Part shown: piece after piece, positions 1 to 41,598 of the stretch | How the letters are laid out: every line of letters begins with the position of its first letter | How positions within the stretch are numbered: position 1 is the stretch's first letter | NCBI GenBank assembly: GCA_023647555.1 | Contig: JALRLY010000241.1 | Span: 1-41,598 of the forward strand | DNA length: 41,598 nt | Direction of reading: 5' to 3' | Source: Pancytospora philotis | Lineage: Eukaryota; Microsporidia | Translations under genes and position numbers: made by a program | Notes under the pieces: generated by a model | What the model saw: only the letters and a program-made list of their open reading frames with translations | Told to the model about the DNA's origin: nothing | Databases searched by the model: none

Positions 1-957
1 GGCGCCACGCAAGTAGTGCTCAAGGGCCGCGACAATGAGTTCCTTGAAAATGACAACGGCGAGCTGCGTTTCACTAAGCTCGACACTGATAATGAAAATA
101 CAAGCAATAGGCATATACGAATCCCCAACGGCGGCTCATTTTACTTTGACCTGCATATGTTGGCGGACGATTTCATGCAGATTGTGCATGGCGGGAAATG
201 CCTGATCAGCGCCGAGGACAGGAAGCCACTTAAATTTGGTGACTGCAGCCTGCGCGACTCCAAGTTCAAGCTCAGCAAAGCAGAGAACAAGCGCGGACGT
301 GATAGCGCCAAGACTTCAAGCAGGCGGCGGAGGCCATCCGAGCACCGGCGCGCCAGCACCGATGCGCTCGATGGGTACAGCGATGTGCCTAGTGATGACA
401 GCGGCTACGGGAGCCAACGCGACGGCACACCCTCAACGCACAATAAAAAGCCACAAAGCGCCTCTGTGGCCGCACAACCAGAGCCGTCTGTTGCAAACGG
501 CCCACAGCAGCCGGCGCAGGATGTGAACGCTGAGGTGCTCAGGCTCGAGCACGAGCTGCAGCAGCTCAAACTCAAACTCCCTGAAAATTCCCTCGCCAGC
601 GCGAAAGCATCACCTGCACAGAACGATAGTTTGCATCTTGGGCAATCGCCGTACCCGAACGCAGCACAGAGCGCACCGGTGCCGCTAGCTGCCGGACTTC
701 TGCCCACCGCAGGCGCTGCGCTTTCGGCCCACCCCGCAGTCCAGACAGCGGCTGAGGCCGATCTGGAGCTAGAGAAGACCCGGAAAGAGCTGCTAGAGGT
801 GTTGGTCAAGGATGCGGTCAAGAGGGAGGTCAAGGAGGAGGCCGCTAAGAGGCACAGGGGCAGGAGAAGACCTTCGAGGCATGCTGATTATGCGGACGGT
901 TCATCGGATGACCAGCCACCGGTAATAAGAAGGAGAAGCTCTTCGGGCTACAGGTAA
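1..957 (+). CDS. Secreted-type lectin-like protein, 5' end outside window
   Basis: The frame is open from base 1, so the true start and any signal peptide lie upstream; 318 codons are visible. The first 90 residues contain an HGGKCLISAEDRK...C motif that recurs in the next four secreted genes and resembles one lobe of a ricin-B-type beta-trefoil. The rest is low-complexity: arginine-rich clusters (SSRRRRPSEHRR; RHRGRRRPSRH), a Ser/Gly stretch, a short coiled-coil-like segment (EVLRLEHELQQLKLKL) and a charged helix before the end. The TAA at 955-957 lies inside a possible 5' splice site (see findings), so the C-terminus may extend. The lectin assignment is an inference from pattern; ligand and function are unknown. 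Confidence 0.75.
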   Translation, partial: GATQVVLKGRDNEFLENDNGELRFTKLDTDNENTSNRHIRIPNGGSFYFDLHMLADDFMQIVHGGKCLISAEDRKPLKFGDCSLRDSKFKLSKAENKRGRDSAKTSSRRRRPSEHRRASTDALDGYSDVPSDDSGYGSQRDGTPSTHNKKPQSASVAAQPEPSVANGPQQPAQDVNAEVLRLEHELQQLKLKLPENSLASAKASPAQNDSLHLGQSPYPNAAQSAPVPLAAGLLPTAGAALSAHPAVQTAAEADLELEKTRKELLEVLVKDAVKREVKEEAAKRHRGRRRPSRHADYADGSSDDQPPVIRRRSSSGYR

Positions 958-1044
958 GGTAATATCGGACCAGCACACGAGCAGTCTGCATGGTCTAACT
1001 AACTAAATTTTGATTATTGATTACTTCTATCAATCATTCTTTAG
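954..1044 (+). other. Candidate spliceosomal intron
   Basis: The stretch starts GTAAGG directly after CAG, contains a CTAACTAACTAA branch-point-like run near 993-1005, is T-rich afterwards, and ends TTTAG with no AG between branch point and acceptor. Removal would replace the TAA at 955 by 24 further codons ending at TAA 1115-1117 and keep a basic C-terminus. It could equally be ordinary A/T-rich spacer. Confidence 0.3.
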
Positions 1045-1260
1045 GCTACGTACACCGGTTAAGCACAATAAGCGACTGAACGAATGCGAGCCAGAGTGCA
1101 CATTCCTATCGCGGTAACCTGATAATACGTCACGCATAGCTCAGAAATGCGGCTGTTCGCGGCCCGTATGGCGCGAGACCGCCGGCAGCTCGACGGACTT
1201 GAAACAGCTGCCGTGGTTTCAGATCGCAAACATTTAATAGCGAATGTGCGGCAGCAGCAA

Positions 1261-2964
1261 ATGCAAGTGCTGCTGCTTCTGTTAGCACATGCACTCGGTC
1301 GAATGGTACATGTTAAGCAGCCAGGCAAGATCGGAGAGGCGCGGTTTCTGACAAACGGTCTGGAGCTGCAGACGGATCCGCCTGAGGACCACAAGAACTT
1401 CAGGCAGGATTACAACGGGAAGCTCTATAGGTTCAGGGTTGGCACGAGCTATCTGGCGATGAATGAGAAGGGCAAGCTCGTGAAGATCGACGGGAATGAG
1501 CACTTCAAAGAGCTTGACGAGAAGGAGAGGATGAAAATGCTGGCGGATGGCATGGTCGGCGACGACGCTGACGATGAAGAGTACGAGCCAGTCACCAAAA
1601 GACGGAAGAGCGAGTCTGATGCAGCGCGCAAGCCAGCCGTCAGAAAACGGAGAAGCAATTCTGATCCAGGGCAGGGGCCAGCCAACAAAGGGCGCAAACA
1701 GGAAAATGCTGGGCCCGGAGGCAGCGGCGCGGAGAAAACCAACACGGGCAGCAGCGATGCCGTTGCGCGCGAAGCACAGACGAACGGCGATAGCCCTCAT
1801 GCCGAGGAGGCCAAAGAAGACGCGTCGCAGGAGGACAAAGAGCAGGAGGGGGGCAGCAAGGCCGGCGGGAATTTTGAGCCCATACAGGACAAAGGCGAGC
1901 AGGGATCGAGCCTGAAGACCGGCGACGCGGGCCAGCAGACAAAGTTGCTTGACAGCCTGCAGCAGCTCATAGACCAGGAGAAGGGCAAGCACGCGAAGAA
2001 GGGCTCGTCGAGCGCCCTGTCGAAGAAGGCCAAGGGCCGCTCCAACCTGGTCGAGGAGTCCGGGGATCCTGAGCTGAATCTAGAGGAGGGCGGTGCGGCC
2101 GGAGCACAATATACCAGCAGTGGTCTGCTTCCACTGCAAAGCTTTGCGCCCAATTCGGGTGGCCTGCTCGATGGAGCCGCGGAAGACGCCCAGGATGCCG
2201 CTGACACAGCGGGCGGTACGTCTTTCATAACCAAGGCAGCGAATCTGCTCCAGAGCTCGGGCCTGTTCGGAAACGGCGTCAACCGGTCTGCTCTGGCAGC
2301 CACGGCCGCGGACAAGGGCAGCGATGTTGGCTTCCTTTTCGAGATCATGTACGTCGGAAAGACCGACGCCGACCAGAGCGTCCTGATAATAATCGATAAC
2401 AGATGCCTCAAGAGCGATCTGAAGTTCCACTTCTGCCCGTACGAGGACCGCTGGGACCTCGATCCCGGCTTCTACTGGAACATACTTGCGACAGAGGACT
2501 TGGACCTGCTCAACAAGTTGGATAATCTGGTTAAGAAGAAGAGGGCCAAGGAAATATGCCACCGGTCGCAGGGCTCGATGGCGGTGCCGAAATGCGCCAA
2601 GATCCCGCTGCCGCGCGAGCCCGATCTCGAGCCCTGCAAACCCGCACCGTACGAGCACTGCGAGGAGGTCTGTGGACCGGGCAGCGGGGCGAATCCCTCG
2701 TCAGGCGTTGCTCCGCATGGCCCACAGCCGAACGTGGCACTGCCTGGCTGCGCCACCAAAGCGGCTCTGCCGAACGAAACTACCTGCACGCAGCCGAATG
2801 CGGGCATAGCGCAGCAGATGGCCGGCCAGCAGCACCCCGCACAGCCTGCTGTAGTAGTGACCATGCCGGGCAACGGCAGCTCCACGCCGGTCCAACCGAC
2901 CGCGTTGGCGCAGGGAATCTTTGGTATGCACAAAACGCAGCCCATGGTCAGGGCGCAGGGCTAA
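1261..2964 (+). CDS. Secreted lectin-like protein with a large disordered insertion
   Basis: The frame is open from an ATG at 1147, but the ATG at 1261 gives a classic signal peptide (MQVLLLLLAHALG), so the 567-residue version is preferred. After the signal comes a beta-rich block (about residues 15-85, YRFRVGTSYLAMNEKGKL). Then follow roughly 270 residues of charged, low-complexity sequence with basic NLS-like clusters (TKRRKSESD; RKRRSNSD) and Gln/Lys/Glu-rich segments. A second beta-rich block with RCL...F..C and a nearby tryptophan begins near residue 360. The tail is Cys/Pro/Ala-rich. The two blocks look like separate lobes of one beta-trefoil pulled apart by the insertion. It is the second of five related genes. 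No AAATTT/CCC start motif is visible; a TTTAATA run lies about 30 bp upstream. Function unknown; secretion into the host cell is plausible. Confidence 0.7.
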   Translation: MQVLLLLLAHALGRMVHVKQPGKIGEARFLTNGLELQTDPPEDHKNFRQDYNGKLYRFRVGTSYLAMNEKGKLVKIDGNEHFKELDEKERMKMLADGMVGDDADDEEYEPVTKRRKSESDAARKPAVRKRRSNSDPGQGPANKGRKQENAGPGGSGAEKTNTGSSDAVAREAQTNGDSPHAEEAKEDASQEDKEQEGGSKAGGNFEPIQDKGEQGSSLKTGDAGQQTKLLDSLQQLIDQEKGKHAKKGSSSALSKKAKGRSNLVEESGDPELNLEEGGAAGAQYTSSGLLPLQSFAPNSGGLLDGAAEDAQDAADTAGGTSFITKAANLLQSSGLFGNGVNRSALAATAADKGSDVGFLFEIMYVGKTDADQSVLIIIDNRCLKSDLKFHFCPYEDRWDLDPGFYWNILATEDLDLLNKLDNLVKKKRAKEICHRSQGSMAVPKCAKIPLPREPDLEPCKPAPYEHCEEVCGPGSGANPSSGVAPHGPQPNVALPGCATKAALPNETTCTQPNAGIAQQMAGQQHPAQPAVVVTMPGNGSSTPVQPTALAQGIFGMHKTQPMVRAQG

Positions 2965-3453
2965 GCGCCGCTGTTATTACTAGGGCAAGGCATCTGTGTG
3001 CGCTAAATTAAATAGTTACGAAGACGTGGTATGTTTGTATGGGTATTTGCGCGTTTTGTGATGCTAAGAGCACGAGCGGCTAGTAGTGTGGCTCCCGGTA
3101 TACTACGAAACGGCAAGCAATAAACGTAAAACATATGCAAAGATGGCGGTGCCGGGAGATGTGATTTCTAGCCCATCGCTTGCTGCTTGTAGTACAGTAT
3201 GTCTGCAGCTGTTTGATTCGCCCGTTCTGTAGCAAAGCGCATCGAGGCGGCGGGAGCTGCATGTCCATAGGCAGCGAGCGGGCTAACAAGCAGGACGCAG
3301 AAATACTGGGGGCGGCCGTAATAGAGCTGCCAAATATGATCCGAACGGGCGGTATTGACGGGTATCGCAGCATAGCGAGCACACGGCTGGTTGGTTCATG
3401 GAATGAAACACATGTTTTAGAGTCGCAATAAATGCGCTAGGAAGCAGGGGCGA
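2965..3453. other. 489-bp spacer
   Basis: Only poorly supported frames occur here, several lacking an ATG. No RNA gene or repeat was recognised. AATAAA at 3119 and 3427 could serve 3' end formation or be chance. Confidence 0.5.
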
Positions 3454-5514
3454 ATGCGGTTCGTCCTGGCATATGCGTGCATATGCGCAGCACTCGCTAA
3501 GCAGTCGCGCACACGCAGCTACAACACCACCAGGGAGGGAATCGAGGCCGGAAAGCAGGGCTTCACTGTGGGCAGCGACCCCGCGAAGCACAAATACGAA
3601 GTTGAGGAAGACCGGCCAGTTGAGCTGCGCTTGTCGGGCACAGAGCATGCGCTTAGATTCAAAAGTGGCAAACTGGACAGCGAGGCCGATGCCGCGTCCA
3701 TAGGGACACAAGGCAGGAGCCACGGCGGGGAGGAAGAGTCGAGCGTATACGGAACGGCCAGAGTAGTGGCAGGCCCCAGGAAATCGCGGCAGGTGCGCAT
3801 CATCGAGGACGAGGTCCTGAACATCGAGGTGCATCGGCCCGCCATGGAGACCCGCGTCGTTAAGGAGATGCCCGAGCCTGAGCCGGAGGCGGCGCCGAAA
3901 ACGCAGACAGAGGAGGCGCCAGTGCCGGCGCCGCCCAAAGCAGCGCAGCCGTACATGGTAAGCCAGCCGGCTATACCGATAATGATAGACCCCAGCATGC
4001 TCCGTCTGCCCGAGAAAGAAGCGATTGAAAGCGCCGAGGAGTCTACTGAAATTGAGAGCATCAGCGAAGACACGAAACCCGAGCGGCCGCAGCACAGGAA
4101 AACAAAGCCGCGGGCCCCGAAAGCAAAGCCGCGGCACAGGAAAGCAAAGCCGCGGGCCCGGAAGGCAAAGCCGCAGCACAGGAAAACAAAGCCGCGGACC
4201 CGGAAGGCAAAGCCGCAGAAGAAAACGCCCGAGCACGATGATGAGCAGGCCAGCAGGTCTGAAGAAGCGCCGAACGCACAAGAAAAGCAGATGGATGAGG
4301 AACCAATAAAGGAGCCCAGAGACGCGCAGCGTAAGCACCCTGAAGAGCCGGAGGAGCAGAATGAAGAAATCGAGCATGCTCCCCAGGACGAAGGATCCAG
4401 CGGCTACAGCTCGCTGAGCGAACAGGAGTCATCAGAATTATTGGTGGAGGAGATAGAAAGCGACAGCGGCGTTTACACCCAAGATATCTTTCCTTATTCA
4501 ACAGCGCCAGCTGGCACATTTAAGCCTGCACCGGCTTCTACATCTGAACCTGCGCCGGCTAATTTCAATGCACCTGCGCCTGCGCCGGCTAGCTTCAATA
4601 CACCTGCGCCTGCGCCGGCTAGCTTCAATACACCAGCACCAGCTACGGTGGCACGGCCCGCTCAGCCCGCGAATAGCAGCAATCCCAATCCTCCCCAGCC
4701 GGCAGGAAACGTGCCTACTATTCACGTAATCCCGACCAGTAATGCACAGCAGCCGAAACCCCAGCCGGAGGGTCCAGTGCCCTCCAGTGCTCCGACGAGC
4801 TGGCTCACCCACCCGCACCACGTCCAGCCGCAGAACCCCCAGCCGCAGAACGCTCAGCCGCAGAACGCTCAGCCCCAGTATTTACAGCCGCAGCACGTCC
4901 AGCCGCAGAACCCCCAGCCACAGAACCCCCAGCCGCAGAACGCACAGCCGCAGAGCACCCAGCCGCAGCACGTCCAGCCGCAGTATGCCCAGCCACAGAA
5001 CGCTCAACCACAGAACGCACAGCCGCAGAACGCACAGCCGCAGAACGCACAGCCGCAGAACGCACAGCCCCAGTATGCCCAGCCGCAGAATACCGCCGCT
5101 CCGGCGAACTGGCCCCAGGCGCCACCGGCACCAACTGGCAGCAGGCCGACGAAGACGCCGCACAAGCCCAAGCGGTATTTAAAGGTCAAGCATTTGCAGA
5201 AGCGGGCGCCTAAGCACGGAAAGACGCCGCACAGCGCACCGGGCAGGAAGCACGGAAAGACGCCGCACAGCGCGCCAGGCAGGAAGCACGGAAAGACGCC
5301 GCACAGCGCGCCAGGCAGGAAGCACGGAAAGACGCCGCACAGCGCGCCAGGCAAGAGGCACAAAAAGGATCCGCACAGCGTTCCTGGCGATTTTATGGAC
5401 AACTACTTGGACGACCTGGAGAAATTCCTGGACGCACCAATAGAAGCGGCAGATGAGTCCAGTCACAGCGCCAACAGGAAAGTGCGGGGAGACGAGTTTG
5501 CAGGCGCCAGCTAA
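3454..5514 (+). CDS. Secreted repeat-rich Pro/Gln/Lys protein
   Basis: A 686-residue protein opening with a signal peptide (MRFVLAYACICAALA). A short beta-rich block (about residues 35-75, HALRFKSGKLD) resembles the N-terminal lobe of its neighbours. Four repeat zones follow: Lys/Arg units of the KPRARKAKPQHRK type near residues 209-255; Pro-Ala units (PAPASFNT) near 350-395; QPQNA pentapeptides near 453-547; and four copies of KHGKTPHSAPGR plus one degenerate copy near 588-635. The mature protein has virtually no cysteine. The composition recalls microsporidian polar tube or spore wall proteins as well as secreted host-directed proteins; the sequence does not decide between them. Start chosen because it begins the signal peptide. 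Confidence 0.75.
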   Translation: MRFVLAYACICAALAKQSRTRSYNTTREGIEAGKQGFTVGSDPAKHKYEVEEDRPVELRLSGTEHALRFKSGKLDSEADAASIGTQGRSHGGEEESSVYGTARVVAGPRKSRQVRIIEDEVLNIEVHRPAMETRVVKEMPEPEPEAAPKTQTEEAPVPAPPKAAQPYMVSQPAIPIMIDPSMLRLPEKEAIESAEESTEIESISEDTKPERPQHRKTKPRAPKAKPRHRKAKPRARKAKPQHRKTKPRTRKAKPQKKTPEHDDEQASRSEEAPNAQEKQMDEEPIKEPRDAQRKHPEEPEEQNEEIEHAPQDEGSSGYSSLSEQESSELLVEEIESDSGVYTQDIFPYSTAPAGTFKPAPASTSEPAPANFNAPAPAPASFNTPAPAPASFNTPAPATVARPAQPANSSNPNPPQPAGNVPTIHVIPTSNAQQPKPQPEGPVPSSAPTSWLTHPHHVQPQNPQPQNAQPQNAQPQYLQPQHVQPQNPQPQNPQPQNAQPQSTQPQHVQPQYAQPQNAQPQNAQPQNAQPQNAQPQNAQPQYAQPQNTAAPANWPQAPPAPTGSRPTKTPHKPKRYLKVKHLQKRAPKHGKTPHSAPGRKHGKTPHSAPGRKHGKTPHSAPGRKHGKTPHSAPGKRHKKDPHSVPGDFMDNYLDDLEKFLDAPIEAADESSHSANRKVRGDEFAGAS
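4081..4220 (+). repeat. Lys/Arg-Pro coding repeat
   Basis: Degenerate tandem units encoding KAKPRxRK-type hexa- to heptapeptides, built on the recurring words AAAGCAAAGCCGCGG and CACAGGAAA. They lie inside the repeat-rich secreted gene and make a strongly basic segment. Confidence 0.7.
4810..5095 (+). repeat. 15-bp tandem repeat encoding QPQNA
   Basis: About 19 tandem units close to CAGCCGCAGAACGCA, with variants encoding QPQNP, QPQHV and QPQYA. The cleanest, probably most recent units lie at about 5010-5065. The array is a likely site of length variation between isolates. Confidence 0.85.
5209..5360 (+). repeat. 36-bp tandem repeat encoding KHGKTPHSAPGR
   Basis: Four nearly identical 36-bp units plus a diverged fifth. 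Near identity at the DNA level points to recent unequal exchange or slippage. Confidence 0.9.
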
Positions 5515-5819
5515 TAGGCGAAGATAAAAATAGCTCATGTAGAATATAAATTAATTAATTACCAAGTATATTTTGCCCATGTTTAAGCTGCTTGATGGGT
5601 GTGTTCTGTATCGCCGAAGCCAAGCATGCATTGGAGTAGCAGTGATCAGTGAGTGATAAGGGGCGAGAGCTGAGGCGCATTATTTAAGATCAAAATAGTA
5701 AAGCAGCATCAAAAATAAACCACAATGCCCCAAATAGCAGCCATACACACCACCCAACAACACTCGAGGCCGCTGCACGGCCCGCTGTGCCGCCTGGCGA
5801 GTCATTGAGCCGCCGTGCT

Positions 5820-5857
5820 AAAAATTTTGCAGTGCTGTATTTTTCCAAAATTTTGCC
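5820..5857 (+). promoter_or_regulatory. Duplicated AAAATTTTGC start-proximal motif of eL43
   Basis: AAAAATTTTGC at 5820-5830 and AAAATTTTGCC at 5847-5857, followed by GCCCAT and the ATG at 5865. The A/T block plus C-run arrangement recurs before many genes here. AAATTT-like signals have been described upstream of microsporidian genes, notably ribosomal protein genes. Confidence 0.65.
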
Positions 5858-5864
5858 AGCCCAT

Positions 5865-6131
5865 ATGTCCGCGTCCACGAAGAAGGTCGGTATTACCGGT
5901 AAGTACGGCACCAGATACGGCTCCACGCTGAGAAAGCGCATCAAGTCCATCGAGGAGTCCCAGCACAAGAAGTACATCTGCGATGCCTGCGGCAAGCTGT
6001 CTGTCAAGCGCCTCTGCGTCGGCATCTGGCAGTGCAAGAGCTGCAGCCACAAATTCGCGGGCGCCGCGTATGCCCCCAGCAGCACCCTCGGGCAGAGCTT
6101 CAAGGCCCTAATCTCTTCCAATAAAAAGTAA
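5865..6131 (+). CDS. RPL43: Large-subunit ribosomal protein eL43 (L37a)
   Basis: An 88-residue protein with the family signature KKVGITGKYGTRYGSTLRK at the N-terminus and a C2C2 zinc ribbon (CDACG ... CKSC) around residues 38-60. It binds 25/28S rRNA in the 60S subunit. The length is typical for the family. The frame is open further upstream (ATG at 5787), but the family N-terminus and the duplicated AAAATTTT motif place the start at 5865. No intron is present, although GGTAAGTA occurs within the codons for the GKYG motif. It is an island of core function among the secreted lectin-like genes. Confidence 0.95.
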   Translation: MSASTKKVGITGKYGTRYGSTLRKRIKSIEESQHKKYICDACGKLSVKRLCVGIWQCKSCSHKFAGAAYAPSSTLGQSFKALISSNKK

Positions 6132-6236
6132 TTTGAATAGGCTGGCTTTGTTGCCGCCGGCTTCGCGGCCGGCGCCGTATTCTGCGCTGCACGACCGTCA
6201 GATTGTGGGCAGCGGCGCGGTAGCTCTTAAAATAAT

Positions 6237-6914
6237 TTAGTCATGCTCAAGCTTCTCGCGGCCGTCGTCGTGCAGCACATCGATAAGCTCGTTGAGGAGC
6301 TCCCGCTCCTTGTTCATGTAGTTTTCCGTGCCCCGCACAAACGCCACGGCCTGGTCTATCGTAAACAGGCCCCAAGACTGGGCCGTGGGCGGGTCCGCGC
6401 ACGTCTCGAGCTTAACCACGTATGCTTCCTCGCCTTTAATGTTGTTGTTCCGCTTTATAGCCAGGCACTTGTCGTCGAGCGAGATCAGCTTGAAGCTGTG
6501 CGGGTTCTTCTCGTCCTTGATCTTCCTGAGGAACACCGGAACGCCGCCGTCCCGTATGTTCTCGTACGTGCCGAACAGCACATTGTCGCCGTATACGTAG
6601 AGGCTTGTGCCGTTTTTCCCGAGCTGTATGCCTTCGCGGCTTCTTGCCGCGACGGTGAGCGGCATCGTCTCGATCGTGTCGTTTCTGAGCTCGCGCAGGC
6701 CGATTTCGTAGGAGCCGCGGCGCGTGCTGACGCCCCGTGGGCTGAGTGTATGCGAGGGGGCGGAGAGGTTGGTCAGGACGACCTTGAGCGGCCCGCGGAA
6801 TGCGACGTCGCGCTTGACCATCTGCAAACTGCTTCTGTAGGATCCGGGATGCGAGAACCCCGAGCGCCCTGAGGCGAACAGCGGGAGTGCCAGCCACAGG
6901 ATGCTTGTGTGCAT
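6237..6914 (-). CDS. Secreted ricin-B-lectin-like protein
   Basis: A 225-residue protein with a signal peptide (MHTSILWLALPLFASG). Residues of about 90-190 form the clearest trefoil-like pattern of the cluster: LYVYGDNVLFGTY, then DKCLAIKR...V.LETC and AQSWGLFTI, which match the Cys-Leu and Q-x-W-type spacing of ricin B repeats. The C-terminus is a charged helix. Unlike its neighbours it has no long disordered insertion, so it may be the ancestral form. It is divergent from the gene at 7314, sharing a 399-bp promoter region. A CATATAAC box lies about 40 bp upstream of the ATG; no AAATTT/CCC motif. Microsporidia are known to encode families of secreted RBL proteins; carbohydrate binding is inferred. 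Confidence 0.75.
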   Translation of the reverse strand: MHTSILWLALPLFASGRSGFSHPGSYRSSLQMVKRDVAFRGPLKVVLTNLSAPSHTLSPRGVSTRRGSYEIGLRELRNDTIETMPLTVAARSREGIQLGKNGTSLYVYGDNVLFGTYENIRDGGVPVFLRKIKDEKNPHSFKLISLDDKCLAIKRNNNIKGEEAYVVKLETCADPPTAQSWGLFTIDQAVAFVRGTENYMNKERELLNELIDVLHDDGREKLEHD

Positions 6915-7313
6915 GGCAGACCCCAGGCGTTTTGTTATATGCCAAACACGAAATATTGTGAAACTGGCCTGCAGCAGTTTGAGCAGGCGGGCGTGTGGAC
7001 ACGCAAGGCCGGGCTTGCTGCCGCAGCGCAGTGTCTGCTAACAAAGTGCCGCTTATACGGTTATGCTTCGATATTTGAGGTTTTCGCATTACGCTGCTTG
7101 CAGATGCGATAGGGTGAGCAATTTGGAGCTCTTTTTAGCCCTGAAGTGGCCGCACGGTCCGTGCAAAGCTTCACTCGATGATACCGTAGCATGCATGGCC
7201 ATTCCAACAATGCTCGAGCCGGATATCGGCCGGTTTCTGCACGCGTGCGGCTCTCAAACACACTGTTTCAGGCTCACCCTTGGCATTACTTATGTTGCTG
7301 CCCAACGGCCACC
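6915..7313. other. 399-bp divergent promoter region
   Basis: Lies between the two divergently transcribed lectin-like genes. It holds no convincing gene. Short frames exist but lack a signal peptide, a motif or a homologue I recognise. Confidence 0.5.
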
Positions 7314-8276
7314 ATGGGCATCTTATTCACCTATTTGCTCGCGTATGCATTGTGCAGCTCTGAATACGCAGGCTATTTATACTCGATTGGCAGCGGGTCC
7401 ATCGTGCAACGCACCGCGGACCCGCTTGGCACCGCCGGTACCAATCTTGCGTTCGTAATACGCGTGGGCATTAAGACAGTCAGGCTGTTTGCCGCCGATG
7501 GCGACAGCAAGACTGAGGTGTTCGGCGGCCCGCGGCCCAGGGGGCGTGCCCGGCGCTTTAAGATCCGCGCCAACAAGAAGAACCACATACAGCTGCGGTA
7601 CGGCAGAAAGTGCCTTGTAATGCACGATGGGCGGCTGACGGCCGGGCCGTGCGGCAAATCCAGAAACGGGCTGTTCGTGTGGATTCCCAGAGCGCTCTTT
7701 GAGGAAGCTGGCCCCGAAGAGCAGCCTGGAGCAGAGCGCCCTGCGAAGCCAGAGGAGCATAGAAATAGAGGACCGGGCATATCAAGATCTGCATCGAGAG
7801 ACTCAAACGAGTCCGAAGCTGCAGCTCCAGTAGACGGTGAGCCTGAGGCGCGTAGCGACAGCGGCGAGCAGGAGTCTGAATACGCGTCTTCGGAGGAAGA
7901 AACGGGTCATCCCAGATACGCACAGCCTGTACTTCTTGCAAAACCGCACATCGCCCACGAACCTGGCACGAGCGCTAAAATGACGGGCAGATATGTTTAT
8001 AGAGTCCCGCATGGTAAAATCAAGGCCCTAAAGCGCAAGTCGGCCAGCAGCAAAGCTAGAGATTGCGTTAGGCACCCGATTAACAAGAAGTGCCTCTACG
8101 TGCTCGACGAGGATCTGAAGATCAGGCCCTTGGAGCGCCCGCGCAGGCGCGGCGGCCTAAAGAAGCTGTGCAACTCGCGGAACGAATTTGACCGCTACCT
8201 GTGCGATGTTTATAGCAACGACCAGCTGCCCATACTAGTCAATTTTCTCAGCCCGCTTGGGGCGAGCGCAGCTTGA
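7314..8276 (+). CDS. Secreted lectin-like protein with split trefoil pattern
   Basis: A 320-residue protein. An upstream in-frame ATG at 7191 exists, but the one at 7314 sits in an ACCATGG context and begins a signal peptide (MGILFTYLLAYALC). An N-terminal lobe (about residues 75-125) carries YGRKCLVMHDGRL..G.C and a tryptophan. An acidic Ser/Glu-rich linker of roughly 90 residues follows, then a second lobe with NKKCLYVLDEDLKI and an RPRRRGGLKK basic cluster. The lobe-insertion-lobe design is the same as in the gene at 1261. Function unknown; export is likely from the signal peptide. No core-type AAATTT motif is seen upstream. Confidence 0.75.
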   Translation: MGILFTYLLAYALCSSEYAGYLYSIGSGSIVQRTADPLGTAGTNLAFVIRVGIKTVRLFAADGDSKTEVFGGPRPRGRARRFKIRANKKNHIQLRYGRKCLVMHDGRLTAGPCGKSRNGLFVWIPRALFEEAGPEEQPGAERPAKPEEHRNRGPGISRSASRDSNESEAAAPVDGEPEARSDSGEQESEYASSEEETGHPRYAQPVLLAKPHIAHEPGTSAKMTGRYVYRVPHGKIKALKRKSASSKARDCVRHPINKKCLYVLDEDLKIRPLERPRRRGGLKKLCNSRNEFDRYLCDVYSNDQLPILVNFLSPLGASAA

Positions 8277-8663
8277 ACGGCGAGCAGCTAGAATCTAAGC
8301 AGCCTTCGGTGCATCCGGTAGTGCTATTATAGACCGCGCGCAGGCATATCGCGAAACCCAGCAAGGCATCATGGGCTGCTTTGGTATGCAGCCCATGGTT
8401 ATAGATAAAATATACATTAAGAGCGTATACTTTCTATGTTTTAGTTACTATTTGCAAACTAAGCCAGCATGCTCAGATTTCCAGCAGTCCTTTTGTGCAC
8501 CATAAGAGCAGCAGTCATCGTGTACTTGCCTATTATAAACAGCAAGCTGTTATTAATCTGCCATAGAACATCGGCTAAGTACAATTTTTCTACGCTCAGA
8601 CACCCGCCCCTCGGCTGCTGATAGACGCGCCACGGCAATTAGCCGGGCCGAAAATTTCCCCCA
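8277..8663. other. 387-bp spacer
   Basis: A/T-rich spacer between the lectin-like cluster and POB3. Nothing recognised except the start motif at its end. Confidence 0.5.
8651..8662 (+). promoter_or_regulatory. AAAATTTCCCCC start motif of POB3
   Basis: AAAATTT joined to five C residues, ending 1 bp before the ATG. It combines the A/T block and C-run seen before other core genes here. Confidence 0.6.
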
Positions 8664-9866
8664 ATGAGCGAGTTTGCCGTCGAGGGTCTGCTGCTGAAGG
8701 AGAAGGACGCGGCGCTGCGCATGGGCGAGGAGGGCGTCGGGCTCAGGGTCGGCGGCGAGAAGATCGCGCTTCTGAAGGAGGACATAAAGACGGTGGAGGT
8801 TTTCCGCGCGACCCGCGGCTTCTGCCTGCGCGTCAGCACCGCCGAGGCCACGTACGATCTGCTCAATCTGCACGAGTCGATGATCAGCCGCCTCAGGACG
8901 GCGTGCGCGCAGCTCTACGGCATAACGCTGGCCGTCACTGAGCTGGAGACGCTCGACACCGTGCACGGCGATCTGCTCTACGCGAACGGCGTCGTGACGC
9001 TGCAGGGCGCGCGCCCGGTGTTCTCCATCCCCAAGGAGGCGATCGGCAACATTGTGGAGCTGAAGGACGAGCTCGAGTTCCACCTCGGCGACACTGAGAT
9101 CGTCTTCCACACGACCAGCAACGTGTCGCAGCTGCTCGGCAACAAGCTCTCGGAGGTGGCGTGCGTCGTGAACGACATCAACTGCCTGCATCCGCGCTCC
9201 AAGTCCACGCTCATCTTCTACGACAGCCACTTCGTGCTGAAGGGCTCGTCCTACGACCACCCCGTGCTCTACAGCGACGTGGAGGAGATGCAGTTCCTGC
9301 GGCGGGACACGCAGCACTACCTCGTGACGCGGCTTGCCACGCCCGTGGTGCAGGGGCAGACGCGCTACGAGGCGCTGGTGTTCCTGGTGGGCGACCGCGA
9401 GATCGACGTTGCGGCGGCCGACCCGCGCCTCAAGCCGTTCTACTCCGGCGACCAGGCGGATGTGCTGCTGGACATCATGGAGGCGCTCATCAAGATCAAG
9501 GCGCAGGAGTCCATCACGTCTTTCCAGTGCACGAGCAAGGTCTTCGAGGGCCACCTCTTCTGCCTGCCGAGCGCGCTGCAGTTCCTGCCGAAGTCGCTCA
9601 CGATCCCGCTCTCCGAGATTTCCTACGTCGAGTTCTCCCGGATCAACCTGAGTCTGGCGCAGGCCAAGACCTTCGATCTCACGGTGTTTGCCGGGAAGGT
9701 CCACTACTTCAAGGGGATCCACAAGGACAAGTTCAACGATCTCGAGCTGTACTTCAACGACAACGGGATCAAGATGGTCTCGGAGGTCATAGAGGAGAGC
9801 GAGTCGTACTCGCACGGCGACAGCTCTGGCTCTGATCTCTCCAACATCATCGACAGCGACGAGTAA
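8664..9866 (+). CDS. POB3: FACT complex subunit POB3 (SSRP1-like)
   Basis: A 400-residue homologue of the FACT histone chaperone subunit that, with SPT16, loosens and restores nucleosomes during transcription and replication. The N-terminal dimerisation/PH region is followed by the SSRP1-type PH pair: EAIGNIVELKDELEFHLGD near residues 130-150, and in the second PH domain the typical F.G.L..LPSALQFLPKSL and ISYVEFSR strings near 290-330. It ends with a short acidic serine tail (SSGSDLSNIIDSDE). There is no HMG box, as in yeast Pob3. Codons are strongly G/C-ending. Start at the AAAATTTCCCCC motif. Confidence 0.9.
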   Translation: MSEFAVEGLLLKEKDAALRMGEEGVGLRVGGEKIALLKEDIKTVEVFRATRGFCLRVSTAEATYDLLNLHESMISRLRTACAQLYGITLAVTELETLDTVHGDLLYANGVVTLQGARPVFSIPKEAIGNIVELKDELEFHLGDTEIVFHTTSNVSQLLGNKLSEVACVVNDINCLHPRSKSTLIFYDSHFVLKGSSYDHPVLYSDVEEMQFLRRDTQHYLVTRLATPVVQGQTRYEALVFLVGDREIDVAAADPRLKPFYSGDQADVLLDIMEALIKIKAQESITSFQCTSKVFEGHLFCLPSALQFLPKSLTIPLSEISYVEFSRINLSLAQAKTFDLTVFAGKVHYFKGIHKDKFNDLELYFNDNGIKMVSEVIEESESYSHGDSSGSDLSNIIDSDE

Positions 9867-10057
9867 GCGTTAAATTCTTGGAAATGGCCGTGTCTTTGTT
9901 TGCACTGTGGGTGTAGCGTGGTTGGGTGTGGAAGACTCATTTGCGCGCTGAGCCTTCGGCAAATCAGCCTCGATCAATGCTAAATAGACTCAGGGTTCAA
10001 ATTAATATTTAATTCCGATTGATTGTTTTGAACAACAAATAGCTTAAAAGCCCTTAG

Positions 10058-11977
10058 ATGCTGACACAGGCAGAGATCCTGCGCAACACAAGCAGAACGA
10101 CGCTGCCCACGTTCGACTCGATCGAGTACAGAGACGAGCCGTCCTGGTTCAACCGGATCAGCCGCTTCGCGACCTGCCTGATACCCGACACGGTGCTCAG
10201 GGGCATGGGCGGGATGAGCAACAGCCAGGTGCTGGCATGGCGGGAGAAGGTGACGCTGTGCACGTTCATATTCGCGTGCTGCTCGTCGCTGGGGCTGATG
10301 ACCTACGGGATGGGCAAGATCGCGGGCACCGCGAGCGGCCGCGTGGTCGCCAACATCGTGCTCTGGGTGAACACGGTCACGATTTTCTCGCTGATCATCG
10401 CCAAGTTCACGCTCGCGACGATCTACGCGTGGTACTCGCGGGCGCGCCCGGTGTCGGTGCGCGGGAACACGCCCATCATCCTGCAGGTGACGTGCTACTC
10501 GGAGGGCGAGAGCGGGCTGCGCGCGACGCTCGACTCGCTGGCGCAGCTCGACTACAACGACGAGTACAAGCTGATCGTGGTGGTGTCCGACGGCGACATC
10601 AAGGGCCAGGGCGAGGCCGAGTCCACGCCCGAGATCCTGCGGCGGATCTGCGACGTGGACGACAGCGAGCCGTGCGGCTACGTGTCGCTGGCGCCCGGGC
10701 ACAAGCGCTACAACCGCGCGACCGTCCACGCCGGCACGTACGAGAAGGACGGGCGCCGCGCCAAGATTCTGCTGATCAACAAGTGCGGGAACCCCGAGGA
10801 GGTGGCGCGGAAGGGCAACCGCGGCAAGCGCGACTCGCAGGTCATCACGATGGGCTTCTTCTCGCGGCTCTTCTACAAGGACCGGCTGTGCCCGCTGGAC
10901 CACTGCATGTACCGGAAGATCGCCAAGCTGCTGCCCGCGTGCAAGCCGGAGGACTTCGAGATTCTGCTGATGGTCGACGCGGACACGGTCGTGAGCCCGG
11001 ACGCGATCACGAAGATGGTCTCCGCCTTCGAGCACGACTCGAAGATCATGGGGCTCTGCGGCGAGACGCAGATCGTGAACAAGTTCGAGAGCTGGGTCAC
11101 AGCCATCCAGGTGTTCGAGTACTACATCTCGCACCACCTCGCCAAGAACTTCGAGAGCGTCTTCGGCGGCGTGACGTGCCTGCCGGGCTGCTTCTGCATC
11201 TACCGCCTCAAAATTACCACGGACGAGCACGGGAACATCAAGAACCACGCGGACAGGAAGCTGTACGACACCGAGACCTGGACGTGCGTGCCGATCCTCG
11301 CGAACCCGCTGATCGTGGCGCCGTACTCGGTGTACGAGGCCAAGACGCTGCACGAGAAGAACCTGCTGCACCTCGGCGAGGACCGCTACCTCACGACGCT
11401 GCTGATGAAGAACTTCTACAAGCGCAAGCTCATCTTCCTGGCGTCGGCGAAGTGCCAGACGTGCGTGCCCGCGGACTACGCCACGCTGCGCTCGCAGCGC
11501 CGCCGCTGGATCAACTCGACCATCCACAACATGTTCGAGCTCGTGGTCGTGGACAAGCTCTGCGGCACGTTCTGCTGCTCCATGCAGTTCATCATATTCG
11601 TCGAGCTGTTCGGCACGCTCACGCTCCCCGCGGCCATCATCTTCACGGGCGTGCTGCTCGCCTCCGCCTTCACGGGCGAGCCGGCTTGGATCCCGCTGAT
11701 CATGCTTGCGGGCATCCTCGGGCTGCCCGCCGTGCTCATCATGCTCACCACGTTCGAGTTCTCCTACTGGTTCTGGCTGGTCATCTACATCTTCGCGCTG
11801 CCGATCTGGAACTTCTTCCTGCCGGTCTATGCCTTCTGGAAGTTCGACGACTTCTCGTGGGGCGACACGCGCAAGGTGGAGGGCGGCAACGCCAAGGACG
11901 AGATCGGCGAGTTCAACCCGTCGTCGGTCAAGATGACGCATCTCCACGAGAACGAGATCGAGGCGCTCGAGGAATAA
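10058..11977 (+). CDS. Chitin synthase, class IV type, short form
   Basis: A 639-residue membrane glycosyltransferase using UDP-GlcNAc to make chitin, a main component of the microsporidian endospore. Two membrane segments lie near residues 65-125. The catalytic domain follows, with QVTCYSEGESGLRATLDSL, a VDADT motif (D307/D309), the EDR triad at 441-443 and the QRRRW processivity motif at about 480-484. A cluster of membrane helices near 500-600 completes the core. The large N-terminal myosin or cytochrome-b5-like regions of many fungal class IV/V enzymes are absent. The stop overlaps AATAAA. Upstream there is only an AAAAGCCC run, not the full AAATTT motif. Codons are very G/C-rich. Confidence 0.93.
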   Translation: MLTQAEILRNTSRTTLPTFDSIEYRDEPSWFNRISRFATCLIPDTVLRGMGGMSNSQVLAWREKVTLCTFIFACCSSLGLMTYGMGKIAGTASGRVVANIVLWVNTVTIFSLIIAKFTLATIYAWYSRARPVSVRGNTPIILQVTCYSEGESGLRATLDSLAQLDYNDEYKLIVVVSDGDIKGQGEAESTPEILRRICDVDDSEPCGYVSLAPGHKRYNRATVHAGTYEKDGRRAKILLINKCGNPEEVARKGNRGKRDSQVITMGFFSRLFYKDRLCPLDHCMYRKIAKLLPACKPEDFEILLMVDADTVVSPDAITKMVSAFEHDSKIMGLCGETQIVNKFESWVTAIQVFEYYISHHLAKNFESVFGGVTCLPGCFCIYRLKITTDEHGNIKNHADRKLYDTETWTCVPILANPLIVAPYSVYEAKTLHEKNLLHLGEDRYLTTLLMKNFYKRKLIFLASAKCQTCVPADYATLRSQRRRWINSTIHNMFELVVVDKLCGTFCCSMQFIIFVELFGTLTLPAAIIFTGVLLASAFTGEPAWIPLIMLAGILGLPAVLIMLTTFEFSYWFWLVIYIFALPIWNFFLPVYAFWKFDDFSWGDTRKVEGGNAKDEIGEFNPSSVKMTHLHENEIEALEE

Positions 11978-12034
11978 ATGTTTAATGGTTAGCGTTGGCT
12001 GCGGGCGACCGCAGTATTAATTTAGGCCCAATAC

Positions 12035-13408
12035 ATGTTCCAGGATGTTGACGCTGTTTACGTTCGCGGCGCAGCCCCGATGTTTGCGCTGCTGGAGCCT
12101 GTACTAAACAACATACAGCTGCGGTACGGCCTGTCGCTCCTCGTTGTCCTGCTGGGCAGCTACAGGCGCGCGGAGATGCGCTGCGCCCGCGTGGCAACGG
12201 TGTTCCTGGCGCTCTACTTCGCGTACGGGGCCCGGCAGGTCTCCTTCATCGCGGCGAGCCTTGCGCTCAACCTGGGGCTCTTTGCGCTCAAGATCCCGGC
12301 GGTGAACGAGTATGTGTACGTGGCGCTCAACATCGTGATCCTCTACATCTTCAAAATCTTCGGCCACCGCGTCGATCCGTACGTGCAGTCGACCTACGAC
12401 ATCTCGGGCTTTCTGATGCTGATGGTGATCAAAATGAGCTACCTGGCCAGGGACTGGCGCGATTTGGAGCGCACAGCAGCGGCGAGCAGCAGCGGCAACG
12501 ATGCCGCGCAAAACGCCGCGGCGAACGGTCAAGCCGGACAGACCCGCGTGAGTAATAAGGCAATAAGGCCGTGCCTGGGCGACGCGCTCGACTACGTGCT
12601 GTTCATCCCGGGCATTCTCTCCGGGCCCACGCCCAGCTTCGGCGAGTACATGGCCCACAAGAGCGGCCCGTCGCGCGGCTCCGTGCCGACCGCCAAGCTG
12701 CTCAAAACGCTGCTGTTCCTCACCATCTACACGTGCTTCGTGGGCCAGCCGTTCCAGCAGTGGATCCTCGCGCAGGACAAGCCGCTGTACAAGCGGCTCG
12801 GGTGGCTCTACCTGTACAACGCGGTGCTCCGCATGAAGTACCACTTCATCTGGGGCTTTGCCGACTGCTGCTTCATCATGAACGGCTTCGACGACCTTCT
12901 GAACATCGACTTCAGAAAGGTCGAGCTCACAGTCTCCGTGCGGGAGATCTCGGTGAACTGGAACAAGTTCATGAGCCGCTGGCTCAGGACGATGTTCTTC
13001 GACCGCTTCAAGGAGAGATCGAAGGCGAAAGCTGCCATCCTCACGTATGTGATCTCGTCGTTCGTGCACGGGATCAACGCGTGCTACCTCATCTTCTTCT
13101 GCTCCCTGGCCGTGTTCTCCAGGACGATCACGCGGGTGAACGAGCTTCTGCACTTCCAGGCGCTCCAGCAGCTGCAGATGATCGGCTTCGTCACGTTCTT
13201 CTCCATGCCGTTCTACCTCCTGAGTCTGAAGCAGACGTATCTGATCTGGAAGTCTGTGTACTTCTACGGACTGGTCTACTGCTTCGGCCTGATGCTGCTG
13301 TTCCAGATCGTCGACATGTGCAGAAGAGCCCACAAAAATGGAGAAAGCATCAATAAGAACGGCACGAATGCAGGTAAAGATAGCACCTATGCGAAGAAGC
13401 AGCAGTAA
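12035..13408 (+). CDS. ALE1: MBOAT lysophospholipid acyltransferase (ALE1-like)
   Basis: A 457-residue polytopic ER-type enzyme that transfers acyl groups to lysophospholipids. The MBOAT hallmarks are present: a conserved WNKFMSRWLRTMFFDR segment (asparagine of the active region) near residues 308-324 and the catalytic histidine in SSFVHGINACYLIFF near 343-357. Hydrophobic helices span most of the chain. A low-complexity Ala/Asn/Ser loop lies near residues 145-170. It starts 57 bp after chitin synthase; AATTTAGGCCC lies just upstream of the chosen ATG, with an alternative ATG at 12080. It fits a parasite that remodels scavenged host lipids. Confidence 0.85.
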   Translation: MFQDVDAVYVRGAAPMFALLEPVLNNIQLRYGLSLLVVLLGSYRRAEMRCARVATVFLALYFAYGARQVSFIAASLALNLGLFALKIPAVNEYVYVALNIVILYIFKIFGHRVDPYVQSTYDISGFLMLMVIKMSYLARDWRDLERTAAASSSGNDAAQNAAANGQAGQTRVSNKAIRPCLGDALDYVLFIPGILSGPTPSFGEYMAHKSGPSRGSVPTAKLLKTLLFLTIYTCFVGQPFQQWILAQDKPLYKRLGWLYLYNAVLRMKYHFIWGFADCCFIMNGFDDLLNIDFRKVELTVSVREISVNWNKFMSRWLRTMFFDRFKERSKAKAAILTYVISSFVHGINACYLIFFCSLAVFSRTITRVNELLHFQALQQLQMIGFVTFFSMPFYLLSLKQTYLIWKSVYFYGLVYCFGLMLLFQIVDMCRRAHKNGESINKNGTNAGKDSTYAKKQQ

Positions 13409-13575
13409 ATACTTATCCCTTTGTTTTTATGGTGTGTACGGCACAGCGGAGAGCACAGTTACCTTATGATAGCGTGTGCCCATTGTAAACCAGCCCAATA
13501 CAGTCGCCAAATTTGGTACCAATACGCCTCGGCGTATAAAATGCTTCAGACAAAAATATGTAAATAATAGCCAGT

Positions 13576-14970
13576 TTAATTCCCGCCCTCCATGGCGATA
13601 TTCTCGTCAGGCCGTTCTGGGGCATCGCGAGGATTAACCAACTGTTCTAGCTCGCACCCCAGCTCTTGGTTCTTAATTTCCAGCTTCCTATTCCTTATCA
13701 TTAAAGCCGTTAGGGTGAGTGCACAAATTGCAAACCCGCCCAAAACTAGCACTGGCCCCATTATATGATCAATGCCATGCTTGATCTGATGTGCGGCGCT
13801 ATCTTCGGCTGGATTCGGGCGCTGGCGGACCGGCACGCTGAAAGGGCACTCAAAATTCGCGCTGATTTTAGAACAACTTTCAGCACCGCCTTGTAGCTCT
13901 TCAAAGGCATGCTCGACCAGGCATTTGATGCTGTTGAACACCCTGAACACCTCACTGGTGCGCACATCATCAACGGTGAGATCGCCGAACAGCGGAAGCG
14001 TGGGTGGCTTCTGATGGGAAGCAAGCATGGCGTACTGCTGAGCATGCACGTAGAGCTCCAGGCTTTTCTTGAGCACATATGGCAGCAGGTTAAGCATCCT
14101 GTCATGAAGCGGCCTATGCATCCGCTCAGCCTCGCCATTGAACAGATACGCGCCGACGATCTGGTAGAACTCCTCAAACTCCACGTTGTAGATGGTGTTG
14201 TAGACCTCCATATAGATCCGGCGCACGTATACAAGCACATCGTGCAGGCTGCGGCTCAGCAGGTACTTGACAGTCGGCAGCACTTCCGCTTCATCGAGCG
14301 TCGCGGTGGAGTCGCCCAGACGGCCCACCAGCCTGTTGAGCGTCTCGATATCAGAGGAATTCAGGTGGATGGCGCTGAATGCCGGGCTCTTGAGCATGGG
14401 CTCTATCCTCCTATTGTAGCACTCGTTGGAGAGCAGGAAGTTCCGGATGTCGGTTCCATTTCCCGCACTGCCTAGAATATCGACAACGGTGGGGATTAAG
14501 TCTTCGGCAAAACCATTCAGAACTTGCGCAGCGGAAGTGCCATTCTTTTGGATCAAATCGCGCAATTCGGGGAACGCGGCGCACAGAGGCTTAAGGAAAT
14601 CAGGCTTGGCAGTGCCAGCACCTTTGGGCCGCCCTGCACGCAGTGCTTGCGGAGGGGGTACGTACGCCGTTCCGGTCTTTCCTTCGGTATCAGCGTGTGG
14701 TGTGCTGAAATCAACGCCGGGGTGGCATGTATACACGAGTTCCACATTATGCTTGTTGTGGTAGAACGCCGAACGGATGTAGTCGTTAAAGGCAAAGACG
14801 CCGCGCTTTGCTCGGGCGGGCAACTCGGACAGCACCGCATCCTGGTCGCTATAAGCAGGACTCCCGTACCCCTCTGGCCCGGGCAGGCCCATGGTCATAC
14901 CATTGCTGAGGAGAAGGCCTATGGTCTTTAGCAGTAGCAGAAGACCCTTTAGTATCTGAATTGGATTCAT
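13576..14970 (-). CDS. Secreted/type I membrane protein, tandem copy 1
   Basis: A 464-residue protein of a family I do not recognise. It has an N-terminal hydrophobic signal (ILKGLLLLLKTIGLLL) and a conserved RAKRG dibasic site near residue 55, which looks like a Kex2/furin-type cleavage site. The predicted ectodomain is rich in helices and has few cysteines. Near the C-terminus is one membrane span (VLVLGGFAICALTLTALMI) followed by a short charged tail ending IAMEGGN. The paralogue next door shares the same ends. A TATAAATATGCGC box lies about 18 bp before the ATG, rather than the AAATTT motif of core genes. Role unknown; cell-surface or exported. Confidence 0.75.
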   Translation of the reverse strand: MNPIQILKGLLLLLKTIGLLLSNGMTMGLPGPEGYGSPAYSDQDAVLSELPARAKRGVFAFNDYIRSAFYHNKHNVELVYTCHPGVDFSTPHADTEGKTGTAYVPPPQALRAGRPKGAGTAKPDFLKPLCAAFPELRDLIQKNGTSAAQVLNGFAEDLIPTVVDILGSAGNGTDIRNFLLSNECYNRRIEPMLKSPAFSAIHLNSSDIETLNRLVGRLGDSTATLDEAEVLPTVKYLLSRSLHDVLVYVRRIYMEVYNTIYNVEFEEFYQIVGAYLFNGEAERMHRPLHDRMLNLLPYVLKKSLELYVHAQQYAMLASHQKPPTLPLFGDLTVDDVRTSEVFRVFNSIKCLVEHAFEELQGGAESCSKISANFECPFSVPVRQRPNPAEDSAAHQIKHGIDHIMGPVLVLGGFAICALTLTALMIRNRKLEIKNQELGCELEQLVNPRDAPERPDENIAMEGGN

Positions 14971-15240
14971 GGCGACGAGGCTGTGCGCATATTTATAGTT
15001 TATATTGGCAATAATTCAGACAGCCCTCAGCTACAATGAAATATTGCGCTATACTAGCCAATCTAGGTAGCAGATGGGCCGATTGATTTATTGGATAGTC
15101 CGATATTAGGCATGGCAGCCATTCAAATGTATGCACGACTGCCTAATGCCGCAATAAATGAAAAAGTTCATGCACAGTTGACAGTACTGAGTGCCGTTGA
15201 ATTGAACAGCTAGGAGGCGGCAAATTTTGCTAAAAATAAA

Positions 15241-15500
15241 AAGTCGACGTAAAGCCATAGCGCGTTCATTTATTGGTGTATTTCACATGGGAAAGCGCGA
15301 CGCTCGTGTGTATCTCTTTTGGATGCCGAGGCGGCAGAGAGGGGCGTAGCGGGAGCGAGCGAGATGCGTTCGACTGACGGGATCATCGTACAGATCTGAA
15401 AACACACTATAATAATAAGTTTACTTATCAAAAGAGCTGGATCAGTTAATCAGCTGGTATATAATGCCTCGCACAAAAAATACGTAAAATAGTAGCGAGT
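15241..15500. other. Spacer between duplicated units with a G/C-rich island
   Basis: Most of this spacer is unique to the junction. At about 15290-15400 a G/C-rich stretch interrupts A/T-rich DNA. It encodes only a 20-residue frame from the ATG at 15288. It could be an RNA gene or the remnant of another gene; no known family was recognised. Confidence 0.3.
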
Positions 15501-16898
15501 TTAATTACTGCTCTCCATGGTGATAATCTCATCAGGGTATTCAAGGACACCATAGGCCCTAGCACTCATCAGCCATGCCCGCTCTTTAACCAGCTGCTTG
15601 TTCTCATCTCTCAACTCATTTTTCTCTTTCCGTAAAAAAACACAGTAAGCCGCTGAGAGTGCAAGCGCAAAACAACTGGTTAATAGCGCAGGCAGTAACT
15701 TAATGTCATACTTGACCTGGAGCGCGGTACAATCTTCGGCTGGATTCGGGCGGCGGACGGGCACACTGAAAGGACACGCTGGATTGGCGCTGATTTTAGA
15801 GCAATTGCTGGCTCCACCGTGCATCTCTTCAAGAGCATGCTCTATCAGGCATTTAATGCTGTTGAACATTATGAATACTTCATTGGTGCGCACATCATCA
15901 ACGGTGAGATCACCGAACGTTTGGGGACTTGGCAGCCTCTGATAAGAGGTAAACCTGGCGTCCTCTTGAGCGTATGCATAGAGCAGCATACTTTTATTGA
16001 GCACGGATGGCAGCAGGTTAAGCATCCTGTCGTGAAGCGGCCTATGCATCCGCTCAGCCTCGCCATTGAACAGGTAGGCGCCGACGATCTGGTAGAACTC
16101 CTCAAACTCCACGTTGTAGATGGTGTTGTAGATCTCCATATATATCTGGTACACGTATACAAGTACATCGTGCAAGCTGCGGCTCAGCAGGTACTTGACA
16201 GTCGGCAGCACCTCCGCTTCATCGAGCGTCACGCTGGAGTCGCCCAGACGGCCCAGCAGCTTGTCGAGCGCCTTGATATCAGAAGAATTCAGGTGGATGG
16301 CGCTGAATGCCGGGCTCGTGAGCATGGGCTCCATCATTCTGTTGTAGCATTCGTTGGAAAACAGGAAATCTCGGATGTCGCTTTCGCCTTCAGCTCCGCC
16401 CAGAATTTTTACAATAGTGGGTACGAAGTCTCTGGCAAACTCATTCAGAAACTGCGCAGAGTAGGTTTTATTCTTTTGGATTAAATCGCTTAATTCGGGG
16501 AACGCGGTGCACAGAGGCCTAAGGAAATCAGACTTAACAGTCCCAGCCCTTTTAGGCCGCCCTGCATGCAGTGCTTGCGGAAAAGGCATGTCTGCTGCCC
16601 CGGTCTTCTCTCCGGTGGCGGAGAGCGGCGTGTTGAATTTGATGCCAGGCTGGCATGTCTGCACAAGCCCCACATTGTGCACGTTGTAGTAAAACGGCTC
16701 TGAGGTTATTTCGTTTGAAGCAAGTACGCCGCGCTTTGCTCGGGTGGGTAGTTCGAGCAGCTCCGCATTCTGGCCACTAAAATCAAGGTCTCTGTATTGC
16801 TCAGGCCCAGGCAGGCCCGCGAGCGCACCACTGCTGACGAGGAGGCATATGGTCACCAAAAGAAGTAGCAGATTTTGCAGTATCCGTGCTAGATTCAT
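15501..16898 (-). CDS. Secreted/type I membrane protein, tandem copy 2
   Basis: A 465-residue paralogue of the gene at 13576-14970, with the same order: signal anchor (ILQNLLLLLVTICLL), RAKRG site, ectodomain, C-terminal membrane span (LPALLTSCFALALSAAYCVF) and charged tail ending TMESSN. The N- and C-terminal thirds have diverged strongly. The middle, about 16000-16330, is almost identical at the DNA level, including synonymous sites, which suggests gene conversion. A TATAAATATGCAC box lies about 18 bp upstream of the ATG, conserved with copy 1. Function unknown. Confidence 0.75.
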   Translation of the reverse strand: MNLARILQNLLLLLVTICLLVSSGALAGLPGPEQYRDLDFSGQNAELLELPTRAKRGVLASNEITSEPFYYNVHNVGLVQTCQPGIKFNTPLSATGEKTGAADMPFPQALHAGRPKRAGTVKSDFLRPLCTAFPELSDLIQKNKTYSAQFLNEFARDFVPTIVKILGGAEGESDIRDFLFSNECYNRMMEPMLTSPAFSAIHLNSSDIKALDKLLGRLGDSSVTLDEAEVLPTVKYLLSRSLHDVLVYVYQIYMEIYNTIYNVEFEEFYQIVGAYLFNGEAERMHRPLHDRMLNLLPSVLNKSMLLYAYAQEDARFTSYQRLPSPQTFGDLTVDDVRTNEVFIMFNSIKCLIEHALEEMHGGASNCSKISANPACPFSVPVRRPNPAEDCTALQVKYDIKLLPALLTSCFALALSAAYCVFLRKEKNELRDENKQLVKERAWLMSARAYGVLEYPDEIITMESSN

Positions 16899-17311
16899 AG
16901 TGGCAGGATCGTGTGCATATTTATAGACTATATTGGCAATAAGTCAAGTAGCTTCAACTCTTATAAATAATTAAAACATCCCCACTAATTTGAGTAATAA
17001 ATGCGCTGATTATTCATTGAGTAGCTCAGCGATAGCACTGCCACCATGGGGATGCAAAAGCATGCGCGGCTGCCTGATATTGCAACGGATAAAAAACTCT
17101 TATGGGTTATCGATGGTATCGGACGCAGTCGGACCGCATAGCTGGGCAGCAGAATTTTGCGAAAAAATAGTGCAATTTTAGCACCATCGGTAGCAGCAGC
17201 ACTACAGTTCCTCTGTCACAAAGCCCATAGACATAAACTACTGTGCACTGCTGTTCATCCGCTGCGCTGCATGGCGATTTCACAGCACCACCCGCCGCTC
17301 TCCAGCCGCAG
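16899..17311. other. 413-bp divergent spacer
   Basis: Contains the conserved TATA-type promoter and upstream part of the duplicated unit, then spacer leading into the uS8 promoter. No gene recognised. Confidence 0.5.
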
Positions 17312-17332
17312 AAAAATTTTAAAAAAATTTGC
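17312..17332 (+). promoter_or_regulatory. Duplicated AAAATTTT motif of uS8
   Basis: AAAAATTTT at 17312-17320 is directly followed by AAAAAAATTTGC at 17321-17332. Then CGCGCCCGCCCAT leads to the ATG at 17347. The doubling matches that before eL43, the other ribosomal protein gene. Confidence 0.65.
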
Positions 17333-17346
17333 ACGCGCCCGCCCAT

Positions 17347-17730
17347 ATGAACGCGCTCGCCGACGCTTGCAAGGCCATCAACAACGCATCCCGGGCCAAG
17401 AAGAGACAGGTCTTTGTCAAGCACACAAGCAAGGAGCTGAAGGACTTCCTCATTGAGATGAAGAAGCACGGCTACATCTCTGCGCTTACGTTCATCCAGA
17501 GCGTGAACAAGGAGAAGGCCATCATCGGCCTGAACGGCCGCCTGACCAAGTGCGGCGCGATCTGCCCGCGCTTCCAGTACAAGTGTGACCAGATCCCCGA
17601 GGTTGCCAACCGCCTCAAGCCTGCCAGACAGTTTGGCCACGTGCTTTTCAACACCTCCAAGGGCGTTCTTGACCACAACGAGGCCAACCAGATGCGCGTC
17701 GGTGGCTCTATCATGGGCTTCTTCTATTAA
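17347..17730 (+). CDS. RPS22: Small-subunit ribosomal protein uS8 (S15a/S22)
   Basis: A 127-residue protein binding 18S rRNA in the 40S platform region. The family N-terminus MNALADACKAINNA, the middle MKKHGYIS, NGRLTKCGAICPRF and the C-terminal GGSIMGFFY are all present. The length is typical. An in-frame codon run starts earlier (17329), but the family N-terminus and promoter motif support the ATG at 17347. No intron. Confidence 0.96.
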   Translation: MNALADACKAINNASRAKKRQVFVKHTSKELKDFLIEMKKHGYISALTFIQSVNKEKAIIGLNGRLTKCGAICPRFQYKCDQIPEVANRLKPARQFGHVLFNTSKGVLDHNEANQMRVGGSIMGFFY

Positions 17731-17953
17731 AGCTACCTAATATACGTGCCTTTTGTTCTAGTATGTTTTGCTCGTGCATCCATCTGTATTTATGGTCCTT
17801 GGCCCGTCGGTGCTTTTTCTGGGCTTAAAAAATCATAGTCCGTCTGCTAAGCGCATCACAGCACACAAATGGAAAAATAAAACAGAAGCGAACCATCGCT
17901 CACTAGTTTATTTACATGCAGAGGCTGGCCAAAATCTACAGAGCCCGCCTGCG

Positions 17954-18910
17954 TCAGCGCGAGACCTCGTCCACGCGCTTGTAGATCCGGCGGTACGTGT
18001 GCGTGGGCTGCGCGCTGTAGGGCGCCTCGTAGTTCGGCGCGCTCTCGGACGGATGCTCGAAGTGGCTGAGCTTGGGCACCAGCGGCGCGGGTACCTCGAA
18101 GCGCTGGAGCTTCTTCCAGTCGATGGTGCTGAAGAACGGGTGCTGCATGATCTCCTCGATGCCGTTCGCGCCCAGGCGCTTCTCGCGCTCCTTGATGAGC
18201 AGCTTCTCGAGCAGGTCGCGCGCGTCGCCGGCGATCTCGCGCGGTATCGCCAGCGCCTCGTTGAGCACGCGCATGTAGATCTGCCCGGTGGCCGTGTCGT
18301 AGAAGGGCGGCTGGCCGCAGAGCATCTCGAAGACGAGGCAGCCGAGCGACCAGTAGTCGGTCTCCTTGGTGTCGCCGTTCCCGAGCAGCTTCTCGGGCGC
18401 CATGTACTCGGGCGTGCCGCATATCGTGTACACGTTCTCGTTCACCTTCGTCGCGAAGCCGAAGTCCGCGAGCTTGATGTGGCCGTCGGCGTTGATGAGG
18501 ATGTTCTCGGGCTTCAGATCGCGGTAGAGGATGTCCTTGTCGTGCAGGTACTTCAGCGCGATGATGATCTCGGCCGCGAAGAAGCGCGCCACGTCCTCGG
18601 CGAAGCACTGGTACTTCTTGATGTAGTAGAACAGCTCGCCGCCGCGCACGTACTCCATGATGATGAAAATATACTCGTCGGTCTCGATGGTGTGCAGGAA
18701 CTTGACGATGAACGGGCAGAAGCACGCCTCCTGCAGGATCTGCGACTCGTTGTATATGTTGTCGAGCTGGCGGTTGGCCTTGAGGAACTGCTTGTTCATC
18801 CGCTTGATCGCGTACAGCTTGTCGTTGTTCACGTAGCGCGCCAGGAAGACCTTGCCGAACGCGCCGGAGCCGATGATCCGCAGGAACTCGAAGTCTCTGT
18901 AGGAAAGCAT
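17954..18910 (-). CDS. cAMP-dependent-type AGC protein kinase catalytic subunit
   Basis: A 318-residue Ser/Thr kinase closest to PKA. Glycine loop GSGAFG (14-19), VAIK-type lysine K36, catalytic YRDLKPEN, ADFGFA, and an activation loop TICGTPEYMAPE with the phosphorylatable threonine are all intact. The AGC C-tail begins with APLVPKLSHFEHP but lacks a recognisable terminal FxxF hydrophobic motif, ending instead in a basic YRRIYKRVDEVSR. The frame extends to an ATG at 18961, but AAAATTTT at 18932-18939 lies inside that extension, so the start at 18910 is preferred. No N-terminal A-helix extension is present. Substrates unknown; no regulatory subunit lies nearby. Confidence 0.9.
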   Translation of the reverse strand: MLSYRDFEFLRIIGSGAFGKVFLARYVNNDKLYAIKRMNKQFLKANRQLDNIYNESQILQEACFCPFIVKFLHTIETDEYIFIIMEYVRGGELFYYIKKYQCFAEDVARFFAAEIIIALKYLHDKDILYRDLKPENILINADGHIKLADFGFATKVNENVYTICGTPEYMAPEKLLGNGDTKETDYWSLGCLVFEMLCGQPPFYDTATGQIYMRVLNEALAIPREIAGDARDLLEKLLIKEREKRLGANGIEEIMQHPFFSTIDWKKLQRFEVPAPLVPKLSHFEHPSESAPNYEAPYSAQPTHTYRRIYKRVDEVSR

Positions 18911-18985
18911 GGGTGGCAGGGCCGGCGCGTCAAAATTTTCGCAGCACGAAAAGCGGAGCATTTATTGAATAGCAGCACGGCGCAG

Positions 18986-19609
18986 CTATGCCTCCGGGAG
19001 GACTACGGTGTAGTCCAATGTCAGTCCATCCGCGATGGAGCAGTGCGGCGCGGCCACGCTCTTCGGCTTGCCGTTTTTGGGCGGAATGACGAAGAAGAGC
19101 CGCGCGACGCGGGAGTTCAGGAAGCGCAGAGTGACGGTGATGCGGATGGGCGACAGCGGGCAGTCGACCATGGCGGGCACCACCAGCTCCTCTGACTGCA
19201 GCTCGGGGGCGTCCGGCCACAGCGAGCATATGTGGCCGTTCTCGCCGACACCGAGCAGGCACACATCAATCGGCCCATCGCGCATGTGCGCACGGACGGT
19301 GCGTTCGTATTCCCTGGCAGCTTCGTCGCCGGACAGGTCCGCGGGTATGGGGAACGCTTCCGCCCGGATACGGCCAAGGAACTTCTGCGCGTCGCTGAAA
19401 TTCCTGCACCTCGGATCCGCGCGCTCATCGGCGAAGAAGATGCGCCACTTGGAGCAGTCCATGTCGGCGTAAGCAGGACTGTCCAGGCAGGTAAGCAGGG
19501 AGCCGCCTGAGATCATCAGGTTGCAGCTGCGGCCGTCGAACTTTGCAAGGATGCCGAGCAGGGCCTGAGAGAAGTCCCCGGTCCTCACCACTGTTGCGCT
19601 TCCGCCCAT
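18986..19609 (-). CDS. SOL: 6-phosphogluconolactonase
   Basis: A 207-residue enzyme hydrolysing 6-phosphogluconolactone in the oxidative pentose phosphate pathway, supplying NADPH and pentoses. Family motifs in order: LMISGGSLL, WRIFFADERADP, CLLGVGENGHICSLWP, and SPIRITVTLRFLN with a later lysine-rich loop. It is shorter than most eukaryotic forms but keeps the catalytic G-x-G-E-N/D-G-H motif. It lies 75 bp upstream of the kinase on the same strand. TATAATTTCC and GGCCC precede the ATG. Confidence 0.9.
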   Translation of the reverse strand: MGGSATVVRTGDFSQALLGILAKFDGRSCNLMISGGSLLTCLDSPAYADMDCSKWRIFFADERADPRCRNFSDAQKFLGRIRAEAFPIPADLSGDEAAREYERTVRAHMRDGPIDVCLLGVGENGHICSLWPDAPELQSEELVVPAMVDCPLSPIRITVTLRFLNSRVARLFFVIPPKNGKPKSVAAPHCSIADGLTLDYTVVLPEA

Positions 19610-20004
19610 GGGCCTGTCCGTGTAGGAAATTATACGGAAGGCAAGCTCTGCCTGTGGGATACGGAAGCTGAGCTATCACATTCGCTGCTGCTACTTAAAT
19701 ACTATCTGCCAGGTCTACTACGCTTACCAGCTAGCAATGGCTGTGTTTATTCTTGCTACTACTATCGAGTGCTTACGGCCGCATGGGTAAAATTTGCAAC
19801 GGAACTGTAACCGCCGCGCATTCGATCAGCAAAATTTTACGGATAAGCTGAAAGCACGGCCACAAGGCGATATGCCATCTTAGAGCTGTACGTTATTTCA
19901 CGGCTATACGTTATTTCACGGCTATACGTTGTGACAGACATGTGACACAATGACATACAATACGGCACTGAAACAACTTTAAATATTATGAGCAGGAACA
20001 ACGT
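19610..20004. other. 395-bp divergent promoter region
   Basis: Lies between 6-phosphogluconolactonase and the zinc transporter. It contains the 18-bp tandem repeat at 19885-19931 and two AAATTT-like blocks (near 19788 and 19831). No gene recognised. Confidence 0.5.
19885..19931. repeat. 18-bp tandem repeat
   Basis: Two full copies of GCTRTACGTTATTTCACG (19885-19902, 19903-19920) and a partial third beginning GCTATACGTT. It lies about 75 bp upstream of the zinc transporter start, where it could bind a regulator. Confidence 0.85.
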
Positions 20005-20976
20005 ATGAAGATGCACATGGGCTGCAGCAGCCACACAGGCGCGCACGGCAGCGATATCAGCAGAATCGTGAAGGTGTCGCTGCTGATCAGCGTGTTTATG
20101 GTCTTAGAGCTCTGGGGCCACTACCGCACGCGCAGCTTGAGTCTGCTGGCCGACGCGCTGCATCTCCTCGTCGATATCTCGGGGTTCGTCGCGAGCATCG
20201 CCACGCTGAAGCTGGCCGAGCGCAAGCAGAGCAAGAGCATGACGTGGGGCTACCAGCGCGTGGAGATCCTCGGCGCGATGCTCTCGGTGATCCTGATATG
20301 GATAGCCGTGGGCTACCTCATGGTCGAGTCCCTCCACAAGTACCTGCATCCGCAGGAGATAGACGGGTCGGTGTTCCTGGTGGTCGCGGTCGCCGGATTG
20401 GCCGTAAACCTCGTGAGCCTCTACATTCTGCACTCCGGGGAGCGCAGCGCAAGTGGGCAGCAGCGGAGCCTGAACCTCCGCGCAACGTACGCCCATGTGC
20501 TCGGGGACGTGGCGCAGTCCGTCGGCGTGATCGTGGCCTCGAGCATCATCTACTTCCGGCCCGCATTTGTCCTGGCCGACCCCATCTGCACCGTTATATT
20601 CGCACTCACGGCGCTCGCCTCCACCTTCCACGTCGTGCGCGACGGGCTCTACATTCTGGCGGACGGCGCGCCGCGTGGCGTGGACCAGGAGGGAATCAGA
20701 CAGTTCGTGCTCGCCGAGCCCGTTGTCATAAGCATCGTAGACATGAAGATATGGTCGCTCTCCACTGACAAGCACGCGATCCTCCTCACAGTGCTGGCCG
20801 ACAATCTGCTCATGCGGGAGTACGAGGGCCTGCTCCACAAGCTGCGCACATTCCTACGGGAGCAGCACCGCTTCGACACGGTCAGCATCCAAATAGAGAC
20901 ACCGCAGACCAGCGGCGATAGCGCCACCTTTGAGCCGGGCAGCGCGGCCTTCCCTGCTCTGCCCGTGGCAGCCTAA
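20005..20976 (+). CDS. Cation diffusion facilitator, zinc transporter (ZRC1/ZnT type)
   Basis: A 323-residue membrane protein exchanging Zn2+ (or related metals) for protons, moving metal out of the cytosol. Six membrane helices are visible. The metal-site motifs are SLLADALHLLVD in helix 2 and HVLGDVAQSVG in helix 5, giving the ZnT H/D pair. The N-terminus carries a few His/Cys (MHMGCSSHTGAHG), and the cytosolic C-terminal domain is beta-rich. The His-rich loop of larger ZnTs is missing. AATAAA follows the stop immediately. Start at the first ATG in frame; no AAATTT/CCC motif is seen. Confidence 0.9.
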   Translation: MKMHMGCSSHTGAHGSDISRIVKVSLLISVFMVLELWGHYRTRSLSLLADALHLLVDISGFVASIATLKLAERKQSKSMTWGYQRVEILGAMLSVILIWIAVGYLMVESLHKYLHPQEIDGSVFLVVAVAGLAVNLVSLYILHSGERSASGQQRSLNLRATYAHVLGDVAQSVGVIVASSIIYFRPAFVLADPICTVIFALTALASTFHVVRDGLYILADGAPRGVDQEGIRQFVLAEPVVISIVDMKIWSLSTDKHAILLTVLADNLLMREYEGLLHKLRTFLREQHRFDTVSIQIETPQTSGDSATFEPGSAAFPALPVAA

Positions 20977-21065
20977 AAATAAATTAGTTAATCATGCTGG
21001 GTTTGCACTGCCATGCAGTGTTCGGTAATTTTAATGATTAATTTGGACTTACTATTTTACAGAAT

Positions 21066-22196
21066 TTAATGTGTGTCTTGGGGCATCTCGAGCACGGACA
21101 TGGATACAACTGCTAACTTTTTAAACAACAAGTCGAGGGTAGAAGTTACATTGCTGGTATTAGGGTGCTGTAAGAACTTAGTTTCGATGAAATTATCTAA
21201 GCGCTCTACCACTCCCTGCAGCATGTCTTCCAGATCCATGCGCTCACTCACGTTAAACAGGTGCAGCTTAAAATCAGCGAGCTCGCGCTTGATCAATTCG
21301 TGGGCATCCTCCAGGTCTGTGCTCCAGAACTCGCTGATTATATCCGGGCTGATCCAGTGCAGATCATCATCAGTTTTGAGCTTAAATGCATCGATTCTCC
21401 CGAGCATCTCTTCGAGGGAGCGATCGACATGGCGCTCCGCGGCTGAATGGAACTTTTCATAGAAGTCTACGCATGCGGAGACAGTCAGCTCTTCTGGCGA
21501 AATCGCGTAGAAATCAGCACTGTCAAATGCAAATGGTGTTTGATAGCACTGCTCTAAACTATTGAGCGACGCAAAGCGATCTTGAACAGCTTCTTTGAGG
21601 TCTGAGATCCGCTTCGCTATGGATTTTGCGTTAGCCACTGTTTCGTTCTGCATCGCGGCGAAGAAAGGCCGCGCCGCATCCAGCGGCTCTGGCAGCGCCT
21701 CCAGCAGCCTGCAGGAGTTGATGATCAAGCAATCGTACGTCTCCAACTTTCTGCGCAAGCACGCGTAGCTATTGTGCAAATGTAGGCACAGGGCGTGCTT
21801 CAGCCGCACAGAAGTGGCAAGTTCTTTGCACAGCAATGCTTTATCCACAGAGCCGCGCGCGACAATGCAGTGTTTATTTTTTATCTTATATGCTTGCTTC
21901 AGGTATATCCGCAGCGCACTCTCCAGCTGCTCGGCAAAGAGCCCGAGCCCTGTCTGCATGTGATAGTCGGAGGTGGCTTTGGCGAGGCAGCAATTGTACA
22001 GCGACTGGAGTGGCGCAGTGATTAGGGCCTGCAGCGCGTTGCACCGCATGGTAGCCACGGGATCTGGGCCCCTGCCTGCTACGGCGTATAGCTGATCATC
22101 GATATAACCATTAACAGACGAGGGCGTGGCAGTTCCATCCGCACCGTACAAGGCGAAGAACCGCGCAGCACGCACAATTTCGACTAAGGCTATCAT
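21066..22196 (-). CDS. Secreted helical protein, family member 1
   Basis: A 376-residue protein of a family represented four times here and not recognised otherwise. The frame extends to an ATG at 22235, but AAAAATTTGCCC lies directly before the ATG at 22196, which also begins a hydrophobic leader (MIALVEIVRAARFFALYG). The body is mostly helical. The family core is an L..YLK.AY pattern, then a Cys/Lys-rich turn (CIVARGSVDKALLCKELA), then LKHALCLHLHNSYACLRRKLETYDCLI. The C-terminal half has weak conservation. Role unknown; probably exported. Confidence 0.7.
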   Translation of the reverse strand: MIALVEIVRAARFFALYGADGTATPSSVNGYIDDQLYAVAGRGPDPVATMRCNALQALITAPLQSLYNCCLAKATSDYHMQTGLGLFAEQLESALRIYLKQAYKIKNKHCIVARGSVDKALLCKELATSVRLKHALCLHLHNSYACLRRKLETYDCLIINSCRLLEALPEPLDAARPFFAAMQNETVANAKSIAKRISDLKEAVQDRFASLNSLEQCYQTPFAFDSADFYAISPEELTVSACVDFYEKFHSAAERHVDRSLEEMLGRIDAFKLKTDDDLHWISPDIISEFWSTDLEDAHELIKRELADFKLHLFNVSERMDLEDMLQGVVERLDNFIETKFLQHPNTSNVTSTLDLLFKKLAVVSMSVLEMPQDTH

Positions 22197-22208
22197 GGGC
22201 AAATTTTT
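22197..22208 (-). promoter_or_regulatory. AAAAATTTGCCC start motif
   Basis: Read on the minus strand, AAAAATTTGCCC abuts the ATG at 22196 directly. The identical string precedes ABCE1. Confidence 0.6.
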
Positions 22209-22553
22209 GCGCCTTGTAGTACACAACAAAGCCACCTAGGAGGCTCTAAACATAAAAAATACTGATTTATAATTGCTCTCATCCTATGTAAACATTCATT
22301 GCACAGCCCATAGCACGGCAGTATGTAAAATTGAACATGGCAGGATTGTGTGTGAAGGAATTCATAATCGTTGGAGCCTACTCAAGCATAAGACTCACCT
22401 GTGCATGCTACAATGTACCACTCGAAATGGCACCAGAAGGAAATGCTAATCGGAAAAGCACTTCCTGCAATGCGTCAGATGTGTACAGGCTGTTTCATTA
22501 GTGAAGTGCTAGCGTCAGCTAAAAGAATATGAAAATAAGCGGTTTCTATGAGT
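22209..22553. other. 345-bp spacer
   Basis: Spacer between two tandem family genes. Apart from a short plus-strand frame at 22337-22501, nothing is recognised. Confidence 0.5.
22337..22501 (+). CDS. Possible 54-residue small protein
   Basis: An ATG frame preceded by GTAAAATTGAAC, which weakly resembles the local start motif. The product is Cys-containing with a short hydrophobic stretch (FIIVGAYSS). No family recognised; it may be a chance frame. Confidence 0.15.
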   Translation: MAGLCVKEFIIVGAYSSIRLTCACYNVPLEMAPEGNANRKSTSCNASDVYRLFH

Positions 22554-23669
22554 TTATTCTTCCTTGTCCCAACCATCGTCCTCGATCGTTAGAAGATCAG
22601 GGATCAATCTATTGCATTTTAGAAAATTTTCGATCGTACTATGCGTTATACGGTCGCTGGAGCCCTGTTTGAGCTTGCGCTGAATATAAAAATCTAAATG
22701 CTGGGCAGCGCCAATCATGAGCTCTGTTACGTCCGTCCGTAGTTGCACGTTGTCGAGATGTATGCGGAACCGGTTTAGCTCATCAAGGACAAACAGACGT
22801 GCGTCATTCAACCTTTTACGCAGCGTCCTGATAGACTCTCTCGGGAGTATCGGGTTAATACAGAGATCCTCGGGAATGCAACTCAGCCTATCCGATACCC
22901 TTGCAGAAATGGCCTTGGTATGGGAGCGCGCACATACGGCAAAGTCTCTGTAGACTCTCAGGTCCTCGAGGGGCGTGCTTATAGGGATATAGCACGGCTC
23001 GGTGTAACTAATTTGTATATCATGCCTGAGCTGCTCTTTGCAACCGAATAGACGATCCGCAACAAGCGCAGCTTTTTTCCGTAGAGGGTTCCGGATGGCG
23101 CGCGACGTATTCACTATCGACAGGATGGCCTCCAGCAGCTTGGAAAGATTGACAATAAAACTGTCGTATGCAGCCATTTTACCGCACATGGCCACATAGC
23201 TGTCATACAGATCCAAGAATAGGGCAGATTTCAGCCTCGGAGAGTCAGCGAGCTCTTTGCACAGCGAGTCTCTATCTACGTCTTTGCGTTTGGTAACGCA
23301 TCCCTCATCATTGTGCTCGTATGCGCGCTCGACGTACGCGTGCAGTAGCCTTTTCAGCCTATCCGCCATAAACTCAACCCACCGTATATGGTGGTCTAAA
23401 GATGTATCCTCACTACCGAAGTGGCCATACAGTCGCTTCAGCGGAACGTCAATGAGCTTTTGAAGAAGACCACGGTTCGTGGGGCTGGCAGTATCTGGAC
23501 TAGAGGCGCAGCTCTGCTGAGCGTGTTTATGACTCGCGGCTGCGCTTGATGGGTATACAACCCTTACATTTTTCCTAGGTATGGGCGCGCTATCGTTAGC
23601 TGCTATGCTCCAGGCCCCCTGCGCAGGCATGGCAAGCGCCTGAGCAACCGCCAATAACAAAAATTTCAT
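22554..23669 (-). CDS. Secreted helical protein, family member 2
   Basis: A 371-residue paralogue of the genes at 21066 and 23783. The signal peptide MKFLLLAVAQALAMPAQGA is nearly shared with the next copy. The family core runs from HHIRWVEFMADRLKRLLHAY through KRKDVDRDSLCKELA to LFLDLYDSYVAMCGKMAAYDSFI. The C-terminus is acidic, and its stop overlaps AATAAA. GGTAAAAATTTTACCC lies 3 bp before the ATG. Function unknown; export inferred from the signal peptide. Confidence 0.75.
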   Translation of the reverse strand: MKFLLLAVAQALAMPAQGAWSIAANDSAPIPRKNVRVVYPSSAAASHKHAQQSCASSPDTASPTNRGLLQKLIDVPLKRLYGHFGSEDTSLDHHIRWVEFMADRLKRLLHAYVERAYEHNDEGCVTKRKDVDRDSLCKELADSPRLKSALFLDLYDSYVAMCGKMAAYDSFIVNLSKLLEAILSIVNTSRAIRNPLRKKAALVADRLFGCKEQLRHDIQISYTEPCYIPISTPLEDLRVYRDFAVCARSHTKAISARVSDRLSCIPEDLCINPILPRESIRTLRKRLNDARLFVLDELNRFRIHLDNVQLRTDVTELMIGAAQHLDFYIQRKLKQGSSDRITHSTIENFLKCNRLIPDLLTIEDDGWDKEE

Positions 23670-23782
23670 CGTGGGTAAAATTTTTACCTTATTTACATTC
23701 GAGCAGGTACCTGCGTCGCTAGTTAAAAGAGATGCTCACGCGCATCATAATGAATAATACGCATATACTAATTCGATGAAAT

Positions 23783-24904
23783 TTATTCTCTCTTTCTATC
23801 GCCCTTGAAATGCGATTCTACAAGAATTTGGACCAGCTCATCGGTGTTTAGCATATCTTCAATCGTACCGTATGCAATGCTAGAGTAAAGCGCGTGCTTG
23901 AGCTGGAATTGAATATTGAAATCTATTTGCTGGGCTGCTTTAGTCATAAGCTCGTCTGCGTCCGCCCGTATTTTCACGCTGCAGAGGTGATCCTTGAAGC
24001 ACTTGAGCTCAAAGAGGATGAACAGATAGGCGTCGCGTATCTTCTTGCACATCGTACCGATGGTTTCGCTTGGGATACACGGGCTGACATAGACGTGCTC
24101 AGGAATGCGAACCAGTTTCTCCAGCATCTTTTTAGTAATAGCTTCGATATGGGAGCGTGCGCTCGACGCAAAATCTTCATAGACTCTCGCGTCCTCGAGG
24201 GGCATGCTTATAGGGATGTAGCACGGCTCGCTGATACTACTCTGCAAATTGCGCTTGAGCTTCTCTACGTAATTAAGATAACGTTCTGAGTCAAACGCGG
24301 CGCTGCTCTGCAGAGGATTCAGGGCCATCCGCGGCGCGTCCGGAAATGCTGAGATGGTGTCCAGCAGCTGGGAGGCATTGGTTATCAGGCTGTCGTACGC
24401 AGCCAGCTTACCGCACATGGCCACATAGCTGTTGTAAAGATCCAGGAATAGAGCGGATTTCAACCCCGCGGAGACAGCGAGTTCTTTGCACAGCGCGTTC
24501 ATATCTACGTCATTACGCTTGCAGAGGCATGCCATATCGTCTAGCGAGTATGCACGTTTAATGTATGCGTGCAGCAGTCTTCTCAATTTACCAGCAATGA
24601 ACTCGCAGTACCGTGTCTGGTGAAGCAAAGATGCATCTTTCACCCGGTAGTTGTATAACCGTCCCAGCGGGGCATTAATGAGGTGTCGAAGGAGAATACC
24701 GGGCTTGGGACCAGCAGTGTCTGGACTAGAGACGCGGCCGTTTTGAGCGGGGCTATAAGCAGCGGCCGCGGCTGATGCGCATGTGACGCCCGCATTCTCT
24801 CCAGGTTGGGGTAGGCCACGGTTGGCTGCTACATTCTCGGCCTCCTGTGCAGGCATAGCAAACATGTGCGCGACCAGCGCAACCGCCAGCAACAAAAATT
24901 TCAT
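23783..24904 (-). CDS. Secreted helical protein, family member 3
   Basis: A 373-residue protein, the closest relative of the gene at 22554: the same MKFLLLAVA leader and family core (TRYCEFIAGKLRRLLHAY, KRNDVDMNALCKELAV, LFLDLYNSYVAMCGKLAAYDSLI) and similar C-terminal halves (EPCYIPIS is identical). The frame continues upstream to an ATG at 25042, but the leader fixes the start at 24904. The stop overlaps AATAAA. Upstream is AAAAAATCCGCCC, a variant of the usual motif. Role unknown. Confidence 0.75.
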   Translation of the reverse strand: MKFLLLAVALVAHMFAMPAQEAENVAANRGLPQPGENAGVTCASAAAAAYSPAQNGRVSSPDTAGPKPGILLRHLINAPLGRLYNYRVKDASLLHQTRYCEFIAGKLRRLLHAYIKRAYSLDDMACLCKRNDVDMNALCKELAVSAGLKSALFLDLYNSYVAMCGKLAAYDSLITNASQLLDTISAFPDAPRMALNPLQSSAAFDSERYLNYVEKLKRNLQSSISEPCYIPISMPLEDARVYEDFASSARSHIEAITKKMLEKLVRIPEHVYVSPCIPSETIGTMCKKIRDAYLFILFELKCFKDHLCSVKIRADADELMTKAAQQIDFNIQFQLKHALYSSIAYGTIEDMLNTDELVQILVESHFKGDRKRE

Positions 24905-25353
24905 AAGGGCGGATTTTTTATCTTTGTTTTGATTTGAGAAGGCCGCGCGGCGCTGTACACGTAGATGCAGATACAGTAGTTGCGCGTTGCCATCTGCAGA
25001 GAGTAATAAATTTATTAGGAAAATTTTTGATCTCTTTACCACAGCACATCCTGCCCAGTACCGCCATCGCAGGCCTGCGCGCCAACCCCTAGGCTGCTAC
25101 CTGTCTATGTGAAAGCTTCTCACCGCGCCCGCACGGCACAGATCCAGTATTTTCTTGTTGTTCAGCGTTTATCCGGCAATAACACGGTGAATGAATTGGA
25201 CACTGCAAGTGCATTCCAGTCCACGCTTAGCTAAGAAAACGCCGCCCGTTGCCGTGGACACAAGGCACGGGCGCGAGCTCGGCTCGATCACGCAGAATGA
25301 TTATAACACGTCATCATTTATAGAACAGCAAATATCGGAGTATTGCGCACCCC
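24905..25353. other. 449-bp divergent spacer with inverted repeats
   Basis: Separates family members 3 and 4. The segment 25197-25286 holds four inverted repeats in succession: TGGAC/GTCCA, the palindrome CTTAGCTAAG, GCCCGTTGCC/GGCACGGGC with one bulge, and CGAGC/GCTCG. It is a possible structured RNA. No tRNA boxes are found. Confidence 0.35.
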
Positions 25354-26442
25354 ATGCGCTGCGTGACTAAACTTACATGTATTGCGCAATGCATTGCGAT
25401 TCCTATGTGGGGCAGGCTGGGTGGCTTTGACGATGATTCATTGGCTAGCAACCCAGCTCTGGATAGCACCACCGCGCCTCACTCAAGCGGCACTTTCTCC
25501 CAGGCGCCGCCTTCGGGCTCAGTAGCCACCGCAGACAGCCGTTCAGAGGCCGCCCGTACGAGCCTACCAGAAATGGTGCTGAAGTTCAGCGAGGATGACA
25601 TTACAGCCCCGGATTACCACAGGCGGTGGATAGCGCGGTGCAGTGAGCAGCTTAGGGCCATGCTCACAGCTTACGTGAAGAAGGCGTATGGCTATAGCAG
25701 CTTTGACAAACGCGAGGAGTTCAAAATGGATCCACTGCTTGATGAGTACGCGGCGGAGTGGAAGCTGTTCGTAGCGGAGAACAGTCTGCTGCGTGAGAGT
25801 TACGGCCACGTCCTTCTCCGTTTGCAGTTGTACAGAACGCGGATTTACGATTTTATCTATCTGCTGAGGACTTTGTCTTTAAGGCCTGCAGCGGGTAGCA
25901 GCGGAACAGCGGAGCTTGATGCTATGAAAGAGCACTTTAGCGCAGAATACGAGAGGCTAAGACTGGCAGGAAGCTCTTTCATCTACGATGATCTGGTGCC
26001 ACCGGTCACTAAGCCAGCAGCCGAGTCATTTTCCAGTGACGATATAAAGGGTCTTAAAGGCTATTGCGTGGACATGATCGGTCGCGTTGACTCTCTTCTG
26101 AGGGGATTGGCATCTTGCATGGCCAATGCTGACCCTGGGATGGATTTACGCGCGCAATCGGTCTTTCCCGCTTTCAAGCGCGAAGATTGGAACACGACGC
26201 TTGGGGAGACGGGCGGGCAAATAAAAAATGAGCTCGAGCACTTGTGTTTGCATGCCTCTAGTGTCCTAGAACGCTTCGATTGCAGGGTGTTCATGCCACA
26301 CATGGCGGTGCTCGTAGACTTTAACCTTTTGCAGCACAGCAATGCGAATCCTGGACAAAGAATAACCACCGAGGCAGTCGATGCTATTGTTGCAGATATC
26401 GCTAGGAGAGTTGCTGAGTGTGTGCCGCATGCCGCAGAATAA
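25354..26442 (+). CDS. Secreted helical protein, family member 4 (diverged, inverted)
   Basis: A 362-residue protein on the opposite strand from its three relatives. It keeps the family core in altered form: DYHRRWIARCSEQLRAMLTAY, then KREEFKMDPLLDEYA, then LLRESYGHVLLRLQLYRTRI. A short leader (MRCVTKLTCIAQCIAIPMWG) is a weaker signal peptide than those of members 2 and 3. A Ser/Thr/Pro-rich stretch (residues 25-70) follows it. CACCCC precedes the ATG without an AAATTT block. The stop overlaps AATAAA. Function unknown. Confidence 0.65.
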   Translation: MRCVTKLTCIAQCIAIPMWGRLGGFDDDSLASNPALDSTTAPHSSGTFSQAPPSGSVATADSRSEAARTSLPEMVLKFSEDDITAPDYHRRWIARCSEQLRAMLTAYVKKAYGYSSFDKREEFKMDPLLDEYAAEWKLFVAENSLLRESYGHVLLRLQLYRTRIYDFIYLLRTLSLRPAAGSSGTAELDAMKEHFSAEYERLRLAGSSFIYDDLVPPVTKPAAESFSSDDIKGLKGYCVDMIGRVDSLLRGLASCMANADPGMDLRAQSVFPAFKREDWNTTLGETGGQIKNELEHLCLHASSVLERFDCRVFMPHMAVLVDFNLLQHSNANPGQRITTEAVDAIVADIARRVAECVPHAAE

Positions 26443-26623
26443 ATCCATTGAAAGAATTTTGGTTACTTGGAAGCATTGTTCTGGTAGAGACATGCATCGT
26501 TGAAGTCGGAAATGGCCATTGCCGTCTTTTTCCTCCTATTAATCGAACAGAACCCCGACTACCGAATAACTGAATCTAAAGATTTATTTTTGCCCGTAGC
26601 CCATTCTCCAGCCACACTGCTGC

Positions 26624-28441
26624 TCAAACGAAAAAGTAGTTGCCCGAGGCCTTCTGCTCGCGGTCCTTCGTGCTGTCGAGCTTATTTATGCGCGGCCTGA
26701 AGTTCTCGGGGTCCTTACGGAACGTGACGTTCAGATCGGCCAGGAACTTGTTCATCCCGACGGCGAGCGGCATGGGCGCCGATGCGGTGCTCTGTACGCC
26801 GGGCGTGCCCGTGAACACGATGACCTTGTCGGCGAGGTACGTGCCCACGACCAGATCGTGCTCCACAACGAACGCTGCCTTTTTCTTGTTGTAGATGAAC
26901 TTCTTGATCATCTTCGCGACCGCGATGCGCTGGTCGGAGTCGAGGAACGCCGACGGCTCGTCCAGCAGGTACAGATCCGCCTCCGTGCCCAGACACATCG
27001 CGATGGCCACGCGCTGCAGCTCACCGCCGCTGAGATTCGCGACCGGCTGGTCCAGCACGTAGTCGATCGAGAGCGGCGTGATCACCTCGGTGATGAAGGA
27101 CTGGTCGAAGAAGGAGCCGCGGATTTTGGCCATGAAGAGCTCGCGCACGCTGCCCTTGTACTTGGGGAGGATCTTCTGGGGCTTCAGACTCACGGACATG
27201 CCGATGAAGTCCTCGCTCGCGTCGCCCTTGAGGTGGCCCGCGATCAGGTTGACCAGTGTGCTCTTCCCCATGCCGTTCTCTCCGAGGAACACGACGATCT
27301 CCGAGTTGGAGAACGAGCCGGCGGAGACCGCAAGCTTGAAGCTCTCGTAGGACTTGGTGGTGGCCGGGTACGTGAACTGCATCACATCGCCCTTCTTGGA
27401 GCGATCGATATCCTGTATGGCGAACTTCAGCGCGGTGTCTCTAAAGCGCATGTTCTCGGTGGGAATGAAACCGTCCAGGAAAATGTTGATTGCGTTCTTG
27501 ATCGACTGCGGCGCAGTGATTACACCGTACGCACCGCTCTGCCCGTACATCACGCAGCCGTAGTCGCTCATAAGATCGAGGATGGCCAGATCGTGCTCTA
27601 CGACCAGCACGTAGTTGGTGCTCTTGACCTTGGCGCGGATCTCCTGCGCAGCCGTCAGCCGCTGCTTAACGTCCAGGTACGAGGACGGCTCGTCGAACAC
27701 GTACACATCGGCCTCCTGCATGCACGCAACGGCAATGCAGAAGCGCTGGAGCTCCCCGCCGGAAAGATCGGAGAGCCGTCTGTTGAGAATGTTCTCCAGA
27801 CACATCCGCTCTGTGTAGTACTCGCGCTGTCCGAGCGGATCCATCGCACTGAGCACAGTCGCAACCGTCACGTCCACATCCTTGAAGCGCTTCTGGAGCA
27901 TCTTGGGCACCTTGTCGATGTACTGGATCTTGTTGGATGTCACTATCTTGTTCTCCAGCAGCCGCGTGAAGTAGCCGTGCAGCTCCGAGCCGCGGTAGTT
28001 CTTCAGGATCTCAGTCCACTCGGGCTCCTTGTCGAACTGCCCGAGATTCGGCTTGATCTTCCCTGACAGGATCTTGAGCGCGGTGCTCTTGCCGATTCCG
28101 TTGGTGCCGACCAGTCCGAGCACGCTCCCGATCTTGGGGACCGGCAGGCGGTGCAGCTTGAACGAGTTCTCGCCGTAGCGGTGCGAAGTGTCCTTGGTGA
28201 GGCCGTTGGGCAGATTTATGATCGTAATCGCGTTGAAGGGGCACTTCTTCTGGCAGGCCGAGCAGCCGATGCACAGCGTCTCGGAGATGCGCGAGATCGT
28301 ATCGACGGTGATGCACTGCTTGCCGATCCGGTTCACGGGGCACGCGCGCTTGCACTCGAGCCCGCACTCCTTCGGGCGGCAGAGATCCTCGTTCACAACG
28401 GCCAGACGCCTCAGCAACAGCTTATCGTCGTTTTTAGCCAT
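26624..28441 (-). CDS. RLI1: ABCE1/RLI1 ribosome-recycling ATPase
   Basis: A 605-residue essential iron-sulfur ABC protein that splits 80S ribosomes after termination and acts in initiation and subunit export. Two 4Fe-4S clusters are visible (C21, C26, C30, C34-P and C57-IG-C60-SA-C63-QKK-C67-P). NBD1 has Walker A GTNGIGKST at 112-120, signature LSGGELQRF and Walker B VYVFDEPSSYLD. NBD2 has GENGMGKST, LSGGELQRVAIA and LYLLDEPSAFLD. The frame extends to 28576, but AAAAATTTGCCC directly precedes the ATG at 28441 and the family N-terminus starts there. Its Fe-S clusters depend on the mitosome-linked assembly pathway retained in microsporidia. Confidence 0.96.
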   Translation of the reverse strand: MAKNDDKLLLRRLAVVNEDLCRPKECGLECKRACPVNRIGKQCITVDTISRISETLCIGCSACQKKCPFNAITIINLPNGLTKDTSHRYGENSFKLHRLPVPKIGSVLGLVGTNGIGKSTALKILSGKIKPNLGQFDKEPEWTEILKNYRGSELHGYFTRLLENKIVTSNKIQYIDKVPKMLQKRFKDVDVTVATVLSAMDPLGQREYYTERMCLENILNRRLSDLSGGELQRFCIAVACMQEADVYVFDEPSSYLDVKQRLTAAQEIRAKVKSTNYVLVVEHDLAILDLMSDYGCVMYGQSGAYGVITAPQSIKNAINIFLDGFIPTENMRFRDTALKFAIQDIDRSKKGDVMQFTYPATTKSYESFKLAVSAGSFSNSEIVVFLGENGMGKSTLVNLIAGHLKGDASEDFIGMSVSLKPQKILPKYKGSVRELFMAKIRGSFFDQSFITEVITPLSIDYVLDQPVANLSGGELQRVAIAMCLGTEADLYLLDEPSAFLDSDQRIAVAKMIKKFIYNKKKAAFVVEHDLVVGTYLADKVIVFTGTPGVQSTASAPMPLAVGMNKFLADLNVTFRKDPENFRPRINKLDSTKDREQKASGNYFFV

Positions 28442-28455
28442 GGGCAAATTTTTGC
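28442..28455 (-). promoter_or_regulatory. AAAAATTTGCCC start motif of RLI1
   Basis: On the minus strand GCAAAAATTTGCCC abuts the ATG at 28441, identical to the motif before the gene at 21066. Confidence 0.6.
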
Positions 28456-28715
28456 ATGGCCTTTTGCTGCTGCCAGGCAGCGGGCAGTGGTGCGATGTGT
28501 TGTGGTGCGGGGAGGCAGGAGAATATTGGCTGCAGCGGGAATGGACAATTGTATTAGCAGATCCTATCGCTGGCATTGCCTTTAGAGAAAAAGGTTGATT
28601 AAAGGTGCAGCAATGCTTACACTAAAACCGTCGAAGCACTGCGCTTATAATTATACTACATCATTTACTCATAACTACCGGCGTTCTCCCGCCACAGCAG
28701 CGCTCCAAACACCTC

Positions 28716-28733
28716 AAATTTTGCACGGCCCAT
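28716..28733 (+). promoter_or_regulatory. AAATTTTGC-CCC motif of the SUN gene
   Basis: AAATTTTGCACGGCCCAT directly before the ATG. It closely matches the arrangement before eL43 (AAAATTTTGCCAGCCCAT). Confidence 0.6.
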
Positions 28734-29531
28734 ATGAACAGGCGCAACAAACTGCAAATCAACAATGCAGATGCGCAGCTCAACAGCCTGCACTCGGACT
28801 CGATCATTCTGAACCCGCGTCTGACCGAGGAGTTCCTGAAGACGCGGCCGGAGACCGTCTTCGGCGCCGCGGACGACACAGTGTTCGACGATGGCCCGGA
28901 CGACATACCCGATAGCCCTGTCAATACAAAGCTCACCATGCAGCTGCCTGGGCTGTTCAGACTCTGTGTCAAAGCTGCCTCAGTGGTAAAATCCTATCTG
29001 CTGTACTGCGCGCTCGTGGGCACCATAGTGTATCTGCTCCACCGCCCGTCCGAGTACGACTTCCTGCTCGATGAGATACACAGCCTCAAGGAGCAGAACC
29101 GGCGGCTGCAGAGCAGCCTGGAGCCGGTCAACATGGCATCGGTCTCTCAGGGCGCCACCGTGACGGTGCTCTCGCCGCTCTATACCTACGGCTTCGCAGG
29201 GAGCTCGCGGACCGATCCGAGCGCCATTCTGGACTCCACGAAGGAGTGCTTGGCGCTGCAGGGCACCGCCGGGAGCTTCCGCATCGGCCTCAAGCACACG
29301 GCGAGCATCAAGCGCGTGGGGATACATCACCCGCCGACCGCGAACCAGAGCGCCGCCGTCAGATCCTTCCGGATCACTCTCGGCGATGCGGTCCATTCTT
29401 TCACATTCAGAGGGAGCGGCTACCAGGAGTTCGTTGCGCCAGGGACGGCCGATTCTGTAAAATTTGACGTGCTGGACAACCACGGCGAGCCCAAGTACAC
29501 GAGCGTTTACCAGGTTTATGTGCTGGTATAA
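28734..29531 (+). CDS. SUN-domain inner nuclear membrane protein
   Basis: A 265-residue homologue of SAD1/UNC84 proteins, which span the inner nuclear membrane and join KASH partners to link the nucleus or spindle pole to the cytoskeleton. The nucleoplasmic N-terminus contains an acidic stretch (DDGPDDIPD). A membrane span lies near residues 84-103, followed by a short coiled coil (about 108-130). The SUN domain runs from about 132 to the end: NMASVSQGATVTVL, a Cys-containing ..TKECLALQG, SIKRVGIHH, and the terminal DNHGEP..TSVYQVYVL. The lumenal spacer is very short. AAATTTTGCACGGCCCAT leads to the ATG. Confidence 0.85.
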   Translation: MNRRNKLQINNADAQLNSLHSDSIILNPRLTEEFLKTRPETVFGAADDTVFDDGPDDIPDSPVNTKLTMQLPGLFRLCVKAASVVKSYLLYCALVGTIVYLLHRPSEYDFLLDEIHSLKEQNRRLQSSLEPVNMASVSQGATVTVLSPLYTYGFAGSSRTDPSAILDSTKECLALQGTAGSFRIGLKHTASIKRVGIHHPPTANQSAAVRSFRITLGDAVHSFTFRGSGYQEFVAPGTADSVKFDVLDNHGEPKYTSVYQVYVLV

Positions 29532-29703
29532 CCATAAAAGCTGATATTAAATGCTGTTTTACATGAGCTGCTCCAAACTAATCGTTGATTGTTTTAAGAT
29601 GGGCCTAGGCGAGGTTTATTCTTGGCCTTTAAACGGATTGAACATCTGCTAGATTATAGAAGCTGCGCTGCAGCGCTGAAAACACCAAAATTTGCACAGT
29701 GCC

Positions 29704-31275
29704 ATGTGCGGGATTTTTTGGTCCGCGGGCGGCAGCTGCAGCCCGGCGCTGGCGGAGATGCTCAGACGCAGGGGCCCCGACTGCTACAAGGAGACACATT
29801 TCGAGGGCGTGTTCGCAGCCTCCAGCGTGCTGTGCATAAGGGGGTCCGTCCCGCAGCCGGTGGTGGGAGACGGCTACCTCCTCCAGTACAACGGCGAGGT
29901 ATACAACGGGAGCAGCAGCGATACCGAGTACATCAGAGGCATTATTGATGGCATTATCAGCGCAGAAACTAGCTGCTTGTCTAGCGGCGCGCTGCTCAGC
30001 ACGTACGATTCTGGGGAAACATCGAAATCACGAACAGATGAGCAGAATCTCCCCAGCGAAGGCGACTTCAGCTTTGCTGTCCGCCTGTACACCGAAATCA
30101 ACAAGTCGGAGAACGAGCTGGCGCTATCGGTCATTCGTGGAGGCAAGGCCTACTTCTTCAAGGACGATGTGGGCCGGAGGAGCCTTGGCATCACACGCGC
30201 CCCGTTTGGGCTCTCGTCGGTGTGCTACGAGGAGGAGCTCGATCCGATGAAGCTGTACGTGTACGACTTTGCGAGTGGCCAGCTCGCCTCAGCTTTCAAG
30301 CCGCGGTTCGGCGTTGTCGGCGCGTATCTGCAGCGCTTCGGTTCGATCGGCCCGTTCCTCTTCTCCGACAGGCACAGAGATGCGTACCGGTACATGACCG
30401 GGTACGGGGAGCTGTGCTGCGGTATTGGTAGCAGCGGGGCTGGCATGCAGAATCAGCAGAGTTGCAGCAGCACCATCGCGGCCTTTGATGCCGAGATAGG
30501 CAGGGCGGTGAGGACGCGGCTCCCCGAGGGCGATGTGGTTGTATTCTTCAGCGGCGGGATCGACTCGGTGCTGGTCGCGCTGCAGGCCCACCTAAATGCG
30601 CCTCCGCACTCCGTCATACACCTGGTGAACACGTGCTTCGCCGATTCCTTCGACCGGGCGGCGGGGGTAACTGCTCATCGAGAGCTCCAGAGCAAGTTTC
30701 CGGCGCGCAGATTCAACTTCATCGAGAACGACCTGAGCGTGGCGCGGATCAGGGAGCACAGGGCCGCTATCGCAGCGCTCGTGGCACCTAAAGTCAGCAC
30801 CATGGACCTCAACATCGGCATTATTCTGTACTTCAGTGCGATGGAGGCCAGCAGGTACGGCAAAGTCGCGCTGCTCGGGTCGGGCGCAGACGAAGTCTTC
30901 GGCGGATACAGCAAATACAGCAGAGAGTGCGCAGAGGCGAGCAGCACTAAAAATGGCGCGGAGTTCCGCCGCCACATGCTCTTCGATCTCTTCACCGTCT
31001 CCATGCACAACATATGCAGGGACGATCGCGTGATTGCGCACTGGGGCGTGGAGGCGCGCTTTGCCTTCCTGGACACCGATGTCATACAGAAGAGCCTCCT
31101 GCTCGCCGATGACGCCTTTATCAGCGGCGGCGAGAACAAGCACCTGCTGCGCGCGATCCTGCGGAGCCACGGCTTGGTGGAGACCGCGGGCTGCCTGAAG
31201 AAGGCCATGCAGTACGGCTCGGCGCTGCACAGGCACGAAAAGCTGATCTTTGGAGATGCTGAGCAGGCCGTATAA
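29704..31275 (+). CDS. ASNSD1-type glutamine amidotransferase/asparagine synthetase-like protein
   Basis: A 523-residue protein with an N-terminal class II glutamine amidotransferase domain whose nucleophile is Cys2 (MCGIFWSAGG), followed by RRRGPD and YNGEVYNG. The C-terminal synthetase-like domain has the PP-loop SGGIDS at 283-288. A GSGADEVFGGYSKYSR motif, RDDRVIAHWGVEARFAFLD and KKAMQYGSAL follow and match ASNSD1 (yeast YML096W group) better than true asparagine synthetase. The start must be 29704 because processing exposes Cys2; the ATG at 29692 would mask it. AAAATTTGC lies upstream. The exact reaction of this subfamily is not settled; amide transfer is inferred from intact catalytic motifs. 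Confidence 0.85.
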   Translation: MCGIFWSAGGSCSPALAEMLRRRGPDCYKETHFEGVFAASSVLCIRGSVPQPVVGDGYLLQYNGEVYNGSSSDTEYIRGIIDGIISAETSCLSSGALLSTYDSGETSKSRTDEQNLPSEGDFSFAVRLYTEINKSENELALSVIRGGKAYFFKDDVGRRSLGITRAPFGLSSVCYEEELDPMKLYVYDFASGQLASAFKPRFGVVGAYLQRFGSIGPFLFSDRHRDAYRYMTGYGELCCGIGSSGAGMQNQQSCSSTIAAFDAEIGRAVRTRLPEGDVVVFFSGGIDSVLVALQAHLNAPPHSVIHLVNTCFADSFDRAAGVTAHRELQSKFPARRFNFIENDLSVARIREHRAAIAALVAPKVSTMDLNIGIILYFSAMEASRYGKVALLGSGADEVFGGYSKYSRECAEASSTKNGAEFRRHMLFDLFTVSMHNICRDDRVIAHWGVEARFAFLDTDVIQKSLLLADDAFISGGENKHLLRAILRSHGLVETAGCLKKAMQYGSALHRHEKLIFGDAEQAV

Positions 31276-31383
31276 AATGCTCCCACCAGCAGGGGCAAGT
31301 GCACCCAGCTATATAAGTCAAATAAATAGAACCCTACGAGTATTTATTCTATGGTTCGTGTCCAAGCTCTTCGATAAAAGCGC

Positions 31384-32679
31384 TCACATCAGTTTGCTGT
31401 TCAGCTCATCCAGGGCGTCTGAGATTTTGCTGTTGTAAGCTTTGGCCGCATCGGGCTGCACAATCTTGACGTAGATGAACCCGCGGATGGCCGATGTAAT
31501 CGTCGAGACCATGGCGTGGAATAACGAAACGGAGGATACAGTGCAGAGCATGACTAAAACGGTCTCGCAGGAGTCCTCGTGTCCTATAACAGCAGAACTC
31601 ATTAAAAACGACAAAACTGCAAACACTATCTCCAGGGGGTACAGGGCGTAGTCAAAGGCATCGAATGCGACGAGGCTTTTGTAGTTTGAAGCGTTAACGA
31701 GAGCGGCAGACTCGCTGAGTGCTTTGGTGTAGCAGATGTTGTGCGTAGCAAAGTATGGCAGGAGCATGTTATTCAAGGGCTCGACAACTGATATGCAGAG
31801 CCAGCGGAGAGGCGCAGTAAGTGCCCGAAGAGCGCGTAGTAGGTACCCCTCGCTGCGCCCACCACTAATATCCGGATTTGACTCGACCATCTTAACGTCC
31901 AGGAGCTTGAGGGGCCACGCAATGCCGCGCAGAAGGGCCGCGAAGCAGATGGCCCCCTGACTTGCAGGGAGACTCTTAAGACTCTTCCAGAATATCAAAT
32001 AGCCGGCACTTTGCTGTTGGCTGATGCAGTTGATGGCAGTATAGATACACGAGGCCTGGTGAATGTAGCCCATAGTACCGCACAGATGATAGATAATGAA
32101 AAGCATCGACACGCAAGCTAAGCGGCCACAGCCTAAGTAGTGGAAGCAAATACAAAACAGCATAGCATGCGCCATAGCTACAAAAATGTAAAGGAGACAA
32201 ATGCCGAAGAACCGCAGTACAAAACCTGCGACAGCGGAAGCAGCAGCATTTAGAATTAGCGCGACGCAATCTAAGTGGGGCTTAATGGCGAAGTAGTACA
32301 GAGTGCCCGTTACCACGGTTGACGCAAACCAGATCGCGGATCCGATGGCAAGGTCGTGATAGCACAGCAGCAGCGGAGCAATACAGGAGCCCACCAGACC
32401 AACGCGGATGCAAGCACGCGGGCAGTGCATGAGAGTCACGAAAAGGAGCAGCGATGCACCGGTGTACAGCAAATAATAGCATATCAGATGGGAAGGAAAG
32501 CTCCTATATATGGATAAACTTGAATATAGTACCTTAGACCATATAGAGTAGTTTTTATGAGTAATCCATAGAGCATATAAATAAAAGCCAAATATACTAC
32601 CGAGCAACAGCGATGTCGCCCAGACATCGTATCTTTTTTTATGATCTTTGGTCTCCGAGCGCTCAGCAGGCTGCTCCAT
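31384..32679 (-). CDS. Polytopic membrane protein, SLC44/CTL-like, copy 1
   Basis: A 431-residue protein with roughly nine to eleven hydrophobic helices. The pattern in the C-terminal half (ICFAALLRGIAWPLKLL, then VVEPLNNMLLPYFATHNICYTKALSESAALV, then a final helix) resembles the conserved SLC44/Pns1 choline-transporter-like region, but identity is low and I call it tentatively. Start at 32679, where AAAAATTCGCACCC precedes the ATG; the frame extends to 32742. The cytosolic N-terminus (MEQPAERSETKDHKKRYDVW) is shared with the tandem copy at 33158. A host-derived small-molecule transporter would fit a parasite, but no substrate can be read. Confidence 0.6.
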   Translation of the reverse strand: MEQPAERSETKDHKKRYDVWATSLLLGSIFGFYLYALWITHKNYSIWSKVLYSSLSIYRSFPSHLICYYLLYTGASLLLFVTLMHCPRACIRVGLVGSCIAPLLLCYHDLAIGSAIWFASTVVTGTLYYFAIKPHLDCVALILNAAASAVAGFVLRFFGICLLYIFVAMAHAMLFCICFHYLGCGRLACVSMLFIIYHLCGTMGYIHQASCIYTAINCISQQQSAGYLIFWKSLKSLPASQGAICFAALLRGIAWPLKLLDVKMVESNPDISGGRSEGYLLRALRALTAPLRWLCISVVEPLNNMLLPYFATHNICYTKALSESAALVNASNYKSLVAFDAFDYALYPLEIVFAVLSFLMSSAVIGHEDSCETVLVMLCTVSSVSLFHAMVSTITSAIRGFIYVKIVQPDAAKAYNSKISDALDELNSKLM

Positions 32680-33157
32680 GGGTGCGAATTTTTGGAATTT
32701 TAAAAATCGTAAAGGGGAAGGGGGCGTCTTTGCGCGCAGCATTCGGGGTCATTTGCAGGATAGAGAATGGCCCCAAGAGGAGTATCATAGAATTACTATT
32801 GCAATAGCAAAATTGGATAGAAGCTGAACGCTTGACAGACTCATGGTAAGAAATGGCTTGTGATTGATCTGGCTATGCCATTTTTGGTCAGACTAGTTTG
32901 CGCCAAGTTAGTTCTGAAATGACCAATGAAAGCTTATTCTTAATTGAATGTATCTCCTTTATCCGTCGGGCACCACTTTGCAATCTGAATCGCAGATGAT
33001 ACTGTCTATAGCCATACAGATCTGCTGCTGTCCCTCGAGTAACAATCGGTGGGAGCTAGCTGGGCATTTCTGTTAAGAATGCTACAAAGTATTGAACACT
33101 ATGTTTGGGCACAGGTATGATTTATTGAGCTGACAAGTTATAAGGTCTTTCAAATAT
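32680..33157. other. 478-bp spacer
   Basis: A/T-rich spacer between the two tandem membrane-protein genes. It contains the start motif of the downstream copy at its edge (32686-32702). Nothing else recognised. Confidence 0.5.
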
Positions 33158-34456
33158 TTACATGCGTTTGTTGATCTGCGCCTCTAGAGCGTCTGAGATT
33201 TTGCTGTTGTAAAGCCCGAGCGCATCGGGATACTCAAGCTTGGCGTAGATGAGCCCGCGCGCAGTCGCAGTGATCGCAGAAGCCATGCCGTGGAATATGG
33301 CGGTGGAGAATATGGTGGAAAGCGCGACCCAAAGAGCTTTGTAGGAGTTATCATGCCCTATCGTTGTGGAATTCACGTAGAATGACACAACCGCAAATGC
33401 ATACTCCAGGGGGTACAGGGCGTAGTCGAAGGCAGTAAGTGCGGCGAAGCTTTTGTACTTCGAAGCGGCCACAAGAGCGGCAGACTCGCTGAGCGCCCTG
33501 GTGTAGCAGACGTGGTGTGTAGCAACGTAGGGAAGGAGCATGTTGTTCGTGGGCTCGACAACTGAAACGCACAGCCAATGCAGAGGCGCGGCAACCGCCC
33601 GAAATGCGCGTAATAGATATTCTATGCTGCGCCCATTGCTGATATGAGAACTTGGCTCGGGCATCTTAAAGCTCAAGAGCTTGAGGGGCCACACAACGCC
33701 GCGCAGAAGCGCCGCGAGGCATACAGTCCCCAAAGATGCACGAACAGCGCTAAGACTTTTCCAGATCGTAGCAAAGCTAATTTTGTGCTGCTGGCTGATG
33801 ATGCAGTCGACGACAGTGCGGACGGACAGTACCTGGAGAAAGTAGTTCATAGCGCCGCACAGATGATAGACAGTAAAAAGCATCGATACATGGGCCAGCC
33901 AGCCACCGCCCAGGTAGTGTACACAAAGACAAGCCATCCTGGTATATGCAAGGGCGCCAAGAACAAGGAAAAGGAAAATGCCGATGAGGCGCAGTACAAA
34001 GCCAGCGGCGGCAGATGCGGCGGTGCTCAAAATCAGCTCGATGAGATCTAGGTGAGGCCTGATAGCGTAGAAGTAGGCAGCGCTCGTTACCACGATTGAT
34101 GCAAACCAGATCGCGGCCCCAGTGGCAACGTCGAAATAGCACAGCAGCAGCGGCGCAATGCAGGAGCCCAGTAGGCCGACGCGAATGCACGCGCGCGGAC
34201 AGAATATAAGGGCCACAAAGAGGAACAGTGACGCACCAGAGCACAGCAAATAATAGCGGACCAGGTGGGGGACGAAGCTCTTAGTCGCGGTTCTCTCTAA
34301 ATTAGATACTTTGGACCATATGGAGTGGTGGTTATAGGCAATCAACAGAGCGCACAAATGGAAACCGATTATACTGCTATACAGCAACACCAACGCCCAA
34401 ATATCGAATTCTTTCCCGCAACCCTCGGTCTCCGAGCGCTCGCCAGGCTGCCCCAT
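33158..34456 (-). CDS. Polytopic membrane protein, SLC44/CTL-like, copy 2
   Basis: A 432-residue tandem paralogue of the gene at 31384, colinear over its whole length. Closest segments are the N-terminus (GQPGERSETEG), SGASLFLFVALIFCPRACIRVGLLGSCIAPLLLC (within the membrane region) and LLPYVATHHVCYTRALSESAALV. Codons are somewhat richer in G/C than in copy 1. AAAAATTACCGCCC precedes the ATG at 34456; the frame extends to 34477. Assignment to the SLC44 group is tentative, as for copy 1. Two copies in tandem suggest selection for dosage or diverged substrate use. Confidence 0.6.
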   Translation of the reverse strand: MGQPGERSETEGCGKEFDIWALVLLYSSIIGFHLCALLIAYNHHSIWSKVSNLERTATKSFVPHLVRYYLLCSGASLFLFVALIFCPRACIRVGLLGSCIAPLLLCYFDVATGAAIWFASIVVTSAAYFYAIRPHLDLIELILSTAASAAAGFVLRLIGIFLFLVLGALAYTRMACLCVHYLGGGWLAHVSMLFTVYHLCGAMNYFLQVLSVRTVVDCIISQQHKISFATIWKSLSAVRASLGTVCLAALLRGVVWPLKLLSFKMPEPSSHISNGRSIEYLLRAFRAVAAPLHWLCVSVVEPTNNMLLPYVATHHVCYTRALSESAALVAASKYKSFAALTAFDYALYPLEYAFAVVSFYVNSTTIGHDNSYKALWVALSTIFSTAIFHGMASAITATARGLIYAKLEYPDALGLYNSKISDALEAQINKRM

Positions 34457-34746
34457 GGGCGGTAATTTTTCAGACACCTAAGAATCGCAAAGGAGAGGGC
34501 GTTTTACGGCGCAGCGCTAGAGAGCAACATCAAACGTATGTGATAGCAATAGCATGGTAGTAACTAATTATATAAAACATAAACTGGAATATTTACAATA
34601 TCAACAAATTTTATCGGCAAGTTTGAAGCGATGTTAACTGCGCAGCAAGTTAATATTAGATAGATATTGATGCAGATCTAATTATGCTAGTTTTAGCTGT
34701 ATCAGTTTGCAGCAATACATTTTTGCTTTGAGCAGCCATTGACGGT

Positions 34747-35040
34747 TTAATTCGTTCGACCGTTTCCTCCTTTATTTTCACGCAGCTCAAGCCGCAGATG
34801 ATACAAAGCATGGACGTGCAACTCAGTTACTGCTCCACAAGCATTATTGTATGAGTGATGGCGGCTGCTCCCAACAAGCACGCCAAAAGAATATTCTCTT
34901 CTTTGCACCGATGGCTCTGTAGTTTGCTCTACTACGTGGAATATGCTAGGTGGTAGTTGATAAACAAATTGCTGACACGATTCCGGTATCAGCGGGGCTG
35001 CGAAAGCCGGCTGTGCTGCGCCCGCGTAACTAAATCTCAT
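34747..35040 (-). CDS. Small 97-residue protein, weakly MPN-like
   Basis: The ATG at 35040 directly abuts CAAAATTTTC, the local start motif, and is divergent from the Gag-like gene with 38 bp between start codons. The segment VYQLPPSIFHVVE...EYSFGVLVGSSRHH faintly resembles the first strand-helix-strand of MPN (Mov34) domains such as eIF3f/h (V.HP.V...I / GVLLG), but the chain stops before the rest of that domain. It may be a fragment, a small novel protein, or a chance frame. Confidence 0.35.
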   Translation of the reverse strand: MRFSYAGAAQPAFAAPLIPESCQQFVYQLPPSIFHVVEQTTEPSVQRREYSFGVLVGSSRHHSYNNACGAVTELHVHALYHLRLELRENKGGNGRTN

Positions 35041-35078
35041 CAAAATTTTCAATAAAATCGTTGCGCGGTCTTACCCCT
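35041..35078. promoter_or_regulatory. 38-bp divergent promoter centred on AAAATTTT
   Basis: The palindrome AAAATTTT (35042-35049) lies between the start codons at 35040 (minus) and 35079 (plus). A C-run (ACCCCT) precedes the plus-strand ATG. Confidence 0.45.
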
Positions 35079-35828
35079 ATGAATCCCGCTGATCAGAAGA
35101 CTAACGCGAAGCTCGACGAGAACCAGATTTTCGCGCAGCTCACGTTCAGCGGCGCGCCCGGCGAGGACGCGGCGAGCTTCTACCAGGACTTCATCACGTA
35201 CTGCAACATGGAGAAGCTGAAGCACGACGAGCTGGCCTTCCGGCTGCGGCTCATGTTAAAGGGGCCGGCGCTGACGTGGCTGCGCTCGCTCGGCGACTTG
35301 GCGAACTCCAGGGAGATACTCGCGGCGTTCCAGGAGCGCTTCCTGCGCAAGAACACGCTGTTCTCAGTCGTGTACGAGCTGTGCTGCGGCGTGCAGGAGG
35401 AGGGCGAGCCCGTGCTCGAGTTCCTCGACCGCATGAAGAGCATTGCGGTCAAGATCAACCTCTCGGACGACGTGCTCGTGCCCATCGTGCTGCGCGCGCT
35501 CCCCGACAACATCTCCGAGCCCACGATCCTCTTCTCCAAGGGGAACAGCATCTCGTGGGCGGAGCTGTACGACCGCTGCAAGACTTGGGATCTCTTCTTC
35601 ATGCACAAGTCCAAGGGCCGGCTGGGTGCTGCGGTGCCGCTTATGTGCACGCTCTGCAACCAGAAGGGCCACTCCGCAAAAGACTGCGGCCAAGCTGAGC
35701 AGCCCAAGGAGCCCGCTGCAGAGGATCTCCACGAGGGGAGCAGCTCGCCCGCCCAATCTGCCGCCGCTTCGCAGCAGCCGCCTCCGTACAACCAGCATCC
35801 GTCGGCTGGCCACATGAATTACTTCTAA
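35079..35828 (+). CDS. Stand-alone Gag-like protein with CCHC zinc knuckle
   Basis: A 249-residue protein with a Ty3/gypsy-type Gag capsid domain (about residues 30-160): FYQDFITYCNMEKLKHDELA, LMLKGPALTWLRSL, AAFQERFLRK, EPVLEFLDRMKSIA and LRALPDNI follow the Retrotrans_gag pattern. A perfect zinc knuckle CTLCNQKGHSAKDC lies at 190-203. The tail is Pro/Gln/Ala-rich and ends HMNYF. No protease, reverse transcriptase, integrase or LTR is visible in the flanks. Strong G/C-ending codon use like POB3 and an AAAATTTT promoter argue for a resident, expressed gene rather than a recent insert. The frame is open from a TTG at 35061; 35079 is the first ATG. A domesticated capsid-forming or RNA-binding role is inferred. 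Confidence 0.85.
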   Translation: MNPADQKTNAKLDENQIFAQLTFSGAPGEDAASFYQDFITYCNMEKLKHDELAFRLRLMLKGPALTWLRSLGDLANSREILAAFQERFLRKNTLFSVVYELCCGVQEEGEPVLEFLDRMKSIAVKINLSDDVLVPIVLRALPDNISEPTILFSKGNSISWAELYDRCKTWDLFFMHKSKGRLGAAVPLMCTLCNQKGHSAKDCGQAEQPKEPAAEDLHEGSSSPAQSAAASQQPPPYNQHPSAGHMNYF

Positions 35829-36191
35829 CGGGTTTTGCTATAGAGGGCTGCTGCCCGACTCAGCTTTAATAAATACATAATATCTTGCATTTGGTTATCG
35901 GGGCTGGATGATGAGAAAGCGCGTCTGTGTAAACTGTGCGCCTATGTGTCCAAACAGTAGCATTCGGCAACAACTGCTGGCTCAGCCAGTTCAGACTGAA
36001 ATGGTGACTTTTCCATCCCTTTCTACGGCAGTCTAGATACAGCCTTTAGATTGGTAGGCATGAGAGTATGCGGTATTTGTGTCATTTGAATCAATCCGCT
36101 AGAATCGGTGCTACAAAATACTCCAACAATTTTACTTTATATCCGCAGCTTGGTATCTTTACGCATTAGAATAGTGCCAGAAAAACTCCTT
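35829..36191. other. 363-bp spacer
   Basis: Searched for retroelement remnants downstream of the Gag-like gene: no pol-like frame, LTR ends or poly-purine tract seen. TTTAATAAATAC at about 35866 may be the 3' end signal. Confidence 0.5.
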
Positions 36192-36641
36192 TTATGAGAG
36201 CAGGCCCTTCCTTATGCAGACTTTGATGATTTCTTTGACGTACTTTGGTATCGCATTGCTAGATTCATCAGCAGCCTCAGGGCGCATCCACAGCCGCTCC
36301 CGCCTTCCGGCCTCCTCAAATTCCGCCGCGCAGTGTGACACATGCATTATGTAGTACGTGGTGTTGCGTATCACAACAGCAGGCTCGCAGGGCGTGCTCC
36401 CGCTGATCCCCGCCTCCTCAGCCGCCTCGCGCACCGCAGCCTCAAGAGGCGATTCGTGCTTCTTCACGCCGCCCTTGGGGAAGATGAAGTGGCGCTTCGC
36501 ATTGGAAATGAGCAGAATCCGCCCGTCGGATCCGACCGGGATAATACCAGCCAGCTCCCTATTCCGCCCCTTCATGCCTATCGAGGGCACACGGACGCCG
36601 CAGCCAGTTAACCGTGGCGAACAGAAGACCCAGCCAATCAT
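36192..36641 (-). CDS. Nudix hydrolase, diphosphoinositol/diadenosine polyphosphate type
   Basis: A 149-residue hydrolase. The Nudix box is complete: GGVKKHESPLEAAVREAAEEAGI matches G-x5-E-x7-REUxEExGU, so the metal-binding glutamates are present. The preceding strand AGIIPV..DGRILLISNAKRHFIFPK is typical of DIPP/Aps1-type enzymes, which cleave inositol pyrophosphates and dinucleoside polyphosphates. The exact substrate cannot be read. First ATG at 36641; the ATG at 36575 (MKGRNRELAGII) would give a 127-residue version closer to the family N-terminus. Neither has an AAATTT motif. Confidence 0.85.
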   Translation of the reverse strand: MIGWVFCSPRLTGCGVRVPSIGMKGRNRELAGIIPVGSDGRILLISNAKRHFIFPKGGVKKHESPLEAAVREAAEEAGISGSTPCEPAVVIRNTTYYIMHVSHCAAEFEEAGRRERLWMRPEAADESSNAIPKYVKEIIKVCIRKGLLS

Positions 36642-36753
36642 CCGAGGATCTGCCAAGTAACTCTGGTGCTGTTACCCGGGAGACATCCCCGAGCTAAGCC
36701 AGCTACAAGTAGTGCCAAATGGCACAGTGCACACTAGAAATAGTAAAGGTGCT

Positions 36754-37314
36754 TTATTCTTCTTTCATCTTCTTCGCTCCAGTCTGGGCCGCCGCGGGTG
36801 ATCCACGTGCAAAAAAGGGGAAATTAAAGGGGGCGCTCATGCCCTTAGTAAACGGCCTTTCGGCCGGAAGGCCGTACAGATGCGTCCGGTAGACCTGGCT
36901 CGTCAGCAGGCTGCTCAGCAGATTGGAAACGAAATAGTCCATGTAGTACTGCGTCGAGTAGGTATTAACTGTGAATGCGACCATGGCGATCTGCGTGTAT
37001 ACAAGTTGCATATGCTTGTCGTTCTCCATGCGGTCGTATTCGCACACTGTGCCGTTGAATGTGTAGCTCTTGCAGCCCGCGAAGATTGATTTCGTTGCCG
37101 CACACTCAAGACGTGTCTGATCGTTCTTCGAGTCTATCTGCCCCCGGATGTAGTAAGCGATGCCGAACCGCACGACTAAAGACAGCACAATCAGAGTCCA
37201 AGTAAGGGCGACATGGGCCGTGGGCCAGAAGCGGAGAAAGTTCATAAAGAAGTCGAGTATGAAGAAGCACGCAATCTGTATTCCGATGCTTACTGCTTTG
37301 AACGACACAGCCAT
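36754..37314 (-). CDS. PHO88/SND3 family protein, copy A
   Basis: A 186-residue ER membrane protein of the PHO88/SND3 group, a component of the SRP-independent targeting route. An N-terminal hydrophobic pair is followed by the family anchor YYIRGQIDSKNDQT, then a VCEYDR segment (the DYD of Pho88), a second membrane region and QVYRTHLYGLPAERPF. The C-terminus is APFNFPFF plus a Lys-rich tail. It is closer to copy B than to copy C. AAAAATCTCACCC precedes the ATG. The stop overlaps AATAAA. Confidence 0.75.
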   Translation of the reverse strand: MAVSFKAVSIGIQIACFFILDFFMNFLRFWPTAHVALTWTLIVLSLVVRFGIAYYIRGQIDSKNDQTRLECAATKSIFAGCKSYTFNGTVCEYDRMENDKHMQLVYTQIAMVAFTVNTYSTQYYMDYFVSNLLSSLLTSQVYRTHLYGLPAERPFTKGMSAPFNFPFFARGSPAAAQTGAKKMKEE

Positions 37315-38182
37315 GGGTGAGATTTTTATCAGAATGATAAATTTTTCATAAAAAATCAGCGTGTGCTGCGTATGCGTAGTGAGATATGTTTACACCATGA
37401 GTTATTGATCATGAACATCATACTTTGAGTTACCTCTGATAACCAAATACATCAGATATAATAAAGTTAGTTACAGTGAGTTTTAAATATCTGTGCACGT
37501 ATTATACGTACGCCAGTACCTCTTTCATAAGCCAACGCGCTAGCTTCTCGGCGCTATTTCCGGCGCCTGCCGTCGCTCTGCGCAAGAATTCATTAACGGG
37601 GCTTGGACAAATCAGGCATCAAAGACTTTCTCAGCACGCAGGACTGGATGTGAGCCTTACGCTGGCCGCAACGCCGCGTTCTCGCATTATTTCTTGTAAT
37701 ATCATGCCGCAGCTCCATCTCAGGTTGCAACGTATGGCACGACTTGATGTTGCACTTGTACATGCTACCGTATCATCCATGAGCATATCATACTCGCGCG
37801 CCTTCATATTTCGACTGTCAGCAGCTGACCTTGGTTGGTGCTGCCAATCTCAATCAGTGGAGTATGGTTGCGGCGCTTGTTAGCACGGAGATATCCGTGC
37901 GGTGTGAATCATCATGACGCCCATCATGATCCGGGTTCCAACCCAGGTCTTGACTTCGTGACTGTTCAGAAACTTCTGCACAGGCGCAAGCGGGCCTTAC
38001 GCGCAGGCTCCAGCCTGTAGCGGTTCATAGAAGCAGATGCAGCGAATGCAGCACGTTGTTGTAGCGCTGCGATGCGGTTAGAGCGCCACGGAGTATATTG
38101 GGAATCGCAGTAGTACCATCGTATATCACTAATCACAACGGTAACTTATCCAGAACTCTTAAGGCCGGGCCTATCAAGTAAT
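37315..38182. other. 868-bp spacer with three inverted repeats
   Basis: The longest spacer in the window. A 135-codon frame at 37476 lacks any recognisable feature and I do not call it. At 37883-37947 three perfect or near-perfect inverted repeats follow one another, described separately. Otherwise featureless. Confidence 0.5.
37883..37947. ncRNA. Possible structured RNA (three adjacent hairpins)
   Basis: GCACGGA-GATA-TCCGTGC (37883-37900), ATCATGA-CGCCCA-TCATGAT (37911-37930) and CCGGGT-TCCA-ACCC-A-GG (37931-37947). The third mimics a T-arm, but the acceptor and D arms of a tRNA are not found. Strand is undecided because inverted repeats fold on both strands. Confidence 0.3.
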
Positions 38183-38743
38183 TTATTCTTTCTTTATTTT
38201 CCTCGTTCCAGTCTGGGCCGCCACGGGTGCTCTGGGCACAAAAAAGGGGAAAGTAAAGGGGGCGCTATTGCTCATTTCGAACGGCCTATCGACCGGTAGA
38301 CCGTAAAGGTGCGCTCTGTAGACCGGGCTCGTTAGTAAGTTGCACAGCAGGTTAGAGGCATACAGTATACTGTAGCATTTCACTATGTTAGTATTACTTG
38401 AAAATAAGATGGTTACGAGCTGCGCATACACTTGGTGCATATACATGTCATTCTCTCTGCGATCGTATTCACACACCGTACCATCGAATATGTAGCTCTT
38501 CCAGCCCGCGAAGACTGATTTTGTCGCGTTGCACTTGAGATGCGTCTGATCGTTCTTCGTGTTTATTTGTCTCCGGATGTAGAAAGCGATACCAAAACGT
38601 GCGGCTAAAGACAGCAAAAATAGGGCCCAAGCAGCAATTATTTGGGCCGTGGGCCAGAAGCTGAGATAGTGCATGAGCACGCCGAGAATAATAAAGCTTG
38701 CAATTTGGGACACAGCACTTGCTGCTTGGAAAGAAATGGCCAT
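38183..38743 (-). CDS. PHO88/SND3 family protein, copy B
   Basis: A 186-residue paralogue of copy A, colinear and clearly the nearest relative: FYIRRQINTKNDQTHLKC, FAGWKSYIFDGTVCEYDRREND and PVYRAHLYGLPVDRPF correspond position by position. It keeps the N-terminal membrane pair and Lys-rich tail. Codons are more A/T-rich than in copy C. GGTAAAATTTTGCCCC directly precedes the ATG. The stop overlaps AATAAA. It is probably ER-localised by family; whether A and B retain targeting function is open. Confidence 0.75.
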   Translation of the reverse strand: MAISFQAASAVSQIASFIILGVLMHYLSFWPTAQIIAAWALFLLSLAARFGIAFYIRRQINTKNDQTHLKCNATKSVFAGWKSYIFDGTVCEYDRRENDMYMHQVYAQLVTILFSSNTNIVKCYSILYASNLLCNLLTSPVYRAHLYGLPVDRPFEMSNSAPFTFPFFVPRAPVAAQTGTRKIKKE

Positions 38744-39019
38744 GGGGCAAAATTTTACCAGAATGATAAATTTGCTTGAAAAATCAGCATGTGCAGCGTA
38801 TGCGTAGGGGATATCATTACATGCAAGACTGCGCTATCTATCATGATTATCACCGCAGATTCTGAGCAACACTACCTCATGCACTATTCGGCTTCAACAC
38901 TCCTAGTTTTGTACCTTTAATCCTAATAATGCTGCACTGAAATACAAGCTTAAAAGCGCCCAAGCCTACCTCCCAGGCTGTAAAAGCAAAAATCTCGAAT
39001 AAATACGCAAGCCACAGAT

Positions 39020-39574
39020 TTAATCTTCTTTCTTCTTCCTCTTCTCGGACTGAGCAGGCTCGGCGGCAGGCTGCGCGGCGGGCGCGGCGCCGAAGAGCGT
39101 GTTCTGGTCGAAGGGCCGGAGCATCTTCATACCGTAGATGTGCGCTCTGTAGAGCGGGCTGAAGAGCAGGCAGCGGACGAAGCCCATGGCGTGGATGATC
39201 AGGGGCTGCAGCGCGTGCCACTTGAAGTGCAGCACGGTGATGACCAGGCCCTGGATGAGCATGCTGCGCAGCGCCTTGTTGAGCTCGTTGAGGTCGTACT
39301 CCGCGACGGTGGTATCGACCTCCTCGCTCTCGGTGGGGTTGAACAGAGACGGCTCGGCGCGGTGCTTGAAGACGGTCCTGTCGTTCTGCGCGAGGATTCT
39401 GCGGCGCATGTAGAAGCCGATGGCCATGCGCAGCAGGATTGCAGCGGCGAAGCAGGCGCGCGCCGCCATCACGAAGCTGGGGCCGGTGACGGCGCTGCGT
39501 TTGCTGATCTGCATCGCGATGAGCGTGCAGGCGAACCCAAAGATCTGCTCGGCAGTGTGCAGTGCGATCGCCAT
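39020..39574 (-). CDS. PHO88: PHO88/SND3 family protein, copy C (canonical)
   Basis: A 184-residue protein and the best match to fungal Pho88/Snd3: MRRRILAQNDRTVFKH corresponds to the RKRIVAKNDMTTMKY region, VAEYDLNELNKALRS to the DYDLKEIDSAIKS region, and APAAQPAAEPAQ precedes a Lys-rich tail. Two to three membrane segments. Snd3 acts at the ER membrane in SRP-independent insertion of proteins with internal or C-terminal signals. Strong G/C-ending codons suggest this is the conserved, well-expressed copy. AAAAATTTTACCCAC precedes the ATG. Confidence 0.85.
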   Translation of the reverse strand: MAIALHTAEQIFGFACTLIAMQISKRSAVTGPSFVMAARACFAAAILLRMAIGFYMRRRILAQNDRTVFKHRAEPSLFNPTESEEVDTTVAEYDLNELNKALRSMLIQGLVITVLHFKWHALQPLIIHAMGFVRCLLFSPLYRAHIYGMKMLRPFDQNTLFGAAPAAQPAAEPAQSEKRKKKED

Positions 39575-40001
39575 GTGGGTAAAATTTTTCTACGCACTGA
39601 AATCACCACAGGTCTATTTGCGCAGGCAGCCCACGGCGCCGGCAGTATGCAAGTTGCTTGGTAAACTTGGCTACTGTGCAGCGCACGGCTAGCCAGAGCG
39701 CATTTTACCAGCATATGCAAAGACGCACAGAGCTTCAGCGAGGCGTCGTACAAGCGCACATGGCAAGGCCAAACAACTAATAATATGGTAGTATTTGGCG
39801 GCGGAGCGAGCAGTATTCACACTACTAGCACCGCCTTTCCAAATGGTCGATCGAGGCGGCCATAGGTGCCGTGTTAAAACCACCATGGATGGCCAGGCGT
39901 ACAACTGTACAGTAATACACCAAGCCACGCAGCACACAGCGCGTCGTATAGCATACCAGATAAGATACACACAAAGCTCTACAGAATTTATTTGATTTGC
40001 G
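39575..40001. other. 427-bp spacer
   Basis: Contains the start motif AAAATTTTT (39581-39589) of PHO88 copy C and otherwise no recognisable gene or RNA. Confidence 0.5.
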
Positions 40002-40598
40002 TTAGACGGACTCGGAGAAGTCGATCGGCTCGAACATGATGCTCTTCGGCGGCCGGTAGTCCGCGTGGCTCTTGAACTTGAACAGCTCCTCGAGGAACTC
40101 GAAGCGCTGCTTCTTCCCGATCCGCTCGATGTTGCGGTTGTGGCACTCGAACTCGTGCAGCTTGTGCTTGGTGCCCACGAGCTCGTCCTTGGTCAGCACG
40201 TCCTTCGGCGGCCGGCAGCTGTGCAGGTACATGCAGTCGTTGTTCTGGCACGGCACGTTCTTGAGGTAGAAGCTGCAGTACTTCGTGGTCCCGTACGTGC
40301 AGCGCAGCACGCGCCCGTCGAGCAGGCTCTCGTCCACCTCCTGGATGCACCACTTCGCCTCGAACTGCGTGGTGTACGTGATGTACGCGCTCGCCGTGGA
40401 CTCGCCCGGGCGCGCGTCCGTGCGCCGATTGATGATGATCTTTTTGATCGCGCCGAACTGCCCGAAGAACTCGTGGCGGCGCAGCGTCGCCTCCTCCGCG
40501 AAGCGCTGCGGGATGCCTATGATATATACAAGTGTCTTCTGTATGACGCGGATGTTGTAGAAGTCGATGTATGCGCCTCCCTCGACCTCGCTGCCCAT
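40002..40598 (-). CDS. NOT4: NOT4/CNOT4-like RRM and zinc-finger protein lacking the RING
   Basis: A 198-residue protein matching the middle of NOT4, the CCR4-NOT subunit that works as an E3 ligase in co-translational quality control. IRVIQKTLVYIIGIPQRFA opens the RRM (about residues 15-110), with HEFFGQFGAIKKIIINRRT and SAYITY. The CCCH finger is KYCSFYLKNVPCQNNDCMYLH. LTKDELVGTKH follows as in NOT4. The N-terminal C4C4 RING is missing. AAAAATTGG and an upstream AAAAATTTT precede the ATG at 40598. The frame is open to 40877 with a helical Ala/Glu-rich extension, but that also has no RING. Confidence 0.85.
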   Translation of the reverse strand: MGSEVEGGAYIDFYNIRVIQKTLVYIIGIPQRFAEEATLRRHEFFGQFGAIKKIIINRRTDARPGESTASAYITYTTQFEAKWCIQEVDESLLDGRVLRCTYGTTKYCSFYLKNVPCQNNDCMYLHSCRPPKDVLTKDELVGTKHKLHEFECHNRNIERIGKKQRFEFLEELFKFKSHADYRPPKSIMFEPIDFSESV

Positions 40599-41293
40599 GG
40601 AGACCAATTTTTGCGTCAATATACGGAAGCGCCCTATTAAAATTTTTAAAAAGATTTGCGGCGCCGCTCGCGGCTTTCCGAGCTTCTGGGCGCGCTCTGC
40701 GGCATTTTCAGTGTGTGCAACAGCCGAGCTGGCTTCGTCTAACGCTGTTTTAATATTCTCCTCTGTGCGGGCTGCTGCGTTCATATTAAAGCGGCCAACA
40801 GGCAGCATACCGTTATTTTCGCCAGCGCATCGCATTTGCCTTGCGTGTCGATATGCTTCGTGTACAAAATCAGGCATATCGATACGCTTCTAGGCAGTTC
40901 ATTTTAATTCTTGCTTTACTCGGCTCGGCGCCATCACACGTGATATCTTAGCCCTATAAGGATGCAGAATGCACCTTCGGGTTGGAACAAACGTACTGAT
41001 AAAACGATCAGGATAAGAATGATCTGACGTGCAGTAATTTATTGCGGGTGCCAGAATTTGAGAGCCGCTTGGGCACGCTCAGGCACGGTGGCATGCCTTT
41101 TATAGCTACACGCCGATCAGTATTATGCTACAGAGTAGTGTCTGCAATTTACTACTAGTCCGCTGTTAACATCCCATGGTGCAAGCCTCTTGGGCTCCCC
41201 CGGCAGCTGCCCTTTTGTTCTAGGCACGGGGAGGCGCCGTGTCCTGCGCGGGCCGGATATACACGCGGCCAATAAAAATTTACCCAAGAAGTA
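40599..41293. other. 695-bp divergent spacer
   Basis: Lies between the NOT4-like gene and eIF1. It includes the open 93-codon extension of NOT4 (40599-40877), start motifs near 40604-40614 and 40639-40650, and AAAAATTTACCC at 41274-41285. No RNA gene or RING-encoding exon recognised. Confidence 0.5.
41274..41285 (+). promoter_or_regulatory. AAAAATTTACCC start motif of eIF1
   Basis: The A/T block is joined to a C-run 8 bp before the ATG at 41294, as in other core genes. Confidence 0.6.
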
Positions 41294-41560
41294 ATGGACG
41301 TCAACTTCAACGAGAATGCGGTGCTCATTACCGTGAAGAAGGTCAAGAACAGCTACCAGACGCTCCTCGAGAACATCCCGGCCGACCGCATCGAGAAGAT
41401 CCTCTCCACATGCAAGAGCAAGTTCGGCTGCGGCGGGAACATCGCCAGCAGCACGGGCGCCAGCGTGCTGGTGCTCAACGGAGACCAGAAATTCAACATA
41501 GAGCGCACCAAGGCCTCCATATTCCAGGGCCTGGAGATGCGTATGAAGAGCAATAATTAA
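41294..41560 (+). CDS. SUI1: Translation initiation factor eIF1 (SUI1)
   Basis: An 88-residue eIF1, the 40S-bound factor that polices start-codon selection. The SUI1 fold is recognised by ITVKKVKNSYQTLLENIP, ILSTCKSKFGCGGNI, and the signature LVLNGDQKFNIERT near residues 59-72. It is shorter than yeast Sui1 (108 residues): the flexible N-terminal tail is largely missing, and the usual Gly-Arg-Lys loop before the first helix is replaced by NSYQT. The stop is followed by the window end after 38 bp. Confidence 0.92.
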   Translation: MDVNFNENAVLITVKKVKNSYQTLLENIPADRIEKILSTCKSKFGCGGNIASSTGASVLVLNGDQKFNIERTKASIFQGLEMRMKSNN

Positions 41561-41598
41561 ATCTGTTTGCATTTGTTGCTTGCTGGGAGAGGTGCTGG

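Follow-up and report, generated by a model that had tools for sequence, protein, structure and literature searches.

Co-option of retrotransposon gag genes is best known in animals, and PEG10 has kept a frameshifted pol part. Most of the domesticated metaviral capsid genes of mammals are under purifying selection between species (PMC11011659), and RTL8 antagonises the virus-like particles of PEG10 (PMC11684626). Fungal examples include Drt2 (PMC10951436) and a fusion of a Bel-Pao gag to PEX14 (PMC10799480). Both Drt2 and p22 lower the transposition of yeast Ty1-group elements (PMC10951436, PMC8458377). According to its figure legend, the tree of a 2024 screen of the fungal kingdom is missing Microsporidia (PMC10799480). 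Domestication of a Pol polyprotein has been suggested from a promoter signal for the microsporidian Anncaliia algerae (PMC4202319). Judged by titles and the starts of abstracts, the literature yielded no report of gag domestication in microsporidia; the broad survey of Wang and Han (2021) may include related cases. The gene described here is from Pancytospora philotis, which infects the nematode Oscheius tipulae (PMC5179134), and would add to the domesticated Ty3 gags a case from a phylum in which the literature searched, judged in the same way, showed no earlier gag example.

The gene and its contig are both referred to as C16, and the whole contig (41,598 nucleotides) is the window. The features of the locus are as follows.

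35079..35828, forward strand: stand-alone gag gene C16, from ATG to TAA (249 aa), defined by ORF calling, domain matches, element homology and codon tests.
35142..35378, forward strand: capsid N-lobe region (approximately aa 22-100), with homology to element Gags and matches to Arc, dArc1 and Ty3 capsids.
35379..35600, forward strand: capsid C-lobe region (approximately aa 101-174), from a low-confidence model, a Retrotrans_gag match at aa 59-141 and the Gag alignment.
35646..35687, forward strand: CCHC zinc knuckle CTLCNQKGHSAKDC (aa 190-203), from zf-CCHC, the residue pattern and alignment with the knuckles of elements C29b and C62b.
35688..35825, forward strand: low-complexity C-terminal tail (aa 204-249), with PPPY at aa 234-237 and no match to element Pol.
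35042..35078, forward strand: 5' flank, with AAAATTTT at -37 to -30 from the ATG and CCCC directly before the ATG.
35868..35873, forward strand: AATAAA, a candidate poly(A) signal, 39 nt past the stop codon.

A preliminary description of this DNA had claimed a Gag-type capsid with a CX2CX4HX4C knuckle, and this was borne out by homology to Gag-Pol ORFs of the same genome, a profile match to dArc1 and the knuckle itself, which conforms to the pattern. In a genome-wide search C16 matched two Gag-Pol ORFs, C29b (E 2.1e-15) and C62b (E 1.3e-11); direct comparison gave an identity of ~26% to each through the knuckle, and C16 could be aligned to element Gags across both lobes and the knuckle. The profile search that the description had proposed returned Retrotrans_gag at E 1.4e-3, although its score of 19.2 bits is under the curated cut-off of 24.1, and zf-CCHC scored 15.5 bits, under its cut-off of 20.8. 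The best PDB match of a three-row C16 profile was dArc1 (E 3.1e-6). Structure prediction, another of the proposed checks, used only two aligned sequences as input and gave a mean pLDDT of 52.6 and a pTM of 0.34. In 10-residue blocks, pLDDT was 66-84 over aa 21-90, 48 over aa 91-100 and 34-62 in the C-lobe, such that only aa 21-90 are modelled with reasonable confidence. Despite this low confidence, all 50 matches listed for the model were retro-capsids, and capsid structures of dArc1 were the best in the PDB. By its sequence C16 is a predicted Ty3/gypsy-type capsid with one CCHC knuckle, the capsid being identified from profiles plus a low-confidence model.

The preliminary description had also reported an absence of pol, LTRs and target-site repeats in the flanks. 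The genome searched comprises 3,680,843 bases in 83 contigs, and the region 34600-36200 is single-copy in these 3.68 Mb. No direct repeat of at least 16 nt flanks C16 within 31000-41000, so that this part of the claim stands for repeats of that length, a target-site duplication of a few bases being beyond the method. Nine families of direct repeats occur in this interval, of which eight fall inside or next to neighbouring ORFs that are similar to each other, and the ninth (16 nt) within the ORF at 40002-40877. A tblastn search of the window with nine element ORFs (C29b in two parts) produced no element match besides the C16 gag; weak pol remnants could escape this search, which failed to recover the C62b gag match already known. 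Searches with the LTRs of six elements and with 5' flanks from four more gave chance-level matches only (best E 0.065) near C16 and two further stand-alone gags, and a decayed LTR at C16 could be missed because the located LTRs of resident elements are so short. The absence of pol and LTRs therefore held in the repeat, tblastn and LTR searches alike. Multi-copy LTR elements carrying the C16 Gag were also sought across the genome and none was found, the nearest element Gags being those with ~26% identity. Neither an LTR pair nor further copies, as would mark a live or non-autonomous LTR element, were found for C16. All contigs seen in this assembly exceed 10 kb, and published Pancytospora genomes are of 4.2 and 4.6 Mb (PMC10393165); short contigs may be missing and could hold more element copies.

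A Pfam scan of ten neighbouring ORFs found recognised domains in six, all cellular (i.e. SUN, asparagine synthase, ABCE1-like ATPase, NUDIX, Pho88 and RRM), and none in four. Tandem gene pairs immediately adjoin C16, marking a local duplication spot: a Pho88-like pair (36754-37314 and 38183-38743) with 76-78% DNA identity over long blocks, and a pair lacking Pfam matches (31384-32742 and 33158-34456) with 67-71% DNA identity.

Codon use was compared between C16, elements and host ORFs, the last being the longest non-overlapping ORFs, a few of which may be false. The GC3 of C16 is 0.884 (GC12 0.49), which is above 79 of 90 host ORFs (median 0.68), and GC3 ranged from 0.40 to 0.66 in 11 element ORFs and from 0.45 to 0.63 in ten element gags. 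The three nearest neighbours of C16 (starting at 33158, 36192 and 36754) have GC3 values of 0.64, 0.70 and 0.68 and the non-ORF GC of the window is 0.48, indicating that the high GC3 of C16 is not regional. Host-versus-element log-odds per codon were +0.261 for C16, +0.107 for C51 and +0.099 for C15 (the two other stand-alone gags); the 11 elements, left out singly, scored -0.209 to +0.008, and 71% of 63 host ORFs scored above zero. The GC3-GC12 contrast was 0.39 in C16, 0.32 in C51 and 0.22 in C15, as against 0.01-0.16 in the ten element gags.

Neutral decay was simulated 800 times from the ten element gags, with four equilibrium GC values and 200 runs apiece. No run had a contrast above 0.20, a bound that C15 clears narrowly. 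A GC3 of 0.88 was reached in 199 runs, all at an equilibrium GC of 0.9 and with GC12 at or above 0.79, and at a GC of 0.48 the median amount of drift before a stop appeared was 0.025 substitution draws per site. An old relic, decaying neutrally and stop-free by chance, would agree with a single copy for which neither pol nor LTR was found, but simulated drift brought early stops and none of the contrast seen in C16, which has no stop and has its knuckle ligands intact; this reading is already contradicted and can be considered extremely improbable.

Preferred-codon scores were derived from 21 high-GC3 host ORFs and compared with 2000 GC3-matched recodings of each gene. C16 scored 0.051, within the host range of -0.077 to 0.085, and none of its 2000 recodings (-0.097 ± 0.033) scored as high. 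Recodings reached the observed score in 39 of 2000 cases for C51, which is suggestive, and in 185 of 2000 for C15, which is not significant; four element gags gave no signal in this test. Ten of the high-GC3 ORFs were scanned with Pfam and nine had a domain (e.g. primase, Sec23, RIO kinase, condensin, UTP14, Pus10). The core-gene codon bias that had been claimed for C16 was thus confirmed by the composition contrast, the log-odds and the recodings. These results bear on whether C16 is a recent gag remnant, from an element of a GC3-rich donor, that has no host function and has yet to decay. Horizontal exchange of microsporidian transposable elements has been reported (PMC4202319), and such a remnant would explain why no orthologue was found with a sister species in the database. 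Against this, the codon choice of C16 fits the high-GC3 genes of this particular host beyond GC3 itself, no donor-like element was found in the genome or the database, and no LTR scar was found, making this origin unlikely.

Starting from an element of the present type, C16 would have needed tens of third-position changes toward host-preferred codons with the frame kept, which is the chief ground for calling C16 a resident gene. The composition evidence argues against a recent insertion or a dead relic and for C16 as a putatively expressed host gene. We infer, from the composition of one genome, a host function for C16 and selection that has kept its coding function. A position-specific composition test of this kind offers a cheap means of separating host genes from element remnants where relatives have not been sequenced. 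NG86 estimates yielded no usable dN/dS ratio for the stand-alone branch, as comparison with the elements shows synonymous sites at saturation or close to it (dS 2.55 and dN 1.00 for C16-C29b; dS 3.67 and dN 0.97 for C16-C62b). Other pairs gave dS 2.53 and dN 0.93 (C29b-C62b), dS 1.50 and dN 0.44 (C51-C71) and an infinite dS with dN 0.77 (C15-C49). The amino-acid distance of C16 to C29b or C62b is about that between C29b and C62b.

Conservation in sister species was a further check named in the preliminary description, which took a lack of orthologues there as refuting co-option; the searches brought up no orthologue, even though they covered the sister species P. epiphaga. A single-sequence search of 5.8 billion proteins gave 512 candidates, of which only C16 itself reached E<=1, its own entry being a one-member cluster on one contig. 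A profile search at E<=0.01 added only a P. philotis element Gag (i.e. PAPHI01_2607, on a 5.6-kb contig), which is 91% identical over 163 aa to the C29b Gag. By comparison, SSRP1 (window 8664-9866) had its nearest named relative in P. epiphaga (60%), followed by Vittaforma corneae (53%) and Glugoides intestinalis (52%), and 39 proteins including the query were listed at E<=1e-10, with no P. philotis SSRP1 beyond the window's own, such that the database covers P. epiphaga and many microsporidian-type sequences and a well conserved C16 orthologue would probably have been detectable. A fast-evolving orthologue can be missed, as the search requires shared 5-residue words, and the P. epiphaga assembly may be fragmented, since its SSRP1 sits on a 3.1-kb contig. 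Among viral contigs, 66 stretches fitted a pattern and none was a relative by tblastn. Either co-option was recent and limited to one species, or C16 has evolved fast, as restriction factors can.

Gag loci were sought in the genome with C16, Retrotrans_gag, C15, C51 and two element Gags. At least 14 were found, excluding a 55-aa frame at C54:40659-40721 in which 21 aa were matched over a 3' LTR; 11 lie in open frames of 505-1276 aa (i.e. Gag-Pol or its broken start), and C16, C15 and C51 stand alone in open frames of 257-266. The two further stand-alone gags are as follows.

C15:65550-66344, forward strand: second stand-alone gag, 264 aa, adjoining UTP14.
C51:17757-18356, reverse strand: third stand-alone gag, 199 aa, adjoining Pus10.

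C15 and the element C49 have a variant knuckle, CX2HX4HX4C, in common, and short tandem repeats of 33-nt units separate the capsid of C15 from its knuckle. C51 and the Gag of element C71 have 47% identity, the knuckle pattern was found in neither, and C51 is over the Retrotrans_gag cut-off (25.8 bits), unlike C16. The other neighbour of C51 is an ORF resembling, by eye, a membrane transporter. A maximum-likelihood tree was built for 13 Gags, all from this genome; C79, whose Gag is identical to that of C35, was left out here and in the gag composition tests. The stand-alone gags fell at three places in the tree and well-supported branches force at least three state changes, and the direct grouping of C16, C29b and C62b had a support of 94/91, just under the 95/80 mark. 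C15 and C51 belong to Ty3 lineages other than that of C16, and their codon evidence is weaker. On this tree three separate events would be the simplest reading, with a single gain and two losses as a formal possibility. Three lone gags are notable in a eukaryotic genome of this small size, given the tendency of microsporidia to lose what goes unused.

The genome holds recently active Ty3 elements, as LTR pairs of 39-105 nt with 98.7-100% identity were located in six of ten element loci; three of the other four stretches reach a contig end and one (C49) gave no LTR pair. The six short-LTR Ty3/gypsy elements lie in stretches L045 (two), L044, L046, L043 and L038. Each of the six has its Gag-Pol start codon within the 5' LTR, and its ORF terminates inside the 3' LTR or no more than 17 nt from it; TGT...ACA ends were present in all four whose LTR ends were inspected. 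The C35 and C79 contigs (L039 and L040) each break off within a copy of an element, with identical Gags and at one and the same polyprotein point, probably an assembly break in a repeat. Fragments resembling, by eye, Tc1/mariner and Merlin DNA transposases lie upstream of the C29b and C62b elements (L002:457-1268 and L003:628-1014, both on the reverse strand). Several RT or integrase loci lack an intact long Gag-Pol frame, and C16 might be imagined as a helper gene that supplies such defective elements with Gag in trans and serves them, not the host; its codon use is, however, host-like, unlike that of the tested elements, and its distance to every element Gag found is large, so that we consider a helper role very improbable.

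A local promoter motif had been put forward as a further sign of co-option. The motif AAAATTTT is indeed present, but an AAATTT-type motif occurs within 60 nt of the ATG in five of nine element ORFs as well as 25 of 64 host ORFs (C47, whose flank reads N, was left out) and is not diagnostic. CCC within 12 nt of the ATG was similarly found in 25 of 64 host ORFs and seven of nine element ORFs. An AT motif lies within -25 in 19 of 64 host ORFs, two of nine element ORFs, C15 (-14) and C51 (-13), and outside this distance in C16 (-35). Hexamers of the AATAAA type follow 23 of 64 host ORFs and six of nine element ORFs. The promoter motif was accordingly rejected as evidence of co-option. The argument for domestication of Pol in A. 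algerae uses a promoter signal, whereas in P. philotis such signals occur in element ORFs too.

Co-option of C16 as a resident host gene is probable. It is supported by host codon preference, the GC3/GC12 contrast and the finding of no LTR, pol or further copies, and weakened by the absence of a detectable orthologue despite the presence of P. epiphaga and other microsporidia in the database; the promoter argument of the preliminary description fails. The anatomy of C16, its kinship with resident elements and its codon adaptation are established, and the likeliest course of events starts from these. C16 would derive from a gag in the C29b/C62b group of Ty3/gypsy elements; the pro-RT-integrase part and LTRs would have been lost, while the predicted capsid and RNA-binding knuckle were kept with a short tail of its own. 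Its codons would then have been rewritten toward the host-preferred set, presumably by selection on a host function. In the favoured mechanism the protein would oligomerise via the capsid lobes, bind RNA via the knuckle and act in trans on resident Ty3 virus-like particles, by co-assembly or RNA capture, so as to reduce transposition, much as Drt2 and p22 act on Ty1-group elements. Taken broadly, co-option combined with a trans effect on elements has about even chances, and restriction as the mechanism, given co-option, is somewhat less likely than that. The three stand-alone gags are each nearest a different element lineage in a genome with recently active Ty3 elements. Direct co-assembly is doubtful, as C16 is only ~26% identical to the nearest elements, and element control may rest on RNAi, as the genome has a Piwi-domain ORF. 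This ORF (Argonaute) is at C31:43700-44608, and Pancytospora has been reported to encode RNAi proteins (PMC10393165).

A use similar to that of Arc or PEG10 would have C16 build its own RNA particles, in which capsid and knuckle work jointly in cis, and store the mRNA of the parasite or carry it, possibly between the parasite and the cytoplasm of its host. Limited identity with the elements now present, and the full capsid, leave room for such a role, since C16 suits self-assembly equally well, having kept a whole capsid and knuckle where Drt2/p22 lack the capsid N-terminal domain; the best PDB matches are dArc1 capsid structures, and three retro-gag genes have been retained separately. Yet assembly, export and RNA cargo are hypothetical. 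The PPPY in the tail, absent from all 12 other Gag or Gag-Pol ORFs scanned, was set aside as a late domain, as 4% of shuffled tails contain this budding-type sequence. The genome yielded no WW domain at E<=0.1, a weak negative since a divergent WW could escape the search and control genomes also had no match over the cut-off, leaving sensitivity uncertain; one HECT domain was found. An Arc-like use is accordingly an unlikely one. A still bolder and far less probable proposal is that Gags of at least three Ty3 lineages were co-opted and that RNA-filled C16 capsids act beyond the producing cell, e.g. by carrying parasite RNA into the nematode cell in which P. philotis grows; if true, an intracellular parasite would possess a transfer system similar to that of Arc.

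Among known systems, the microsporidian Ty3/gypsy elements (PMC4202319) have the same kind of Gag as C16, within a single Gag-Pol polyprotein and with a CCHC knuckle in C29b and C62b; C16 differs in that pro, RT, integrase and LTRs were not found, in its host codons and in being single-copy. Arc and dArc1 resemble C16 as stand-alone Ty3-type capsids at a single locus for which neither pol nor LTRs are found, and Arc/dArc1 was the best PDB match by both profile and fold. They are animal genes of a different host phylum, and no orthologues of C16 were found. In a tree confined to Gags of this genome, C16 sits with resident elements, so that an origin independent of Arc is likely. PEG10 and RTL8 are also Gag-derived, mammalian and from a different element lineage, and the action of RTL8 on PEG10 is a model for a lone Gag acting on another. 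Drt2, a domesticated Ty1' GAG of Saccharomyces cerevisiae, and p22/p18 are, like C16, Gag-derived and stand-alone in a fungal genome with related elements. The architecture of Drt2/p22 (i.e. the CA C-terminal domain alone, from a Ty1-group Gag) differs from that of C16, which is Ty3-type with both lobes and the knuckle. Drt2 and p22/p18 have been shown to act on particles in trans (PMC10951436), and such an effect is proposed for C16.
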